A DNA stretch of 64,000 nucleotides from Methylobacter sp. Its GTDB lineage: Bacteria > Pseudomonadota > Gammaproteobacteria > Methylococcales > Methylomonadaceae. The notes below the pieces were generated by a model, which ran no database searches, had not been told where the DNA came from, and saw only the letters and a program-made list of their open reading frames with translations. The DNA is taken from contig NZ_SCTW01000060.1 in NCBI RefSeq assembly GCF_004322395.1, forward strand, positions 62,001 through 126,000, read 5' to 3'. Positions 1-64,000 of this stretch are shown here, piece by piece. A program made the translations under genes and the position numbers. The stretch's first letter is position 1. Each line of letters starts with the position of its first letter.

Positions 1-2
1 CG

Positions 3-932
3 ACCATCGATATTTGCGATCAAGCCGACGCCATTCTTAAAGGCCCGATTGGCTTGAGTCATGAACAATCCAAAACCATTCCGATCGATAAACAGCCCGA
101 ACGCGGTGCATTGTTGCCTATGCGTCGCCGTTACAATACTTATGCAAACTTCCGGCCGGTTTTCCTGCCTAAAGCTTTAGCCCATTTCTCGCCGCTAAAA
201 CCTGAAATCATCGGCGAAGGGATCGATATGATTATGGTTCGGGAACTGGTCGGCGGCCTGTATTTCGGTAATAAGGAAACCGGTGTTAACGAGAAGGGCT
301 TGCGTTATGTCAAAGAAACCCTGGAATACGATGAACAGCAAATCAGCCGGATTTTGCATCAGGCGTTCAAGCTCGCTCAAAAACGCAAGAAAGTGTTGCA
401 CAACATCCATAAAAGCAATGTGCTGAAATCGAGCGTATTGTGGAATGAAATACTGGATGAAGTGGCTAAAGAATATCCTGAAGTGGAGGTCATTCACCAA
501 CTGGTCGATTCGGCTGCGACCAACCTGTGCCTGAAGCCTACCCAGTTCGACGTGATGGTCATGGAGAACATGTTCGGCGACATACTCAGCGACCAGGGCG
601 GCGGTATCTTGGGTTCTCTGGGCTTAATGCCTTCCGCCTGTATCGGCGATGAAAAAGCCTACTATGAGCCGTCTCATGGTTCGGCTCCGGACATCGCCGG
701 AAAAAATATCGCGAATCCTTACTCAATGATCGGCTCGGTTGCGATGATGCTGGAAAACAGCTTCGATATGGCCGCAGAAGCGAAGAATGTCTGGGATGCG
801 ATGCAAGGCGTGTTTGGCGACGGTTACTCAACGGCCGATTTGTCCAAACCGGGTAGCGGCGTAACCATGATCAGCACCGAGCAGTTCGGCGACAAGGTTG
901 TTGAAAAACTGAGACAGATGCCGAGGGTATAA
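3..932 (+). CDS. Isocitrate/isopropylmalate dehydrogenase family protein (LeuB-like), 5' end outside window
   Basis: NAD-dependent beta-decarboxylating dehydrogenase of the LeuB/isocitrate dehydrogenase family. The frame is open from base 3, so the true start lies upstream and the TTG at 54 is not the start. Seen: a KGPIG motif, the arginine motif [10 protein letters not shown], the substrate lysine region [10 protein letters not shown], the metal-binding aspartates in [13 protein letters not shown], and the nucleotide-binding segment [18 protein letters not shown]. The family is clear. The substrate is not: 3-isopropylmalate is the default guess, but the [14 protein letters not shown] segment differs from usual LeuB, so a paralogue acting on another 2-hydroxy acid is possible. 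Confidence 0.85.
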
Positions 933-946
933 TCGGCTAAGTTAAT

Positions 947-995
947 AACGGCGAATATATAGCCTAAAAATGGGCTTTTTATCCGCCGTTTTTTA
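947..995 (+). terminator. Rho-independent terminator after the LeuB-like gene
   Basis: AACGGCG at 947-953 pairs with CGCCGTT at 984-990, with an inner AGCC/GGGCT stem. A T-run follows directly, 15 bases after the stop codon. Confidence 0.7.
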
Positions 996-1027
996 CTATG
1001 AAAAGCGAACAAGGATGTCTCGCTGAT

Positions 1028-1064
1028 TCCCGTCAACTTGGTCTTTCAAGATTGACGGGATTTT
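1028..1064. terminator. Second hairpin between the convergent LeuB-like and tpx genes
   Basis: TCCCGTCAA at 1028-1036 pairs with TTGACGGGA at 1052-1060, followed by TTTT. It lies between convergent genes. It could back up the upstream terminator, or serve the tpx transcript from the other side. Confidence 0.5.
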
Positions 1065-1127
1065 CTGATCCGCTTGGCGATGCAGCATGTTTGCGAATCT
1101 GTATATCGAACCAATCAAAAAGCCGTT

Positions 1128-1622
1128 TTATAGTACCGCCAACGCGCTTTCATAATCCGGCTCATTAGCTATTTCACTGACCAGTTGCGTGTAAATCACT
1201 TTGTCGTTCTCGTCGATAATGACTACGGCACGTGCAGTCAAACCGCGCAAAAAGGTATCGACGAGAGCTACGCCGTAATCGTTGGCGAAACTGGAACGAA
1301 AGGTTGATAGCGGGATGACGTCTTTCAAGCCTTCCGATTCGCAAAAACGGCTTTGTGCAAAAGGCAGGTCGGCTGAAACGGCTAATACAACGGTGTTGTC
1401 CAAATGCGATGCTTTCTGGTTGAATTTACGCGTTGACGCGGCGCAGGTTGGGGTATCCAGGCTGGGTACGATATTCAGCACTTTTCTTTTGCCGGCATAG
1501 GTTGCCAGGGTCACATCCACTAACTCGCGGCTTGTGAGGGTGAAAGCCGGGGCATCGCTGCCTACTGCGGGTAATTCGCCGGAAGTGTTTAAAGGTTTGC
1601 CTTGGAATGTGATTGTAGCCAT
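1128..1622 (-). CDS. tpx: Thiol peroxidase
   Basis: Atypical 2-Cys peroxiredoxin that reduces hydrogen peroxide and alkyl hydroperoxides with thioredoxin as electron donor. The 164-residue length matches the Tpx family. The peroxidatic cysteine is in PSLDTPTC (about residue 60) and the resolving cysteine in SRFCESEGL (about residue 93). The start [10 protein letters not shown] is the usual Tpx N-terminus. It stands alone: upstream lies 430 bases of repeats, and downstream it converges on the LeuB-like gene. Confidence 0.95.
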
Positions 1623-1668
1623 GATTGTTTCCTGTTGTGTTGATTTAATGACAAAGGTTTGCGAGGAC

Positions 1669-1794
1669 GGGCGTAGGCCGGAATAAGCCGGATTGAGCGG
1701 CAGCGAAAACCGGCGTTTCCGGCAAACATCTTCGTAATCGGCCGGAAACGCTACCTCGCGCTACGCTTGGGTAGCCTTATTCCGGCCTACGCCC
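1669..1794. repeat. Palindromic dispersed element with 19-bp arms
   Basis: GGGCGTAGGCCGGAATAAG at 1669-1687 is perfectly inverted at 1776-1794, and GC-rich inner segments carry further CCGG palindromes. The gap between tpx and der (1623-2053) holds this element and the one at 1833-1945 and otherwise nothing I can assign. Confidence 0.75.
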
Positions 1795-1832
1795 TGTGAA
1801 AGTATTCGTTTTTATAACAAAATGAAGAATTA

Positions 1833-1945
1833 ACCACGAAGGCACGGACGCAGGAGGTAGAGCAATGCATGGAGCAATTGCCGAGAATACGAAGTTTTCA
1901 ATATATTGAATTAAAAACAATTACTTTCCTTCGTGCCTTCGTGGT
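1833..1945. repeat. Palindromic element, ACCACGAAGGCACG arms
   Basis: ACCACGAAGGCACG at 1833-1846 is perfectly inverted at 1932-1945. The inner segment with GCAGGAGGTAGAGCAATGC is related to one inside the element at 14167-14410 (GCAGGAAGTAGAGCAACGC), so the two are copies of one mobile repeat with diverged ends. Confidence 0.7.
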
Positions 1946-2053
1946 GAATAATGCTTTTAAACTGATTTGGATAATGCTTTCACAGTCTCTGGAGCTTGGG
2001 AATCAGAGAGCGGTTTTACACCTTTTGCCCTTCGCCTTTTACCTTGTGCCTTA

Positions 2054-3451
2054 TTAATCCCTCTTCTTACTCTTAACCCGTTTCATCAAGCGTTCTTTCT
2101 TTTTCACCTGCCATTCGGTCAGCTTGTTCTTTTGCCCGTGGAACGGATTGGCAGCCGACTTGAATACCAAACGTATCGGCGTTCCGACCAAGCCCATTTT
2201 GTCGCGGTAATAGTTCATCAAGTAACGCTTGTAAGATTCGGGCAATGCGTCGGTTTGCACGCCGTGAATAACCACGACCGGCGGGTTTCTGCCGCCCTGA
2301 TGCGCATACTTTAGTTTGATACGACGGCTGTTCACTATCGGCGGTTGATGCGCTGTGGTGGCTTCTTTCAGGATGCGGGTCAGTACCGGCGTGGACATAT
2401 CTAGCATTGCCGACGCATACAGTTGCTGTACGACATCGAACATTTTACCGACGCCGCTGCCGTGCAGTGCGGAAATCGGGTGTTTTTCCGCAAACTCAAG
2501 AAAAGACAGTTTGACGTCGAGTTGCCGATGAATGGTTGCCTTTTGGTCGGCACTGATGCCGTCCCATTTGTTCAAGCCGATAATCAGGGCTCTTCCGGCT
2601 TCCAATACTAAACCTAATAAATGCGCATCCTGATCGGTAACGCCTTCCCGCGCGTCAATCAGGTAAATCACGACATTGGCTTTTTCAATTGCCTGCAACG
2701 ATTTAATAACGCTGAATTTTTCAATGGTTTCGGCGATTTTCGATCTTCTACGCATTCCGGCGGTATCGATCAGGGTGAATTTTTTGCCGTTGCGTTCGAA
2801 AGGAATGTAGATGCTGTCGCGCGTGGTGCCCGGCTCATCGAATACGATAACCCTTTCCTCACCCAGCAGGCGGTTAACTAATGTCGATTTGCCGACATTG
2901 GGCCTTCCGACCACGGCAATGCCGATGCCGCCGGGTGCCTCTTCGACTTCGCCTTTGTCCGGCGGCAACAGTTGGTTAACTTTTTCCAGTAATTCGGGTA
3001 TGCCTCTGCCGTGAGAAGCGGCGATCTGCACCGGTTCGCCTAAGGCCAGCGAATAAAAGTCAGATGCGGCAACGTTGGCGTCAATGCCGTCAATCTTGTT
3101 GGTGACCAATATGACCGGTTTATTTAACTTTCTCAGCGTATCGGCAATCACTTTGTCGGAAGCGTTCAGTCCCTCGCGAGCGTCAACCATTAAGAGCACG
3201 ATGTCCGCCTCTTCCAATGCAATTTGTACCTGTTTCCTAGCGAAACTTTCTATGCCTTCAGCGTCATCGGCTATACCGCCGGTATCGACGACCAAGAATG
3301 GGCGATCCCCCAGTTTTACCCGGCCGTATTGCCGGTCCCGGGTTAATCCAGAGAAATCCGCAACCAAAGCGTCTCGGCTGCGCGTTAGGTAATTGAATAA
3401 TGTGGATTTGCCTACATTAGGTCGCCCTACTAAGGCTATTACAGGTAACAT
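2054..3451 (-). CDS. der: Ribosome biogenesis GTPase Der (EngA)
   Basis: Essential double-GTPase that acts in maturation of the 50S ribosomal subunit. Two G domains in tandem are visible: [12 protein letters not shown] near residue 9 and [12 protein letters not shown] near residue 185, each with its DTGG or DTAG switch and NKID/NKWD specificity motif. A C-terminal KH-like domain ends in a Lys/Arg tail ([16 protein letters not shown]). The 465-residue length is normal. It is the last gene of the hisS-yfgM-bamB-der order found in many gammaproteobacteria. A 122-nt gap containing a palindromic repeat separates it from bamB, so it may have its own promoter. Confidence 0.97.
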
Positions 3452-3471
3452 ATCGACTCGGTAATTAGAAA

Positions 3472-3557
3472 AATGGAACGCAGATGACGCTGATAGGTAT
3501 GGTCAAATAAGATTTTTCTGAACACTCTGCGTTAATCATATTCATCTGCGTTCCATT
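3472..3557. repeat. Palindromic element between der and bamB (AATGGAACGC family)
   Basis: AATGGAACGCAGATGA at 3472-3487 is perfectly inverted at 3542-3557. Related copies lie at 6918-7044 and 12764-12860, each at a gene junction on the minus-strand operons. Confidence 0.8.
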
Positions 3558-3573
3558 GTATTTAATGGCTTTT

Positions 3574-4833
3574 TTATCGGACTTTTAAAGCCGCAAGGGT
3601 GCCGTCTTTTGCATAAACGTAAACGGTATTATCTACTACGATAGGCTTGGCATCGATCGGGCCGTCGGTTACTTGCACGCGACCCATCTGCCTGCCGTCG
3701 GTACTGGACAACCAATGCACGTAGCCTTCAAAATCCCCTGCGACTACATAGTTTTCATAGGCGGCCGGGGCTGTTAATCTTCTTTGATGCAAATCCTTTT
3801 GTTTCCACAAGGCTGCGCCGCTACTCTGATCCAGCTGCATGACATGACTTTCCGAATCTGTAAGGTATAAATACCGGTCATCGTTACTCAAACCCGAATG
3901 CGATGAAATGGTTTCATTGCGCCACAATACATCGCCATCCGATTCCGAAATAGAGGCTATTCCACCCTGATAGCTGGCAACGTAAATCACGCCGTTAATA
4001 ACGATAGGATCGACGTCCAGATCAACCAGCCGCTCAATTTCGGAACGGCCTTTGGGTATCGCAATGCTGGTTTCCCAAACATATTTGCCGTCAGCCAGAC
4101 GCAAGGCCATCATTTTGCCGTTGTCGTAGCCGCCGATCACGTTATCTTCAACAATCAACGGAGAGCCGGTTCCGCGTATGCTTAATGCCGGTACGGTGCG
4201 TTCGTAACTCCAGCGTTTGCCGCCGGTCTTTTCATCAAGAGCGATCAAGGCGCCATCCGTAGTGCGAACGATAACAATATCATTGGCGACGACAGGCACC
4301 GAAAGTACTTCGCTGGATACTGCGGTTTTCCATAGTACCGCTCCGGTTTCAATGTTTAAGGCAACAACTTCGGCATCGCTGGAACCCAAAATCACAGTGC
4401 CGGCGCCAAGCCCCGGACCACCGGAAAAATGCACATCGGTTTCAGCTTCCCAAACCAAATTACCGGTAGTCAGGCTTCTGGCTTGTACCACGCCTTCCCG
4501 ATCAGCCGCGATTATTTTTCCGCTGCCAATTACCGGGATCAGTTTTAAGGATTGCTCGTCAGCACCTACACCGACCGATTCTTTCCAGATGACTTCGGTT
4601 TTAATTTCAGGTGTGTATTCAACCAAGACGCTTGGAGGATCGGCATTGTCTTCACCGCCGAGAAAGTAATCGCTAATGCCGGAAGCGCCTTCGCTAACAG
4701 CATCAATAGCCGCGCAGCCTGGCAATAAGGTGATGGCGAAGAAGGCAAAAGGTAAAAGGCAAAAGGCAAAAGGGTTTTTCGCCCTTTGCCTTTCGCCTTT
4801 CGCCTGACTTATATAGCTTGAATGGTTGCTCAT
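3574..4833 (-). CDS. bamB: Outer membrane assembly lipoprotein BamB
   Basis: Beta-propeller lipoprotein of the BAM complex, which folds beta-barrel proteins into the outer membrane. Tryptophan-rich PQQ-like blades are visible, for example TGNLVWEAETDVHFSGGP, TGAVLWKTAVSSEVLSVP and SGAALWKQKD. The 419-residue length is a little above the usual 380-400. The extra length is N-terminal: residues 12-35 are encoded by a GGCAAAAGG-type repeat that supplies the n- and h-regions of the signal peptide. The lipobox is LLPGC with the lipidated Cys at residue 40; the proline at -2 is unusual. The start codon touches the stop codon of yfgM. The native signal peptide may have been partly replaced by the repeat. 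Confidence 0.92.
   Translation of the reverse strand: MSNHSSYISQAKGERQRAKNPFAFCLLPFAFFAITLLPGCAAIDAVSEGASGISDYFLGGEDNADPPSVLVEYTPEIKTEVIWKESVGVGADEQSLKLIPVIGSGKIIAADREGVVQARSLTTGNLVWEAETDVHFSGGPGLGAGTVILGSSDAEVVALNIETGAVLWKTAVSSEVLSVPVVANDIVIVRTTDGALIALDEKTGGKRWSYERTVPALSIRGTGSPLIVEDNVIGGYDNGKMMALRLADGKYVWETSIAIPKGRSEIERLVDLDVDPIVINGVIYVASYQGGIASISESDGDVLWRNETISSHSGLSNDDRYLYLTDSESHVMQLDQSSGAALWKQKDLHQRRLTAPAAYENYVVAGDFEGYVHWLSSTDGRQMGRVQVTDGPIDAKPIVVDNTVYVYAKDGTLAALKVR
4739..4806. repeat. Inverted AGGCAAAAGG-type short-unit repeat inside the bamB 5' end
   Basis: A purine-rich run built of AGGCAAA or AGGTAAA units on the left faces its pyrimidine complement (CCCTTTGCCTTTCGCC) on the right, forming a long imperfect hairpin. 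It is the same family as 5513-5582. A single pyrimidine arm (CCCTTCGCCTTTTACC) is also seen near 2030. Confidence 0.8.
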
Positions 4834-5480
4834 TATTTTTGAGTTTCTAGCTTTTCTTGAGCGGTTAGGTCATCGATTTTGAACTGTAACAAAGGTGACG
4901 GCTGTCCATTTCTCAATGCATTTTGATACGATGTACGCGCCTCATCCAATCGATCCAGGGCTACGTATAAATCGCCCACTAATTCATCATAATTGGCTGA
5001 ATAGCTTGTCGCTTCTTTTGCATCGACCTCGTTGATTACCTGCAAACCTTGTTCATATTCACCGGTAGCCAGCATTAAGCGCACCAGTCTTATCCTGGCT
5101 ACATTGCTCAGATGCTTATTAGGCTCTGCCGCAATAGTCTTTAAAATCTGCTTTGCTGCGGCGAAATCGCCTTGTTGAGACTTTAACTTGGCTTCTAATA
5201 ACGCACTGAATGCCGCATATTCCGTACCGTTAAACTGCTTCTGCATATGTTCGGCCAGCTTTTCTACGCTATCGTTTTTATTTTCGTCCAGCGCTTTCAG
5301 TAATTGGCTGTATGTTACGGAAGCTTGCGCTGCCCGCTCTTTTTTATGATCCAGCCAGTAATTCCAGCCCAGAATGATGATAAGACCCACGACCAAACCT
5401 ACGATTGCGGAGGTTGAGTTTTCTTTCCACCATCTTTTTAAGGCTTCAACCTGTTCTTCTTCTGTTTCGTAAATTTCCAC
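4833..5480 (-). CDS. yfgM: YfgM family periplasmic chaperone/ancillary SecYEG translocon subunit
   Basis: Inner-membrane protein with a periplasmic tetratricopeptide domain that contacts SecYEG and takes part in the envelope chaperone network. A GTG start at 5480 gives VEIYETEEEQVEALKRWW, aligned with the classic MEIYENE start of YfgM, and a product of 215 residues. An open frame continues 36 codons upstream to an ATG at 5588, but that stretch is repeat sequence (5513-5582) and looks non-native. One transmembrane helix (SAIVGLVVGLIIILGWNYW) follows about 20 residues in, then TPR-like helices. The stop overlaps the bamB start. Confidence 0.88.
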   Translation of the reverse strand: MEIYETEEEQVEALKRWWKENSTSAIVGLVVGLIIILGWNYWLDHKKERAAQASVTYSQLLKALDENKNDSVEKLAEHMQKQFNGTEYAAFSALLEAKLKSQQGDFAAAKQILKTIAAEPNKHLSNVARIRLVRLMLATGEYEQGLQVINEVDAKEATSYSANYDELVGDLYVALDRLDEARTSYQNALRNGQPSPLLQFKIDDLTAQEKLETQK

Positions 5481-5512
5481 TTGTTTTTTCTCTTGTTTGA
5501 TGTTTAAAAAAA

Positions 5513-5582
5513 GGCGAAAGGCGAAAGGCGAAAGGCGAAAGGAGCAATTTTTGCCCTTCGTCTTTTGCCTTTCGCCTTTTAA
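5513..5582. repeat. Inverted AGGCGAA-unit repeat between hisS and yfgM
   Basis: Four tandem AGGCGAA units at about 5511-5540 face the complementary CCTTTCGCC run at about 5555-5580. The element fills almost the whole hisS-yfgM gap and pushes an open frame onto the front of yfgM. The hairpin would form in the mRNA between the two genes. Confidence 0.85.
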
Positions 5583-5589
5583 ACCCATG

Positions 5590-6864
5590 TCATCCGTGTT
5601 CTATCAAAAACTTAATCGCCTGCTGTTGAGACATATTTTGCTGTTCTTGCCCGCTGTTACGTAGCGGTTTGACACTGACTTCGCCGCGACTGACTTCATC
5701 GTCTCCCAGAATGATCGCAAATTCGGCGCCGCTTTTGTCGGCTTTTTTAAACTGACTTTTAAAACTGCCGCCGCCGCAATTCACCTGTAATTTCAAGCCG
5801 GGAATTTCGTTCCTGATGGTTTCGGCAAAGCGCATGCCTTCTTGTTCCGCGGTTTCGCCAACCCGGATCATGAACACATCAACGGGGCTTGCAAGTTGCA
5901 GATTATCCAGCGTTTCCATTAAAGCCAATAAGCGTTCCATACCCATCGCAAAACCGACCGCATGATTGGGTTTGCCGCCCAACTGCTCTATCAGCCCGTC
6001 ATAACGCCCGCCGGCGCAAACAGTGCCCTGCGAACCTAATTCATCGGTGACCCATTCAAAAACGGTCTTGCTGTAATAATCCAAGCCTCGCACCAATCGG
6101 GAATTGAGTTCGTAGCCTATGCCCAGATCGTCTAATATCGTAGTTATCGCGTTAAAATGCTGACGGCTTTCATCGTCCAGATAATCCGACAATTCAGGTG
6201 CATTGGCAACAACCTCTCTCATCGCCGGATTCTTGGTGTCCAAAATCCGTAGCGGATTGGTCTTTAGCCGACGCAAGCTGTCTTCATCCAATTGGTCCAA
6301 ATGATCTTGAAAATAGTTGACCAGACTCTCCCGGTAAACGATACGCTCGGCAATCGTGCCTAAAGAATTGAGCTGCAAGCGAACCTTATCGCGGATGCCC
6401 AGCTTTTTCCACAACCGGTCCATGATCAGGATCAATTCCGCATCAATATCGGGTCCGGCCATGCCGTAGGTTTCAACGCCCAATTGAATAAACTGGCGAT
6501 AGCGGCCTTTTTGCGGGCGCTCATGCCTGTACATCGGTCCGTAATACCATAACCGATGCACTTGGTTATGTAACAAGCCATGTTCCAGGCAAGCTCTAAG
6601 ACAGCCTGCGGTACCTTCGGGACGCAAGGTTAAGGAGTCGCCGTTCCGGTCGTCAAACGTGTACATTTCCTTTTCAACAATATCGGTCACTTCGCCGATA
6701 GAGCGTTTAAAAAGCTCGGTTTTTTCGACGATCGGCAGCCGGATTTCACTGTAGCCATAAGCGCCGAGTACGTCTCTGATACACTGCTCCGCATACTGCC
6801 AAAGCGGAGTCTGTTCGGGAAGCACATCGTGCATCCCGCGAATTGCTTGAATATTATTTGCCAT
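5590..6864 (-). CDS. hisS: Histidyl-tRNA synthetase
   Basis: Class II aminoacyl-tRNA synthetase that charges tRNA-His. The product has 424 residues with the usual start [18 protein letters not shown]. Motif 2 is [17 protein letters not shown]...[19 protein letters not shown], the histidine-specific motif is [14 protein letters not shown], and motif 3 ends in [14 protein letters not shown]-terminal anticodon-binding domain follows ([10 protein letters not shown] onward). It precedes yfgM in the operon, with repeats on both sides. Confidence 0.97.
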
Positions 6865-6917
6865 AGTTTGTAGGGTTGTGCCGGGATAAAAATTGTAACT
6901 ATTTGGTCATTAAATAG

Positions 6918-7044
6918 AATGGAACGCTGATGCCGGGGATGGTTATGATCAACACAGATAATCAAAATGGCGACCAACTAACTTTCCATGATAATGCAAA
7001 AATCTTATTCAATCATAACCATCTGCGTCATCAGCGTTCCATTT
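6918..7044. repeat. Palindromic element between pilF and hisS (AATGGAACGC family)
   Basis: AATGGAACGCTGATG at 6918-6932 is perfectly inverted at 7030-7044. It occupies the pilF-hisS gap, where rodZ and ispG are found in related operons from other gammaproteobacteria. Confidence 0.8.
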
Positions 7045-7053
7045 TTCCAGTTA

Positions 7054-7815
7054 CTAAAAATCTTTAACCCCTCCGATTTTCTTTGCTTCATTTGAAAGCG
7101 GAAACTTTTCCAGCAACAATTTTTTATATTCATTGGCAAGCTCCTTATTACCCAGCGCCCGCTCAGCATGAGCAGCAAACCATAAGGTTTCAGCCGTATG
7201 GTCTGCAACGCCCAAATAACGCTGTAGATAGCCTTTTGCCGCCCAAAAATCGCCGTTTTGATAAGCAATTTTCTGCATTTCGGATAATGCCGGCGCATAA
7301 GCGTTATTAAGTTGCAGCGCTTGCTTGAAATAATTCTCGGCCAGTTGTTTTTGCCCCTTGCTCAGCTGGCATCGGCCGGCGTTTGTTAAGGCCATCCACT
7401 GTTTATCATTTAATGGGTTTGAACTCGTTTCGGACAGTAACGCCATGCCTTCTTCAAGCTCCCCATGTTCGCATAGAAAACGGCCGAAATTATTTTTCAC
7501 GCTCAAATCGTTAGGCTTCAAATCCAGCGCGGTCTCATAATGTTCTTTGGCTTGATCGAATTGATTTAGTTTTTCATACAAAAAAGCCAGCGCATTATGC
7601 GCCTGTGCATTACTTGAATTTTCCTTTAATGCCAGCAGCAAGTTCTCCCGGGCCAGTTCCAGCTTGTTCATGCTCAGATAGCGCACTCCTAGCTGCAAAT
7701 GTATATCGTCAGGATTATCACTTTGAGTGCCGCCCGTTGAACCGCAAGCTCCCACGGTCGCAACAAGCAGGGCTAGCGCCAATCGATTAACTTTTTTTAG
7801 TTGTTCAAGCTGCAC
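7054..7815 (-). CDS. pilF: Type IV pilus biogenesis/stability lipoprotein PilF (PilW)
   Basis: TPR lipoprotein that guides the PilQ secretin to the outer membrane and supports pilus assembly. A lipoprotein signal peptide ends in VATVGAC with Cys24. Six or so TPR units follow, for example [40 protein letters not shown] and [20 protein letters not shown]. The 253-residue length is normal. It overlaps the end of rlmN by 11 nt, so the two are co-transcribed, as in Pseudomonas. Confidence 0.9.
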
Positions 7816-8917
7816 GTTCGGAACCTTGCTGTTGGAGTTTTAAGTGTCTGCGGCTTTTATCTTTAACTTGCCCTACCAGTTGGCCGCAGGCGGCATCAAT
7901 ATCATCGCCGCGTGTTTTTCTGACGGTGGTAACGATACCGGCATCGTTTAGCAATGTTTTAAAACGGTTGATCGCTTCGTTGCTTGAACAGCGGTAAGAT
8001 GACGAAGGAAACGGGTTAAACGGTATTAAATTGACTTTTGCGGGTACTGTCTTTAATAACTTGATAAGCCCACGCGCATCCTGAATCGAGTCGTTGATGC
8101 CGTCCAGCATCACATATTCGAAAGTAACAGTGCGCCGTGGCGCTATCTTGGCGTTATCACGGCAAGCATCCATTAATTCCTTCAATGGATATTTTTTATT
8201 GATCGGAACCAATTCGTCCCTTAATTCATCGGTCACTGCATGTAGCGATACTGCAAGACTGACATCGCAAACCTGGGTTAGCCGGTACATGGCCGGCACT
8301 ACGCCCGAGGTGCTGACAGTCACTCGGCGTTTGGACAGCCCGAAAGTGAAATCGTCCATCATCAGGTTCATGGCTGCGACCGCATTGTCGAAATTAAGCA
8401 GCGGTTCGCCCATGCCCATCATGACCACATTGGTAATTCTTTTTTCTTCGCCCAAGCGTTTTTGCGCAACAAATACCTGGCCGATAATTTCCGCCGTAGT
8501 CAAATTGCGATTAAAGCCTTGCTGTGCGGTAGAGCAAAAGGTGCAGGCCAGAGCACAGCCGACTTGCGAAGAGACGCATAAGGTACCGCGCCCTTCTTCA
8601 GGAATAAAAACCGTTTCTATCCGGTTGCCGCAGCCGGTTTGCATGACCCACTTGCGCGTGCCGTCCGTTGCGATTTGCTCAACCACAATTTCAGGCGTTG
8701 CTATATAGCAGTTTTCGGTTAAATAAGCGCGCAATGGTTTGCTCAAGTTGGTCATCAGGTCGAAGTCTTCGACGCCTTCCTGATAGATCCACTTGAGCAA
8801 TTGTGTCGCCCGAAAAGGCTTCTCGCCTAACTCGACAAAAAAGGCCGCAAGGCCTTTCCTGTCGAAATCGAGCAAATTGATGGTTTGGGTTTTAGCGGGT
8901 TCTAGCACAAATTTCAT
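7805..8917 (-). CDS. rlmN: Dual-specificity RNA methyltransferase RlmN
   Basis: Radical-SAM enzyme that methylates C2 of A2503 in 23S rRNA and A37 in some tRNAs. The cluster motif CALACTFC is present, along with the GMGEPLLN motif and the C-terminal catalytic cysteine in DAACGQL. The frame is open further upstream to 9064, but that part overlaps ndk. The ATG at 8917 gives [19 protein letters not shown], the expected N-terminus, and a 370-residue protein. This start overlaps the end of ndk by 26 nt. Confidence 0.95.
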
Positions 8918-9323
8918 TAGCTGAGAAAAAGTAAGCAATTTCCCTTTGAGCCGTTTCGATAGCGTCTGAGCCGTGTACGGCATTTTCATCGATGCTGTTG
9001 GCAAAATCAGCACGGATAGTTCCGGCAGCCGCTTCTTTAGGATTGGTTGCGCCCATGATTTCACGATGTTTCAGAACCGCGTTTTCACCTTCCAGCACTT
9101 GCATGATCACAGGGCCTGAAATCATAAATGCGACTAAATCATTAAAGAAACCGCGCTCGCTGTGTTCCGCGTAAAATCCTTCGGCTTGCTCTTTAGTTAA
9201 ATGCAGCATTTTTGCAGCAACGATTTTTAAACCGTTTTTTTCAAAACGGCTGTAAATTTCGCCGATTACATTTTTTGCTACAGCGTCAGGTTTAATGATT
9301 GAGAAAGTGCGTTCGATTGCCAT
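8892..9323 (-). CDS. ndk: Nucleoside diphosphate kinase
   Basis: Transfers the gamma phosphate from ATP to other nucleoside diphosphates through a phosphohistidine. The product has 143 residues, starts [18 protein letters not shown], and carries the catalytic histidine in NAVHGSD (about residue 117). The end [12 protein letters not shown] is the usual terminus plus a couple of residues. It heads the ndk-rlmN-pilF-hisS-yfgM-bamB-der series. Confidence 0.97.
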
Positions 9324-9412
9324 TGTTAAGGAAACTCCAGATTGAAAAAATATTAAAGATTATAAATTATAGCCGATTGGCGTCCGTTCTTGTAAGCGAT
9401 TAGCCATTAGCG

Positions 9413-10348
9413 CTAAGGCAAATTGTCGATTTCGGCATTTTCTTTTTTTACCGACATCAAGTCTTCTCTCGATACGCCCAACCACAGTACGATAGGGCTT
9501 GCGACCAGCACCGACGAGTAAATGCCGAAAATGATACCGATAGTCAACGCCAGCGCGAAATTATGCAGCGCTTCGCCGCCGAAGAAAAACATCGCCAACA
9601 CCATCATTTGCGTCATAAAGTGGGTAATAACGGTACGGGACATCGTCGTCGTGATTGCGTTATCGATCATGTCCGGAACGCTCACTTTGCGCATCTTGTG
9701 GAAGTTTTCCCGTACCCGGTCGAATACCACGACCGATTCGTTGACCGAATAGCCTAATATCGCCAGTACGCCGGCCAGTACTGACAATGTGAATTCCCAT
9801 TGAAAAAACGCGAACATGCCGAGAATAATCACGATATCGTGCATGTTGGCGATAATAGCGGCCAACGCGAAACGCCACTCGAAGCGGACAGCCAAATAAG
9901 ACATAATCCCGGCCACGACCAACAGCAGCGCTAATCCGCCGCTTTCAAACAATTCCTTGCCGACTTGCGGCCCGACAAACTCGACGCTACGCAGCACGAC
10001 ACTCGGATCTTGCTCTTTCAGCTTTGCCAATATCACTTCGCTCAACTTGACATCGTTGGTTTCAGCCTTCATCGGCACGCGGATTAACACTTCCTTTACA
10101 CTGCCGAAATTCTGCACCGAAAAATCGGGGATTTTTTGGTCTTCCAAAACTTTTCGAACGGCTTCGATGTTGGCCGGCTGGTTGTAGCCGACTTCGACTT
10201 GGAGACCGCCGGTAAAGTCCAAGCCAAAATTAAGCCCTTTGAAAGATAAGGCCAGTATCGCCAAAATAAAAGTAACTAGCGAAATGGTCGTGGTAATCCG
10301 ACCATAACGCATAAACGGAATATCGTGTTTAATTTTAAAAAGTTCCAT
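9413..10348 (-). CDS. secF: Protein-export membrane protein SecF
   Basis: Proton-driven accessory subunit of the Sec translocon. The 311 residues start MELFKIKHDIPFMRYGR, with a first transmembrane helix, then a periplasmic P1-like region containing GLDFTGGLQVEV, then five C-terminal helices including the motif LGYSVNESVVVFDRVREN. It lies 20 nt downstream of secD, in the order yajC-secD-secF. Confidence 0.97.
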   Translation of the reverse strand: MELFKIKHDIPFMRYGRITTTISLVTFILAILALSFKGLNFGLDFTGGLQVEVGYNQPANIEAVRKVLEDQKIPDFSVQNFGSVKEVLIRVPMKAETNDVKLSEVILAKLKEQDPSVVLRSVEFVGPQVGKELFESGGLALLLVVAGIMSYLAVRFEWRFALAAIIANMHDIVIILGMFAFFQWEFTLSVLAGVLAILGYSVNESVVVFDRVRENFHKMRKVSVPDMIDNAITTTMSRTVITHFMTQMMVLAMFFFGGEALHNFALALTIGIIFGIYSSVLVASPIVLWLGVSREDLMSVKKENAEIDNLP

Positions 10349-10368
10349 TGAATCCTCTAATGCTATCT

Positions 10369-12219
10369 TCAGATAGCCAATTTATCTGACTTACGCTGCC
10401 CACCATAGGCGAGATTGACCAACGCTCTCGATACAACAACCGCGCTGAACATGGAAGTTAAAATCCCAATACACAGCACCAGCGCAAAACCGCGGATGGG
10501 GCCGGACCCCAGCCAGAATAACGCGATGCCGGCAATCAAAGTCGTGATATTGGAATCGAAAATAGTCGCAAAAGCTCGCTCATAACCGGCATAAATGGCG
10601 GCGCCGGGCGACATGCCGAGCCTGAGTTCCTCGCGTATCCGTTCGTTGATCAGCACGTTGGCGTCGATGGCCATGCCCACAGTCAGCGCAATGCCGGCCA
10701 TGCCCGGCAGCGTTAACGTGGCTTGCAGCAGGGACAGCACCGCAACCAACATCAACACGTTCATGCCCAACGCGACGATGGAAAAAAGACCGAACACGCG
10801 GTAATAGATGATCATGAAAAACGCGACCGCTATGAAACCGTAGAAATTGGAATTGATACCTTTGGCGATATTTTCTTGACCCAAGCTTGGGCCGACGGTG
10901 CGCTCTTCAACGATGTCGACCGGAGCCACCAATGCCCCCGCTCTCAATAATAACGACAAATTACGCGCTTCCTGCGGACTGTCTAAACCGGTAGTCTGGA
11001 ACCGATGACTGAAAACGCCCTGAATGGTCGCGACGTTGATGACTTTTTCAACTTTCTCTTTATGACGGACTTTTTGCCCGTTCACGACTTTGGTTTCAAC
11101 TTTATATTCGATGAACACTACCGCCATCGGCTTGCCGATATTAGCTTGGGTCAATTTACCCATTTTGGCCGCACCGACGCCGTTTAGGGAAATATTAACC
11201 GAAGGCCTGCCGTCCTGATCAACACCCGAAGAGGAATCGACGATTTGATCTCCGGTTACGATGACCCGGCGATCCAACAGAATCGGGTTGCCGTTTCTTT
11301 CGTAATATAAGCGGCTGCCAACCGGGACATGCCCTTCGACCGCTTTTTGCACATCGTGCTCAACATCAACCAGACGGTATTCCAGCGTCGCAGTGGTCCC
11401 GAGAATTTCTTTCGCGCGAGTCGTATCCTGGACACCAGGCAATTGCACGACAATACGGTTTTCACCCTGTTGCTGAATCACCGGCTCGGCGACGCCCAAT
11501 TCATTGACACGGTTACGCAAGGTGGTCATATTTTGCGCGACGGCGAACTTTTTGGTTTCGCGCACTTCTTTTTCAGAGAGCTTCAACCAGACTTGGTCTT
11601 GCTCATTCGGTTCGGTGATTTCCAAAGCGCGAAAATCCTTATCCAGAAGTTTCAGCAGCGCCGGCTTGTCATCAGCAGAATTCAGCTTAACCTTAATGAA
11701 TCCGCTGTCTTTAGAAACCGATTGATAACGTATTTTTTCGTTTCTTAACGCCAGACGGACATCGTCGTTGTAACGCTCTTCCGCCTGCTTAACTGCGGCA
11801 TCCATGTCCACTTCCATTAGAAAATGCACCCCGCCGCGCAAATCAAGACCCAAATACATGGCTTCTGCGCCTAAAGCTCTCAGCCATGCAGGCGTGGTAG
11901 GCGCCAGATTTAACGCGACGTTATAATCATCGCCCATTTGATCCCTAAGCAAATCCGCCGCTTTAAGCTGATCATCGGTATTGTTAAACCGGGCTAAAAT
12001 GTGGCCGTCTTTAAACTCGAACGCCTTTATATTAAGTCCAGCCGTTTTAATCGTGGAGTCGACCTGATTTGCCTGTTCCTGTGTTAATTTTGCAGGGCGT
12101 GTCGATGCCACCTGAACAGATGGATCGTCGCCGTATAAATTCGGCAATGCATAAATAGTCGAGACCGCAAAAACGATCAGGACCAATAAATTTTTCCAAA
12201 GTGGGTAATGATTTTGCAT
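10369..12219 (-). CDS. secD: Protein-export membrane protein SecD
   Basis: Partner of SecF that pulls exported proteins from SecYEG using the proton gradient. The product has 616 residues: an N-terminal helix (LLVLIVFAVSTIYALPNLYG), the motif LGLDLRGGVHFLMEVD, a large periplasmic domain, and six helices containing MAIDANVLINERIREEL. Length and motifs are standard for gammaproteobacterial SecD. Confidence 0.97.
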   Translation of the reverse strand: MQNHYPLWKNLLVLIVFAVSTIYALPNLYGDDPSVQVASTRPAKLTQEQANQVDSTIKTAGLNIKAFEFKDGHILARFNNTDDQLKAADLLRDQMGDDYNVALNLAPTTPAWLRALGAEAMYLGLDLRGGVHFLMEVDMDAAVKQAEERYNDDVRLALRNEKIRYQSVSKDSGFIKVKLNSADDKPALLKLLDKDFRALEITEPNEQDQVWLKLSEKEVRETKKFAVAQNMTTLRNRVNELGVAEPVIQQQGENRIVVQLPGVQDTTRAKEILGTTATLEYRLVDVEHDVQKAVEGHVPVGSRLYYERNGNPILLDRRVIVTGDQIVDSSSGVDQDGRPSVNISLNGVGAAKMGKLTQANIGKPMAVVFIEYKVETKVVNGQKVRHKEKVEKVINVATIQGVFSHRFQTTGLDSPQEARNLSLLLRAGALVAPVDIVEERTVGPSLGQENIAKGINSNFYGFIAVAFFMIIYYRVFGLFSIVALGMNVLMLVAVLSLLQATLTLPGMAGIALTVGMAIDANVLINERIREELRLGMSPGAAIYAGYERAFATIFDSNITTLIAGIALFWLGSGPIRGFALVLCIGILTSMFSAVVVSRALVNLAYGGQRKSDKLAI

Positions 12220-12245
12220 GTGTTATTCCAACAATTCAACTGTGT

Positions 12246-12348
12246 TGTAGGATGGGTAGAGCGTTAGCGACTCGTTAGAGCACGCAGTGAAACCCATCGT
12301 AATCCATCAATCATATGATGGGTTTCACTGTGTTCTACCCATCCTACA
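12246..12348. repeat. Palindromic element between secD and yajC
   Basis: TGTAGGATGGGTAGA at 12246-12260 is perfectly inverted at 12334-12348, with inner arms GTGAAACCCATC/GATGGGTTTCAC. It fills the 139-nt secD-yajC gap, which is usually short, so it probably entered an operon. Confidence 0.8.
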
Positions 12349-12358
12349 CGCGATGACA

Positions 12359-12709
12359 TTAAACTTTAGTGACTTTTCTAGTTATCGCTTTGAAAGTTCC
12401 TTTCGGCATCATGCTTTCAATATTATGACGCTGTACTTGAATAAAAGTATTTTCACATATTTCAAGCTTGACGAAGTTCTCGTCTAAATCAGCTACCTTA
12501 CCCAAGATGCCTCCTGATGTGACCACTTCGGAGCCTTTAGTCATCGCGGCAAGCATTTGTTTCTTTTCTTTAGCGCGCTTGGATTGCGGGCGCAGAAACA
12601 AAAAATAAAAAAACACCAGTATGCCCAATGGAAACAACATACCTTCAATGCCCGGTTGTTGGGCGGCCGGTGCAGCTGCGGCTACAGCGTCAGAAATAAA
12701 AAAACTCAT
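12359..12709 (-). CDS. yajC: Preprotein translocase subunit YajC
   Basis: Small membrane protein associated with SecDF. The 116 residues carry one transmembrane helix (IEGMLFPLGILVFFYFLFL) followed by the family motif RPQSKRAKEKKQMLAAMTKGSEVVTSGGILGKV. It is first in the yajC-secD-secF set. Confidence 0.95.
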   Translation of the reverse strand: MSFFISDAVAAAAPAAQQPGIEGMLFPLGILVFFYFLFLRPQSKRAKEKKQMLAAMTKGSEVVTSGGILGKVADLDENFVKLEICENTFIQVQRHNIESMMPKGTFKAITRKVTKV

Positions 12710-12763
12710 GATTATCCTCGGGGTTTATTATTATTAAAAAAGCGTTACTACTCAGCAGTCCAA

Positions 12764-12860
12764 AATGGAACGCTGATGACGCTGATAATTATGATTAAAC
12801 TAATATTTTTCATGAGTTATCTGCGTTCATCATATTCATCTGCGTCATCTGCGTTCCATT
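12764..12860. repeat. Palindromic element between yajC and tgt (AATGGAACGC family)
   Basis: AATGGAACGCTGATGAC at 12764-12780 is inverted at 12844-12860 with one mismatch. This is the third copy of the family. Confidence 0.8.
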
Positions 12861-12916
12861 GAGTTTAATGTCACTGAATAGTTACAAAAAAGCGTTGTAA
12901 TTAAAAAAGTTCGCCA

Positions 12917-14062
<1,146 letters not shown>

Positions 14063-14166
14063 TTATCCAGACTTTTTAAATTAATGTATATGTGAAGAAT
14101 TAAAACGTTTGGTATTAGTTCGCGCAATACGCCTGCTTTACGCTAATTTTCATAGAAGATCATTTT

Positions 14167-14410
14167 GTCCACGAAAATTTCAAAAAGACATCGAATTGTA
14201 GATTGCCACTCAGCGGTTGGATAACTAAATCAATACAAACTATTGGCTTAGACGGTTGTAGAGAAAAACATGATCTACGGAAGCCAAAAGTAGGCGCCTC
14301 TATGACTGCATGGATGCAGGAAGTAGAGCAACGCAGGAGCAGTTGCCGAGGCGACACGAAACACAATTAGAAAAATTATGCCGCCTATTTTTTTCGTGCT
14401 TTTCGTGGAC
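14167..14410. repeat. Long inverted element between tgt and dgkA, GTCCACGAAAA arms
   Basis: GTCCACGAAAA at 14167-14177 is inverted at 14400-14410. The inner part shares GCAGGA(A/G)GTAGAGCAA with the element at 1833-1945. The right arm TTTTCGTGGAC also recurs near 25077-25086. The 14048-14425 gap holds only this element. Confidence 0.65.
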
Positions 14411-14425
14411 GCTATTGGAAACCGC

Positions 14426-14785
14426 CTAAAGCAGAATTAATCCCCAAGTCACCGCAGCCCAAACCAGCGACATCATCACAGCGGCCGAACCAATGTCTTT
14501 GGCGCGGCCCGATAATTCGTGATGCTCAAGCCCCACTCTATCGACAACAGCCTCTACCGCCGAATTTAGTAATTCAACCAACATGACTAAAATGATACTG
14601 CCAATCAACAGCAGTTTTTCAATATTGGTTTGTCCCAGCCAAATTGCCAGAGGAGTCGTTACCACAAACAAAATAACTTCCTGTCTGAATGCTTCTTCAT
14701 GCGTCCAGGTTGCTTTAAAACCGGCGACAGAGAAAAAACAAGCATTAATCAGGCGTTTAAAGCCTTTTGCATTTTGATTTGCCAT
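14426..14785 (-). CDS. dgkA: Diacylglycerol kinase
   Basis: Inner-membrane enzyme that phosphorylates diacylglycerol to phosphatidic acid and recycles lipid from the envelope. The 119 residues have three helices and the signature ELLNSAVEAVVDRVGLEHHELSGRAKDIGSAAV. It is divergent from the ornithine-lipid genes across a 200-nt gap carrying phosphate-box-like repeats. It is relevant to the lipid theme because it consumes the diacylglycerol that PlcP-type enzymes would release. Confidence 0.93.
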   Translation of the reverse strand: MANQNAKGFKRLINACFFSVAGFKATWTHEEAFRQEVILFVVTTPLAIWLGQTNIEKLLLIGSIILVMLVELLNSAVEAVVDRVGLEHHELSGRAKDIGSAAVMMSLVWAAVTWGLILL

Positions 14786-14886
14786 TCTTAATATGAAAAG
14801 TAAAAGGAAAGAGTTGTTATTGTGCAGTTTTAATGCAACTTAATTATAGTGTCATATTTAATCAGGAATTGAAAACAAAGCATAGA

Positions 14887-14948
14887 TTGTCATCAAAACT
14901 TAATATTTCTGTCATCCGATGTTCATCAATTCGACATTAAACTGACAC
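14887..14948 (+). promoter_or_regulatory. Array of 11-nt-phased PhoB-box half sites upstream of the ornithine-lipid genes
   Basis: Seven-mers at exact 11-nt steps: TTGTCAT (14887), ACTTAAT (14898), CTGTCAT (14909), TGTTCAT (14920), TCGACAT (14931) and CTGACAC (14942). PhoB binds direct repeats of CTGTCAT spaced 11 nt apart. One unit is perfect and several others match 4-6 of 7. The array ends 37 nt before the acyltransferase start. Confidence 0.75.
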
Positions 14949-14985
14949 CTTTATTGACTAATGTATCCATATCTTTATTTTAGTT

Positions 14986-15843
14986 ATGTGGATACCGATG
15001 GAAAAAACAGTTTTAGCGATACAGATCAAACCAGCCAAACGATTGGAATCTTTTGTTATCTCCAGGGATGGAGTGTATGCTGCGAGCCAGTCGGGAACTG
15101 GCGCAGCGGTAGACTCAGAGGCGTTAATAGAAGAAGCTCAGGCATTGCGTTTTCGTGTGTTTTGCAAAGAAATGGGCGCCAAGCTCAAAACCGAATCGGA
15201 AGGCTTGGATTACGATGAAGTCGATAGCTATTGCGATCATTTGATTGTGTATGACAACGTCAATAAGAAAATAGTCGGCTATACGCGTTTGCTTAATCAA
15301 GATCAAGCGGACCGTTTGGGTCGGTTTTATTCTCAAAGCGAGTTCAATCTGGATCAGGTATTAGCATTGCCCGGCCGCTTTCTGGAAATAGGCCGGACTT
15401 GCGTTGATCCTGATTATCGAGGCAGCGCGGTTTTAACAACGCTGTGGTCTGCGCTGGTTCAATACGCGCTTGAGGGGCAGTTTAATTATTTGCTCGGTTG
15501 CGCCAGCGTTACCCCAGGCCCTAGCGGCTTTGCGGTGGATGCGGTGTATCGGAATATCGATGCCAAAAATATTGCTCCGTCCTCGATCCAAGTCAGCCCC
15601 ACCATTCCAATACCCAGCGAATTAAGATGCGAGCGGGATGAATCCGGTATTCCTCCGTTACTCAAAGCTTACTTTCGTTTCGGCGCTGTCGTTTGCGGCG
15701 AGCCTTTCTGGGATGAAGATTTCAACTGCATGGATTTATTTGTGCTGTTACCGCTCGATCAATTGCAAGAGCGCTACAGCAAACATTATATGAGAGGCTA
15801 TCAGGCGGCTAGCAATGAAATCGAAAATACGGCTGTACTATAA
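14986..15843 (+). CDS. olsB: L-ornithine N(alpha)-acyltransferase-like GNAT protein (OlsB family)
   Basis: Expected to transfer a 3-hydroxyacyl chain from acyl carrier protein to the alpha amine of ornithine, the first step of phosphorus-free ornithine lipid synthesis. Seen: the family core LRFRVFCKEMGA, DYDEVDSYCDHLIVYD, GRFLEIGRTCVDPDYR and the C-terminal FNCMDLFVLLPLD. Residues 25-41 are ISRDGVYAASQSGTGAA, encoded by a 51-nt repeat inserted just before the conserved core. The next gene, a PlsC-type acyltransferase overlapping by 29 nt, fits OlsA. An ATG at 14998 is an alternative start. The upstream PhoB-type array suggests induction by phosphate limitation. A different N-acyl amino acid synthase is the alternative. 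Confidence 0.8.
   Translation: MWIPMEKTVLAIQIKPAKRLESFVISRDGVYAASQSGTGAAVDSEALIEEAQALRFRVFCKEMGAKLKTESEGLDYDEVDSYCDHLIVYDNVNKKIVGYTRLLNQDQADRLGRFYSQSEFNLDQVLALPGRFLEIGRTCVDPDYRGSAVLTTLWSALVQYALEGQFNYLLGCASVTPGPSGFAVDAVYRNIDAKNIAPSSIQVSPTIPIPSELRCERDESGIPPLLKAYFRFGAVVCGEPFWDEDFNCMDLFVLLPLDQLQERYSKHYMRGYQAASNEIENTAVL
15058..15108 (+). repeat. 51-nt coding repeat, copy 1 (in olsB)
   Basis: 46 of 51 bases are identical to 22625-22675. It contains the palindrome GCCAGT-CGGGA-ACTGGC and is read in frame as ISRDGVYAASQSGTGAA. All five differences between the copies are at synonymous third positions. Confidence 0.9.
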
Positions 15844-16609
15844 GCTTTTCCAGATTGTCATCCTGTTTATCAAAGGGCTGATCATCGCCGGGGGTATTTT
15901 CCCTATACTTGGCTTTTTATATTCTGCACGCGATGCGAAAATCAAGCGAGATGCTCTAAAAACCCGCTGGCTGAAATGGTTCGGTGCTATTGTTAACTTG
16001 CATATAATCAAAGATGGCGAGCTGTCGGAACGACGCGCCATTTTTGTCAGCAATCATATCTCATGGCTGGATATCATCGTTATCGGTCAATACCTACCGG
16101 CCTATTTTGTCGCCAAGAGCGATATTTCAAGTTGGCCTGTAATCGGTTATTTGGCCAGACAGGGCGGTACCATTTTTATCCGCCGGGGCAATAAACAACA
16201 TATCAAAACAACCGCCGAAAAAATGGTTTGGCTGTTAAAACAAAACAGCAACATAATTGCGTTTCCTGAAGGAACCACGACTAAGGGCGATGGGGTTTTG
16301 CATTTTCACCCATCCTTATTTCAGCCTGCATTGTTAACCCGGTCAGCTATTCAGCCCATAGCCCTGCAATACCAAGGTGAAGCTAAAGAACACGCGCCGT
16401 TTGTCGGCGACGATGCTTTTGTGCCGCATTTAATAAAAATGCTGGCTCTGGATAAAATCGAAGTGCGGCTTAGCTTCCTTCCTGCCATTAACAGCTCAGG
16501 AAAAAGCCGCCATGCAGTGAGCATTGAAACAAGAGATATGATATGGAAAAAAATCTTTGAGGATTTACCCACTGATAATTCAGGCCAGCAGTATTTAAAA
16601 CTTTTATAA
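15815..16609 (+). CDS. olsA: 1-acyl-sn-glycerol-3-phosphate/lyso-ornithine-lipid acyltransferase (PlsC/OlsA family)
   Basis: Membrane acyltransferase. Its position directly after the OlsB-like gene, with 29 nt overlap, points to O-acylation of lyso-ornithine lipid, though PlsC activity on lysophosphatidate is possible. An N-terminal hydrophobic helix (LFQIVILFIKGLIIAGGIF) is followed by the catalytic motif VSNHISWLD (NHxxxxD), the GGTIFIRRG segment and the FPEGTTTKGDGVLHFHPSLF motif. Its 264 residues are typical of OlsA/PlsC. Confidence 0.8.
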   Translation: MKSKIRLYYKLFQIVILFIKGLIIAGGIFPILGFLYSARDAKIKRDALKTRWLKWFGAIVNLHIIKDGELSERRAIFVSNHISWLDIIVIGQYLPAYFVAKSDISSWPVIGYLARQGGTIFIRRGNKQHIKTTAEKMVWLLKQNSNIIAFPEGTTTKGDGVLHFHPSLFQPALLTRSAIQPIALQYQGEAKEHAPFVGDDAFVPHLIKMLALDKIEVRLSFLPAINSSGKSRHAVSIETRDMIWKKIFEDLPTDNSGQQYLKLL

Positions 16610-16640
16610 GATTAGTATCTTACGCCGTCTGATAATGGCT

Positions 16641-16817
16641 CTACGTATCATCAGTTAGCCGAATTCCGGCCCAGATTATTTTAACATCCCAACTAAGCCA
16701 TTTAAGCTTAATCATCTCAATCGCCTCATTTACTTCGATCCAAAAAATCTCCTCACTTCTGGCAACACTCGCACCATTACTGTCTTTGCAGATAAAATTT
16801 ACAGTATATCTATTCAT
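16641..16817 (-). CDS. Small hypothetical protein, 58 residues
   Basis: An open frame from ATG at 16817 to TAG at 16641, with a strong purine-rich ribosome site (AGGAGCAGGAAG) directly upstream. The product starts MNRYTVNFICKDSNGASVAR and contains the tryptophan-rich segment WLSWDVKIIWAGI. No family recognised. It lies alone between the acyltransferase and hypX. The good ribosome site and the composition make it a plausible real gene. Confidence 0.5.
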   Translation of the reverse strand: MNRYTVNFICKDSNGASVARSEEIFWIEVNEAIEMIKLKWLSWDVKIIWAGIRLTDDT

Positions 16818-16920
16818 CTTCCTGCTCCTGTTTGTGTAGCCTAATACTTAGGCTAAATATATTTTGATTAAGAAATATTATCCATTCATTCAAACCCTTC
16901 CAAAGAATGTGTCTGGCTTG

Positions 16921-19079
16921 CTACGCCGATTCAAACTCTAGTTTTTTTAAATGCTTATTAAGCACCATGTCCGAATGAATAATATGGTCCGCCCATTTAT
17001 CCATGAATTCACGAATATCTCGTTTTTTCCATTCATTGTTTGTTATTTTATGTTCGATTTCCGCCAGCTTTTCCAAAATGGCATTATGCTCCGTTGCATG
17101 GCTCTTATATTGTCGAAAGTCCGACTTTTCCATCAGTTCTTCTTCAGTATTAAAATGTTCTTTGACATACCGATAGATCAACTGAATATTTTTGTGAAGT
17201 TCTTCACTGCTCACAGAGGCAACCAACTGATTAGCTAAGATAAATATATCTTTGTGCTGGTTATCGGCTAAATCGTCACCCGTTTGGTAAACATCCTGCC
17301 AGACAAAGTGGTACATACTTCCCAACGATAATCTTTTTTCCAGACCGTCTTTCTGACGATGTAGGGCAATATTGTCCGGGGTTTTATTATCATTGTTTAC
17401 CTTATAAACAAACCGTTGCCGCGCTAAATGGTAATCCTCATTGCCATAGAAATTTTCATACATTTGAGCTAATTCAAATTGCCGGTAAGTGGCTAATGCT
17501 TTCAGTGATTCGTCATAACAACGCGTCTTGGCTTTTTCGTTTAATGCTTCATTATCATCAATAATGACATTAACCAAGCGCTTGACTTGAGCGATAAAAA
17601 TCTTATGATTTTTATCGAGAACTTTATCGATTAACCCTATATGCCATGCATTCTTGGCGCTGATCGGCAAACGCTGTTCGGTCAGTGACGTCGCCATTTC
17701 CTGGCCGACGCGCTTGGGCAATAAATAAGTCCAGTACTCGGAACCGTAAATCTCGCCCATATTTTTATAATGCGGGTTAAAAATTACGCCTTCTCTGGCA
17801 AATACCTTGTCAGCCGCTATAGCCATAATTGCACCGCCTGCGCCTGCACTGCCCGCAACAGCAGAAATGGTTAATTTATCCAGCGTGGTGACGATCTGAT
17901 AGATAAGATCATTAATCGCATTGATATTTAACCAGGACTCATCCGCCGGACTATCCGCGGCCTCAATGCGATTAAGGTGAATCCCGTTTGACCAACATTG
18001 TTCACCACCCATCAGCACAATGGCTTTTACAGGTAAAGTTGCGACATGCTGATAAACCAATAGCAAAAGTCGGCATTGCTCAGTACTCATGCCGCCATTG
18101 TGAAAAGAAAAATAGATATAAGCGGCATCCGCTTCTTGTTCATACCAGACTTCTTGGCACGGAAGCTCCCGTCCAGGTTTGGTATAGTCGATTTCAATAT
18201 GTTTGATGGTCTTGGATAACAGGCCTTTTAAAGCGGAAGTTGCAGGTACCGCCTTAGGCATTAAATCTTTTAAAACAAATGCAGCGGGCAGCTTTACCCC
18301 TTTCGAACCGTATTCCGGTTTCGGTTTTAAATGTCCGATCCAGATAGCACCGTCGATAGTTGCCCGGCAAATAGCATGATTTGCCGTTGCGATTATTTCT
18401 CCGGCTTTGCCGGTTAGACGGCTTTCTTTATGCGCATTAAAAATAAAAAACGGATTTCATCCAACAGTCCTGGACTACCGTCAGCGGCATTGATACGTCT
18501 TAGAATCTCATCCGTTTTATGTATTTTCCAGTTAATTGCACGATCTTGTTGTTTGATTAATGGTTGTAATTTTCCTTTATAGTCGGGCCTACTGTAATCC
18601 TGCACTTCCGGCTTGAAATTCGGGGCATTGAAATAGGATAAAGCCTCCCATAAACACTCGACCGCCGCTTGCGTCACGTCCCGGTAGAACAAAGCGCTTT
18701 TAGTGGTTTGGCGCATCATGAAAGTTTTATGAGCCCAAATATCGCCGGTATCCATTTCTTCAGCGGCTTCCAATAAAGAAACGCCCCACTCCGGTTCGCC
18801 ATTCTGGATAGCCCAATCTAAAGAAGACGGTCCCCGGTCGCCTTTAATGCCGGGATGAACGATAAGACATTTATAGTTTCGATAAATTTCCGGGGGCAGG
18901 TACTTGGTTAAAAAAAGGCACAGAATCAAATCCGGTTTGAATAACGAGACGCCTTCTATTAACTGTGCAATATCACCTGAATGTAATTCGACTGAGACCA
19001 AAAAACCCGCATCCTCAAGCTCCGTATAATACCGCTGTGTCAGTCCTGAAAATGCCGATGAAATGAGTAAAATGCGCAT
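16921..19079 (-). pseudogene. hypX: HypX-type hydrogenase maturation protein with C-terminal hemerythrin domain, split by a frameshift
   Basis: HypX has a formyl-tetrahydrofolate-binding domain and an enoyl-CoA-hydratase-like domain, and makes the CO ligand of [NiFe]-hydrogenases in air. The first part (19079 to stop at 18414) reads MRILLISSAFSGLTQRYYTE...HPGIKGDRGPSSLDWAIQNG, the formyltransferase half. The second part (open to 16921, first ATG at 18261) reads NGGMSTEQCR, NAINDLIYQIV, GSAGAGGAIMAIAADKV and YGSEYWTYLLPKRVG, the HypX hydratase half. The two join at a T-rich stretch (18436-18450, coding strand CGTTTTTTATTTTTAATG): one extra base restores the reading FNAHKESRLTGKAGEIIATA. After the hydratase domain a bacteriohemerythrin-like domain follows (DNQHKDIF, HFNTEEELMEKSDFRQYKSHATEHN, HIIHSDM), not part of ordinary HypX. 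Sequence error, decay or slippage could each explain the split. Confidence 0.8.
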
Positions 19080-19132
19080 AATATAGGCTCCTAATTATTA
19101 TTGGTTGTTTATGGATGTTGACTTGCATCGAT

Positions 19133-20127
19133 CTAGGCGGCCCTTATTGAATAAGATTCGGATAGGCCGAAGCGGTCGCGATAATTTTGCGGGTTAATGC
19201 CCAGCTGACGGATAAAAGCGCGACGCATGCGTTCCGAGTCAGCAAAACCGGATCTGTCGGCCACGGCATCCATCGACAACTTAGTGCTGCCCAGATAATG
19301 GCGAGCGGCATCAATACGCGCCATTTCCACAAATTTGGCCGGTGTCATGCCGGTTTCCGACAAGAAAAACCGTGCAAAGTTCCTGGGACTCATGAACATC
19401 CGTTCAGCCAACGCTTCTACCCGTAAATCTTCGGTAAGATGAAGCATGATCCAGGCCTGTAAATCTTTAAGTTCAGGGCGAGTAGCCTCGCTAGTCAAAT
19501 AGGCGCTGAATTGGGACTGGCCGCCCGGCCGTTTGAGAAATACCACCAGATAACGTGCGACCAGCAAAGCCAGCTCGCTCCCCCAATCTTCTTCCACCAT
19601 CGATAACGCCAGATCAATGCCGGAGGTTATGCCTCCTGATGTTGAAATAAAGCCGTCGCGTAAAAAAATCCGGTCCGGTTCGACGGTAACCGATGGGTAA
19701 TCATTTGCTAATCGAGCGCAATAATCCCAATGGCTGGTAACCTTAAGACCATCCAGAAGGCCGCTTTCCGCAAGCAAAAAAGCCCCTGTGCAAACTGAAA
19801 CAAGCCGTCTAACCCGTGGCGCTATGGCTCGAATCCAATCCTGTAATGCCTGATCGCACAATAAGCAGTCCACATCCGGGCTACCGGCAATGATCAGGGT
19901 ATCGATACCATCAGTTATTTCGCTATATGCTTTAGTAGCAATAATTTGAAGACCGCATGAGGTTGTTATCGGCCCCGGCTTTGCCGCTAACACTTCAATT
20001 AGATAGACGGGCTCACTGCACAAGCCCGAGCTTTGTAGCCGGTGTTAGCGAAAGCAAATACTTTTATAAAGCCGGTAATATCGAGAACCTCGGCGCCGGA
20101 AAATATGACGATACCGACAGACCTTAT
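19133..20127 (-). pseudogene. GlxA-like DJ-1/PfpI-AraC transcriptional regulator, frameshifted near its N-terminus
   Basis: AraC-family regulator with an N-terminal DJ-1/PfpI amidotransferase-like sensor. The main frame (20023 to 19133) has SVCTGAFLLAESGLLDG, TSGGITSGIDLALSMVE and a C-terminal double helix-turn-helix (VEALAERMFMSPRNFARFF...SMDAVADRSGFADSERMRRAF). The expected first 40 residues are missing from this frame but can be read in another one upstream: RSVGIVIFSGAEVLDITGF followed by IKVFAFANTGY. At the expected start methionine (20125-20127) the codon is ATA. One frameshift at about 20010-20030 plus a lost start codon suggest a decaying gene. Targets unknown. Confidence 0.75.
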
Positions 20128-20305
20128 TTTTGCTGCACGAGTCTGCGAACAATCAATAGCAGACTAAAAAACGAGCATGTTGATATGCTCTCTGATTGTC
20201 TAATTTTGCACAATGACGAGATCCCCTCATTTTCTGCCAAAATGCTGATTGGTATGCCACAATCGCTTTAAATTCACAAATACGGGTTGACCTTTTTTAC
20301 ATACT

Positions 20306-20458
20306 ATGAACGACGCAGACCAACCAGAAACGATTAAGTTGCCTCTGGATTTAATTAGCAGAATACAGCGATGTGATCAAACATCCGAGCCGGTTTATTT
20401 GCAACTGAAACGGCAAAGGACAGCGAAAAAGAGGCCATTTTTCATTTGTGTTCTTTAG
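20306..20458 (+). CDS. Short open frame of unknown status, 50 residues
   Basis: MNDADQPETIKLPLDLISRI is followed by a basic tail ending KRPFFICVL. It has no recognisable family and no clear ribosome site (CTTTTTTACATACT precedes it). The TAG stop lies one base before the PhoB-type array of the next gene. It could be the remnant of a longer gene. Confidence 0.25.
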   Translation: MNDADQPETIKLPLDLISRIQRCDQTSEPVYLQLKRQRTAKKRPFFICVL

Positions 20459-20498
20459 ATTTCATCATCCTGTCATAAGCCTGTTATATGTTTGCAAT
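20459..20498 (+). promoter_or_regulatory. PhoB-box array upstream of the CDP-alcohol phosphatidyltransferase
   Basis: Seven-mers at 11-nt steps: ATTTCAT (20459), CTGTCAT (20470), CTGTTAT (20481) and TTGCAAT (20492). The central pair, CTGTCAT-AAGC-CTGTTAT, is 13/14 to the classical half sites. The gene start (20527) lies 40 nt downstream. Confidence 0.75.
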
Positions 20499-20526
20499 AC
20501 TTATAACGTTAACCGCAGGATACGCT

Positions 20527-21039
20527 ATGAAAATTCTAAGTTTAATGAAAATTGCCGATATTTTTACCGTTGGAAATCTGTGCTGTGGCGTCCTTTCGAT
20601 TTTGTTCGCAATTGACGGTTCTTTTTACTTAAGCGCATTGTTGCTGTTTTTGGCGGTGATATTTGATGTGCTTGATGGAAAAATAGCCGGCCTACTGCAT
20701 CAAAAGAATCTTTTCGGCAAGCAAATCGATTCCATGTCCGATTTGGTATCTTTTGGCGTTGCTCCCGCCTTGTTATTTTATTCGCTGAGCTCACCCGGCG
20801 TTTTAGGTGTTGCAGTGGCCTTGTTCTTTATCGCCTGTGGCATGCTTAGGCTTGCACGCTATAATATTTCCGAAGGAACGGGTTTCGAAGGCGTGCCTAT
20901 TACCGTGAATGGTGTGCTGTTCCCTGTTCTTTTTCTGCTTTTTAGCAGCTTTCCTCAAAGTCTGAATTATTGGCCGATGGTCTTTTTAATTCAGGGTTTT
21001 CTGATGATTTCCACTTTCAAAATATCACGGATATTCTGA
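20527..21039 (+). CDS. CDP-alcohol phosphatidyltransferase (PssA-like)
   Basis: Integral membrane enzyme transferring a phosphatidyl group from CDP-diacylglycerol to an alcohol, most likely serine (phosphatidylserine synthase type). The start at 20527 is set by CGCAGGATACGCTATG and gives MKILSLMKIADIFTVGNLCCGVLSI in 170 residues. The catalytic signature is nearly complete: DGKIAG, then G and the two aspartates in LFGKQIDSMSD. The usual arginine after DGxxA is glycine here, so activity or substrate may differ. Several membrane helices follow. It is preceded by a PhoB-type box and followed by a peptidase-like and a hydrolase gene on the same strand. Confidence 0.8.
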   Translation: MKILSLMKIADIFTVGNLCCGVLSILFAIDGSFYLSALLLFLAVIFDVLDGKIAGLLHQKNLFGKQIDSMSDLVSFGVAPALLFYSLSSPGVLGVAVALFFIACGMLRLARYNISEGTGFEGVPITVNGVLFPVLFLLFSSFPQSLNYWPMVFLIQGFLMISTFKISRIF

Positions 21040-21150
21040 TTTCCTCCATTGAATGAAGCCGGTATGAAAAAAGAATTGTCACCGCAAGTTGTTTTTTGGG
21101 AAGTAGTGTTGTATTTGTTCTCGGTAGACTATAACTGCTGATTCGGTTTT

Positions 21151-22167
21151 ATGACGGCCATTAAATTCCCTGAACTCGAACAACTTGAGCGCATTATTGA
21201 GCAATTAGGAGACCGCGCCCAAACTGAGGTAATAGAAAGGATTCGATATCAAGATCATGAATTCCCCATTCATTGCATCACTCTGGGATCAACTCGGCCC
21301 GATGTGCCGGTATTAGCCTTTTTCGGCGGCGTGCATGGATTGGAGAAGATCGGCTCTGAAGTCATTCTGTCTTACATGGAAACCATCACTCAGTTGCTGG
21401 ACTGGGATCAGGAGTTTTTGTCCCGGCTTGAAAAATCCCGGCTGGTTTTTGTACCCATCGTTAATCCGGTCGGCGTTTATCTGGGCACACGCAGCAATGG
21501 CAACGGCGTTGACCTGATGCGCAATTCGCCTGTGGAAGGCGAGGGTGCAACCCGCATTTTTAGCGGCCAACGCATCACACCTCATCTGCCTTGGTACCGC
21601 GGCGATGAATCGAAAATGGAAAAAGAAGCGCAAGCTTTATGCCGTGTTGTCGATCAGCACCTGTTTAACTCGTCTTTGTCCATTGCGCTGGATTTACACT
21701 CAGGATTCGGCATTCAGGACCGGTTATGGTTTCCCTATGCTTCGCGCAAAACTCCTTTTGCTTTTATTGCCGAAACGCTGGCTTTAAAAGAACTGTTTGA
21801 CCGTTGCTATCAACATCATATCTACAGGATCGAGCCGACTTGTCTGGAATATGTGATTAACGGCGACCTGTGGGATTATCTGTTCGATGATTTTGTGCAG
21901 CGGTTTGAGGCGGAACGACTATTTTTGCCGCTGACTCTGGAAATGGGATCGTGGCTTTGGCTGCGAAAGAGCCCGATGCACCTATTCTCGAGGCATGGCT
22001 TGTTTCACCCGCTACTGCCGCACCGCCAGCAGCGGATTTTTCGACGGCATTTCATGCTGTTTGATTTTTTATACCGGAGTCTTTTGTATCCCGAACAATG
22101 GACGAAACTTAAGCCCCGGCAAAAGGCGGCTTATGAAAAAAAAGCTTTAGGTCTTTGGTATGAATAA
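21151..22167 (+). CDS. M14-type zinc carboxypeptidase/AstE-like protein
   Basis: Zinc hydrolase of the M14/succinylglutamate desuccinylase superfamily. Zinc ligands are visible as His and Glu in FFGGVHGLEKIGSE (about residues 50-60) and a later His in ALDLHSGFG. Product of 338 residues. The C-terminal part (LFSRHGLFHPLLPHRQQRIF) is basic and less conserved. The substrate is unknown; a peptide or amide bond is likely. The stop overlaps the start of the next gene by 8 nt, so the two are translationally coupled. Confidence 0.7.
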   Translation: MTAIKFPELEQLERIIEQLGDRAQTEVIERIRYQDHEFPIHCITLGSTRPDVPVLAFFGGVHGLEKIGSEVILSYMETITQLLDWDQEFLSRLEKSRLVFVPIVNPVGVYLGTRSNGNGVDLMRNSPVEGEGATRIFSGQRITPHLPWYRGDESKMEKEAQALCRVVDQHLFNSSLSIALDLHSGFGIQDRLWFPYASRKTPFAFIAETLALKELFDRCYQHHIYRIEPTCLEYVINGDLWDYLFDDFVQRFEAERLFLPLTLEMGSWLWLRKSPMHLFSRHGLFHPLLPHRQQRIFRRHFMLFDFLYRSLLYPEQWTKLKPRQKAAYEKKALGLWYE

Positions 22168-23062
22168 AGCGCTGGGACAAAACTGGATTCTGCTTAGAGG
22201 CCTGGCGCGTGAGTCTGGACATTGGGGCGATTTTGTCCCTCTTTTACAATCGACGTTTCCGGACGCTCGAATAACGCTACTGGATTTGCCTGGTACCGGT
22301 TGTTTTCATCGGGAAACCAGCCCGAGCTCGATTAAGGCGATAACCGATAGTGTCCGCCGTCATGCTCTTGAACAGTGTTTGTTACAGCAGCCGGTAACGA
22401 TCTTGGCGCTTTCTCTGGGTGCGATGGTCGCCTGGGAATGGATGCGCCGCTATCCCGAGGATATTTGCGGCGCAGCTTTGATGAATACCAGCTTTGCCGA
22501 TGTGAGTCCTTTTTATCAGCGGCTACGCTGGCAAAGTTATAAAGACTTTGCCGCATTAGTAATGACGAGCAACTTGCGTAAGCGGGAATCGGGGATTTTG
22601 CGGTTGACCAGCAATCGCCGGAATATCTCCAGGGATGGTGTGTATGCCGCAAGCCAGTCAGGAACTGGCGCGGCGCAGCATAAGCAGATAGCTCAAGCTT
22701 GGGAAAAGATGCAAATCGAGCGCCCCATTAGCCTTAAGAACAGTTTCATTCAAATTAAAGCGGCTGCAACCTATCGGCCTGGGGACATAAGGCCGAAGCA
22801 GCCGATTTTATTATTAAACGGATTGGGCGACCGCTTGGTATCGCCAGCTTGTTCCGAGGCGATACACAAAAAATGGAACCTGAAGCTCCGTCGCCATCAA
22901 TGGGCAGGCCACGACCTGACCCTGGATGACGGCGCATGGGTGGTGTTGCAACTGAAAGATTGGCTGGATCAAAAGTCTTTTATTCACCACGAAGACACGA
23001 AGGACACGAAGTTTATTTCTTCGTGTCCTTCGTGTCTTCGTGGTGATAAGCTTTTAAGTTAA
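22160..23062 (+). CDS. Alpha/beta hydrolase (BioH-like) carrying two repeat-derived segments
   Basis: Alpha/beta-fold hydrolase with nucleophile motif LALSLGAMVAWEW (GxSxG variant, Ser about residue 77), a GDRLVSPACSEAIH acid segment and WAGHDLTLDDG with the catalytic His. The substrate is unknown. Two insertions of repeat DNA are visible. In the cap region, NISRDGVYAASQSGTGAA is encoded by the same 51-nt element as in the OlsB-like gene. At the C-terminus, IHHEDTKDTKFISSCPSCLRG is the translation of a 63-nt hairpin repeat. The native end is probably near LKDWLDQKS. Coupled to the upstream peptidase gene. Confidence 0.75.
   Translation: MNKALGQNWILLRGLARESGHWGDFVPLLQSTFPDARITLLDLPGTGCFHRETSPSSIKAITDSVRRHALEQCLLQQPVTILALSLGAMVAWEWMRRYPEDICGAALMNTSFADVSPFYQRLRWQSYKDFAALVMTSNLRKRESGILRLTSNRRNISRDGVYAASQSGTGAAQHKQIAQAWEKMQIERPISLKNSFIQIKAAATYRPGDIRPKQPILLLNGLGDRLVSPACSEAIHKKWNLKLRRHQWAGHDLTLDDGAWVVLQLKDWLDQKSFIHHEDTKDTKFISSCPSCLRGDKLLS
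22625..22675 (+). repeat. 51-nt coding repeat, copy 2 (in the alpha/beta hydrolase)
   Basis: In the same reading frame as the 15058-15108 copy, giving the identical peptide ISRDGVYAASQSGTGAA. The five base differences are GGA/GGT, GCT/GCC, GCG/GCA, TCG/TCA and GCA/GCG, all synonymous. Confidence 0.9.
22984..23046. repeat. Perfect 28-bp inverted repeat forming the hydrolase 3' end
   Basis: TCACCACGAAGACACGAAGG starts the left arm (22984-23011), perfectly inverted at 23019-23046 with a 7-nt loop. It belongs with the CACGAAG family seen at 1833-1945. It supplies the last 20 or so codons of the hydrolase and may also act as a hairpin at the transcript end. Confidence 0.85.
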
Positions 23063-23234
23063 TGCAAATGTCATCAAACAGTAGGGCGCGCCGCGCGCGC
23101 CAGAGGTAGGGCTAATATTCAGCATCGGTTTAACTCCAAGCTGCGAAGAAGGCGCGCACGGCACGCCCTACTTAATTGGCTGGCGGATTATTAAAGCAGG
23201 TCATTGAAACTTAATGAAAATGTCATCAAACAGT
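23056..23234 (+). repeat. 27-nt direct duplication flanking a palindromic element upstream of plcP
   Basis: 23056-23082 and 23208-23234 match at 25 of 27 bases (core TGTCATCAAACAGT). Between them sits a GC-rich palindromic element (23081-23171) with GTAGGGCGCGCC at the left and GGCACGCCCTAC at the right. The duplicated segment includes a PhoB half site (ATGTCAT). Confidence 0.75.
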
Positions 23235-23248
23235 TAACTTCCTGTAAC
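23198..23248 (+). promoter_or_regulatory. PhoB-box array upstream of plcP
   Basis: Seven-mers at 11-nt steps: AGGTCAT (23198), ACTTAAT (23209), ATGTCAT (23220), CAGTTAA (23231) and CTGTAAC (23242). The array ends 50 nt before the plcP start codon. Confidence 0.7.
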
Positions 23249-23297
23249 AATCCAAGCGTATTTTATCTATCATCGAAACTTGTTGAAGGCGGGTAAA

Positions 23298-24095
23298 ATG
23301 TCATTGAAATATCGTTCAATCTGGATTTCAGACACTCATCTTGGCACTAAAGGTTGCAAGGCCGAACAGCTCAGAGATTTTCTTGATAGCGTTGAATGCG
23401 ACTATCTATATCTGGTCGGCGATATTATCGATTTATGGAAATTCAGGTCCGGCTTTTATTGGCCGGCCTTGCACAGCGACATCGTGCAACGGGTTATCGA
23501 CAAGGCTAAAAAAGGCACACGCGTTATTTATATACCCGGCAATCACGATGAGCAATTTCGGAAACATGCCGGGATGCATTTTAACGGCATCGATATCCAA
23601 TTGAATGCCGTTCATACCACCCAAGACGGCCGCAAGTTCCTGGTTTTGCACGGCGATGAATTCGATAGCATCGTCTGCCACAATAAGAATCTGGCTTACA
23701 TAGGCGGCGAGGCTTATGAGGTATTATTGTTCATCAACCGCTGGCTGAATGTCCTGCGCTCAAAAATGGGCTACAAATACTGGTCCATCTCTGCATTTTT
23801 AAAACACAAGGTCAAAAATATCATCAGTTTCATGGATAACTATCAGCATATCCTGAGCCTCGAAGCGCAAAAAAGGCATGTGGACGGCGTAATTTGTGGG
23901 CATATCCATCATGCCGACATTACCGACATGGAATTCGGCAAAACCTACTGCAATTGCGGCGACTGGGTGGAAAGCTGCACCGCATTGGTTGAAGATGAAG
24001 CCGGACATCTGTCCATCGTCCGCTGGTTGGAAGAAAGTTATCAGTTGCTGGATCAGCAGCTTGAACCGCAGCCCAAGTATGCGGAAGCGGCGTAA
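23298..24095 (+). CDS. plcP: PlcP-type metallophosphoesterase (phospholipase C-like; often annotated UDP-2,3-diacylglucosamine diphosphatase)
   Basis: Calcineurin-like phosphoesterase. Metal-binding motifs in order: WISDTHLGT, VGDIIDLW, PGNHDEQF, LHGDEFD and CGHIHHADI. The N-terminal pattern SIWISDTHLGTKGCKAEQLRDFL is the one seen in PlcP proteins, which in rhizobia and marine bacteria are induced by phosphate starvation and cut phospholipids to diacylglycerol plus a phosphorylated head group. LpxH is the related alternative. The ATG at 23298 follows GAAGGCGGG. Product of 265 residues. An upstream PhoB-type array supports the PlcP reading. A second homologue lies at 48592-49377. Confidence 0.8.
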   Translation: MSLKYRSIWISDTHLGTKGCKAEQLRDFLDSVECDYLYLVGDIIDLWKFRSGFYWPALHSDIVQRVIDKAKKGTRVIYIPGNHDEQFRKHAGMHFNGIDIQLNAVHTTQDGRKFLVLHGDEFDSIVCHNKNLAYIGGEAYEVLLFINRWLNVLRSKMGYKYWSISAFLKHKVKNIISFMDNYQHILSLEAQKRHVDGVICGHIHHADITDMEFGKTYCNCGDWVESCTALVEDEAGHLSIVRWLEESYQLLDQQLEPQPKYAEAA

Positions 24096-24210
24096 CCTTA
24101 TCCGTCGTCTTATTGTTCTGACCAATGATGAACAAGCCCAGTTGCGGCCATCCATCGAAAAAATCCAGGCCGAGATTACTGCCGCCAAGGCCAAGCTGGA
24201 TAAAAAGTAA
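24079..24210 (+). CDS. Possible small protein or gene remnant, 43 residues
   Basis: MRKRRNLIRRLIVLTNDEQA continues to an end AEITAAKAKLDKK, overlapping the last codons of plcP in another frame and ending just before a strong hairpin. The Glu/Lys-rich helical end looks like a real protein terminus, so it may be the tail of a deleted gene. Confidence 0.25.
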   Translation: MRKRRNLIRRLIVLTNDEQAQLRPSIEKIQAEITAAKAKLDKK

Positions 24211-24222
24211 AATTTGAATCAT

Positions 24223-24262
24223 GGCATATCACACACTGAAGTGTGTGATATGCCTCAGTTTT
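24223..24262 (+). terminator. Strong hairpin after plcP
   Basis: GGCATATCACACAC (24223-24236) pairs perfectly with GTGTGTGATATGCC (24241-24254) around a TGAA loop. TCAGTTTT follows. It would end the plcP transcript. Confidence 0.8.
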
Positions 24263-24394
24263 CCCTTAACAAGATTTTCCTTATCGGCTTCAAATATAAA
24301 GTAAGATATTGTTTTAATAAATATTTGCAATTAGCGGCGAGTTAATTGCTGCATACGATGAGTTTTTTTTAAACAAAAAGGACTCATTTGTTTC

Positions 24395-24586
24395 ATGCAC
24401 AAGCTCACTCATTATTTTGCTGCAGAATTAATTCAGGAACATCGGGAAGAATTACATGGTTATCTGGTACGCCAAACCCATTGCCCGGAAACGGCAGCCG
24501 ATATTCTGCAGGATGCTTTTTTACGATTAATACATACAGACACCAAAAACGACCTCAAAAATCCCCGCGCTTTTTTATATAACTGA
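24395..24586 (+). pseudogene. Truncated ECF sigma factor (FecI-like), region 2 only
   Basis: 63 codons starting MHKLTHYFAAELIQEHREEL and including ETAADILQDAFLRLIH and NPRAFLYN, the sigma-70 region 2 pattern of iron-responsive ECF factors. The frame stops exactly where a CTGATGTTACGCA element end begins (24583). No region 4 follows, so the gene is inactive. Whether it once served the TonB receptor at 30 kb cannot be told. Confidence 0.7.
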
Positions 24587-24839
24587 TGTTACGCAGTCCT
24601 CACTAGATTCGGTTATTCTGTGGGAATGAAAAAAGCAGAATTAGAGTTATACACAGATTATTTAATAATAGATGTTACGCAGTTAGCCGGATTTAGAACG
24701 TTAGATGCCGCTAGCGCGACGGCTATTTGAATCGGGTTCTCGTACCCGAAGGCGCGTTACTTTCTTTTGCGTCGTATCGACAAAAGTTCCGGAGCTCGGC
24801 GTGGCAAGCGGAAGAAATACCACCTGTGCGTAACACCAG
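24583..24839. mobile_element. Decayed transposable element that cut the sigma factor gene
   Basis: CTGATGTTACGCA (24583-24595) at the left and TGCGTAACACCAG (24827-24839) at the right are inverted ends, one mismatch. An internal short frame from ATG at 24626 starts MKKAELELYTDYLI, which resembles the N-terminus of a transposase and is cut off after about 14 residues by a second end-like sequence (24670 onward). The ends equal those of the element at 51267-51467. No target duplication is visible here. The 24840-25118 stretch holds another palindrome and further repeat debris. Confidence 0.6.
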
Positions 24840-24896
24840 TAAGAAAGATTAGAAAACTAAGGTTTTTCCTGCATGGGGTTAATATTTTCGAGCTCC

Positions 24897-24924
24897 GGTA
24901 GGGGCGACCGGCCGGTCGCCCCTA
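24897..24924. repeat. Perfect 28-nt palindrome, GGGCGACCGG core
   Basis: GTAGGGGCGACCGG (24897-24910) is followed directly by its exact reverse complement (24911-24924). A related core recurs at 38533-38551. Confidence 0.85.
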
Positions 24925-25118
24925 CTGACATAATAGTAAAAAGCGTAATCCGAGAAAGACGCGAAAAAATTAGCGGTAGGGAACTGCTCCCATCACATGC
25001 TTATCCCGACAGTCGCCGAATGGCAATGTAAATTACAGGGTAAGTTGAGAAACAACACGCTCCGTTTTTTCGTGCTTTTCGTGGACAATCCGTAACATCG
25101 TTATCCACATTTATTCCG

Positions 25119-25158
25119 CTGTCATGAAACCGTAAATAAACCTTCATTTCTTTGTCAT
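25119..25158 (+). promoter_or_regulatory. PhoB-box array upstream of the PAP2-glycosyltransferase operon
   Basis: Seven-mers at 11-nt steps: CTGTCAT (25119), CCGTAAA (25130), CCTTCAT (25141) and TTGTCAT (25152). The PAP2 start lies 97 nt downstream. Confidence 0.75.
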
Positions 25159-25255
25159 ACAAGCGTTTTATTCTTTATCCTGAAAGTTAATGCTTTCTGA
25201 TCCTGCAAAATACCGCCACCGGCTTTTGCAGAACTTCCTTCAGGAGGATAAAGAT

Positions 25256-25780
25256 ATGAAACTGCTCTATTCCATCCATAAATACGACGTCTTCATGTTC
25301 ACTTGGCTGATCAATGCCAGAATGCACGGAACCTTGACTACGGCCAGCCGCTATTTGTCAAAAACCGGCGATGGCTATCTGTATTTGGTCATTATAGGCT
25401 TGTTATATTGGCGTTACGGCCTTGAAAGTCACATCCTGCAAGCGATTCTGCTGGCTTTTTTAATCGAAAGACCGATTTATTTCGTACTGAAAAACGGCCT
25501 GAGACGTAACAGGCCGCAAGCCGCGTTACAAAACTTCCGCAGTATTATCACACCCTCGGATAAGTTCAGCTTTCCGTCCGGCCATACGTCCGCCGCTTTC
25601 ATGATGGCGACACTGCTTGGCTACTATTTACCTCCTTTAATGATCCCTCTTTACTGTTGGGCGGCATTGGTCGGCTTCTCCCGCGTAGTGCTGGGCGTGC
25701 ATTTTCCGACCGACACCTTGGTAGGGGCCATTTTGGGTATCGGCACAGCATTCTTTAGTTTGGAACAAATCGTAATATGA
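25256..25780 (+). CDS. PAP2-family membrane phosphatase
   Basis: Type 2 phosphatidic acid phosphatase-like membrane enzyme. The ATG at 25256 follows an excellent ribosome site (AGGAGG, 8 nt upstream) and gives 174 residues. The three PAP2 signatures are intact: KNGLRRNRP, FPSGHTSAAF and SRVVLGVHFPTD. Likely substrates are phosphatidate, lysophosphatidate or undecaprenyl diphosphate. Its stop overlaps the start of a glycosyltransferase (ATGA), and a PhoB-type array precedes it, so release of diacylglycerol from phosphatidate for glycolipid synthesis is an attractive reading. Confidence 0.85.
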   Translation: MKLLYSIHKYDVFMFTWLINARMHGTLTTASRYLSKTGDGYLYLVIIGLLYWRYGLESHILQAILLAFLIERPIYFVLKNGLRRNRPQAALQNFRSIITPSDKFSFPSGHTSAAFMMATLLGYYLPPLMIPLYCWAALVGFSRVVLGVHFPTDTLVGAILGIGTAFFSLEQIVI

Positions 25781-26817
25781 AAATTTTTTATGGCGTACAA
25801 GGTACCGGCAACGGCCACATCACTCGAGCACGTGTTATGGCAAAAGAACTTTATGCCGCAGGCATTGATGTTCACTTTCAATTTACCGGACGCCCGGCGG
25901 ATAAGTATTTCGATATGGAAGTCTTTAACGGCTATCAATCGCGCACCGGCCTGACCTTTCACACCGAAAAAGGGCACGTCAGCTATCTGAAAACAGCGCT
26001 TGACGCCAAACCCATCACGTTTATCAGAGACATGAAGTCGCTGGATTTGAGCGGTTACGATCTGGTAATCAGCGATTTCGAGCCGGTCACCGCCTGGGCG
26101 GCAAAAAGCCAAAAAAAACCGGTTTTAGGTATCGGGCATCAATACGCGTTTAACCATAAAATCCCCAAAGAAGGATCGGATCCTATCGCCAATCAGGTCA
26201 TGAAGTATTTTGCCCCGGCGGATAAAGGGATAGGCTTGCACTGGCATCATTTCGGCCAACCCATTTTGCCGCCTATTATCGAAACGCCGGAAATGCCGAA
26301 AAGCATTATCAAAAACAAGATCATTGTCTACCTGCCTTTCGAAGACCAGAATGAAGTTATCCGGCTGTTGTCGCCGTTTAAAAAATTCGACTTTCATATT
26401 TATTCGCCGGAACCGGTTCCTTGTACATTCAGTCACATTATTTGCAAACCGCTGTCTCGCGACGGTTTCCAGAAAGATTTATACGATTGCGCGGGCATTA
26501 TCAGCAATGCCGGATTTGAACTGGCTAGCGAATCGTTGCAGCTGGGCAAAAAAATCCTGGCCAAGCCGCTGCATGCGCAAATGGAGCAAATCTCCAATGC
26601 CGCCGCCTTACAGCAATTAGGTTATGGGCATGTCATGCACGATATGAACAGTTTCGTAATTGATCACTGGCTGCATGACAACCGCGCCGTTCATATTACC
26701 TATCCGAATATCGCCAAAGTGTTGGTGCAATGGATACAGGACGGTATGCCTGAAATGGATGAGGATTTTATTGAAGCGATCTGGAATACCGTGGATGTTT
26801 TGCGCATTGAGCGTTAG
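25777..26817 (+). CDS. Glycosyltransferase, MJ1255/VC2487 type
   Basis: GT-B glycosyltransferase. The N-terminus MKIFYGVQGTGNGHITRARV carries the glycine-rich GNGHITRA loop typical of GT28-like enzymes, and the C-terminal half has the donor-binding segment GIISNAGFELASESLQLGKKILAKPL. Product of 346 residues. No substrate is known for the family. Its coupling to a PAP2 phosphatase behind a PhoB-type array suggests glycosylation of diacylglycerol, or of a polyprenol. Confidence 0.75.
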   Translation: MKIFYGVQGTGNGHITRARVMAKELYAAGIDVHFQFTGRPADKYFDMEVFNGYQSRTGLTFHTEKGHVSYLKTALDAKPITFIRDMKSLDLSGYDLVISDFEPVTAWAAKSQKKPVLGIGHQYAFNHKIPKEGSDPIANQVMKYFAPADKGIGLHWHHFGQPILPPIIETPEMPKSIIKNKIIVYLPFEDQNEVIRLLSPFKKFDFHIYSPEPVPCTFSHIICKPLSRDGFQKDLYDCAGIISNAGFELASESLQLGKKILAKPLHAQMEQISNAAALQQLGYGHVMHDMNSFVIDHWLHDNRAVHITYPNIAKVLVQWIQDGMPEMDEDFIEAIWNTVDVLRIER

Positions 26818-26820
26818 CCG

Positions 26821-26974
26821 ATGACATCACCTAAAACTGTTCTCGTCATCGGCTCGCAATAGTCTGGCTGCTTGGCCAGAAAGGCGTCGATGTCGTGATG
26901 CTCGACAATCTTTCCGGCGGATACCGCGATGCGTCAGTTTGTGCATGGCGGCATCGCCGACCAGTTGGCGTCAT
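26821..26974 (+). pseudogene. Remnant of a UDP-glucose 4-epimerase (GalE-like) gene
   Basis: The reading begins MTSPKTVLVIGSQ, the first strand of an NAD-binding fold, and stops. In a shifted frame WLLGQKGVDVVMLDNLSGGY follows, the second strand of GalE, and in a third QFVHGGIADQLA. At least one deletion (the GAGYIGSH loop) and another frameshift separate them; the rest of the gene is absent. It is directly downstream of the glycosyltransferase, so the operon probably once carried an epimerase. Confidence 0.65.
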
Positions 26975-27026
26975 AATCAAATATTCGGCGATTTCTCCTT
27001 AACTGCCTGAGCTCCCTCATAAAGCA

Positions 27027-27713
27027 CTAACATCTTACCCATGTCGCCTTGTTTTCATCCAGCACAGCAATCGCTTCTTCACAGCCGATTACGTTTTCTT
27101 TGTTACTTAGAATATAGCCGGCCAGACGCTCAACGGACTTCCAATGACTGGGGGTGTTTATGAACTGGAAAGCTTTATCAAACAGCTCAGTCATCTTTTC
27201 TTTGTGCCGACTCCGAGTCGCGATATAGATGTCCAGATATTCATAAACTTTATTAAGATCGGATGTGCCGCCGTAATTATGCAGGGCATTGACAGTGATC
27301 AGCTGCGGATTAAACTGTTCGCCATCTCGAAGGGCTACGTGTTTTGCCTCCGCTAGCGGTCCGATCAGCAAATTGGTCATGTCAGCTTCAAAAGCGGCCT
27401 GATAAGCATCTTGCTCAACAACTGAAAAATAATCGGCGCTTTCAAGCAACCCAACCGGCAGGCTATGGATCAGGCGGCCTCCTTCCACAACGGCGGCAAA
27501 CTGATCGTGTGGGAATGAACAGGTATCCAAACGACTGTCCCTTAATCGATCCAATGACTTAATGCAGATTTGAAAATGTACTGGGGGCAGTTGCTTTTGT
27601 TTGTTGTATAGATAAATGGCGGCGGCGTGGCCGGCCTCATGGAAAGCGATTTGCTTAATCAAATCTTGATCGGTAATAGAATAAGATGCATCAGTTTGGT
27701 AATTCCGTTTCAT
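27027..27713 (-). CDS. HEAGH-motif protein, putative zinc metallopeptidase-like
   Basis: A 228-residue protein with HEAGH at residues 25-29 (IAFHEAGHAAAIYLYN), the zinc motif of FtsH-type (M41) peptidases, but no AAA ATPase domain. A second conserved block (AAFEADMTNLLIGPLAEAKHVAL) resembles the third-ligand region of those enzymes, with D at the proper spacing. Function unknown. A hairpin with a T-run on the same strand lies just upstream of the start. Confidence 0.6.
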   Translation of the reverse strand: MKRNYQTDASYSITDQDLIKQIAFHEAGHAAAIYLYNKQKQLPPVHFQICIKSLDRLRDSRLDTCSFPHDQFAAVVEGGRLIHSLPVGLLESADYFSVVEQDAYQAAFEADMTNLLIGPLAEAKHVALRDGEQFNPQLITVNALHNYGGTSDLNKVYEYLDIYIATRSRHKEKMTELFDKAFQFINTPSHWKSVERLAGYILSNKENVIGCEEAIAVLDENKATWVRC

Positions 27714-27729
27714 AATTTCACCGCAAGCT

Positions 27730-27758
27730 AAAAAAATGCGGTCAGGTTACTGACCGCA
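27730..27758 (-). terminator. Hairpin with T-run on the minus strand, upstream of the HEAGH gene
   Basis: TGCGGTCAG (27737-27745) pairs with CTGACCGCA (27750-27758), loop GTTA. Read on the minus strand, seven T follow. It would end transcripts entering from 28 kb or act as a leader attenuator. The 27759-28070 stretch shows no convincing gene. Confidence 0.6.
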
Positions 27759-28070
27759 CAGAGAGGAAGGATAGCTAAACTCTAATCCTTTTAAGTAAAG
27801 GAGCGATCTCAAGAGTTAGATATAGTTTAATGAGTAAAATTAGCCTTGGAAATGTGACCGATTGCCGCGCGACAATTAGTCGCGCAAAATGGCATGGTAT
27901 TTGCTTTATATTTAAGTTTGTGCAGTGAAAATGCTTCAAGACCGTATGGCTACTGAGCTTTGTCAAATTGTTACAAGGCCCATCAAGGCATTTCACATAG
28001 CAAATAGGGCATATGACACACCTCAATTTACAGATTGATTGGCTTTTAAACAAACACAGGAGTTTTAAAC

Positions 28071-28370
28071 ATGGTTAAATCGGAACTCATTGACGTATTG
28101 GCCCAAAAACAGCCTCATTTGGAACGAAAATATGTGGAACTGGCAGTTGGCTGTATGATCGAGCAGATGAGTGAAGCGCTGATGGCTAACGATAGAGTAG
28201 AGATCAGGGGCTTTGGCAGCTTCTCTTTACATTACCGTCCGCCTGTTACTGTCAGGAATCCCCGATCCGGGGCAACATTAAACTTGCCTGCCAGATATTC
28301 AGCGCACTTCAAACCGGGCAAAGAACTGCGCCAGAGAGTTGATTTGTCAAGAAGCAAGGTATTAGATTAA
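28071..28370 (+). CDS. ihfB: Integration host factor beta subunit-like DNA-bending protein
   Basis: Nucleoid protein of the HU/IHF family. The 99 residues start MVKSELIDVLAQKQPHLERK and include the IHF-beta pattern EIRGFGSFSLHYRPPVTVRNPRSG and PHFKPGKEL-like AHFKPGKELRQRV. The prolines of the DNA-inserting arm are present. Alone, with a 357-nt leader. ihfB is normally found next to rpsA; this isolated copy may be a paralogue. Confidence 0.85.
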   Translation: MVKSELIDVLAQKQPHLERKYVELAVGCMIEQMSEALMANDRVEIRGFGSFSLHYRPPVTVRNPRSGATLNLPARYSAHFKPGKELRQRVDLSRSKVLD

Positions 28371-28468
28371 ACAAAAAAGTTCTAGTTTTTATTTAAAGCG
28401 GCCTGGGCAAATTGGATTACCGTTACTTCAGTTTTGCTATGAGGCTTAAACCTGAAAAGAGCAGTTGA

Positions 28469-28609
28469 GCCATGGATGGACACGGATTTACACGGGTGAA
28501 CAATGGATTACATGAGTTCTTTGCGGCACACGTTGGGTGAACCGCACTTCTTGCATAACTCAATGTAGTATCGACGCTTAATCTGTGTAAATCTGTGGCT
28601 AACTGATTT
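28469..28609. repeat. Imperfect inverted element, GGATTTACACGG family
   Basis: CACGGATTTACACGG near 28480 is inverted, with a few mismatches, as CTGTGTAAATCTGTGG near 28584. Apart from this repeat and the hairpin at 28636, the 28371-28682 gap holds nothing I can assign. Confidence 0.5.
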
Positions 28610-28635
28610 TTCTAGGTTAAACACTAAAACACAAA

Positions 28636-28664
28636 GCGGTGGCCGGAAAAGTCCCGGCCACCGC
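28636..28664 (-). terminator. Terminator of the small metal-binding protein gene
   Basis: GCGGTGGCCGG (28636-28646) pairs perfectly with CCGGCCACCGC (28654-28664), 19 nt after the stop codon. Read on the minus strand, TTTGTGTTTTAG follows. Confidence 0.8.
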
Positions 28665-28682
28665 TGGTTATTACTGCCGTTA

Positions 28683-29027
28683 TTATTGACCGATGGATTG
28701 ACGCATATGGGTCATTGCTTCTTCAGTGTGTTTAGTACCGACATCCGCATGGCCTTGTTTAGCATGATCTATGGCTTCTTTTAAATGTTTAACCGCCTCA
28801 GTCATGTGTACATGCGCTTCGGCATGTTCTTTTTCAGCTTGTTCGGCATGCTTTAAACCCTCCACGGCATGCTTGAGCAGTTGGTCGGCATGGCCGTCTT
28901 GCCCATGAGCCGTAGCCATAGCCGAATGCTCCAGCGCTTGCGCTGTATGATGCTCGGTAGCATTTGACTGGGAGCTTAGGCCAAGAGCAAGGGCGCCCAT
29001 TAACACAGCAATAAATTTTATTTTCAT
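28683..29027 (-). CDS. SmbP-like small metal-binding periplasmic protein
   Basis: A 114-residue protein with a signal peptide (IAVLMGALALGLSSQSNA) and a mature part made of His- and Glu-rich helical repeats, for example HAVEGLKHAEQAEKEHAEAH and EAMTHMRQSIGQ. The pattern matches the small metal-binding protein SmbP of Nitrosomonas europaea, which binds copper and other divalent metals in the periplasm. AGGAGATCCTCATG-like ribosome site (AAGGAGATCCTC) upstream. It has its own terminator and lies next to a TonB-receptor locus. Confidence 0.8.
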   Translation of the reverse strand: MKIKFIAVLMGALALGLSSQSNATEHHTAQALEHSAMATAHGQDGHADQLLKHAVEGLKHAEQAEKEHAEAHVHMTEAVKHLKEAIDHAKQGHADVGTKHTEEAMTHMRQSIGQ

Positions 29028-29161
29028 GAGGATCTCCTTAAGTGGTTTGTCGGTGTTGTATCACCTATCGCCGTATCGCCAATCGTCATGGAAGACGTTC
29101 GGCGTACGGTTGACGTTAGTATAGTGTATTGTGATTGCTATATGTAAGTTAAGGCATACTC

Positions 29162-30367
29162 CTATTCAAAATTGTTGAGGATAATTTTGCCGCCCGACAT
29201 CACGAGATCCGGATATTCCAGCGTTTTTAGCGCATGAGTGGGATCGCCTTTGACGGCGATCAGATCGGCCGGCGCGCTGGATTGCAAGGAGCCCAGCAGC
29301 GAGATATTCAAATATCGGCCTGATTTTGACGTCGCGCTACGCAAGACCTCAAGCGGCTGCATGTTTGCCGTATGCATCATAGCGATAAGCTCCTGCGCAT
29401 CGATACCCCAAGGAATGTCCGGGTGTGCAATTTCTGCGCCGTATAAAAAATCCGCCCCCAATCCGGCCAGCGTTTGCACATTGCGGGCGATTCCTGGACA
29501 GTTGGATAAGGTATCGATAGTCGTAACGATTCTGACCTGTTGCGCGACCGCTTTTTTCAGCAATGATTCGGGGATGGCCGCGCAAGGCACATGCGCCCAT
29601 TCATCGACATGGGCATTAATGGCTAGTGCCGCGCCTTCGGATTCGCCGATATGGGCCGTCACTTTTCGCCCTAACCGATGCGCTTCTTCGACTATGGCGT
29701 TTAGCGTTTCTTCAGGTAATAACGGCCATCGTTGATGCAGGCCGGCATCCTGAAGCGTGGACGGGTGGCTGTGGTTGTGCGCTGAATTCCAGGGAGCGCC
29801 TGCTTCGCCGCCCGGCTCCAACGCAACTTTGATCACTACAGCGCCGTTTTCGACCAAGTTACGGACGGCTTCCCGCGCCGTTTCTACAGTTGCAACAGGA
29901 ATAGCGATACCGCTCTCGCCATGGCCGGGAATAGGATAGCCGCCGGGAGCGGTGATAATCGGTCCGGAAGTCAACACCCGCAGACTGCCGTCGCCGCCGT
30001 ATGGCTGGTGTATCGGCCCGCCGACATCGCGCACCGTAGTAATGCCATGTTTCAGGACAATGTCGGCTGGAATATGCCGATAGCTTAAATGCGCATGCAG
30101 TTCGATAAATCCGGGCAACAGCGTGGCATCACCCAAATCGATCTCTTTTGCTGCGCCGGGGTGGAATAATTCGCGGCTACCGATACGAGCGATTTTGCCG
30201 TTTTCGACTAATACCGAGGTATTCGTTTTGAATGTGTTGCCGTCGAACACGCGGGCGGCATGTAACAGAATGGAATCGGCATCGGGTTTGTGTTGGGTTG
30301 TTACGCAGCTTGTGAGCGTAAGCAACACTACAGGCAGGCATTTATAGAGCAGCTTATTTATCGGCAC
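29162..30367 (-). CDS. Amidohydrolase family lipoprotein (imidazolonepropionase-like)
   Basis: Metal-dependent hydrolase of the amidohydrolase superfamily. A lipoprotein signal ends in LTLTSCVTTQ (Cys about 21), so the enzyme is probably envelope-anchored. Metal ligands are HAHLSYRH (HxH, about residue 92), the lysine region VVIKVALEPGG, HIGESEGAA and later DxP segments. Product of 401 residues, ending normally. It lies downstream of a TonB-dependent receptor across a 74-nt gap with a palindrome. Substrate unknown; hydrolysis of an imported chelate or peptide is a guess from context. Confidence 0.8.
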   Translation of the reverse strand: MPINKLLYKCLPVVLLTLTSCVTTQHKPDADSILLHAARVFDGNTFKTNTSVLVENGKIARIGSRELFHPGAAKEIDLGDATLLPGFIELHAHLSYRHIPADIVLKHGITTVRDVGGPIHQPYGGDGSLRVLTSGPIITAPGGYPIPGHGESGIAIPVATVETAREAVRNLVENGAVVIKVALEPGGEAGAPWNSAHNHSHPSTLQDAGLHQRWPLLPEETLNAIVEEAHRLGRKVTAHIGESEGAALAINAHVDEWAHVPCAAIPESLLKKAVAQQVRIVTTIDTLSNCPGIARNVQTLAGLGADFLYGAEIAHPDIPWGIDAQELIAMMHTANMQPLEVLRSATSKSGRYLNISLLGSLQSSAPADLIAVKGDPTHALKTLEYPDLVMSGGKIILNNFE

Positions 30368-30395
30368 GATTGAAAACCTTTGTTGTACAAGGAGG

Positions 30396-30426
30396 GACCT
30401 TCCAGGTTTTAAAAACCTGGAAGGTC
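30396..30426. repeat. Palindrome between the TonB receptor and the amidohydrolase
   Basis: GACCTTCCAGGTTTT (30396-30410) is exactly inverted at 30412-30426. It may weaken read-through between the two genes or simply be a dispersed repeat. Confidence 0.8.
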
Positions 30427-30441
30427 TGATTGTGACGAGCG

Positions 30442-32664
30442 TTAATAGGTGATTTCTATGCCGCCATAGAAAGACAGCGGCGCACCGGCGTTCAGCATTG
30501 CACTGTTTGCCGTCGCGGTGTTCATGATATTGGTATTGGCAACATATTTGGTGTCCAGCAAATTCCGGCCTTCGAGGAACACTTTATAGTTCTTATTGGA
30601 CCAGCCGGTACGCATGCCCAGCAGACCGTAAGAACCGATCTTGTAAGTGTTCGCATAGTCTCCCCAGCGCCTGCCGGCCACATCAAAAGTAGGCCCGATA
30701 AAGTATCCGCTTGCATGGTGATACATAGCCTCGCCCTTTAAGAAATATTTAGGTGCTGCCGGTAACGCATTGTTGGCGTAAGTGAGATCGTTATCAAAGT
30801 TGAAATGGTTGATCGTGAAGTTCAGCATGGGGTTGACGGTATGCGTGCCCTTGCCGTCCAAGGCAAAGTTGCCGCCGATTAAACCTTCAACACCCGCGTG
30901 AACGGTATTGTTGAAATTGGTTGCCACCGCCACGCCGTTTGGCGGAGTAGTCGACAGGATTTCGTTATTAAGCCATGAATAATACAGCGACAAATCCCAC
31001 AGCACATTGTTCAAGTTGCCGACTTTTTGGTTGCCGCGTGTGCCTATTTCGACAGAAGTGCCTTCCATCGCCTTGAGATTAGTAGTGGTTGAGTTGGCGG
31101 TGATATTATCCGAGATATTGTAGTTAGTCGGTGGCGCGTACAAACGGCTGACATTGCCGTACAGGCTGGCGCTTTTGGTCAGGTCATACATCAAGCCTAA
31201 GCTGGGGTTGATGCCGGAATAGTCGTTATCGGCATTACCGCCTTGACCATAGACATTGAAGTTGGCGTCCTGAGGAATGGGGAGTCTTTGATTTCTGACT
31301 TCACGATGCGCGAACACGCCTTGCAAGGCGGGCGTCAGCGTCCATTTATCGGCAAAGTGCCAATGATCCTGGGCAAAAATTTCGATATTATCGGCTTCCT
31401 TGGTGATTTTATTGGTCATCGGTCCGCGCATGCCGCCGAGATTTGTGTAATTGCCGCCTTTATCCGAGTTGGTGCCGAAATTCAAACCCAGCAATAAGTC
31501 ATGACTGTCCAGGCGCAGGTTGTAGCGCGCCATCGTACCCCAATCCTGCTGCACGGAATCGACCAATAAGCTAAACCTGTCCGCCGTATCGCCGGGAAAA
31601 AAATGCACCGTGTCCACGATAGGATGATAGAGATGCTGGTTTTCAAAAGAAAAGCCAATATCAAGCGAGCTTTTATCGTCGATAGTCCAGCTGGTTTTAT
31701 TAGCGACGCGCTCGGTCTCGGTGTTCAACTGATAATTGCCGCCGACAGCCTGAGTGCTGGCCTGATAAGGGTTTGCCTCGAATTGCGCACGGGTCAGCTG
31801 GCCCGGCAACTGTTGGTTATTTTTAATATAGCTGACAAAGGTGCGGTTAACGATAGCATCGGAGATTTGCCAGCCGAAGTTGCCGTAAATACCGACGCGA
31901 TCCTGCTTATTGTGGGCTCGATAGCCATCCCATTCTTTACCTTCGACCGTCAACAAGCCGTCGAAACTGTCATTGAAAACCTTGCTGACTGTGCCCCGGC
32001 CGAGAAACTGGCCGAAACTGCCGCCGCTCAGAGCAAGCCTTGCGGTAGGACTGTCATGGGCGGTCGGCGAGGTAAAATCGATCGCGCCGCCCAAGGTGCT
32101 GGCGCCGTACTTAAATGCATTGCCGCCGCGGGCCACGGTGGCAAAACTTGAAGCCAGAGGATCGATCATGCGGTTGTGGTTGTTACCGTCGGCGGCAGTG
32201 ACCGGCAGGCCGTCTTGCAACAATTTAACGCCGCTTCCGGCATAGTTATTGGCATCCAGATTCGAGCCGCGACTGCTGATAAACGCTTCGTCATTGCCGC
32301 TTTGGCTGGGCGCCCAAACGCCGGGCACGTAGCGGAAAAAGTCCGCTATGCTGGACACATTGCGGTCATGCAACTCATTGACGTTAACCAAGCTGACCCC
32401 GCCCGGCGAACGCTCGACTTCGGCGCTTATTGCTGCAAGTTTCCGGTCGCTTTGTTCCGTTACCTCCATCGTGTTAAGTACGACTGTTCCTTTATCGGGA
32501 CTAGGTTTGGCTTTTTTATTTGCCGTTTTTGCGGTTTTTGCGGCGGTATTCGGCTGTTCTTCCGCCATCGCAGCGGAACAGAAATTAACTAATAAAAAGG
32601 GAATAAATAATGGTCTGCTTAACTGTAAAAGCGAAACAGGCCGATTGGAGCGTATGAGTTTCAT
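30442..32664 (-). CDS. TonB-dependent outer membrane receptor
   Basis: Outer-membrane active transporter driven by TonB-ExbBD. The ATG at 32664 (MKLIRSNRPVSLLQLSRP) follows GGAATTATC; an ATG nine codons earlier is less likely. A signal peptide is followed by a plug domain (SPGGVSLVNVNELHDRNVSS...SSRGSNLDANNY...LQDGLPV) and a 22-strand-type barrel ending in the aromatic terminus GGIEITY. 740 residues. It is divergent from an AraC-type regulator gene, an arrangement typical of siderophore or metal-chelate uptake. The ligand cannot be told from sequence alone. Confidence 0.9.
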   Translation of the reverse strand: MKLIRSNRPVSLLQLSRPLFIPFLLVNFCSAAMAEEQPNTAAKTAKTANKKAKPSPDKGTVVLNTMEVTEQSDRKLAAISAEVERSPGGVSLVNVNELHDRNVSSIADFFRYVPGVWAPSQSGNDEAFISSRGSNLDANNYAGSGVKLLQDGLPVTAADGNNHNRMIDPLASSFATVARGGNAFKYGASTLGGAIDFTSPTAHDSPTARLALSGGSFGQFLGRGTVSKVFNDSFDGLLTVEGKEWDGYRAHNKQDRVGIYGNFGWQISDAIVNRTFVSYIKNNQQLPGQLTRAQFEANPYQASTQAVGGNYQLNTETERVANKTSWTIDDKSSLDIGFSFENQHLYHPIVDTVHFFPGDTADRFSLLVDSVQQDWGTMARYNLRLDSHDLLLGLNFGTNSDKGGNYTNLGGMRGPMTNKITKEADNIEIFAQDHWHFADKWTLTPALQGVFAHREVRNQRLPIPQDANFNVYGQGGNADNDYSGINPSLGLMYDLTKSASLYGNVSRLYAPPTNYNISDNITANSTTTNLKAMEGTSVEIGTRGNQKVGNLNNVLWDLSLYYSWLNNEILSTTPPNGVAVATNFNNTVHAGVEGLIGGNFALDGKGTHTVNPMLNFTINHFNFDNDLTYANNALPAAPKYFLKGEAMYHHASGYFIGPTFDVAGRRWGDYANTYKIGSYGLLGMRTGWSNKNYKVFLEGRNLLDTKYVANTNIMNTATANSAMLNAGAPLSFYGGIEITY

Positions 32665-32806
32665 GATAATTCCAACGAAGTAAACAAACACACCTCAGTC
32701 TTGGCTGAGAATTCTTCTATCCGGCAGCCAAATCGATACTTGGATTTGATGCGAATGCAGTTCGAAGATACTACCCAATAACAGCAGCGCTTTCCTTGCG
32801 CATTCA

Positions 32807-32860
32807 TATGGCAAACAGAGTATTTTTTATGGCAAAAGTAGAGTTGCGGGATATGGCTTA
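32807..32860. promoter_or_regulatory. Three TATGGC direct repeats between the divergent receptor and AraC genes
   Basis: TATGGCAAA at 32807, TATGGCAAA at 32828 and TATGGCTTA at 32852 are in the same orientation at 21- and 24-nt steps, each near a turn-matched spacing. They are candidate binding sites for the AraC-type regulator. No other feature was seen in the 32692-33022 gap. Confidence 0.4.
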
Positions 32861-33022
32861 TTTTTTGGGATTTAATATGTGATATGCCGCAGTTTTGTGC
32901 CGGACAGTTTTTCGTCGATATTGAAAAAATTATTAACGCTATGAAAACAATGCGATAACACATCAAGGCGTGCTTCGTGCTTAATTTAAATAGTTCTATA
33001 GCAAAAAAAGAGGCAGGTAATA

Positions 33023-33988
33023 ATGCAAACAAGATCTGCGACAACGAGACGGTGGAGCATAAGCAGCAATGAGCTGCAATTGCAGCGGCAAAAAGACTGT
33101 CTGTATCAATCCTTACCGGAAAACTTAGGCGTAGGGCAGTCGGCCATATTCCAGCTGGATCAGGATTTGAGCTATATAGAGACCCGCTATGCGCCGTCTA
33201 AAGAACTGTCTGTTTTGAGCAGGATGGATTATCAAGAGCCGCGATTGATGGTTACGCTCGGTTTGAAAGGACAATCCCGTTTTGCCGACAGTAGCGGCGA
33301 TGAGCTTGTTTTCCGCGAAGGCTACACGGCTATCACAACCATCCAATCCAGCATCGGCGAACGGCAATACCAAGCTCATAAGCCCACGTTGCAACTCCGT
33401 TTCTCACTGAGCAAAAATTGGCTGAATAAATATTTTGGCGAAAGCAAGACCGCACAGTTGCTCGGCAAAAGCGGCACTCAATTATTAAACTGTCAGCCTA
33501 TCTCTCCCCAGGCTATATATGCTGCGCAACAGTTATTGAGTTACAACACATCAAGGGAAACAAACCGGATATTTATGCATGGGCAAGCTATGTCGCTGCT
33601 GGCTTTTGAATTAATTCCTCTTTCCGAAGACAAACGCCGCAATTCGACAAGATTGGATCAGCAAGACGCCGCCATTGCGAAATCGGCGCGGGATATTCTG
33701 TTACGCGAATTTAGGAACCCGCCGTCGGTTGAAGAACTGTCAAAACGGGTAGGAACCAATCAGTTCAAATTAAAACAGCTGTTCCACCATTTTTTCAGCA
33801 ACACGCCTTATGGTTTGTTGCTGGAAATCAGGATGAATAATGCCTATCGGTTACTGGAGTCGACGCGGTGTCAAGTGAGCGTTGCCGCAGACCTAGTTGG
33901 TTACAGCCACGCAAGCAATTTCAGCGTAGCCTTTATAAGATATTTTGGGTTTTCACCCAAGGTTCTCCAAAAAATACTAAATAACTAA
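33023..33988 (+). CDS. AraC-family transcriptional regulator (PchR-like)
   Basis: A 321-residue activator with a C-terminal double helix-turn-helix: SVEELSKRVGTNQFKLKQLF and VSVAADLVGYSHASNFSVAF, then FRRYFGFSPK-like FIRYFGFSPKVLQ. The N-terminal ligand domain resembles PchR, which senses ferri-siderophore. The start follows GAGGCAGGTAATA. Divergent to the TonB receptor, which it probably controls. Confidence 0.85.
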   Translation: MQTRSATTRRWSISSNELQLQRQKDCLYQSLPENLGVGQSAIFQLDQDLSYIETRYAPSKELSVLSRMDYQEPRLMVTLGLKGQSRFADSSGDELVFREGYTAITTIQSSIGERQYQAHKPTLQLRFSLSKNWLNKYFGESKTAQLLGKSGTQLLNCQPISPQAIYAAQQLLSYNTSRETNRIFMHGQAMSLLAFELIPLSEDKRRNSTRLDQQDAAIAKSARDILLREFRNPPSVEELSKRVGTNQFKLKQLFHHFFSNTPYGLLLEIRMNNAYRLLESTRCQVSVAADLVGYSHASNFSVAFIRYFGFSPKVLQKILNN

Positions 33989-34162
33989 GGATGCGTACAA
34001 AATAAGATCATCAGGAAATATCTAAATCTCTTTGGGAAACGGATTTTGAAGCGAAGGGTTATTGAACTTCTCAAAGCTGATTCTGAGCTTTCCGAGGTCA
34101 CACAAATTAAATGCTGTAAACAGTACTATAAATATGCTGAGCTTCGAAAGCATATCCTGTAA
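33989..34162 (+). pseudogene. Possible gene remnant downstream of the AraC gene
   Basis: A 57-codon frame without start codon reads IIRKYLNLFGKRILKRRVIE and later VTQIKCCKQYYKYAELRKHIL, then TAA. The composition looks protein-like. No family recognised. It could be the end of a deleted gene. Confidence 0.25.
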
Positions 34163-34177
34163 CCTACTTTTTTCGGA

Positions 34178-34228
34178 TTGTCATACTACGATAATCAATT
34201 TGTAATATTCATGTAATAAACCAGTCAT
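34178..34228 (+). promoter_or_regulatory. PhoB-box array upstream of the EAL-CBS-GGDEF gene
   Basis: Seven-mers at 11-nt steps: TTGTCAT (34178), CGATAAT (34189), TTGTAAT (34200), ATGTAAT (34211) and CAGTCAT (34222). The first and last match 6 of 7. The gene starts 40 nt downstream. A shorter, weaker version precedes the decayed copy at 38884. Confidence 0.65.
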
Positions 34229-34268
34229 ATTCTGAGCAAAGCATTTACCGTAAGACTCGGAATATTAC

Positions 34269-36065
34269 ATGTCTCTCCTGCAAAATGAGCTAATAAAAAC
34301 GCTCAATAACAAGCTGTTAACGCCTCATTTTCAGCCGATTGTATCTATATACCATAAAAATATCATGGGTTATGAGGCTTTAATCCGAGGCCCTTCCGAC
34401 AGTCCATTACACAGTCCGTTCAATTTATTTGATACGGCGGAACGTTTTGATTTGAGCGCAAAACTTGAATACATCTGCCGGGAAGTCACTATAAAGCGCT
34501 ACGCCAGCTTAAATATCAAAGAGAAGCTGTTTATTAATGTAAGTCCTTCCGTACTGTTACAACCGGACTTCAAAAAAGGAGAGACACTCAAGCTTCTGGA
34601 ACAATTCGGTGTCGATCCTCGTTCAATCGTTATTGAATTAACCGAGCATCAGCCGACCGATGATTTTCCGTTAATGCTTGAAGCGGTTACCCATTATAGA
34701 AAAATGGGCTTTGAAATAGCGATTGACGACTTAGGCGCGGGATACTCAGGATTAAGGCTCTGGTCGGAACTACAGCCTGAATTTGTCAAAATAGACATGC
34801 ATTTTATCCAAGGTATCCATAATGACCCGGTCAAGCTTAATTTTGTCCGCTCCATTCAAAATATTGCCAGCTCACTCAATTGCAGCGTTATAGCCGAAGG
34901 CATTGAAACAGAAGATGAATTTAAAGCCGTAGAACAACTTGGAATTACTCATGCTCAAGGCTATTATTTTGCCCGGCCGGCGGCGGCCCCTTTAGGCAAA
35001 GTTAATAAATCGTTATTTATTACCAGCAATCAGCCGAATCAATTTAACGCTATAAAAGCAGCTCATATCGCTAAATTTATAACGCCCGTTTCATCGGAAA
35101 CCGCGATCAGTGATGTCATGGGCTTGTTTCATAGCGATAGTGACTTAACCATTCTGCCGCTGGTTGACGACGATGTGGCTTCGGGCATTATTTTTCGCGA
35201 TCACTTTCTATTCAAACTATTTTCCAACCGCTATGGCATAGAGTTATATGGAAAAAAGCCGATAAAATCGTTCATAGAATATCCCCCGTTAAGTTTTGAT
35301 CAAAATACAGCTATTGAATTAGTCAGTAAACAGCTGACCTCAACGATGCGCAACGATCAAGCTTTTATTATTACCAATAACGGAGAATATTTAGGTGTAG
35401 GAACGATACTGAATTTGCTTGAAGAAATCACCCGTCAGCAAATCCATAATGCCAAACACGCTAATCCCCTTACGTTATTGCCCGGCAGCGTCCCTATCAA
35501 TGATCGGATCAACCGACTACTGGCCGCCAAAAGGCCTTTCAGTTTCGGCTACTTCGATCTTGATCATTTCAAGCCATTTAATGACGTATATGGCTACAGT
35601 GCAGGCGATGATTTTATTAAAGCGGTTGCCAATACATTGACTCAATACATTTCCTCAGAAAGCGGCTTAGTCGGTCACATAGGCGGGGATGATTTTATCG
35701 CCATCTTCTTTGGCGATGACTGGTTAACATGCTGTGAAAACATTCTGAATGCCTTTGAAAAAACCGTACCGCACTATTACAAAGATGAAGATATAAAAGC
35801 AGGCGGCATTTATGCAGAAAACAGAGCAGGAGAAAGCTGTTTTTTTCCTATGATTAGCTTATCGGTTGGACTCGTAGACTCCGATTCAACAAGTCAGTGC
35901 CAATCTCATGTCGGTATAGCCGATTTGGCTTCCGAAGCCAAAAAACAGGCCAAAAAGATTGAAGGGAACAGTTTTTTTATTGGTCAGCGTAAAGCAGTAA
36001 AAACTCAGGAAAACCATCAATCGTTTGCTCATAAATCAGTCTTAAAACTACAAGCAGTTAATTAA
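34269..36065 (+). CDS. EAL-CBS-GGDEF cyclic di-GMP protein
   Basis: Soluble c-di-GMP enzyme of 598 residues. The EAL domain (about 10-245) keeps the catalytic pattern: [36 protein letters not shown] and AEGIE, so phosphodiesterase activity is likely. A CBS pair follows (about 265-385; [19 protein letters not shown] and [14 protein letters not shown]), which in other proteins binds adenine nucleotides. The C-terminal GGDEF domain has [20 protein letters not shown] and the signature loop GGDDF in place of GGDEF, so cyclase activity is uncertain. No membrane segment. A PhoB-type array precedes it. Confidence 0.88.
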
Positions 36066-36145
36066 ACCACAAACGCGGATACGCACTTTATCTCGTTTCC
36101 ATGCGCAGGTGTGGCAACGGGCAATCATATAAAAAGGATCTTAAA

Positions 36146-38521
36146 ATGTTTGGCTACATAAGTTTTAAAACACGCATAATGCTCGGCTTTCTTGCGATTA
36201 TCGGCTTGATGATAGGCATTGTTGCTTTAGCTTTGTTTAATTTTTCGCAGACCCAACGCGACGTGGCGAAAGTGGACGATACTTTTCTACCCAATGCCCT
36301 GTTAGCAGAGCGAATGGCTATTTATACCGTACAGGTACAACAATTGTTCGCCCAAGCGTCAATCAGCCAGGATCCGGACAGTTTTCAGGATGCAGAACGG
36401 GCTGCCGAGGACTTTAAACAGGGCATCGTGCAATTTCGTGAGCGTCTGGTCGAAGAAAATGCGGCAAAAACAACCCCGGAGTCAACGGCGAATAAACAGG
36501 GCCGTGCAACGACATTGGATAACTTCGCAACACCCGAACAAAAATTGAAAGAATTAGCCGCTCTTGAGACCGGCTTCGACTGGTATTTCAGTGAAGGCAA
36601 ACGCATGACCACCGTTTATGCTAATGAAGGTGTCGATGCCGGTAATTTAGTCTTGAAAGATTTTAATAAACTGGCAAAGAACTTACGATCGCAACTGAAT
36701 AGAATTAAAAATCAGGGTGTGAATGACGCCAAAAATAACGCTCATGAGATCACTGAATCAACAAAACAGGCGACTAAGACTATGCTGGTTATATCTTTGG
36801 CCGGCATCAGCTTGGGATTCGGTATTGCTATCTATTTAACACGCTACCTAGACAAGCGGTTAGGCATTGATCCTTACTTTGCAAAAGGGATTGCTATGGA
36901 AATTGCCAAAGGCGATTTAACTCGGGATATTCAGGTTAACCAAAAAGACAACAGCAGCTTGTTATATGCGATGAAACACATGCAGCAACAACTGCTGGAG
37001 CGTATAACGGCGGATCGTAAGGCTGCTGACGAAACCTTGCGCGTCAAGATTGCTCTGGATAATGTCAGTACCGGGGTAATGATTGCCGATAACGACCGAA
37101 ACATTATTTACGCCAATCGGGAAGTGATCAATATACTCAACAAGACGGAAGTAAAAACCAGCCAGAAATTGTCAAAATTCTCTATCGATAGCTTGGTCGG
37201 CGCCAATATGGATGATTTTCACAAAAAACCATCGACTCAGGCGGCAACGATCAATACTTTAACTGGCACTTATCAAGCCGGCATGATGGTGGGTGACCGT
37301 TCAATGGTAGTGATCGCTAATCCGGTCATCAATGATCAAGGCCAGCGACTGGGCACAGTGGCCGAATGGCATGACCGTACCGACGAGGTAATGGCCGAGA
37401 ACGAGGTCGCTGCGATTGTCGAAGCTGCTGCTATGGGTGACTTCAGTATGCGTTTTGATTTGGAAAGCAAGGAGGGCTTTTTACGTCAACTGGGCCTAGA
37501 CATTAACCGGCTTGTGCATACCAGCGAAACCGGACTTAACGAAGTTGTGCGGGTGCTCAATGCCTTGTCTCGCGGTGATCTGACCGAAAATATTACTAAT
37601 GACTATTCCGGTATCTTTGGACAACTTAAGGATGACTCCAATACCACGGTAGCCAAACTTAAAGACATCATTAGCCAAATCAAGGATGCTGCTGACGGTA
37701 TTGATACCGGGACTAAAGAAATCGCTTCCGGCAATAATAATCTGTCGCACCGCACTGAACAGCAAGCCGCCAGCCTAGAACAAACCGCCGCCAGCATGGA
37801 ACAACTAACCTCAGCCGTGCAGCATAATGCCAAAAACGCCCAACATGCAAACCAACTTGCTGTTGACGCCACGGACATCGCAGGCAAAGGTGTTGAAGTG
37901 GTCGGCCAAGTTATTGCGACGATGAGCGAAATCAATGAGTCTTCACGCAAAATCGGGGACATTATCTCAGTGATCGACGATATTGCTTTCCAGACCAACA
38001 TACTTGCTTTGAACGCTGCTGTAGAAGCCGCCCGAGCCGGTGAGCAGGGCAGAGGCTTTGCCGTTGTGGCCGTAGAAGTGCGCAATCTTGCACAACGCGC
38101 CGCAGCGGCTGCCGGAGAAATTAAAGACCTGATTAACGATTCGGTAGACAAGGTCTCAGGAGGCAGTCAGCTGGTTGCCAAGGCAGGGCTGACCATGGAA
38201 GAAATTGTCACCTCCATCCGTGGCGTTACAGACATGATGGCCGAAATTACCGCAGCCTCAGCCGAACAAAGTTCCGGCATCGAGCAGGTCAATCAAGCCA
38301 TTGCTCAAATGGATGATGTAACCCAACAAAATGCCGCCTTGGTAGAGCAAGCCGCAGCGGCAGCCGAATCGCTGGAAGAACAGTCGCAAAACCTGGTCGC
38401 CACGGTAAACAGTTTTAAAGTGGATGCCAGTCCGGATAGCTTTCATTGCCTTATATCCGATTCCAAGCCTTCCATAACCCCGAATAAAACGCCAGTGGCA
38501 ACCGCTGATGCGGTTACCTGA
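36146..38521 (+). CDS. Methyl-accepting chemotaxis protein with PAS domain
   Basis: Transmembrane chemoreceptor of 791 residues. The ATG at 36146 follows AAAAAGGATCTTAAA. Order: helix [19 protein letters not shown], a periplasmic four-helix region, second helix [24 protein letters not shown]-like region ([14 protein letters not shown]), a PAS domain ([24 protein letters not shown]), another HAMP-like segment and the signalling domain whose tip is [20 protein letters not shown]. No CheR-binding pentapeptide is seen at the end. The ligand is unknown. It follows the c-di-GMP gene by 80 nt and may be co-transcribed. Confidence 0.92.
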
Positions 38522-38532
38522 GAAGAGCTAAA

Positions 38533-38551
38533 GGGCGACCGGCCGGTCGCC
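38533..38551. repeat. Short palindrome, GGGCGACCGGCCGGTCGCC
   Basis: Same core as the 28-nt palindrome at 24897-24924 with degraded ends. The rest of the 38522-38883 gap shows no gene; a weak PhoB-like remnant (GTGTCAT at 38818) precedes the decayed EAL copy. Confidence 0.75.
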
Positions 38552-38883
38552 GCTACTATGGATACCTGATTTTTAGGTTTATAGGGCTTCGACTGTTCGG
38601 TAAACCCAGCCTGGTTGGGTTGCAATAGTCGTCGGTTGGGAGAAAATCCTGCCTGATTTAGAGCCAGTCAACTCATCCAATCCAGTCAGAATAATCCGCT
38701 TTAGTTATTCAAGAAACAGGCAACGGCAACCAAAAAATGCCGCGGTAAAATCTAACTCATATAGATTTCAACAAGCTGCGGTATTTATCTCATTTTTTAT
38801 CAAGTGTGGAAGTATAAGTGTCATCTTAAGGAAATATTCATGTAACAAAAGCCCTTTATGCTGGTCTTTACTTCAATACGATT

Positions 38884-39258
38884 ATGGGATATTGGATGCC
38901 GGATCTACTGAAAGAAATAATCAATATTCTTGATGGAAAACTGCTAACGCCACATTTTCGGCCTATTGTTTCGTTGAATCAAAAGAAAGCTCCGGGTTAC
39001 GAAGCGTTAAGTCGTAGCCCATACGATAGCGCAGTGCATAGCCCATTTAACTTTATCACTGTCGAGCAATATAATTTAAACACTAGGCTTGAGTTTTTCT
39101 GCCGGGAGATAACCATACAAAGCTACGCCGATCCTGGATATTAAAGAAAAAGCTGTTTATTAGCGCCAGCCCTTTGGTGCTGCTACAACCCGGAAATTAA
39201 AAAAAGGAGAATGCTCGGATTACTGGACCGATACGGCATTATCCTCGATCTGTAACTG
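38884..39258 (+). pseudogene. Decayed partial copy of the EAL-CBS-GGDEF gene
   Basis: The open part (ATG at 38884, LLKEIINILDGKLLTPHFRP, GYEALSRSPYDSAVHSPFNF, FFCREITIQSYAD) is clearly homologous to the first 85 residues of the protein at 34269. After 39144 the homology continues in other frames (DIKEK, LLQP, KKGE) with several frameshifts and stops, then ends. The upstream sequence is also similar (ATTCATGTAA), so this is a tandem duplicate that has decayed. Confidence 0.8.
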
Positions 39259-39296
39259 CTGGTTTTTGTTGATGACGATTGGGAGGGCTTTTAAGA

Positions 39297-40466
39297 ATGA
39301 CAGCTTCTTTTGTTACACAGACTACCAATGATAATCATATTGCTGAAAAAGTTATGCCTAAAAAACCGAAGAAAACAGTAGCCCGGACTAAGCAAAATCA
39401 AAATGCCTTACACAAAAACAAAATCGAGGCTTTGCAAGCATTACAAAATAGCATGGGTAAGCTACATGTTTTTAGTACCCAGCTTACTTACCTAATCGAT
39501 TCGATTTCAGATACCGTCCTGCTTAACGATAGAGAAGGACGCAAGTTGATCACCAATGAGCTGACCAAAAATCTTTTTAGACAGCACGACCTTAATTGGT
39601 ACGGTAAAGCCGATATAGCATTAGCTATAGCGCGCCAACAGGCAGGCGCGAACCATGCGTATGACGAAATGTCGCTGAAATCGGAGCTACATTCTGCATT
39701 AGCTAAGCGCCAGTTTAAGCTTTACTACCAAATTCAAGTAAACAGCGATCGTCAAATTCTCGGTGCAGAAGCCCTGTTGCGTTGGAAGCATCCGGAATAC
39801 GGATTGGTTACTCCCGATCAATTCATCCCCATAGCAGAACAAACAGGCCTGATCCTGCCCATAGGTATATGGGTGCTAAATGCCGCTTGTAAGCAACTAA
39901 AACTGTGGCAGAGCGACTCTGTTAAAAAGGATTTATCAATCGCCATCAACATCAGCCCCAGCCAATTTAGTCATCCGGAATTCGTTGAACAGTTGAGCTA
40001 TATACTGAATAAAACCGGTATAAATCCCGCCCTGCTTAAACTGGAATTGACCGAAAGTCTGATGTTGCACGACATCTCCAACACCATCGAAAAAATGGAG
40101 ATGCTCAAATCGATGGGTATCCAATTCTCAATGGATAACTTCGGTACGGGTTATTCTTCTCTGTTTCATCTAAAGAAATTACCTATTGACCAGTTAAAGA
40201 TCGATCAGTTTCTGATGCGCGACATCGTTATCGACAACTTCGATGCGATGATTGTAAAAGCCATCGTAGAAATGACTAATAAGCTGGGAATCAGCGTGAC
40301 TGCCGGAGGCGTGGAAACCGAACAACAATTTATCTGTCTAAAACGTTTCCAGTGTTCTTCCTACCAAGGCTACCTGTTCGGTAAGCCAATGCCGCTGAAT
40401 AAGTTTGAGGAGCTGATTAGCCAAGTCACACAGAACGGCCAGTCCACGAAGGAAATTATCGAATGA
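39297..40466 (+). CDS. EAL-domain protein with altered catalytic residues
   Basis: The ATG at 39297 follows GGGAGGG at good spacing; 389 residues. A Lys-rich N-terminus and a helical linker (about 1-125) precede an EAL domain (about 130-385). Seen: GAEALLRWKHP, INISPSQF, ELTESLML, MDNFGTGYSS, QLKIDQF and AGGVETEQQF. The second Asp of DDFGTGYS is Asn and the first Glu of AEGVE, proposed to act as general base in RocR-type enzymes, is Gly. It may therefore bind c-di-GMP without hydrolysing it. Confidence 0.85.
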   Translation: MTASFVTQTTNDNHIAEKVMPKKPKKTVARTKQNQNALHKNKIEALQALQNSMGKLHVFSTQLTYLIDSISDTVLLNDREGRKLITNELTKNLFRQHDLNWYGKADIALAIARQQAGANHAYDEMSLKSELHSALAKRQFKLYYQIQVNSDRQILGAEALLRWKHPEYGLVTPDQFIPIAEQTGLILPIGIWVLNAACKQLKLWQSDSVKKDLSIAINISPSQFSHPEFVEQLSYILNKTGINPALLKLELTESLMLHDISNTIEKMEMLKSMGIQFSMDNFGTGYSSLFHLKKLPIDQLKIDQFLMRDIVIDNFDAMIVKAIVEMTNKLGISVTAGGVETEQQFICLKRFQCSSYQGYLFGKPMPLNKFEELISQVTQNGQSTKEIIE

Positions 40467-40638
40467 AGCTCGTCAATCGCGAATGATGAGCTTCCTTTTC
40501 TCGTTTCCTCTTCCCGAACAGGAACGAAAAGAATGGATTTTTATGTCCCTTGCCGGACACTGATGAAAACCGCCGCTTCGAATCCTAAAAACGGCGGTTG
40601 ATCGAATTGCCTTATACGAAAACGACAGACAAACAAAT

Positions 40639-41454
40639 TTAATTCAGTAAAAAATTAGCCTGTTTTTGCAGATCATTTGGTGCCGTGTCGGTGGTTTGAT
40701 CTTTTAAATTAATACCCGAGAGCTGTAATTTTTCGGCCTCATCGACTAAAAACAGCAATTTCTTTAGCGCCTGCTGATAACTCAGTCCGTTATCATGGAT
40801 ATTGGAGATGCAATTGCGGTCGGCATCGGTGCTTATGCCCGATCTGGCCTGATAGGTGAAGTAAATACCCATACTGTCGGGCGAGCTTAAGCCCGGTCTT
40901 TCACCGATCAATACGATACACAGGCTGGCTGCATAGTGTTCCGCAATAGCATCGCCAATGGCTACACGCCCGTGTTTTACCAAACACACCGGAGGCAGTC
41001 TGTAGTCTTTTCGTTGCAGCTCGGGCAACAATAAACTCAGGAACGGTTCAGCGTGATGTTCAATGGCTGTAGAAGATAAACCGTCGGCAACAACGACAAC
41101 CGCGTCAAACGGGATGAGCGCGCTATGCTGTAAACAGGCCATAGACGATGCGCTTAATAAGCGTCCGAGATCGGGGCGCTGTAAATACACAGACTGATTT
41201 TCCGCTTGGGTTTGCAAGGTTAGCGTCTGAAAGCCATGCACATTCAAGCGCTGTTCGAGTCCTGCAAAATCCAGTGGGATATTGACCGCATCACGGGCCA
41301 ACGCATGCGCTAACTGAAAATCCAGACAAGCGCTTGTTGGCAGGCTCATTCCCGCACGCCCTAATGCGATACGCGCAGGGGTGAATTGCTTCAAGTTGTG
41401 CCAAGGGTCTTCGGTAGTTGTCGGTTCATTAGAGTCGCTCATCGCCTTACTCAC
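40639..41454 (-). CDS. eutC: Ethanolamine ammonia-lyase small subunit
   Basis: Light subunit of the adenosylcobalamin-dependent lyase that converts ethanolamine to acetaldehyde and ammonia. The 271 residues include TPARIALGRAGMSLPTSACLDFQLAHALARDAV, VVVADGLSSTAIEHH and LIGERPGLSSPDSMGIYFTY, all characteristic. It overlaps eutB by 8 nt. No microcompartment, eutA reactivase or transporter gene is in the window. Confidence 0.95.
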   Translation of the reverse strand: MSKAMSDSNEPTTTEDPWHNLKQFTPARIALGRAGMSLPTSACLDFQLAHALARDAVNIPLDFAGLEQRLNVHGFQTLTLQTQAENQSVYLQRPDLGRLLSASSMACLQHSALIPFDAVVVVADGLSSTAIEHHAEPFLSLLLPELQRKDYRLPPVCLVKHGRVAIGDAIAEHYAASLCIVLIGERPGLSSPDSMGIYFTYQARSGISTDADRNCISNIHDNGLSYQQALKKLLFLVDEAEKLQLSGINLKDQTTDTAPNDLQKQANFLLN

Positions 41455-42853
41455 TCAGGTTTTGTAGAGACGATTTAAATAATACCGGTACATCGGGCCG
41501 TTGTTGCAACTGATTTTCGGCATTAAAAATCCCGTGTTGTTGCAGCCATTGCTCGAACTCGGGCGCGGGTCGCAATCCCAGTACCTGACGCACATAAAGT
41601 GCATCATGGAAAGACGTGGATTGATAATTGAGCATCACATCATCAGCACCGGGAACGCCCATAATAAAAGTACCGCCGGCAACGGCAAATTGGGTTAGCA
41701 GCATATCCATATCGTCCTGATCGGCTTCGGCATGGTTGGTGTAACAGACATCGCACCCCATTGGAAGGCCCAGTAATTTACCGCAAAAATGATCTTCCAG
41801 ACCGGCGCGTATAATCTGCTTGCCGTCGTAAAGATATTCCGGGCCGATAAAACCGACCACGGTATTAACCAGCAACGGTTTAAATTTGCGTGCGACAGCA
41901 TAAGCCCTGGCTTCACAGGTTTGCTGGTCCAGTCCTTGATGAGCATTGGCCGACAGCGCACTGCCTTGACCGGTTTCAAAATACATGCAGTTATCACCCA
42001 ACGTCCCGTTTTCGAACAGGCTGCCGCGCCCCAGCTCCAGTGCAGCCAGCCGGGCTTCGTTTAATAAATCCAAGTTGATGCCAAAGCTGTCATTGGCTTT
42101 TTGAGTTCCGGCAATGGATTGAAACACCAAATCAACCGGCGCGCCCTGTTCGATAGCTTTCAAAGTCGTCGTCACATGAGTCAGTACGCAAGATTGCGTC
42201 GGTATTTGATAACGTTCGATTACATCATGCAGCATGTGCAGCAAGCGCAAGGTCGCCTCAATATTATCGGAAGCCGGGTTAATGCCGATAACGGCATCGC
42301 CGCAACCGTACAGCAAGCCATCCAGCAGGCCGGCAGCAACACCGGCCGGACTATCGGTAGGATGATTGGGTTGCAACCGTGTAGATAAGCGGTTTTCCAG
42401 GCCGATAGTGTTCCTAAAGCGAGTAATAACGCGGCATTTTTTAGCAACCAGAATCAAATCCTGTATACGCATGATTTTCGAGACAGCTGCTACCATTTCC
42501 GGCGTCAAGCCTGAAGCTATAGCGGTTAATATTTCAGTTGTCGCGTGCTCGGACAGCAACCAGTTACGGAAATCGCCGACCGTCAGATGACTAACGGCCG
42601 CAAAAGCGGAGCCGTCATGCTCGTCAATAATCAAGCGGGTGATTTCGTCCTGTTCATAAGGCACCAGCGCTTCATTAAGAAACTGTTTTAGCGGCACGTC
42701 GGCAAGAACCCACTGTGCGGCGACCCGCTCAAGATTATTAACGGCTCCCACGCCGGCCAGATAATCGCCCGACCTTGATGGAGTAGCCTTAGCCATCAGG
42801 TTACGTAGCGTTTTAAAATCGTAGGCCTGATGGGTTATATGGGTCTTATACAT
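41447..42853 (-). CDS. eutB: Ethanolamine ammonia-lyase large subunit
   Basis: Catalytic TIM-barrel subunit, 468 residues from the ATG at 42853 (MYKTHITHQAYDFKTLRNLM), which aligns with known EutB starts; the frame continues 34 codons further upstream to an ATG at 42955, probably not used. Seen: SGDYLAGVGA, TRLQPNHPTD, GDAVIGINPASDN, FETGQGSALSANAH, VVGFIGPEYLYDGKQIIRAGLEDHF and GCDVCYTNHAEADQDD. Operon with eutC. The enzyme needs vitamin B12. Confidence 0.95.
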   Translation of the reverse strand: MYKTHITHQAYDFKTLRNLMAKATPSRSGDYLAGVGAVNNLERVAAQWVLADVPLKQFLNEALVPYEQDEITRLIIDEHDGSAFAAVSHLTVGDFRNWLLSEHATTEILTAIASGLTPEMVAAVSKIMRIQDLILVAKKCRVITRFRNTIGLENRLSTRLQPNHPTDSPAGVAAGLLDGLLYGCGDAVIGINPASDNIEATLRLLHMLHDVIERYQIPTQSCVLTHVTTTLKAIEQGAPVDLVFQSIAGTQKANDSFGINLDLLNEARLAALELGRGSLFENGTLGDNCMYFETGQGSALSANAHQGLDQQTCEARAYAVARKFKPLLVNTVVGFIGPEYLYDGKQIIRAGLEDHFCGKLLGLPMGCDVCYTNHAEADQDDMDMLLTQFAVAGGTFIMGVPGADDVMLNYQSTSFHDALYVRQVLGLRPAPEFEQWLQQHGIFNAENQLQQRPDVPVLFKSSLQNLSE

Positions 42854-43063
42854 GAGTGACTTATCGAGATATTCAGGATGCTCAAGATAGCATGACATTA
42901 TGAAGGCGATGTTACATATAATTACAGAGGATAAATCATAGCAAGCAGTTCGCATTAAGCAACGCGGAAGCTGGAATTTATGCCACGTCTTTCACTGCGC
43001 AGGGCTGTAATAAGAGCTGATGTGAATGCAATTCGATAGTTTGTTCTATGCTATTTTACAAAC

Positions 43064-44332
43064 CTATTGTAAATCCCTCAAAATTTCTGCCCATACGCCA
43101 ATATCCGTTGTCTCACAGGTGTGAGTTTCGCCTATGTTCCCGATAGAAGGTACAGTTATTTTATTGCCACATGCTCGGAAAGGAATATTAATCCGGACTG
43201 ATTTCTGTTGAGTAAGATTTCCGGTTATCATCCTCAGGTCCTGGGAAATATCCGATACGATGCCATCCCCATTTTTAAAATCAACGAGATTGACCAAAGT
43301 AGGTTGACCCGTTCCAATGATCGAAACATAAGAGATATCGGACGGAAGGGGATGAGCAGTTAAGTCATTAAGAACATTTAGAGCCGAACTGGTTGGCATT
43401 AAATCCTCGACCGCAATACTGTTTGAATCAATATGCAAAGGTAGAAGCTCGCAAATCCCGACATCAACAGAAATATCGAGAATATCGATCTGATTGTGGC
43501 ATGCCTCAGCCCAGAAACTTCCTTGGTGCGGCGCCCCAACGGTAATGAGTTTCGCAACATTCTCCCTATAAGGAGTTGTCGTTACGGAATTTAACTCTCG
43601 TGCCAATCCTTCCAGGTATTCTCTTGCAGCAAGCCCTCCTATGCTATGGCTAATCAGAAGAACTTTCGTTTTCCCGGGGTTTGCATCTAAGACCGCTTTA
43701 ATGATTGCAGCCAGTTCGCCTGCCAATACATCAAAAGGTAAATCCTGATTATCGGAGAAATTCAACGTGTAGAAGTCGCCGGCGCTGCCTGTACATGCAA
43801 CACTTGAGTCGGATGGGCAACTGATATCAACCGTTTTTGTGGTTTGGTTGTAAGCAGGGATTCCGCCGAATGTCCAATAGCCGTTGTTTATCAAATAATT
43901 TCTGAAGGGCGTCCATGTGACTGCGGAAGACGCTAAACCATGAATAAATATGACAGGGTATGGCTTCGCTCCACATCCTGACATTGTCAGCCAAGCGGAT
44001 AAATCTCCCAGATCCTGCCAGGCGCCCTCCGGCCCCAGGTAATACACATGGTCGTCGGCGGAGGAAACGCCCAGATAAGCATTGGTGCTCGGATAATAGC
44101 GATAGGTGTAGGGCGAAAAAAACTGCACACCTGACACCGGCGGTGAAAATAGGTTGGGATAGAATGTTTGCGCCCAATTGAACGAGCATTCGATATTTTT
44201 AAGCGACGGCGCGGTATTGGCAGTTTGCACAGGAGAGTTAATAGCCGCTGCTGTGTTGCAGATCACTACGAGAATCAGCAATCCTAATGTCCTCGCAAGT
44301 AAGGGATAGCTTTTGCGTTGTTGGTTGTTCAT
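43064..44332 (-). CDS. Secreted lipase/esterase-like alpha/beta hydrolase
   Basis: Exported protein of 422 residues with signal peptide (LARTLGLLILVVICNTAAA). The hydrolase core has the oxyanion segment VIFIHGLASSAVTWTPFRNYL and the nucleophile motif LLISHSIGGLAAREYL (SHSIG), as in PGAP1-like and Pseudomonas-type lipases. An N-terminal region of about 100 residues (CSFNWAQTFYPNLFSPP, YYPSTNAYLGVSSADDHVYYLGP) is shared with other proteobacterial secreted proteins. Substrate lipids unknown. Confidence 0.75.
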   Translation of the reverse strand: MNNQQRKSYPLLARTLGLLILVVICNTAAAINSPVQTANTAPSLKNIECSFNWAQTFYPNLFSPPVSGVQFFSPYTYRYYPSTNAYLGVSSADDHVYYLGPEGAWQDLGDLSAWLTMSGCGAKPYPVIFIHGLASSAVTWTPFRNYLINNGYWTFGGIPAYNQTTKTVDISCPSDSSVACTGSAGDFYTLNFSDNQDLPFDVLAGELAAIIKAVLDANPGKTKVLLISHSIGGLAAREYLEGLARELNSVTTTPYRENVAKLITVGAPHQGSFWAEACHNQIDILDISVDVGICELLPLHIDSNSIAVEDLMPTSSALNVLNDLTAHPLPSDISYVSIIGTGQPTLVNLVDFKNGDGIVSDISQDLRMITGNLTQQKSVRINIPFRACGNKITVPSIGNIGETHTCETTDIGVWAEILRDLQ

Positions 44333-44611
44333 GGTCTTAACCCAAAGGGTACGTGAAGCGCTTTCGCTTATAGATAAAAAGCCGAACTACCGGGTTTCTT
44401 TAGTTACGTGATTGGATTTATTATCCCGTGCTCTTTCAATATTAAAATCGGCGCAAATACTTAAGCAATACTACGCAATAGTCTACGAACGACCAATCCC
44501 GATTGAGTTGGCCTTTGCTACGATTCGCCATCGAACCCCACGAGAACCAAGAATTGAGTCTCGCTGAATACGTTTGTAGGGGCGGATTTAACTCCGAAGT
44601 GCAAAATTCAG

Positions 44612-45042
44612 TCATCCTGAGCCTGTCGAAGGATTTAATCAGCGTTTCTTTGACTAATCCCCAAAAGCAACTTGCAAAAGTTCTAAATGACGGTGTATAT
44701 AAATTCTTGGCAACTTTTTACTATTTTTGGTTGCACTCAAACTATTAGTTATACGTAGTTCTGTAGCGCCATTTAATAACTACTTTCAGAGCGAGATTTT
44801 TATGCCATTATCCATTCAAGCATTGCTGTTATCGTTTGTGTTTTATCTTTTGACGATCAATATATTCTGGTTGTTTGCCACGCTGGCTTGTTTAGTAGTG
44901 GTACTAATCGGCAGATTTAATAGACAACGGGAGACAGAATAGAAGTCCTCTATGCTGTTGCGTGTAAGGTGGATATAAGAGTCTGTCGGATTTAACAAAG
45001 AAAATGAAGCTGAGCCCCTAACCCTCTCCCATCGGGAGAGGG
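44612..45042. repeat. Two dispersed short repeats in the 44.3-45.1 kb gap
   Basis: CATCCTGAGCCTGTCGAAGG near 44614, and a hairpin CCCTCTCCC/GGGAGAGGG with loop ATC at 45022-45042. Both sequence types are widespread repeats in bacterial genomes. Confidence 0.6.
44802..44942 (+). CDS. Possible small membrane protein, 46 residues
   Basis: MPLSIQALLLSFVFYLLTIN is followed by FWLFATLACLVVVLIGRFNR and a charged end: two hydrophobic stretches with a positive stop, a plausible small membrane protein. GAGCGAGA lies upstream of the ATG. It sits in the 44333-45126 gap, which otherwise holds the repeat fragments described next and nothing else I can assign. Confidence 0.35.
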   Translation: MPLSIQALLLSFVFYLLTINIFWLFATLACLVVVLIGRFNRQRETE

Positions 45043-45126
45043 AACTAACAGCGTTAACTTTTCGTATAGCGTGATTGCTCTGGATAAGAGAGGGCTTTAC
45101 CGTACCCCCTCGGGTCGATTCCGGCA

Positions 45127-47082
45127 TTATTGATGTGTCGCCACGATTTCGACGGCAGCATAGTTCCATTGGTTGCTGGTAGGCTCTGTGTCGCGGATAT
45201 CGACCAGACCATTGACAGCGGAAGGCTCCGTTGTCGACTGCACCCAAAAGGTGTTGCCGTCCTTCGAGTCAAGCTCCTGATGGACGAGTTCCTGCCCGCT
45301 CACCGGTGTCCTGGCAATTGCGCCGTCCCCGTCATTGCCGACCGCAAATACCCAGTCGCCGGCGACTACGCCGGGAAGATAAATGTCCGGCGCGCCGGAC
45401 GGTGCACCGGCTCGGCCTACTACGCTGGTGCCGGCGGCATTGGTAAACGCGATCACGGATAAAGAACCATGAAAGTCACCATCGGCTCCATGCAGCGATT
45501 CAACGGTCACATTGCTTAAAGTTCCATTGGCGCGCGCCGACCAAATTTCCGATGTGCCGGATTGAGTGTTGCTGCGCGCGAGGAGCGTCCAAGTTAAACC
45601 TGCACCGCTTAAGTTCGTGATTTGTGCAGAATCGGAAGGCCCATCGTAAGCCAAGAAAGCAACAAGCAGGTCATTTTCCGTAGTGGTTGAGAAAGGGGGT
45701 GTGGTTAGAGTGCCTTCGCCGTCTACGGAAATTGAAACGTCTTTTCCGATCAGTTTAGCGGGATGGCTGTTGTTCACGGTCGGTATGACCGGTGTTGAGT
45801 TGCTGATGTTGCCCAGATTGTCGGTGGCTGACGCCTTGAGCTGATGCGGTCCGTCCCCCACCGTGGTAGTGTCCCAGGAAATCATGTAGGGCGGTGAAGT
45901 CGCCGTACCCACCGATACATTGTCAACGAAGAATTCTACGTTTGCTATTGGCTGGTTACTGGCGACTATCGCATAAAGAGCGGCCGTCGAGGATAAAATG
46001 GAGCCATCCGCCGGGTCTGTGAGTTGCACAACCGGTCCGCTGCCGGCCGCGTTGTTAACGGTCACCACGGCAATTTCCGAGGTGCCTATAATGCCGGTGG
46101 CAGGATCTGTAGTTTGAGCGGCCAGCCAGTGGCTTCCGTCCGGTACGGTTGTGGTATTCCAGGTAAGGTCGTACGACGGGCCGGCGGATACGATTGGACC
46201 GTGGGGCAGACCATCAAGCAAGTATTGTACGCCGCTTGCCGTCGCAGGGCTTGAGGTTAGTGTGACATTGCCGGATACAACGGTGCCGGGCGCGGGCGTG
46301 GTCAATGTGATGGCCGGCGGATTGTCCAGAACCGGGACAACGGTTTTCTGCACCTGAACGTTGTTGCCGCTGATTGTAAGTAACACATCGGTCTCGTTGT
46401 TGGTCTTGTCGCTCTCTGCGAAGTAATTGTTTGCATCAGCCACTGCCTTCAACCAGTAAGTGCCGTCGGACAAATCCCCAATGACGATGGATTGGCCTGG
46501 GGCGGATTTGTCGTACTCGTCGACTGCTCCGATATGCAGCCCGCGTAAACTAGTAGGGTCCGAGCACGAGCCAAAATCGCCGGTTTCACCGGCCTGGGGC
46601 AGCGACGGATCGTAGATGAAGGAGTCATTAATACAAAACCCGTTTTTCTCGCTGATAGCAATCAGGTTACCGGGCCCGCCGTCTGGACCTGAAGTGTCGT
46701 AGAGTCCAAAAGTCACTAAAGGAAAATGAAAGTGTCCATGCTCCGAATGGAAAATGAATGCTCCCGCCACAGGCGTTTTCATATCGAGCGACCACCCACC
46801 CGATGAGCTGTATGAATAGACATATTGGGTTCCCTGGTAGTTGCCGGAGGCGGAATTGAGGGCCGGCTGAATTACAAGCGGACCAGGTCCCGCATTGAAA
46901 GTGTCATGGGTATATTGAAATTGTCTATTGCTTCCGGAACCTACGATTGAAATCTCGTCTGGCGGAATGATGGCCTGAAGATCGGGGTAACGCAGGGAGG
47001 AAGACGTTCCGGTACCGATGCCCGCAAGTAAAGGTTGAGCGAAAACAAAATAAAAAGCTATAACAAAGATAGAATACCTCAT
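45127..47082 (-). CDS. Secreted protein with lysyl-oxidase-like copper domain and Ig-like repeats
   Basis: Exported 651-residue protein; signal peptide (FVIAFYFVFAQPLLA), ribosome site AGGAG before the ATG. Residues about 30-240 resemble the bacterial lysyl oxidase family: QFQYTHDTFNAGPGPLVIQP, HSEHGHFHFPL (His-x-His copper ligands), FCINDSF and a final ANNYFAESDKTNNE. Two Ig-like domains follow (PPAITLTTPAPGTVVSGNVT and GPVVQLTDPADGSILSSTAA, each ending in a TWNTTTVPDG- or SWDTTTVGDG-type turn), then a C-terminal beta-rich domain of about 200 residues. Amine oxidation and cross-linking of extracellular proteins is possible but unproven. Confidence 0.7.
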   Translation of the reverse strand: MRYSIFVIAFYFVFAQPLLAGIGTGTSSSLRYPDLQAIIPPDEISIVGSGSNRQFQYTHDTFNAGPGPLVIQPALNSASGNYQGTQYVYSYSSSGGWSLDMKTPVAGAFIFHSEHGHFHFPLVTFGLYDTSGPDGGPGNLIAISEKNGFCINDSFIYDPSLPQAGETGDFGSCSDPTSLRGLHIGAVDEYDKSAPGQSIVIGDLSDGTYWLKAVADANNYFAESDKTNNETDVLLTISGNNVQVQKTVVPVLDNPPAITLTTPAPGTVVSGNVTLTSSPATASGVQYLLDGLPHGPIVSAGPSYDLTWNTTTVPDGSHWLAAQTTDPATGIIGTSEIAVVTVNNAAGSGPVVQLTDPADGSILSSTAALYAIVASNQPIANVEFFVDNVSVGTATSPPYMISWDTTTVGDGPHQLKASATDNLGNISNSTPVIPTVNNSHPAKLIGKDVSISVDGEGTLTTPPFSTTTENDLLVAFLAYDGPSDSAQITNLSGAGLTWTLLARSNTQSGTSEIWSARANGTLSNVTVESLHGADGDFHGSLSVIAFTNAAGTSVVGRAGAPSGAPDIYLPGVVAGDWVFAVGNDGDGAIARTPVSGQELVHQELDSKDGNTFWVQSTTEPSAVNGLVDIRDTEPTSNQWNYAAVEIVATHQ

Positions 47083-47289
47083 GACTTACTCCTGAATTTA
47101 AATTTATCGGACTAATATCTTGGGTTTTCCAGAACCGGCTGTTATTAGAGACCCTAAATCATGATCGGTAAATAAGCATTTATATCTATTTTTATAAAAA
47201 TTATCGTAAAAAAGCGATATTTAACTGAATTTTCATCTGAAACAGATAAAAATGCGAGATGGGGCGGCCTTGGAAAGCGAGCTGTTCGC

Positions 47290-48471
47290 TCACTCCGGTC
47301 CAGCCGCTAAGGCAATCGCCGTCCGTTGATTTTTGGTGAATGATAGCGGCGGAAGACGATCTTCGAGCAAGGTATCGACGATGGTTGCAGAGGCATTGGG
47401 TTTGGCAAAACGCAAGGCGTTGAATTTCATCCGAGTCAACCTATCCGGATCTTCCAGCAATCTCTCTAGCTTGAAGGGGAGGATGGTCAAATCGTTGCAC
47501 TTGACAGCGATTCCTTCTTCCAAAAGATGATCGCTGTTTCTTTCCTCTTGTCCGGGGATAGGGGACACCACGCACATCGGTAGTCCGCAAGCGATAGCTT
47601 CGGAAGTCGTTATGCCGCCGGGCTTACCAATAAAAATGTCGGCAATTTTCATTAGTTTGTGCATTTCGTTGGTGTAACCCAGAACTCTAAACTTGGAACT
47701 CCGGCTACCGACTAGCTGTAGGATACGCTGTTTCAGTTCTTCGTTGCGTCCGCAGACAACCACGGTTTGAGCGTCGCTATTCAGGTTGATTAACCGCTCG
47801 ACCATGTATTCGGTGGGGCCTACGCCAAACGCTCCCGCCGACAGCAGTAATACCGGTTTTTCAGGATTCAATCCCAGCCGGAGCCGCTCTTGTTCGCGGT
47901 TGACGGGCTGTTGAAAAACAGGGGCAATGGGTATGCCGGACACGGTAATTCTTTCGCTGGGAATTCCAAGCATTTCAAGATGAGTTTTGGTTTCATCGAT
48001 AGCGACAAAATAACGATGAAATGAACGCGATAACCACATCGCATGAAAATCGAAATCCGTTACTACAATAGACAGGCGCGCTTGCAGCTGTTGGGTCGCG
48101 ATCAGGTGGGAGATGATGCCTGCGGGCATGAAGTGGGTGCAGACGGTGATACCCGGGTCGAATTCCTGAATAAACCGCACCAACGGTTTGGTATTGAGCC
48201 GATCTATCATGTGCCGCATTCTGTCTGTATGCCACGGTTCATCGCTGGTTTTATACCACCAACCGAGGAAATTCGGCGCAGATCGCACCAGTGATGTATA
48301 AAAGCTGGAATAGAAATCCCGGAACAGTTTGTTGGTGTATTGCAGCGCATCATTATTGATGACTTCAGCAACCCGGCCGTCAGCGGCAAAGGAAAGCTCC
48401 AATGCTTCGGCAGCTTTGATGTGACCGGTTCCCGCCCCAACCGACATAATTAAAACCCGTTTTTTCATCAT
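47290..48471 (-). CDS. MGDG-synthase-type glycosyltransferase (GT28)
   Basis: GT-B enzyme similar to monogalactosyl- or glucosyl-diacylglycerol synthases. Chosen start ATG 48471 (MMKKRVLIMSVGAGTGHIKA); the frame is open to 48522. Seen: the N-terminal GAGTGHIKAAEAL loop, the linker ITVSGIPIAPVF, and the donor-site motif GKPGGITTSEAIACGLPMCV followed by GQEERNSDHL. About 393 residues. It is directly downstream of a PlcP-type phosphoesterase on the same strand, the plcP-glycosyltransferase pair known from phosphate-starved bacteria that replace phospholipids by glycolipids. Confidence 0.8.
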   Translation of the reverse strand: MMKKRVLIMSVGAGTGHIKAAEALELSFAADGRVAEVINNDALQYTNKLFRDFYSSFYTSLVRSAPNFLGWWYKTSDEPWHTDRMRHMIDRLNTKPLVRFIQEFDPGITVCTHFMPAGIISHLIATQQLQARLSIVVTDFDFHAMWLSRSFHRYFVAIDETKTHLEMLGIPSERITVSGIPIAPVFQQPVNREQERLRLGLNPEKPVLLLSAGAFGVGPTEYMVERLINLNSDAQTVVVCGRNEELKQRILQLVGSRSSKFRVLGYTNEMHKLMKIADIFIGKPGGITTSEAIACGLPMCVVSPIPGQEERNSDHLLEEGIAVKCNDLTILPFKLERLLEDPDRLTRMKFNALRFAKPNASATIVDTLLEDRLPPLSFTKNQRTAIALAAGPE

Positions 48472-48591
48472 TTTATTAACAGCCAACATTCCGTGATTCA
48501 TAGGATTATTTATCCGGTGCAACTTTTCGTAAGCCAGGGTTATTGCACTGTAAAATAATTAAATTGAATTTATAGAGGGACGAGGGTTCAG

Positions 48592-49377
48592 TTATTGATG
48601 CATGTTGACTTCCAGAGCTTTATCATCGGTAAAAACCGTTTCGGTTTTGCGCCATTTTATAAGTTCTAACATTCCATTGGTGTGTTCCACTATGGCAGTG
48701 CAGCTTTCCACGAAATCGCCGGTGTTGATATATAAAAAACCGTCTATCTCCTTAATTTCAGCATGGTGTATATGCCCGCAAATAACGCCATCCAGGTTTT
48801 GGTCTTTAAGCGTATTGACGATGCTTTCTTCGTAATCGGAAATAAACTGAACCACATTCTTGACTTTAAATTTGACAAAAGCAGCAAGGGAGAAGCTTGT
48901 TTGTATGCCAAACCAAAGCCTGATCATTCGCAGCAAGCGATTAACTTCAATTAGAAAGTCATATCCATTACTGCCTAGCTTGGCAAGCCACCGGTGGCAG
49001 GTAGCAATGGTGTCATATTCGTCGCCATGTACAACCAGAAATTGCTTTCCTGCGCATGTGGTATGTATGTCTGTATTTTTGACGATGATGTCGCCAAAAA
49101 CATAATTGTCGTATTGCCTGACGTTTTCGTCATGGTTGCCGGGTATATAGATGACTTGACAACCATGCCTGGCCTTACGCAGGACTTTTTGAATCACCGT
49201 ATTATGATCTCTGGGCCAATACATCTTCTTGGAAAGCGACCAAAAATCGATAATGTCGCCCACTAAATAAAGTTTTTCACTGTCGTTGTATTTTAGAAAA
49301 TCGAGTAAAACATCGGCTTGGCATTGGGTGGAACCCAAATGCAGATCGGAAATCCAGATAGTTCTGTAGGAGTTCAT
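48592..49377 (-). CDS. plcP: PlcP-type metallophosphoesterase, second copy
   Basis: Calcineurin-like phosphoesterase of 261 residues, clearly homologous to the protein at 23298. Motifs: WISDLHLGS, VGDIIDFW, PGNHDENV, VHGDEYD and CGHIHHAEI. A shared LAAFVKFKVKNVVQFISDYE segment in the cap region aligns with the first copy. Expected to cut phospholipids to diacylglycerol, which the downstream glycosyltransferase could use. Unlike the first copy, no convincing PhoB box is seen upstream. Confidence 0.8.
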   Translation of the reverse strand: MNSYRTIWISDLHLGSTQCQADVLLDFLKYNDSEKLYLVGDIIDFWSLSKKMYWPRDHNTVIQKVLRKARHGCQVIYIPGNHDENVRQYDNYVFGDIIVKNTDIHTTCAGKQFLVVHGDEYDTIATCHRWLAKLGSNGYDFLIEVNRLLRMIRLWFGIQTSFSLAAFVKFKVKNVVQFISDYEESIVNTLKDQNLDGVICGHIHHAEIKEIDGFLYINTGDFVESCTAIVEHTNGMLELIKWRKTETVFTDDKALEVNMHQ

Positions 49378-49601
49378 ATTTATAACCAGACTGTTAACAG
49401 TATATTACAAGCATATGAGGGTGCTATTTATAGGGTTATCGTGGCTCACCAAAGAAATTGAATTTGTTTTTGCATGGCTCTGGGTGGTTTGTTCCGAGGG
49501 CTGCACGAATCACGTCATACAGCAAAAGAATTATCCAAGAAAGGCCAGCTTTTGAATGTTAGCAGACGCACATGAAAGTTATATTACAAGTCCCCATTAC
49601 A

Positions 49602-49635
49602 CCGTCACAAAACTGTCAAAAAGCAAAGTTATACT
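49602..49635 (+). promoter_or_regulatory. PhoB box with matching -10 element before the GNAT-nitrilase gene
   Basis: CCGTCAC-AAAA-CTGTCAA (49602-49619) has 12 of 14 matches to the two half sites if C is allowed at the last position, with the A-rich spacer of classical boxes. TATACT follows at 49630, 10 nt after the box, the distance found in Pho promoters. The ATG at 49644 is only 8 nt after this -10 element. Confidence 0.7.
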
Positions 49636-49643
49636 TTTTGACT

Positions 49644-51173
49644 ATGAGAAAAGACAAAATCAAGAAACACAAGCTTCTACTTCGTCATCTAACTTTTGAT
49701 GATTACGACAATCTTGCGATTCTAATGGAGCATGTCTACGGTAATTTGGGCGGTGCCTGGAAAAAAGACCAGTACGCTTCACAAATCACCCGTTTCCCTG
49801 AAGGACAGATTGTCATTGAGGATAATGGTCAGTTAGTGGCCGCTGCACTAAGTATGATCGTTGATTATAATCGCTTTGGCGATGTTCATACCTATGCTCA
49901 AATTACCAGTAATGGCTATCTGACTCATCACGATCCGTTGGGCGATACTTTGTATGGCGTCGATATTTTCGTCCATCCGAAGTATAGAGGCCTACGCTTA
50001 GGCCGAAGATTATACGATGCGCGCAAGGAACTATGCCGAAACCTGAACCTGCGCCGGTTTATTGCCGGTGGACGGATTCCCGGTTATGCGAAATACGCCG
50101 ATACGCTAACGCCGGTGCGTTATATCGAAGAAGTCAAAAGTCGGGAGATATTCGATCCGGTGCTTTCATTTCAACTGTTTAACGGTTTTCATGTCCGTAA
50201 ACTGCTGACAGGCTATCTTCCCGTAGATGTCGAGTCGAAGGGCTATGCTACGCTTCTTGAATGGCTCAATCTCGATTATGTCGAGAAAACGCCCTCGCTT
50301 GGCGGTTCCAAACATATTATCCGTTTAGGCGTTGTGCAATGGCAGATGCGAACCTTGACCAGCGTCGAAGAGTTGCTCAAGCATGCCGAATTTTTTATCG
50401 ATGCGGTGGCCGGTTATCATGCCGATTTTGTGCTCTTCCCCGAGTACATGAGTGCGCCGCTGATGGGGTTATTTAACGATAAAAATCCTCCCGATGCGAT
50501 CCGTGCCTTGGCGGGTTTTACCAGTGAAATCCGCAATGGCTTATTGGACATGGCCATGTCTTACAATATTAATATTATTGCCGGTTCCATGCCCGAGTAT
50601 AGCGCCCATGAACTCTATAATGTGTCGTGGCTGCTAAGGCGTGACGGCACTTTTGAAGCGCAATACAAAATTCACGTTACGACTGATGAAGTCAGTTGCT
50701 GGGGCGTGCAAGGCGGTGATGCGCTAAAAGTGTTCGATACCGATTGCGGCAAGATTGCGGTATTGATTTGCTATGATTCCGAGTTCCCGGAACTTGCCCG
50801 CTTAGCGACTATCCAGGGTGCGCAAATCATTTTCGTGCCGTTCTGGACCGACACCAAAAATGCCTACCAACGGGTGCGTTATTGCTCTCATGCCCGCGCT
50901 ATTGAAAATGAATGTTTTGTGGCGATTACCGGCAGCGTCGGCAACTTGCCGCATGCTGAGAACATGGACATTCAATATGCGCAAGCAGCTATTTTCAGTC
51001 CCAGCGATTTTTCATTTCCGCATGACGCGATATTAGCGGAAGCGACGCCAAACACTGAAATGACGTTGATCGCCGATGTCAATTTGGATTTATTAAAACA
51101 GGTTCGCACACGAGGTGCTGCCCGCAATCTCGAGAATCGGCGGCCGGATTTGTATCGTTTGGAGTGGTTTTAA
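49644..51173 (+). CDS. Bifunctional GNAT acyltransferase/carbon-nitrogen hydrolase
   Basis: A 509-residue fusion. Residues about 10-215 form a GNAT domain (IVIEDNGQLVAAALSMIVDY, HPKYRGLRLGRRLYDARKEL with the acetyl-CoA loop RGLRLGRR). Residues about 230-505 form a nitrilase-type domain with the Glu-Lys-Cys triad in FPEYMSAP, YKIHVT and VLICYDSEFPE. Known members are widespread but the reaction is unknown; amide transfer from an acyl donor is plausible. The frame is open upstream to 49572, but the PhoB box and -10 lie inside that stretch, so the ATG at 49644 or a later codon is the start. The transcript may be leaderless. Confidence 0.8.
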   Translation: MRKDKIKKHKLLLRHLTFDDYDNLAILMEHVYGNLGGAWKKDQYASQITRFPEGQIVIEDNGQLVAAALSMIVDYNRFGDVHTYAQITSNGYLTHHDPLGDTLYGVDIFVHPKYRGLRLGRRLYDARKELCRNLNLRRFIAGGRIPGYAKYADTLTPVRYIEEVKSREIFDPVLSFQLFNGFHVRKLLTGYLPVDVESKGYATLLEWLNLDYVEKTPSLGGSKHIIRLGVVQWQMRTLTSVEELLKHAEFFIDAVAGYHADFVLFPEYMSAPLMGLFNDKNPPDAIRALAGFTSEIRNGLLDMAMSYNINIIAGSMPEYSAHELYNVSWLLRRDGTFEAQYKIHVTTDEVSCWGVQGGDALKVFDTDCGKIAVLICYDSEFPELARLATIQGAQIIFVPFWTDTKNAYQRVRYCSHARAIENECFVAITGSVGNLPHAENMDIQYAQAAIFSPSDFSFPHDAILAEATPNTEMTLIADVNLDLLKQVRTRGAARNLENRRPDLYRLEWF

Positions 51174-51266
51174 AAGTAGGTCAATTTCTAATGCATCATC
51201 ATCGGCAGTTGCGATGTGAGGATCGTAAAGCCAGTTGTAGATACACCGTAACATCACCGTTAAGTT

Positions 51267-51467
51267 CTGATGTTACGCATTGTCCGCGAAAACCGAAAAA
51301 AGGCGATTTGAGCAGAGATAACGAGCAGTTACCGATGTGGGTAGGGCGTGCCGTGCGCGCCTTTAGGATCTGAAGGCGCGCACGGCACGCCCTACGGCAT
51401 ATTGCTTAAGCTGGACAATCGGTGATCTATCTTTTTCGCGGCTGTAATGCAGACTGCGTAACATCAG
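51267..51467. mobile_element. MITE-like element, 13-bp inverted ends and 7-bp target duplication
   Basis: CTGATGTTACGCA (51267-51279) is perfectly inverted as TGCGTAACATCAG (51455-51467). Both sides are flanked by TTAAGTT (51260-51266 and 51468-51474), a 7-bp target duplication. No coding frame inside. A GC-rich palindrome (23-bp arms, GTAGGGCGTGCCGTGCGCGC start) is nested at 51341-51395. The ends match the element at 24583-24839, which contains a transposase-like start. The remaining 51174-51596 gap shows an end-like remnant at about 51247 and nothing else. Confidence 0.85.
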
Positions 51468-51596
51468 TTAAGTTGATAAATACGCCGATTCCCAAGCACA
51501 ACAATAGCAATTCGGCAACTCTCTCTACACAGGGCAAAAATTAACAAGGCCAGTGTGCGTAACATAAAAAATCAAATTTTCTTTCAGGATTAAGTC

Positions 51597-54110
51597 ATGC
51601 CCACCAATAAATTCGTAATTAGCAAACCCAAACCATCAATCACCAAACTTCCCGAACAGGGCAGAAAAAAAACGGATTTTATTGACGATTTCAAACAATA
51701 TTATGTCCATCTGCTGGGCAGGGACGAAAATTGCCGGTCGCCTTACTATGCCGGAGAAGCCTTGTCGCAGGCAATTCGCGACCGCTTGATGGAGCGCTGG
51801 AAGATCACGCATCAAACTTATAAAAGCAACGACTGTAGACGGGGCTATTATTTGTCTATGGAGTTTCTTATGGGGCGGAGTTTGAGCAATGCGATGCTTA
51901 ATCTGGGCGTAACCGATACCGTTACCCAAGCCATGTACGATCTCGGCATTGCGATTGAAGAGCTGATCAGCAGTGAGCAGGATGCAGGGCTTGGCAACGG
52001 CGGGCTGGGGCGTCTCGCAGCTTGTTTTATAGACAGCTGCGCGACTTTGCAACTGCCGGTTATCGGTTACGGCTTACGTTACGAATACGGCATGTTTACC
52101 CAAACCGTCGTCAACGGCGAACAGGTCGAAAAACCCGACCATTGGCTGCGTCATGGTAACGTCTGGGAAATTGAGCGACTGGAATATTCGCATTCCATTA
52201 AATTCGGCGGCCATACCGAAATCCAAACCGATGAAAATGGCAACCAACGGCATTGCTGGATGTCTACCAGTAATGTGCTGGCAGTGCCTTTCGATACGCC
52301 GATACCCGGTTACCAAAACGGCACCGTCAATTCATTGCGGCTGTGGAAAGCCGTGGCTACCGAAGAATTCAATCTGGATGAGTTTAATGCCGGTGATTAT
52401 GCCGAAGCCGTCGCGGCAAAAAATACCGCCGAAAATATCACCATGGTGCTGTACCCGAATGACGCCAATGAAAACGGCAAAGAGCTGAGATTACGGCAAC
52501 AATATTTCCTGGCTTCCGCCAGTTTGCAGGATGTGCTTGCCCATTGGGTAGGCGGCGTACACGGCAATGATTTCAGCCGGTTTGCCGAAAAAAACTGCTT
52601 CCAGTTAAACGACACCCATCCGAGTATTGCAGTTGCCGAATTGATGCGTCTGCTGATGGACATGCACGGCTTGACTTGGGATCAAGCGTGGACAATCACC
52701 AAAAACACCATGGCCTATACTAACCACACCTTGCTGCCCGAAGCGTTGGAAAAATGGCCGGTTAGCTTGATGCAACGGTTACTGCCGCGGCTGATGGAGA
52801 TTATTTTTGAAATTAACGCCTGTTTCATGGCTGAAGTTGCAATGCGTTGGCCCGCCGATAACGAGCGTTTAAGCAGGATGTCGATTATCGAGGAAGGCGA
52901 TCAGCAACAGGTAAGAATGGCCTATCTGGCTATAGTCGGCAGTTTTTCCGTGAACGGCGTTGCAAAGTTGCATTCCCAGTTATTGCAGCAAAATTTATTC
53001 AGCGACTTTTACGCCTTGTGGCCGCAAAAATTCAACAATAAAACCAATGGCGTGACGCCACGGCGCTGGTTGTCCGCCTGCAACCCGGAGTTGGCAAGCC
53101 TGATCACGGAAACCATAGGCGACCTTTGGATTACCGATTTATCGCAACTGAAAAGACTGGAACCCTACGCTGAAAATGCCCAATTCCGGCAACGCTGGCG
53201 CGCCATCAAACAAGCCGCAAAACAGCGTTTGATCGACTATAAAAAAAGCAAGCACGACACCGAACTGCATTTGAGTGTCGATGCCTTGTTCGATGTGCAG
53301 GTTAAACGTATTCATGAATACAAGCGTCAGCTGCTCAATGTATTGCATGTTATTCATCTTTATAACTGTATCAAAAAAGGCGATACGGACAGGGTGCCAA
53401 GATGCGTATTAATCGGCGGCAAAGCCGCTCCGGGTTATCGCATGGCAAAAAAGACCATCAAACTGATCAACAATGTTGCGCAGATTATTAATTCGGACCC
53501 GGCCGTAGGCGATAAATTAACTTTGTTGTTCTTGCCGGATTATCGCGTTTCGGCTATGGAAAAAATATGTCCAGGCGCCGATTTGTCCGAACAAATATCC
53601 ACGGCCGGTAAGGAAGCATCGGGCACCGGCAACATGAAGCTGATGATGAACGGCGCGATCACCATCGGCACACTGGATGGCGCGAACATTGAAATCCGTG
53701 AAGAAGTGGGCGATGAAAACTTCTTTTTGTTCGGCTTGACCGAAGAGCAAATCGAAGCAAGAAGAGCCCACTACGACCCGCTTGAAATGATCGAACAGGA
53801 TGAAGACTTGCAGCAGGTCATGCGTCTTCTGGAGTCCGGATATTTTAACCAGTTCGAACCGGGCATATTCGATGATCTGATCAACTCGATAAAAAGCCCG
53901 TACGATCCCTGGATGACGATTGCCGATTTCAGGAGTTTTATCGATGCCCAAAAACGCGTTGAAGATGCCTATCGGGACAAGGACCATTGGACCAAAATGA
54001 GCATTTTAAATTGCGCGAACAGCGGCAAGTTTTCTACCGACAGGACGATTGGCGAATACAACCGGGATATATGGAAATTAGAACCGCAGCCATCGGTAAA
54101 GGGCAAATAA
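51597..54110 (+). CDS. glgP: Glycogen/starch phosphorylase
   Basis: Pyridoxal-phosphate enzyme that releases glucose 1-phosphate from glycogen with inorganic phosphate. The product has 837 residues. Seen: YYLSMEFLMGRSLSNAMLNLG, EQDAGLGNGGLGRLAACF, YGMFTQ, FNNKTNGVTPRRWL, the active-site stretch KRIHEYKRQLLN and the PLP-lysine motif ASGTGNMKLMMNGAITIGTL. The ribosome site AGGATTAAG precedes the ATG. It stands alone, not in a glg operon. Confidence 0.97.
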   Translation: MPTNKFVISKPKPSITKLPEQGRKKTDFIDDFKQYYVHLLGRDENCRSPYYAGEALSQAIRDRLMERWKITHQTYKSNDCRRGYYLSMEFLMGRSLSNAMLNLGVTDTVTQAMYDLGIAIEELISSEQDAGLGNGGLGRLAACFIDSCATLQLPVIGYGLRYEYGMFTQTVVNGEQVEKPDHWLRHGNVWEIERLEYSHSIKFGGHTEIQTDENGNQRHCWMSTSNVLAVPFDTPIPGYQNGTVNSLRLWKAVATEEFNLDEFNAGDYAEAVAAKNTAENITMVLYPNDANENGKELRLRQQYFLASASLQDVLAHWVGGVHGNDFSRFAEKNCFQLNDTHPSIAVAELMRLLMDMHGLTWDQAWTITKNTMAYTNHTLLPEALEKWPVSLMQRLLPRLMEIIFEINACFMAEVAMRWPADNERLSRMSIIEEGDQQQVRMAYLAIVGSFSVNGVAKLHSQLLQQNLFSDFYALWPQKFNNKTNGVTPRRWLSACNPELASLITETIGDLWITDLSQLKRLEPYAENAQFRQRWRAIKQAAKQRLIDYKKSKHDTELHLSVDALFDVQVKRIHEYKRQLLNVLHVIHLYNCIKKGDTDRVPRCVLIGGKAAPGYRMAKKTIKLINNVAQIINSDPAVGDKLTLLFLPDYRVSAMEKICPGADLSEQISTAGKEASGTGNMKLMMNGAITIGTLDGANIEIREEVGDENFFLFGLTEEQIEARRAHYDPLEMIEQDEDLQQVMRLLESGYFNQFEPGIFDDLINSIKSPYDPWMTIADFRSFIDAQKRVEDAYRDKDHWTKMSILNCANSGKFSTDRTIGEYNRDIWKLEPQPSVKGK

Positions 54111-54452
54111 TCGCAGATGTCGATTTTACCAAAAGTAGATGTTTCTACCTTCTGCATCCGTGTAGTCGTCACTTCGTGTCTCCAGCAGGAGAGGGAGAGC
54201 TTAATGGGGCAGTACGCATTGTGTGCCATAAGCTCGAAAGTAAGTGTTTCCGCAAGCAATACGCTGTTTACATAACCAGGCTCGAGCGAAACTAAGCGCT
54301 GATAAGTATTCGTACATATCCAAAAACGCTAAGTTAACGGTTAAGCTATCTGTTCTCCAATGATAATGTTTAAAGTCTCAGGGGAACAAAGCAACTTCAC
54401 TCCCTCCTTTTTGTTTATCTACGTATTAAAGCTCTTCGGCAAGAACACTACT

Positions 54453-54695
54453 ATGACAATACAAATTGAATTTACTTCGGAAACATTAGGAATTTTAAAA
54501 AAGGAAAGACATACTCACCCGGTCCCCTTGGTTCGGCGGCGTCTGCAAGCGCTGTGGCTAAAAAGCCGTGGCCTGCCTAATCATAAGATTGCGTTATTGG
54601 TTGGTGTTTATGAACGTACTTTGCGCGATTACTTTCAGTTGTATAACCAAAGCGGCGTGGAAGGATTGAAAAGCCTACACTTCTGTTTCGGTTAA
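54453..54695 (+). pseudogene. Truncated transposase-type helix-turn-helix protein
   Basis: 80 residues starting MTIQIEFTSETLGILKKERH with the HTH segment LPNHKIALLVGVYERTLRDYF and RRRLQALWLKSRG, as at the N-terminus of IS630-type transposases. The frame stops after KSLHFCFG, before any catalytic domain. The 54111-54452 stretch upstream shows no gene or repeat that I can assign. Confidence 0.6.
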
Positions 54696-54730
54696 AAAAT
54701 AAATCGATGCTTGCCTGAATGATTCACCAT

Positions 54731-56083
54731 TCAGCATCTGCTTCGAATTGCTAATTTTGCCGGAACCCCGCCTTTCGGTTTCAGCGTTACCGCCATTTCA
54801 ATTTCGGCTTCATCCGTATTGAGCAGCTGCAAATCAAAATGCTGAATAATCATGCTCAACAAAAGCTGGCTTTCCAGTAACGCAAAATGATTGCCGATAC
54901 AGATGCGCTCGCCGGTTCCAAACGGCATGAATGAAAAACGGCGATTCTCATCGCTTAAAAAGCGTTCGGGATCGAACTGTTCAGGCTGTTGCCAGAAATC
55001 CGGGTGATGGTGAATATTGTAAATACTGAAAATCGCCAGCCTGCCTTGTTTCAATGAATAGCCATCAAGCTCGGTATTTTTGTTGATCCGGCGCATCATA
55101 ATGCCGACAGGCGGGCGAATGCGCATCGATTCATTCAGTACGGCTCTGGTATAGACAAGCTGCTGCAAGTCTTCCGCTGTTGGGACTTTACCTTGCACTA
55201 AGGTATCGAGTTCTTGACGCAATTTAGCCAATACATCCGGATGGCGGGCCAGTAAATACAGCGTCCAGGTTAACAAGTTGGCGGTGGTTTCATGGCCTGC
55301 GGTAAAAATGGTAATGACTTCATCACGAACCTGTTTGTCGGACATAAGTTCGCCATTGTCATCGCTTGCGTTCAGCAACATATCCAATAAATCATTGTGT
55401 TCTGCTGGTTGGGCACGGCGCTGCTCGATGATCCCGTAAATGACATCATCTACTACCGCGCTTGCCGCATTAAATTCCCGATTGGCCTGAGTGGGTATAA
55501 ATAACGGCATGCGTAAAGGATTCATGACCGATTTGGCCGCATACCGGAGCAGCGTGTCTAAAGCAGGCGCAATGTGTTCGATTTTATCGAGAACGCTGGT
55601 GCTGAACATGGTTTGAGTGATCACTTCAAGCGTCACCTGCATCATTTCATCGGCGAGATTAACCTGCGCCCCGTCGCCCAATAGCTGCCACCTGGTTAAT
55701 AAGTTATTTCCGGCAGTGACGATTTGCGGGAGTAAGGATGCCAAATTACTCCTCTGGAAAACCGGCTGCATTAAGCGCCGCTGTCTTTGCCATAAATCGC
55801 CCTGACTGGTTACTAATCCTTGCCCTAACACCAACGCCAGACCGGTGGGTTTTTTAGGATCATACATTTTGACAAAGACATCGCTTTGTTTGATTAAAGC
55901 CTGTTCGATCAGCTTTGGGTGACTGATTAAATAAAAATAGCGAATCGCCAATCTAAAACTGACTAAATCGCCATAATCACGCTTCCAGTCGCAAAGCGCT
56001 TGGAACGGATTAGCTTTCATTTGGCGTAAATTGCCTAGTAAAAATTCGCCTTTGATTTTTGGGATTGGTTGGTTTTGTGGCAT
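54731..56083 (-). CDS. Cytochrome P450
   Basis: Heme monooxygenase of 450 residues, soluble bacterial type. ATG at 56083 (MPQNQPIPKIKGEFLLGNLR); the upstream frame to 56128 has only a TTG. Seen: the I-helix oxygen motif TAGHETTANLL, the ExxR in ESMRIRPP, and the heme-cysteine loop FSFMPFGTGERICIGNHFALLE. It resembles the CYP4/CYP102/CYP110 group of fatty acid or terpenoid hydroxylases. No ferredoxin or reductase gene is adjacent. Substrate unknown. Confidence 0.9.
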   Translation of the reverse strand: MPQNQPIPKIKGEFLLGNLRQMKANPFQALCDWKRDYGDLVSFRLAIRYFYLISHPKLIEQALIKQSDVFVKMYDPKKPTGLALVLGQGLVTSQGDLWQRQRRLMQPVFQRSNLASLLPQIVTAGNNLLTRWQLLGDGAQVNLADEMMQVTLEVITQTMFSTSVLDKIEHIAPALDTLLRYAAKSVMNPLRMPLFIPTQANREFNAASAVVDDVIYGIIEQRRAQPAEHNDLLDMLLNASDDNGELMSDKQVRDEVITIFTAGHETTANLLTWTLYLLARHPDVLAKLRQELDTLVQGKVPTAEDLQQLVYTRAVLNESMRIRPPVGIMMRRINKNTELDGYSLKQGRLAIFSIYNIHHHPDFWQQPEQFDPERFLSDENRRFSFMPFGTGERICIGNHFALLESQLLLSMIIQHFDLQLLNTDEAEIEMAVTLKPKGGVPAKLAIRSRC

Positions 56084-56264
56084 GGTCAATACGGTTAGAG
56101 GTTTTAGTTTCGGTAGAGCTAAGCCCAATAAAGTAACAAGCTGGTCTTTTCATCGCCGCATTGTCGCCGAATCGACGGAAGGTGTGATTGCAAGACCAGT
56201 GCTTTTCCTTTAAGGTTAAGCTGTTCATGGTAAAGACGCAATATCAATCACAGGTACTTCCTAT

Positions 56265-56480
56265 ATGAGCATCGAAGAACTTCACAAGTTATCCGCCGCA
56301 GAAAAGCTAAAGATTATCGAGGCGCTTTGGGGCGATTTGGTCGGTGACGAAGATAATCTCTCCAGCCCGTCTTGGCATGAAACCGAACTCATAAAGACTG
56401 AAAAAAAATTTCTCTCCGGCGACATTGAAGTACTGGATTGGCAACAAGCAAAGAAAGAATTACGTTCTCGATTTGAATGA
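56265..56480 (+). CDS. Addiction-module antitoxin-like protein
   Basis: A 71-residue protein of the putative addiction module component family: LSAAEKLKIIEALWGDLVGD...SSPSWHETELIKTEKKFLSGDIEVLDWQQAKKEL. In complete modules a ParE/RelE-like toxin follows with overlapping start and stop (ATGA). Here that overlap is present but the toxin frame is broken (next entry), so this is probably an orphan antitoxin. Confidence 0.8.
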   Translation: MSIEELHKLSAAEKLKIIEALWGDLVGDEDNLSSPSWHETELIKTEKKFLSGDIEVLDWQQAKKELRSRFE

Positions 56481-56774
56481 AAGTTCAGGTTCTGGTCAGC
56501 TATAGAAGACCTTGCCGCAGGCCGAAAGTTTTATGATCGTCAAGAAGCAGGCGTAGGCGACTATTTTTTCGACAGCCTTTTTGCCGAAATCGATTCACTG
56601 GCACTTTACGGCGGGATTCATTCGATTCATTTCGGATTTCATCGGCTGCTGGCAAAGCATTTTCCTTACGCAATTTATTACAAAATAATTGATAACAAAG
56701 CTACCGTCTTTCGTGTTCTTGATTGTAGGCATAACCCAAATAGACTTCGTAAAGTTTTTGAAGAAATGAGTTAG
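56477..56774 (+). pseudogene. ParE/RelE-type toxin with a one-base insertion after the start codon
   Basis: The start reads ATGAAAGTTC; removing one A gives MKFRFWSAIEDLAAGRKFYD and then FGFHRLLAKHFPYAIYYKI and CRHNPNRLRKVFEEMS, a complete 98-codon ParE/RelE-type toxin. As written, the ATG frame stops after 19 codons and the toxin frame has no start. Inactivating frameshift or sequence error. Confidence 0.8.
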
Positions 56775-56966
56775 CGCAAAATGTGGGGCAACGGAAAAGT
56801 TGTTACTCGACCTGTTTGGATTCTATCTAATTGATTGATTAAGGAAACTTATTTTTAGTAGTGGCTATGGAGAACAAAGGTTACTGAAATTGGTAAAATT
56901 TGCACTGCCGGCTTACCAGCCTAATAAACAGACAAAGCGACTCAAAATAAGGCAGATTATTCTTCA

Positions 56967-57749
56967 ATGACGTTACTCGATTTTTCACTTTACCAAATAC
57001 TAGCTATTGCTCTTGTGTTCGCCTGGACCGGCTTTGTTCGGACCGGGCTGGGTTTCGGCGGTGCCGCGTTAGGATTACCGCTGATGTTATTTATCCATAA
57101 CAATCCACTGTTATGGTTGCCTATCATCGGCGTGCATTTATTGTTTTTCTCCGGCTTAACATTGTTTAACAGCTTGCATAATGTCGATTGGCAGTATTTG
57201 CGCTATTCTGCGATTTACATTATTCCCGCCGCCCTCATAGGTGTTTTTGGACTGCTGAATCTACCGGTCTTATGGCTGAATGGCTTTATTTATTCGGTTA
57301 CCCTGTTTTATGGTTTTACCTGGTTACTTAACCGGGGCATTAATAGTCAACATGTTTGGGCGGATAGAGGGCTGTTAATTTTAGGCGGATACATTGCCGG
57401 AATTTCCTTGACCGGCGCGCCGTTGATGGTCGCAGTCTATATGCGCAACGTCAGCAAATACAAGTTGCGAGACACCTTGTTTATCTTATGGTTCATCTTG
57501 GTCAGCCTCAAAATGACGGCGTTTATCGCCCTATCCGTTGATTTGCACCTTCTAACGGCCCTGACGCTTTTACCTATTGCCACGATAGGACATATACTGG
57601 GCTTGAAAGCGCATAACGCTATTATGCGCAACGATTTGATATTTAAACGCTGGATCGGCGGCGGCTTGGTTACAGTGAGTTTACTTGGGTTATGGCAGTT
57701 GTATAGCCAATTTGTTTGGGATGTTATGAAAAGCAATGGCTTGATTTGA
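56967..57749 (+). CDS. Sulfite exporter TauE/SafE family membrane protein
   Basis: A 260-residue membrane protein with about eight hydrophobic helices, for example LYQILAIALVFAWTGFVRTG, GFGGAALGLPLML and LLTALTLLPIATIGHILGLK. The early GxGFGGAALGLPLM motif and the late GHILGLKAHN motif mark the TauE/SafE (DUF81) family, which exports organosulfur compounds or sulfite. The actual substrate is unknown. A repeat-like sequence (GTCGGACATGC... GTCGGGC) follows. Confidence 0.8.
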   Translation: MTLLDFSLYQILAIALVFAWTGFVRTGLGFGGAALGLPLMLFIHNNPLLWLPIIGVHLLFFSGLTLFNSLHNVDWQYLRYSAIYIIPAALIGVFGLLNLPVLWLNGFIYSVTLFYGFTWLLNRGINSQHVWADRGLLILGGYIAGISLTGAPLMVAVYMRNVSKYKLRDTLFILWFILVSLKMTAFIALSVDLHLLTALTLLPIATIGHILGLKAHNAIMRNDLIFKRWIGGGLVTVSLLGLWQLYSQFVWDVMKSNGLI

Positions 57750-57861
57750 TAGTTCCGTAGGTCGGACATGCTGTTTATGCCCGACAATCAGATATGCTAA
57801 TAGTGTCGGGCAACGAAAAAGCTGTTGCCCTATCTACAAGGTTGCATAGGGCAAAACAAAA

Positions 57862-59826
57862 TCACAAGTCCCTGGCAACACGAAAAAAAGGCCCATTTTC
57901 ATGTAAGAGCTTCTCAGCATTTAGTCTGTCTAGAGAAGAAAGTTCTTTCAAAAGAGCCATATTAAGTCTTTTCGATTTAATTCGAAGATTGGCCGCCATA
58001 TTATCGGTTCCATGTCTAATTTTTAATTTCGATTCGGGGTCAGAAAGAATCAGCATATTTTCGAGAATCCAGTTCGCTTCGTCTTCATTCGAGTAGTCGT
58101 CTATGAAGCCAATAAGGGAGGCATACTCTAATTCCGCATCGTCAGCTAAACGATAATCTATTTCCGTTGAGATCGACAACTGGTTGACACAGTATCTTGC
58201 TAAGATATATGGAGAATTTAAAAACTCCTGGTGCTTAGAATTTTCTGAAGTAAGAGCCTTTTTAAATTGTAACAAACTGGATATTTCTACAATTTTGTCA
58301 TAAGTAAGCTTATTTTTACTCAGGGCAAAAGGTTTACTAAATTGCTCCTTCTGTTTCAAACTTAATTGGGTGAACCGCCTATCTTCATCCTCCAGAAGAT
58401 CCATCTGCAAATAATCCGACTGAGAATCTATCGGCGGAATAATCATCATGTCAGGACCTAAGTTGCCGTTCGCCAATTTATCTTGAAAAATGAATTGATC
58501 AAGTTTCAACCCTTGCCAGTTAAAACTAAAAAAGACCCTCGGAATTAGTGAGCTATCGAAGCAACGTATGAAACTGATAATTTGGGCTGTAAGTTTAGGT
58601 AATGGAAATGGCGATGAATCCAATGGACAAAGTTGCCAATCAGGTATTAAAGTCTCCATGCAAGCGGCATTAGCCACAAAAAACTCCTGAATACTGTAAT
58701 GGGCAAAACGATAATCCTTGCTGGAGGTTCGGTTCAGCAGAGAACGGCCACCAAAATCTAGGTGTTTCAGGTGAGAGACGGCAGGTAATTTAGCGATTAA
58801 TTGCGCTAATTCGCTTTCCGGCAAGGCTCGCTTTCCTAAAGACTGTAAATATACTGCGACTAGGCGGCAGGCCGCCCAGAGATCACGTTCATTCGGAACC
58901 GATTTAATATCCTGATTCTCCATTTTGCGTATCTCCCGTCGCAACCAGACTTTCACAAGAGCCTCGTAGATCGTATAGCTGTTCCAGTGGGTTTGCTCTG
59001 ACTCTAGCAAATCCTCTACATGGGCCAGCAATAAAGGTCGAAATTGCAATGACTGCATAGAGTGCAACAATTTTTCAGCTTGTTCCCGACGAGGATCGGC
59101 CTGTTTAAACACAAGGAATCCAGTATCTGGGAAACGTTTTATGAGATAGGAATGGACTTGACTATCGTCAAATAGCGACAGGAAGATCATTGGACAGGTG
59201 TAGGCACCAACTACGACTCGTCCGGGGCGACCAAAAGAGTCTAGGCCGGTATCGGGAAAGAACTGGGTACGGCAGGATATAAGTACATGGCGAAAATTCG
59301 TGCTGGCCTCCAATATTTCCTGTAACCGATCAGCTATGCGGCCACGGGCCAACGGGTCTTCGTCAAGGGCATCCAGTAACAGTACTGTTTTGGCTTTATT
59401 TGGTTGTGTACTTATTCGTTCCAAGGTGTTTTCGCTAAGTTTGAGTAGCAAACAATCGTAATCTTTCGGCCAAAACGAGAGCATTTGGCTTAATTTAAGC
59501 ATCAAAAAGAGAGAGGTTTTGCCCATACCTGCATCTGCTAATACGAACATCTGGTTGCGACCGTCACGTTCGACTGTATCACGTTCTAAAAAATAGTTGA
59601 TTGTTTTGAATATCCCTGACCTTACGAAGGAGCAGATACTATCTTCGTCATAATCCGTAGGGTTGTGTTGCTGGCAGTCAGGTTGAATGTAGTATTGAGC
59701 GAGCGTGCGCGGATCACCAAATATGTCGGATATCACGTCGAATTCCTTATCCCGTGTTTCCCATATTTGGGTCAACTTCTTGTAAAGTGGTTTAATCAGT
59801 TTGGCAGATATGAATGGTTCGGACAT
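57862..59826 (-). CDS. NACHT-type STAND NTPase
   Basis: A 654-residue P-loop NTPase. Walker A ADAGMGKTSLFLML at about residue 102; Walker B VLLLDALDEDPLARGR, the NACHT pattern with acidic residues after the strand; then VLISCRTQFFPD (sensor arginine) and a helical winged region including DYRFAHYSIQEFFVANAAC, typical of STAND proteins. The N-terminal 95 residues show no known effector domain, and the C-terminal 230 residues show no leucine-rich, TPR or pentapeptide repeats. Bacterial NACHT proteins are often anti-phage sensors. It stands alone between a transporter and repeat-rich sequence. Confidence 0.75.
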   Translation of the reverse strand: MSEPFISAKLIKPLYKKLTQIWETRDKEFDVISDIFGDPRTLAQYYIQPDCQQHNPTDYDEDSICSFVRSGIFKTINYFLERDTVERDGRNQMFVLADAGMGKTSLFLMLKLSQMLSFWPKDYDCLLLKLSENTLERISTQPNKAKTVLLLDALDEDPLARGRIADRLQEILEASTNFRHVLISCRTQFFPDTGLDSFGRPGRVVVGAYTCPMIFLSLFDDSQVHSYLIKRFPDTGFLVFKQADPRREQAEKLLHSMQSLQFRPLLLAHVEDLLESEQTHWNSYTIYEALVKVWLRREIRKMENQDIKSVPNERDLWAACRLVAVYLQSLGKRALPESELAQLIAKLPAVSHLKHLDFGGRSLLNRTSSKDYRFAHYSIQEFFVANAACMETLIPDWQLCPLDSSPFPLPKLTAQIISFIRCFDSSLIPRVFFSFNWQGLKLDQFIFQDKLANGNLGPDMMIIPPIDSQSDYLQMDLLEDEDRRFTQLSLKQKEQFSKPFALSKNKLTYDKIVEISSLLQFKKALTSENSKHQEFLNSPYILARYCVNQLSISTEIDYRLADDAELEYASLIGFIDDYSNEDEANWILENMLILSDPESKLKIRHGTDNMAANLRIKSKRLNMALLKELSSLDRLNAEKLLHENGPFFRVARDL

Positions 59827-60469
59827 GATTTTACCGTTACATTGTTTTTGGCATTTGAAAAAATAAAAAATTGTAGCGCTTAGGATGATTCGCCGTTAGG
59901 CAACCGCTCGTCTACGACAGGTTGTCATTTGCGTTATGCGATGATTAACGAATTGTAACGCTGAAAGGCGGATTCGCGCCAGCAATCCTCCATAATCGGG
60001 ATGATCTAGCCTGTTCCTTGCTCAGATTTGTGCAAGCGGTATTTTATAGCCAATTATTTTTTAAATATTTTGCATCTACGTTTGCTACCCAACATAACTT
60101 AAGACTAGCGCTACATCCTGTGCTTCGCCCTTTGCAGTACAGGACGCGTTGCGTCCCGTATACGCCAGACGCTGATCGCGATTCGAGGCGCAGCGCGCCT
60201 TGACTGCATTCCCACGGAGCCCGTGGGAACGAGGAAAACGAGAAAAAACTGAATTCAACATCTAAACAATGAAGAGCCGCCCGCGGCTATGTCGCAAACT
60301 CCCCAGCCTATGCCGCGATTGTCGGAATGATTACCCCAATCCGGATCTGCTTTCAGGTTCAGCCAAGCTATCTATCTAATATTCAACTAAAAATATCCCA
60401 CCTATAGCTGGAGCGAAATTTGCTTATGTTGCAGTAACAGCATCCCGCAATCTCAAGCACAGGTGATTT
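59827..60469. repeat. Repeat-rich gap between the NACHT and flavodoxin genes
   Basis: No gene seen in 643 nt. Present: GGACGCGTTGCGTCC at 60140-60154 (palindrome) and TTCCCACGGAGCCCGTGGGAA at about 60209 with its GTGGGAACGAGG tail, a repeat type also at 62069 and 62158-62182. Confidence 0.5.
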
Positions 60470-61024
60470 ATGAGCAAAATAGGCATTTTTTTCGGAACCG
60501 ATACCGGCAGCACTCGGTTGGTGGCTAAAAAGATTTACAGTTTATTGGGCGAAGAACTGGCCGACAAACCCAAAAACATCAACCGCACCAGTGTGGCTGA
60601 ATTGTTGCAGTACGATGCGTTGATACTCGGTACGCCGAGTTACGGCGTCGGCGATTTGCCGGGACTGGCGGTCGGTTGCATGGAAAGCAATTGGCAAGAG
60701 TTCGTGCCTCATCTCGACGGTGTTGACTTGAGCGGTAAACGGGTGGCTTTGTTCGGATTGGGTAATCAGGAGCGTTACGCCTCGCGCTTCGCCAGTTCAT
60801 TGATTCAGCTTTACCGGGTGTTTTACGGTTACGGCGCCGACATTATCGGCCCTTGGAGCACCGAGGGTTATCAGTTTGAACATTCCGATGCGATCATCGA
60901 TAACCGGTTTGTCGGCTTGGTGCTGGATCAACGTACGCAGCCATTCTTAACCGAAGAGCGGCTTAAAACCTGGTTGGCGCAAATCACTCCGCAGTTGTTG
61001 CCTGCTTTGTCGGAGGCGGCTTAA
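60470..61024 (+). CDS. Long-chain flavodoxin
   Basis: Small FMN electron carrier of 184 residues. The phosphate-binding loop is GTDTGSTRLVAKKI, the first flavin aromatic region is GTPSYGVGDLPG, and the long-chain insertion includes LGNQERYASRFASSL and YGYGADIIGPWSTEGYQFEHS. It resembles FldA/NifF proteins that donate electrons to nitrogenase or to radical-SAM and other enzymes. ATG after AGGTGATTT. Alone; no nif gene in the window, so the partner is unknown. Confidence 0.9.
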   Translation: MSKIGIFFGTDTGSTRLVAKKIYSLLGEELADKPKNINRTSVAELLQYDALILGTPSYGVGDLPGLAVGCMESNWQEFVPHLDGVDLSGKRVALFGLGNQERYASRFASSLIQLYRVFYGYGADIIGPWSTEGYQFEHSDAIIDNRFVGLVLDQRTQPFLTEERLKTWLAQITPQLLPALSEAA

Positions 61025-61276
61025 GAATGCAGCAAGCCGGGATCGAAAACGATCTGGCTGTAGCTTCTGTAATTATCGAGATACGCTACTGGCGGCAGGC
61101 AGTTGCAAACCCGGTATTGCTATCTTCATTTAATCTTAATTAAACCTACAGGTTTCCTTTCATGTTGTTTATGTAACCTTGACTCAGTCGTTGCGATTTG
61201 TGCGTAACGCCGGTTTCGAAAAATTAGGGAATGAATGTTCTTTGATGGTAATAATCTTGAGTAAGGAAAAAATAAC

Positions 61277-61555
61277 ATGAGAAAAATAATAAAGTTAACC
61301 ATGATTGCCCTGGCTTTCAGTCTGGTTACGGCCTGCGCGAGTACTTCGGATATTGAAAATTTACAGTCACAAGTTAACGGCCTGGATACTTCTGTGAAAA
61401 AAGCATCGGCCGATGCTGCCGACGCGCAAGCTACAGCTGCCGACGCGGCTGCAAAATCAGCCGCTGCGGAAGCGGCCGCTAATCAAGCATCCCAGTTATC
61501 TCAAGATGCCAATAGAAAATTGGATGGAAGATTCAGAAGATCAATGATGAAATAA
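61277..61555 (+). CDS. Lpp-like alanine-zipper outer membrane lipoprotein
   Basis: A 92-residue lipoprotein. Signal peptide ending in SLVTAC (Cys about 20), then a long Ala-rich heptad coiled coil (ADAADAQATAADAAAKSAAA) and the basic end DGRFRRSMMK. This matches the Lpp/OprI family, whose C-terminal lysine can be linked to peptidoglycan. ATG after TAAGGAAAAAATAAC. Confidence 0.85.
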   Translation: MRKIIKLTMIALAFSLVTACASTSDIENLQSQVNGLDTSVKKASADAADAQATAADAAAKSAAAEAAANQASQLSQDANRKLDGRFRRSMMK

Positions 61556-61580
61556 GTCATTGCCGCTTTAGAGCAGCCGG

Positions 61581-61663
61581 GTAGGGTGGGCACATGCTTT
61601 TCGTGCCCACGCTGAACAAATCCGGCGACTTACACGGTGGGCAAAACCGCCTGCCCACCCTAC
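61581..61663. repeat. GTAGGGTGGGCA inverted repeat
   Basis: GTAGGGTGGGCA (61581-61592) is inverted at 61652-61663, with inner GGGCAC/GTGCCC and GTGGGCAAAACCGCC segments. It follows the lipoprotein gene and may add a transcript hairpin. No gene was seen in 61664-61852. Confidence 0.8.
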
Positions 61664-61882
61664 ACTTGTTAAGCAGTCCCGTAGTGTGTGCACCACTTAC
61701 GGATTTTAGAACTTCAACGATATTGGAAACACGCGTGATGCACTGCCTATGCAGTTTGTCTCGTATGAAAAAGGCAGCATATGCTATGGCTTAAGCGGAT
61801 TTTTCTTTAAATATAATCGCTTTCGTTAAATTTTAGCCTTGATAATACTTCCATGAATTCTTCTACCGTCACCACTAAATAA

Positions 61883-62134
61883 ATGAAGCTATCTGTTTCC
61901 GAACGCATCCAGCTCGTTGAGGACATATGGGACAGTATTGCCGCGGAGACACCTGATGATGCCCTTGGTTTGTCTCAAGCTCAAAAGGCTGAGTTGCATC
62001 GTCGTGTTGCCGGGCACCAAGCCGATCCTTCCTCGGCAGTTGCCTGGGGACGGGTTCGAGCTAAGTTTGCCTCGTTCCCACGGGCTGCGCCGCAAGTCTC
62101 TGTAAACGCCGAAATACAGAGAATCTCAACGTAG
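61883..62134 (+). pseudogene. Addiction-module antitoxin whose 3' end was replaced by a repeat
   Basis: The start KLSVSERIQLVEDIWDSIAA and the middle LSQAQKAELHRRVAGHQADP, then VAWGRVRAKF, are the addiction-module component family. After codon 61 the reading (FPRAAPQVSVNAEIQ) is translated repeat DNA of the CGTTCCCACGG family. Upstream, a nine-codon in-frame stretch from ATG 61853 stops just before this ATG, so the N-terminus may also be altered. No toxin follows: the module was cut by repeat insertion. Confidence 0.7.
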
Positions 62135-62332
62135 GACGCAGCGCGTCCCATATCGCATTCCCACGCAGCGCGTGGGAACGAGGCAGTGAACGAGGTCGGA
62201 AAAAAGCTTTCTCCGTCCATCTACGACACCCAAGCAAATCCGCCTTAACAATCAAACCAATACTTGCTTCAATCCTAAGTAGCCTCTATGATTTTACTTT
62301 CACTCGATCGATAGTATGACCACAAGGTAAGT

Positions 62333-62542
62333 ATGATTTCAGCTAAATTATCCAGCAAATTCCAATTGGCAATACCCAAGGCTATCCGTGATCAACTTGA
62401 TCTGAAAGCGGGGCAACAGTTTACGCTGATCGCTAAAGGCAATATTATTGAGCTGGTGCCGGTTCGCTCTTTAACAGCGGCCAGGGGCAGTTTTAAAGGC
62501 AGCAACCCAAATAATTACAGGGATCATCAGGACAGAATCTAA
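62333..62542 (+). CDS. vapB: AbrB/VapB-type antitoxin
   Basis: A 69-residue swapped-hairpin AbrB-family protein: MISAKLSSKFQLAIPKAIRD then LDLKAGQQFTLIAKGNIIEL. It binds its own promoter and blocks the adjacent PIN-domain toxin through its C-terminal tail. The stop codon shares a base with the toxin start (TAATG). Confidence 0.88.
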   Translation: MISAKLSSKFQLAIPKAIRDQLDLKAGQQFTLIAKGNIIELVPVRSLTAARGSFKGSNPNNYRDHQDRI

Positions 62543-62931
62543 TGGCTGGTCTGGTTGATACCTGCGGCTGGATAGAATGGTTAACCGACGGTCAGTTAGC
62601 GGATGCTTTTGCGCCCTACCTGGCCGATCCGGCTGAATTGATCATCCCCACTACGCTGCAATTTGAACTGTATAAATGGGCAAAGCGGGAAAAAAGCGAA
62701 GTTGAAGCCTTGGAAGTTATTGCTCTAACCGAACAAGGGCAGGTCTTGCCGTTGACTACCCGGCTGTCTCTTTATGCGGCAGACTTGGCTTTGCAACATC
62801 GATTATCGTTTGCCGACGCGATTATTTATGCTTCGGCAAGGCTGGTTGATGTGCCGCTGATAACGGCGGATGATCATTTTAAGGACTTACCGGAAGTCAT
62901 TTATTTCTCAAAAAAGCGGCCAACCGGTTAA
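62542..62931 (+). CDS. vapC: PIN-domain toxin, VapC family
   Basis: Ribonuclease toxin of 129 residues. Acidic metal-binding residues of the PIN fold are visible: Asp in GLVDTCGWIEWL, Glu in TTLQFELYKWA, Asp in LSFADAIIYASA and Asp in LITADDHFKDLP. Coupled to the AbrB-type antitoxin, forming the only apparently intact toxin-antitoxin pair in the window. Confidence 0.9.
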   Translation: MAGLVDTCGWIEWLTDGQLADAFAPYLADPAELIIPTTLQFELYKWAKREKSEVEALEVIALTEQGQVLPLTTRLSLYAADLALQHRLSFADAIIYASARLVDVPLITADDHFKDLPEVIYFSKKRPTG

Positions 62932-62967
62932 CGCCGATACAACATCAATAATAACAAGAAGACGCCT

Positions 62968-64000
62968 AATGAATAATCTACTAAAAAACTCGATCTGGGT
63001 ACTGATCGCCGCGCTCGGTGCGGCAGCCGTCGGCGGTATCGCTTTAAACCGCGGCGAGAACATCAATACGCTGTGGTTTATAACTGCCGCTTTGTGCGTC
63101 TACGCGATTGCCTACCGCTTTTATGCAGCATGGATTGCCGCGACGGTGCTGGTGATTGACGAAACGCGGGCGACACCGGCCGAGCGTTTGGATAACGGCC
63201 GCGATTTTGTGCCGACCAATAAATGGATCGTATTCGGCCATCATTTTGCGGCGATTGCCGGGCCGGGGCCGCTGGTCGGGCCGACGCTGGCCGCGCAGTT
63301 CGGCTATTTGCCGGGGACGCTGTGGATTTTGTTCGGCGCGGTGCTGGGCGGTTGCGTACAGGATATGGTGACGCTGTTTTTGTCGACCCGGCGCGATGCG
63401 AAAAGTTTGGGGCAGATGGCGCGCGACGAGCTGGGCGCATTGGGCGGCACGGCCGCGCTGATCGGCACGTTTGCGATCATGATTATCCTGATTGCGGTGC
63501 TGGGGCTGGTGGTGGTCAACGCGATGAAGCATAGCCCGTGGGCGACGGCTACGGTGTCGGCGACGATTCCGATTGCGATGATCGTCGGTCTGTACATGCG
63601 CAGTTTCCGCCCCGGCCAAGTGCTGGAAGCTTCGGCTTTAGGCGTGGCTTTGTTATTGCTGTCTGTGGTTGGTGGCGGCTGGATCGATCACAATCCTACC
63701 TTGCGTGTTTGGTTCGATCACGAAGGCCTGATGCTGGCTTGGTGCGTGATGGCATACGGTTTTGCGGCTGCGATTTTGCCGGTTTGGTTGTTGCTTGCGC
63801 CGCGCGATTATCTGTCGACTTACGTGAAGCTGGGCACCATCACCTTGCTGGCGGTGGCGATTATCATGCTGCAACCGACCGTGAAAATGCCCGCCTTGAC
63901 CCAGTTCATAGACGGCACCGGGCCTATTTTCGGCGGCAAGCTGTTCCCGTTTGTGTTTATTACCATCGCTTGCGGAGCGATTTCCGGTTTTCATTCGCTG
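62968..64000 (+). CDS. cstA: Carbon starvation protein CstA, 3' end outside window
   Basis: Large membrane transporter; E. coli CstA is linked to peptide and pyruvate uptake under carbon starvation. The frame is open from ATG 62968 (MNNLLKNSIWVLIAALGAAA) to the window end, 344 codons. Characteristic: DGRDFVPTNKWIVFGHHFAAIAGPGPLVGPTLAAQFGYLPGTLWIL-type core (seen as NGRDFVPTNKWIVFGHH and AGPGPLVGPTLAAQFG), then VQDMVTLFLSTRRDAKSLG and the final FITIACGAISGFHS. Base composition is more GC-rich than the preceding genes. Confidence 0.95.

Follow-up and report, generated by a model that had tools for sequence, protein, structure and literature searches.

Two copies of one repeat in unrelated genes

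The 64,000-nucleotide stretch of Methylobacter DNA analysed here (the window) raises the question of why two unrelated genes should carry nearly the same short palindromic repeat in frame. One copy (A) resides in a gene for an olsB-like acyltransferase and the other (B) in a gene for an alpha/beta hydrolase. Our best reading of the sequences is that the 51-nt repeat is a new mobile element that lives within genes, comparable to the Rickettsia palindromic elements, and we consider it quite probable that both copies belong to a non-autonomous mobile element of methanotrophs of the Methylobacter group. Such an element appears to be a rare case of selfish DNA inside working genes. The relevant features of the window are as follows.

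14998..15843, + strand: olsB-like GNAT acyltransferase gene, host of copy A (Pfam Acetyltransf_5, 1.4e-34); the insert forms residues 21-37
15054..15057, + strand: target TGTT directly 5' of copy A, matching the YKWT motif derived from 157 unique sites; the +4 base (15112) is G
15058..15108, + strand: copy A, 51-nt element, sense, codon phase 0, encoding ISRDGVYAASQSGTGAA (R1 model, 78.1 bits in the source genome)
15060..15073, + strand: copy A hairpin 1, 5-bp stem, loop GGGA at 15065-15068 (fold and covariation)
15079..15107, + strand: copy A hairpin 2, 11 bp with a 2-nt bulge, loop CGGGA at 15092-15096 (fold and covariation)
22160..23062, + strand: alpha/beta hydrolase gene, host of copy B (Pfam Abhydrolase_1, 1.3e-13)
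22625..22675, + strand: copy B, 51-nt element, sense, codon phase 0, encoding ISRDGVYAASQSGTGAA (R1 model, 76.4 bits)
22627..22640, + strand: copy B hairpin 1, loop GGGA, with pair 4-15 broken (T-T) (fold)
22646..22674, + strand: copy B hairpin 2, loop CAGGA, with pair 24-48 as C-G where copy A has T-A (fold and sequence)

A scripted comparison confirmed the initial observation of an in-frame pair that shares 46 of 51 bases and encodes the same peptide. The five mismatches, at element positions 15, 24, 27, 36 and 48, each fall on a third codon position and are synonymous, and two of them form a compensatory pair. A repeat finder returns 52 nt for the two copies, which is the 51-nt element plus the T just 5' of it. 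When up to 3 mismatches are allowed, an 18-nt core is present at two places in the window, where 0.03 would be expected. The GCCAGT/ACTGGC hairpin described in the sequence-only reading is real, but it forms only the top of a longer stem, with a second hairpin 5' of it.

Orthologues of olsB carry 0, 1, 2 or 3 inserted units, always at the same place. Among nine hydrolase sequences of the genus, including that of the source genome, four have exactly 17 extra residues and five are empty at this position. The predicted structure of the hydrolase (mean pLDDT 37) was too poor for use, and that of the olsB product was weak: the best of five models reached 58.5 and the remaining four stayed under 35, with pLDDT below 50 at insert residues 31-37.

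A two-hairpin unit that forms tandem arrays

The 51-nt unit consists of a small hairpin with an NGGA loop, a short linker, a longer hairpin with a CNGGA loop and one weakly conserved terminal base. Both helices covary, with 78 double-change cells compared with 21.4 after shuffling; when one copy per site is used, the count is 121 compared with 35.1, a value reached in none of 500 shuffles. Judged from these sequences, it is the two-hairpin structure, rather than the peptide, that is conserved. Both strands fold about equally well, and the ratio of G-U to A-C, used as a strand test, is 46:40 in sense copies, 43:10 in antisense copies and 47:42 in other copies.

Many units form head-to-tail arrays (units no more than 54 nt apart), in which the spacing is 51 in 78 of 79 cases. 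These arrays have a polarity: the unit closer to the consensus is the 5' unit in 38 of 60 arrays and the 3' unit in 17, with 5 ties (p = 0.006). Half-units in the loci examined, seen with short context, look like diverged or interrupted units. Because 51 nt is divisible by three and none of the six frames of the consensus contains a stop codon, an insertion adds 17 residues to the protein rather than breaking it.

Distribution among methanotrophs

The source genome yields 61 matches to the R1 model (E<=1), and the 5' pattern of the element, with up to 2 mismatches, matches it 39 times compared with 3 for the reversed control. A DNA search located the element in 20 of the 23 genomes of the genus, and across the family 77 of 237 genomes contain model matches (E<=1e-4). 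Several named isolates are among the carrier methanotrophs, one being Methylobacter tundripaludum SV96. A search of nine loci against Rfam gave unit-touching matches only at E 2.4 or worse, far under the family cut-offs. Our literature searches, with subscription papers mostly outside their reach, met no account of this 51-nt family, and a search with the element and peptide strings returned a single match, to an unrelated vaccine paper.

Insertion sites, orientation and codon phase

Among the loci examined, a matching site without the array was found for 84 of 196 arrays, with a gap of exactly 0 in 66. Under stricter counting, the subject sequence lacks any unit within 75 nt for 82 of these 84 arrays, and the gap is 0 in 61 of the 82, which represent 27 independent sites plus two arrays unassigned to a site. 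No target-site duplication or deletion was observed at gap-0 arrays with unit-free orthologous sites. A DDE-type MITE was considered and rejected, since such a duplication is missing and a terminal inverted repeat was not seen in the consensus. The target motif from 157 unique sites is YKWT|NNNG, with T at -1 in 97% and G at +4 in 75%, and it is also present at 47 sites without a spanning gene.

For classification, with gene calls made from open frames and codon scores, 208 arrays were reduced to 83 independent sites, three of which have mixed labels. An open coding frame spans 63 of the 83 sites (76%), and 20 are without a spanning gene. This abundance inside genes bears out the proposed likeness in principle to Rickettsia palindromic elements; motif-weighted random placement predicts about 67%, and the in-gene location is thus only slightly above expectation. 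The host genes include valS and those for RNase R, RapA, HolC, MinC and an M3 peptidase (Pfam). Annotators of methanotroph genomes and protein engineers should read the 17-residue segments that lengthen ValS, RNase R and other core enzymes as inserts, not domains.

Within genes, 33 independent sites are in the sense orientation and 30 are antisense. Sense copies occupy phase 0 at 29 of the 33 sites, compared with 55% under the target-motif null (p = 6.8e-5), whereas antisense phases agree with that null (p = 0.69). The target motif alone is therefore rejected as the source of the frame bias, and the frame constraint suspected from the sequence holds for sense copies. A length divisible by three, stop-free frames and one tolerated sense frame make it possible to test how mobile DNA comes to occupy coding sequence.

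Both flanks code on one strand, in any frames, at 154 of the 208 arrays of the 51-mer; for the related 50/52-nt elements, of which there are 32 arrays, the count is 0. A coding frame likewise spans 0 of these 32. However, the relatives are embedded in larger repeats, and there may be a different reason why they are missing from genes.

Proposed mechanism and search for a mobilising enzyme

Comparison with orthologues shows the element as a precise insertion on the 3' side of a YKWT motif, where +4 favours G, with neither duplication nor deletion of the target. From this we propose that arrays lengthen at their 5' edge, since T|ATCG at the left junction continues to suit the target. Host selection would purge sense insertions from the two phases that are less well tolerated, leaving phase 0. 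On the model of IS200/IS605-type Y1 transposition, the element may move as a folded single strand, with a recombinase acting in trans and recognising both the hairpins and the T-rich target.

Y1_Tnp genes occur in all 23 genomes of the genus. The 51-mer was absent from all 30 Y1_Tnp loci examined, drawn from a list of more than 100 Y1 matches, and none of these 30 contained a partner element sharing its ends and carrying a Y1 transposase. A structural scan of the 30 loci and eight further stretches (around seven Y1 genes of genome G000 and one of G001, two of them repeating regions already covered) found only a relative of the element beside the Y1 fragment of G001, present in both loci from that region, and a looser setting added one weak match at a Y1 locus. 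A single Y1_Tnp match was listed for genome G001 (47.5 bits, within a 141-aa frame) and likewise one for genome G015 (153.7 bits), yet each genome has 25 element copies among the matches listed. No single kind of Y1 enzyme therefore seems common to the carriers. No guide sequence was recognised 5' of hairpin 1.

Alternative explanations

Chance similarity or an assembly artefact can be set aside as having almost negligible probability, since the same family is found, with copies at orthologous sites, in independently assembled isolates and MAGs. We also regard it as very improbable that the repeat is a selected short protein segment (a modular linker or domain) recombined between genes, even though the window pair differs only synonymously and sense copies hold one frame. 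The purely synonymous divergence is true of the pair but not of the family: among 2202 comparable cross-site pairs (sense phase-0 copies with 4-6 differences), one encodes the same peptide, and the A/B pair is unusual in this respect. Relative to the consensus, synonymous and nonsynonymous changes stand at 188:388 for sense phase-0 copies, 151:301 for antisense copies and 219:400 for other copies, and when each independent site contributes a single copy the contexts do not differ (median Fisher p 0.83). Furthermore, the 30 antisense sites among the 63 in genes encode other peptides, and the stem covariation extends to codon positions 1 and 2. Within olsB, pN/pS is 0.70 inside the insert and 0.08 beside it. 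Selection on the peptide, one of the possibilities raised at the outset, is not supported, given the equal ratios in the three contexts together with the olsB values, whereas the suggestion of a tolerated linker gains support from the latter. The peptide thus looks tolerated rather than selected, with no selected role visible in these data. The sequence-only reading had also stated what a chance pattern would look like, namely mostly intergenic copies, no frame bias and frequent nonsynonymous changes; nonsynonymous changes are indeed as common as in control copies, but the copies are mostly intragenic and the sense copies are frame-biased.

It is possible, though on balance unlikely, that the 51-mer is a true REP/RAYT (or IS200/IS605-derived) family with an identifiable Y1 transposase partner. 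Hairpins, a T-rich 5' target and the absence of target duplication would suit this explanation, as would the presence of Y1_Tnp genes throughout the genus, the position of the G001 relative about 200 nt from the sole Y1 fragment of that genome, and the fact that 9 of 13 arrays in genome G190 follow GTAGGGTGCGTTT or a near variant, which resembles GTAG-tagged REP. However, the 51-mer consensus, by reading, is without a GTAG or CGTC tag on either strand, no 51-mer lies beside the 30 Y1 loci, the G001 match sits in a short frame, and the 51-mer is mainly intragenic. REP/BIME repeats with TnpA-REP (RAYT) are likewise high-copy small hairpin repeats, possibly non-autonomous (PMC3733652, PMC8266576). 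The 50/52-nt relatives tested here are extragenic. A different proposal, which we consider improbable, is that the GGA-loop hairpins are predicted CsrA/RsmA-type sites (CANGGATG in hairpin 1) and that copies spread or persist by tying host mRNAs to CsrA or by acting as sponges. The loops remain NGGA or NNGGA as the stems vary, across six genera of the family and two further gammaproteobacterial families, and one CsrA gene is present in each of 11 genomes checked. The CsrA/RsmA binding consensus is ANGGA in hairpin loops; hairpin 1 fits, with a variable position 8 between a conserved A7 and GGA, whereas hairpin 2 is mostly CNGGA, with ATGGA in some relatives. Against this proposal, in-gene copies occur in both orientations, and conservation of the GGA positions differs little between sense, antisense and other copies, so loop conservation seems to be inherited from the source element rather than maintained by mRNA selection. 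A broader version, equally improbable, would treat the repeat as a mobile RNA-type module: CsrA/RsmA, or another protein that binds such loops, would recognise its two GGA-loop hairpins, and this recognition would contribute to spread or retention, with a shift to a frame-neutral 51 nt having let a gammaproteobacterial superfamily of extragenic repeats colonise genes. If true, paired CsrA sites would have been placed in host mRNAs as a by-product of gene colonisation.

Relation to known elements

If the 51-mer is an in-gene mobile element, as we favour, its closest analogues are the Rickettsia palindromic elements, each of which folds as one long palindrome. According to a review (PMC10969869, for Ogata et al. 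2000, 2002), they measure about 150 bp, lie in frame in many unrelated genes and are the best-known in-gene selfish elements of bacteria. The 51-mer too is short, lies in frame in genes of unrelated function and adds a peptide to their products; it is set apart, by comparison with these descriptions, by its 51 nt and its two consecutive hairpins. Exact tandem arrays, a clear target motif, empty sites, both orientations and methanotroph hosts contrast further with the Rickettsia case. The methanotroph family would be an independent and much smaller example, in which orthologous sites are exactly empty, the target has a motif, arrays show a polarity and copies are numerous enough to count.

Non-autonomous IS200/IS605 derivatives (PATE/MITE type) have hairpins and insert 3' of a short T-rich motif without target-site duplication. 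The 51-mer resembles them in its hairpins near both ends and in its insertion without duplication 3' of a short motif, but no partner with shared ends was found, no guide was recognised and it is far shorter. It also prefers G at +4, and a preference at this base is unusual among IS200/IS605 targets.

Small mobile repeats with open frames inside genes are also described for the enterobacterial RU and ERIC families (PMC2759123, PMC2229807), although these belong to another host group, and RU units, at 103-168 bp (PMC2759123), are longer; the distinction is one of description. PARCEL is described as an intragenic palindromic repeat that codes for a peptide (PMC2996958). Compared by description, it occurs in repeat proteins, whereas the 51-mer lies in unrelated conserved enzymes and its peptide appears to be free of selection.

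Structure and distribution of the element

Two genes of the window carry the same 51-nt repeat, as the sequence-only reading had claimed: copies A and B share 46 of 51 bases, and all five differences are indeed synonymous in the host frame.

14998-15843, + strand: olsB
15058-15108: copy A, within olsB
22160-23062, + strand: alpha/beta hydrolase gene
22625-22675: copy B, within the hydrolase gene

Anatomy of the 51-nt element (element positions)
3-16: hairpin 1, loop NGGA
22-50: hairpin 2, loop mostly CNGGA, bulge at 27-28
51: last base, off consensus in 25-32% of copies

Base pairing holds in 94.8% of cells over 60 distinct copies, and the stems show 78 double changes where shuffles give 21.4 (sd 3.5). 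Taking a single copy from each of the 83 independent insertion sites gives 121 versus 35.1 (sd 7.1), and none of 500 shuffles reaches 121. As single-stranded DNA, copy A, copy B and the antisense strand of copy A out-fold all 200 shuffles, and the element consensus has stop codons in none of its six frames. The A/B differences fall at element positions 15, 24, 27, 36 and 48. Since positions 24 and 48 are partners in the long stem, the T-A of copy A and the C-G of copy B amount to one compensatory change.

Searching the genome and its relatives, a course proposed earlier, yields many copies. In the 4.59-Mb genome (157 contigs), the 5' pattern has 39 matches with up to two mismatches, versus 3 for a reversed control, and a covariance model built from 60 copies has 61 (E up to 1, the last five above 0.01). 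The element occurs in 20 of 23 genus genomes by DNA search, and in 77 of 237 family genomes, spread over 20 of 29 genera, by model search. Among the matches listed, 19 of the 23 genus genomes have at least 23-28 each and the other four have 2-6, while genomes outside the genus have 1-17, with at least 25 in G190, a genome of another genus. Scanning genome contigs for an exact 22-nt pattern finds at least 114 stretches, from Methylobacter, Methylovulum, Methyloglobulus and unclassified Methylococcaceae or Methylococcales. Of 369 genomes drawn evenly from the class, eight match at 1e-5, our own included; three of these belong to one distant genus and have 6-10 copies each.

Insertion, target and arrays

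Units can stand head to tail in arrays, and for 196 arrays we compared the flanks with all loci collected. A matching site without the array was found for 84, with a best gap of exactly 0 in 66 and of -3 to +30 in the remaining 18. Because some of these sites retain another unit, a stricter recount was made, in which 82 of the 84 have a subject free of any unit within 75 nt and 61 have gap 0; these 61 represent 27 independent sites plus two arrays not mapped to a site.

At 157 unique sites (27 of the 196 arrays, whose right flank looks like the element, were set aside), the target has T at -1 in 97%, T or A at -2 in 93%, mostly T or G at -3 and T or C at -4, and G at +4 in 75%. The motif holds where no gene spans the site: over 47 such sites, the frequency with pseudocounts is 0.89 for T at -1 and 0.70 for G at +4. 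The copy A site fits it, and the copy B site deviates at +4, -3 and -4. Because the left junction, T|ATCG, retains the target, arrays are predicted to grow at the 5' edge. Among 60 arrays of at least two units, the 5' unit is nearer the consensus in 38 and the 3' unit in 17, with five ties (p 0.006). Spacing within arrays, defined by units 40-54 nt apart, is 51 in 78 of 79 cases.

Location in genes and codon phase

For codon phase we used 208 arrays, all with a PWM score of at least 30 and 150 nt or more of flank, and each set of flanks counted once. An open frame that scores as coding spans 142 of them. Once orthologous insertions are merged, 83 independent sites remain, three with mixed labels: 29, 4 and 0 sense sites in phases 0, 1 and 2, 18, 10 and 2 antisense sites, and 20 that are neither. 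Sites in genes thus number 63, and other sites 20. A null in which the consensus is placed at motif-weighted positions of 103 named loci expects fractions of 0.227, 0.148 and 0.041 for the sense phases and 0.331 for other positions. The genic location is therefore close to random expectation, and the target motif alone favours sense phase 0 to 55%.

The frame constraint suggested by the sequence-only reading holds for sense copies, which are in phase 0 at 29 of 33 sites (p 6.8e-5; 22 of 24 among 61 pattern-scan sites, p 1.3e-4), but not for antisense copies, whose phases agree with the motif null (p 0.69) and are accounted for by the target motif. Sense insertions in phases 1 and 2 are under-represented, as though selection had removed them. 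Pfam domains in all nine antisense and all seven sense hosts scanned besides the window genes, RapA, M3 peptidase, aminotransferase, RNase R, ValS, HolC and MinC among them, confirm that the host genes are real. Twenty hosts were sampled, and the four without a scan are L223, a 55-residue frame, and loci L206, L131 and L198, which look like repeats of genes already included.

The encoded peptide

Selection on the peptide, another suggestion of that reading, is not borne out. Scored against the consensus in the sense frame, synonymous and nonsynonymous changes number 188:388 in sense phase-0 copies, 151:301 in antisense copies and 219:400 in other copies, a similar synonymous share throughout; with one copy per site, the fractions are 0.333 and 0.337. 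The dN/dS-type comparison proposed earlier, run as pN/pS on six olsB orthologues that each have a single unit at a shared site (locus L098 left out), gives 0.70 in the insert versus 0.08 in the 600 nt downstream. Stop codons are avoided in sense phase-0 units, occurring in that frame in 0 of 111, compared with three of the 74 antisense units and six of the 96 others.

When copies from different sites that differ at 4-6 bases are paired, the peptide is the same in 1 of 2202 pairs at sense phase-0 sites and in 5 of 1916 at sites not called sense. Given this rarity, copies A and B form an unusual pair; they are one of two with unchanged peptide among 69 pairs in their own genome with at most six differences.

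The OlsB N-terminal site holds 0, 1, 2 or 3 units in 17 aligned sequences. In the hydrolase, exactly 17 extra residues are present in four of nine aligned sequences and absent from five (the nine come from 18 orthologues, our own and one partial included). In other species (orthologues L100-L111), the OlsB C-terminus (window position ~15801) is a second hotspot of the element and in some cases holds several units. The window gene has none at this place.

Relatives of 50 and 52 nt

Relatives in other genera share the two-hairpin plan and the GGA loops, with different stems and lengths of about 50 or 52 nt. Matches number 123 in G190 (mostly 52-nt spacing), 64 in G163 and 61 in G158, all genomes of other genera. 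A structure-only scan is specific, with hits to reversed controls of 45:0 in G190, 46:2 in loci of genome G000, 11:0 in genome G046 and 8:1 in G163/G158. No coding frame spans any of 32 arrays of relatives from three groups; a fourth group gave no testable array. Because an insert of 50 or 52 nt would disrupt the reading frame, a second test, using codon tables retrained per group, asked whether the two flanks code on one strand whatever their frames, and this was found for 0 of the 32 versus 154 of 208 arrays of the 51-nt element. In a distant family, none of five units from a structure scan of 20 stretches lies inside a spanning frame. In the sample examined, the unit found in genes is the one whose length is a multiple of three, although larger palindromes enclosing the relatives could keep these extragenic.

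The G190 arrays (L340-L359) have up to four 52-nt units, and a contig end cuts 11 of 20 stretches, as if assembly breaks there. Relatives at L435 and L438 (G347, distant family) are bordered by sequence that scores as convergent genes, a REP-like position.

Mechanism and known systems

Precise insertion without duplication, fixed polarity, a T-rich 5' motif and conserved hairpins suggest that a trans-acting recombinase would recognise the element as a single strand. We take a Y1 (HUH) enzyme to be the leading candidate for mobilising it, but found no partner. Genes with the Y1_Tnp domain are present in all 23 genus genomes, and the element is next to one at none of 30 loci examined. G001, a genome with many copies, has a single Y1 match, in a 141-residue frame. 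At L279/L378 of this genome, a two-hairpin relative inside an outer palindrome is found ~200 nt away from a short Y1_Tnp frame.

The element shares insertion features with IS200/IS605 derivatives, and lacks both the tag and the extragenic location of REPs. The likeness to Rickettsia palindromic elements seen by the sequence-only reading stands for the way of working but not for size and fold, and for the latter reason we do not class the element among them.

The GGA loops resemble CsrA sites, and CsrA is present in one copy in all 11 genomes checked. Loop conservation is about equal in sense and antisense copies, and therefore the loops do not seem to be maintained by a role at the mRNA level.

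Other repeats nearby

At its 3' end, the hydrolase reading frame consists of a perfect 28-nt inverted repeat of the CACGAAG type (22984-23046). The last 25-30 residues of the hydrolase match at many places in genus genomes, so its C-terminus is another repeat. An inverted repeat at 23080-23172, with arms AGTAGGGCGCGCCGCGCGCGCC and GGCGCGCACGGCACGCCCTACT 49 nt apart, resembles a GTAG-tagged REP. At loci L186, L210 and L044, which gave half-unit hits, hairpin 2 is interrupted or replaced by a GCGACCGGCCGGTCGC-type palindrome, one repeat nested in another.
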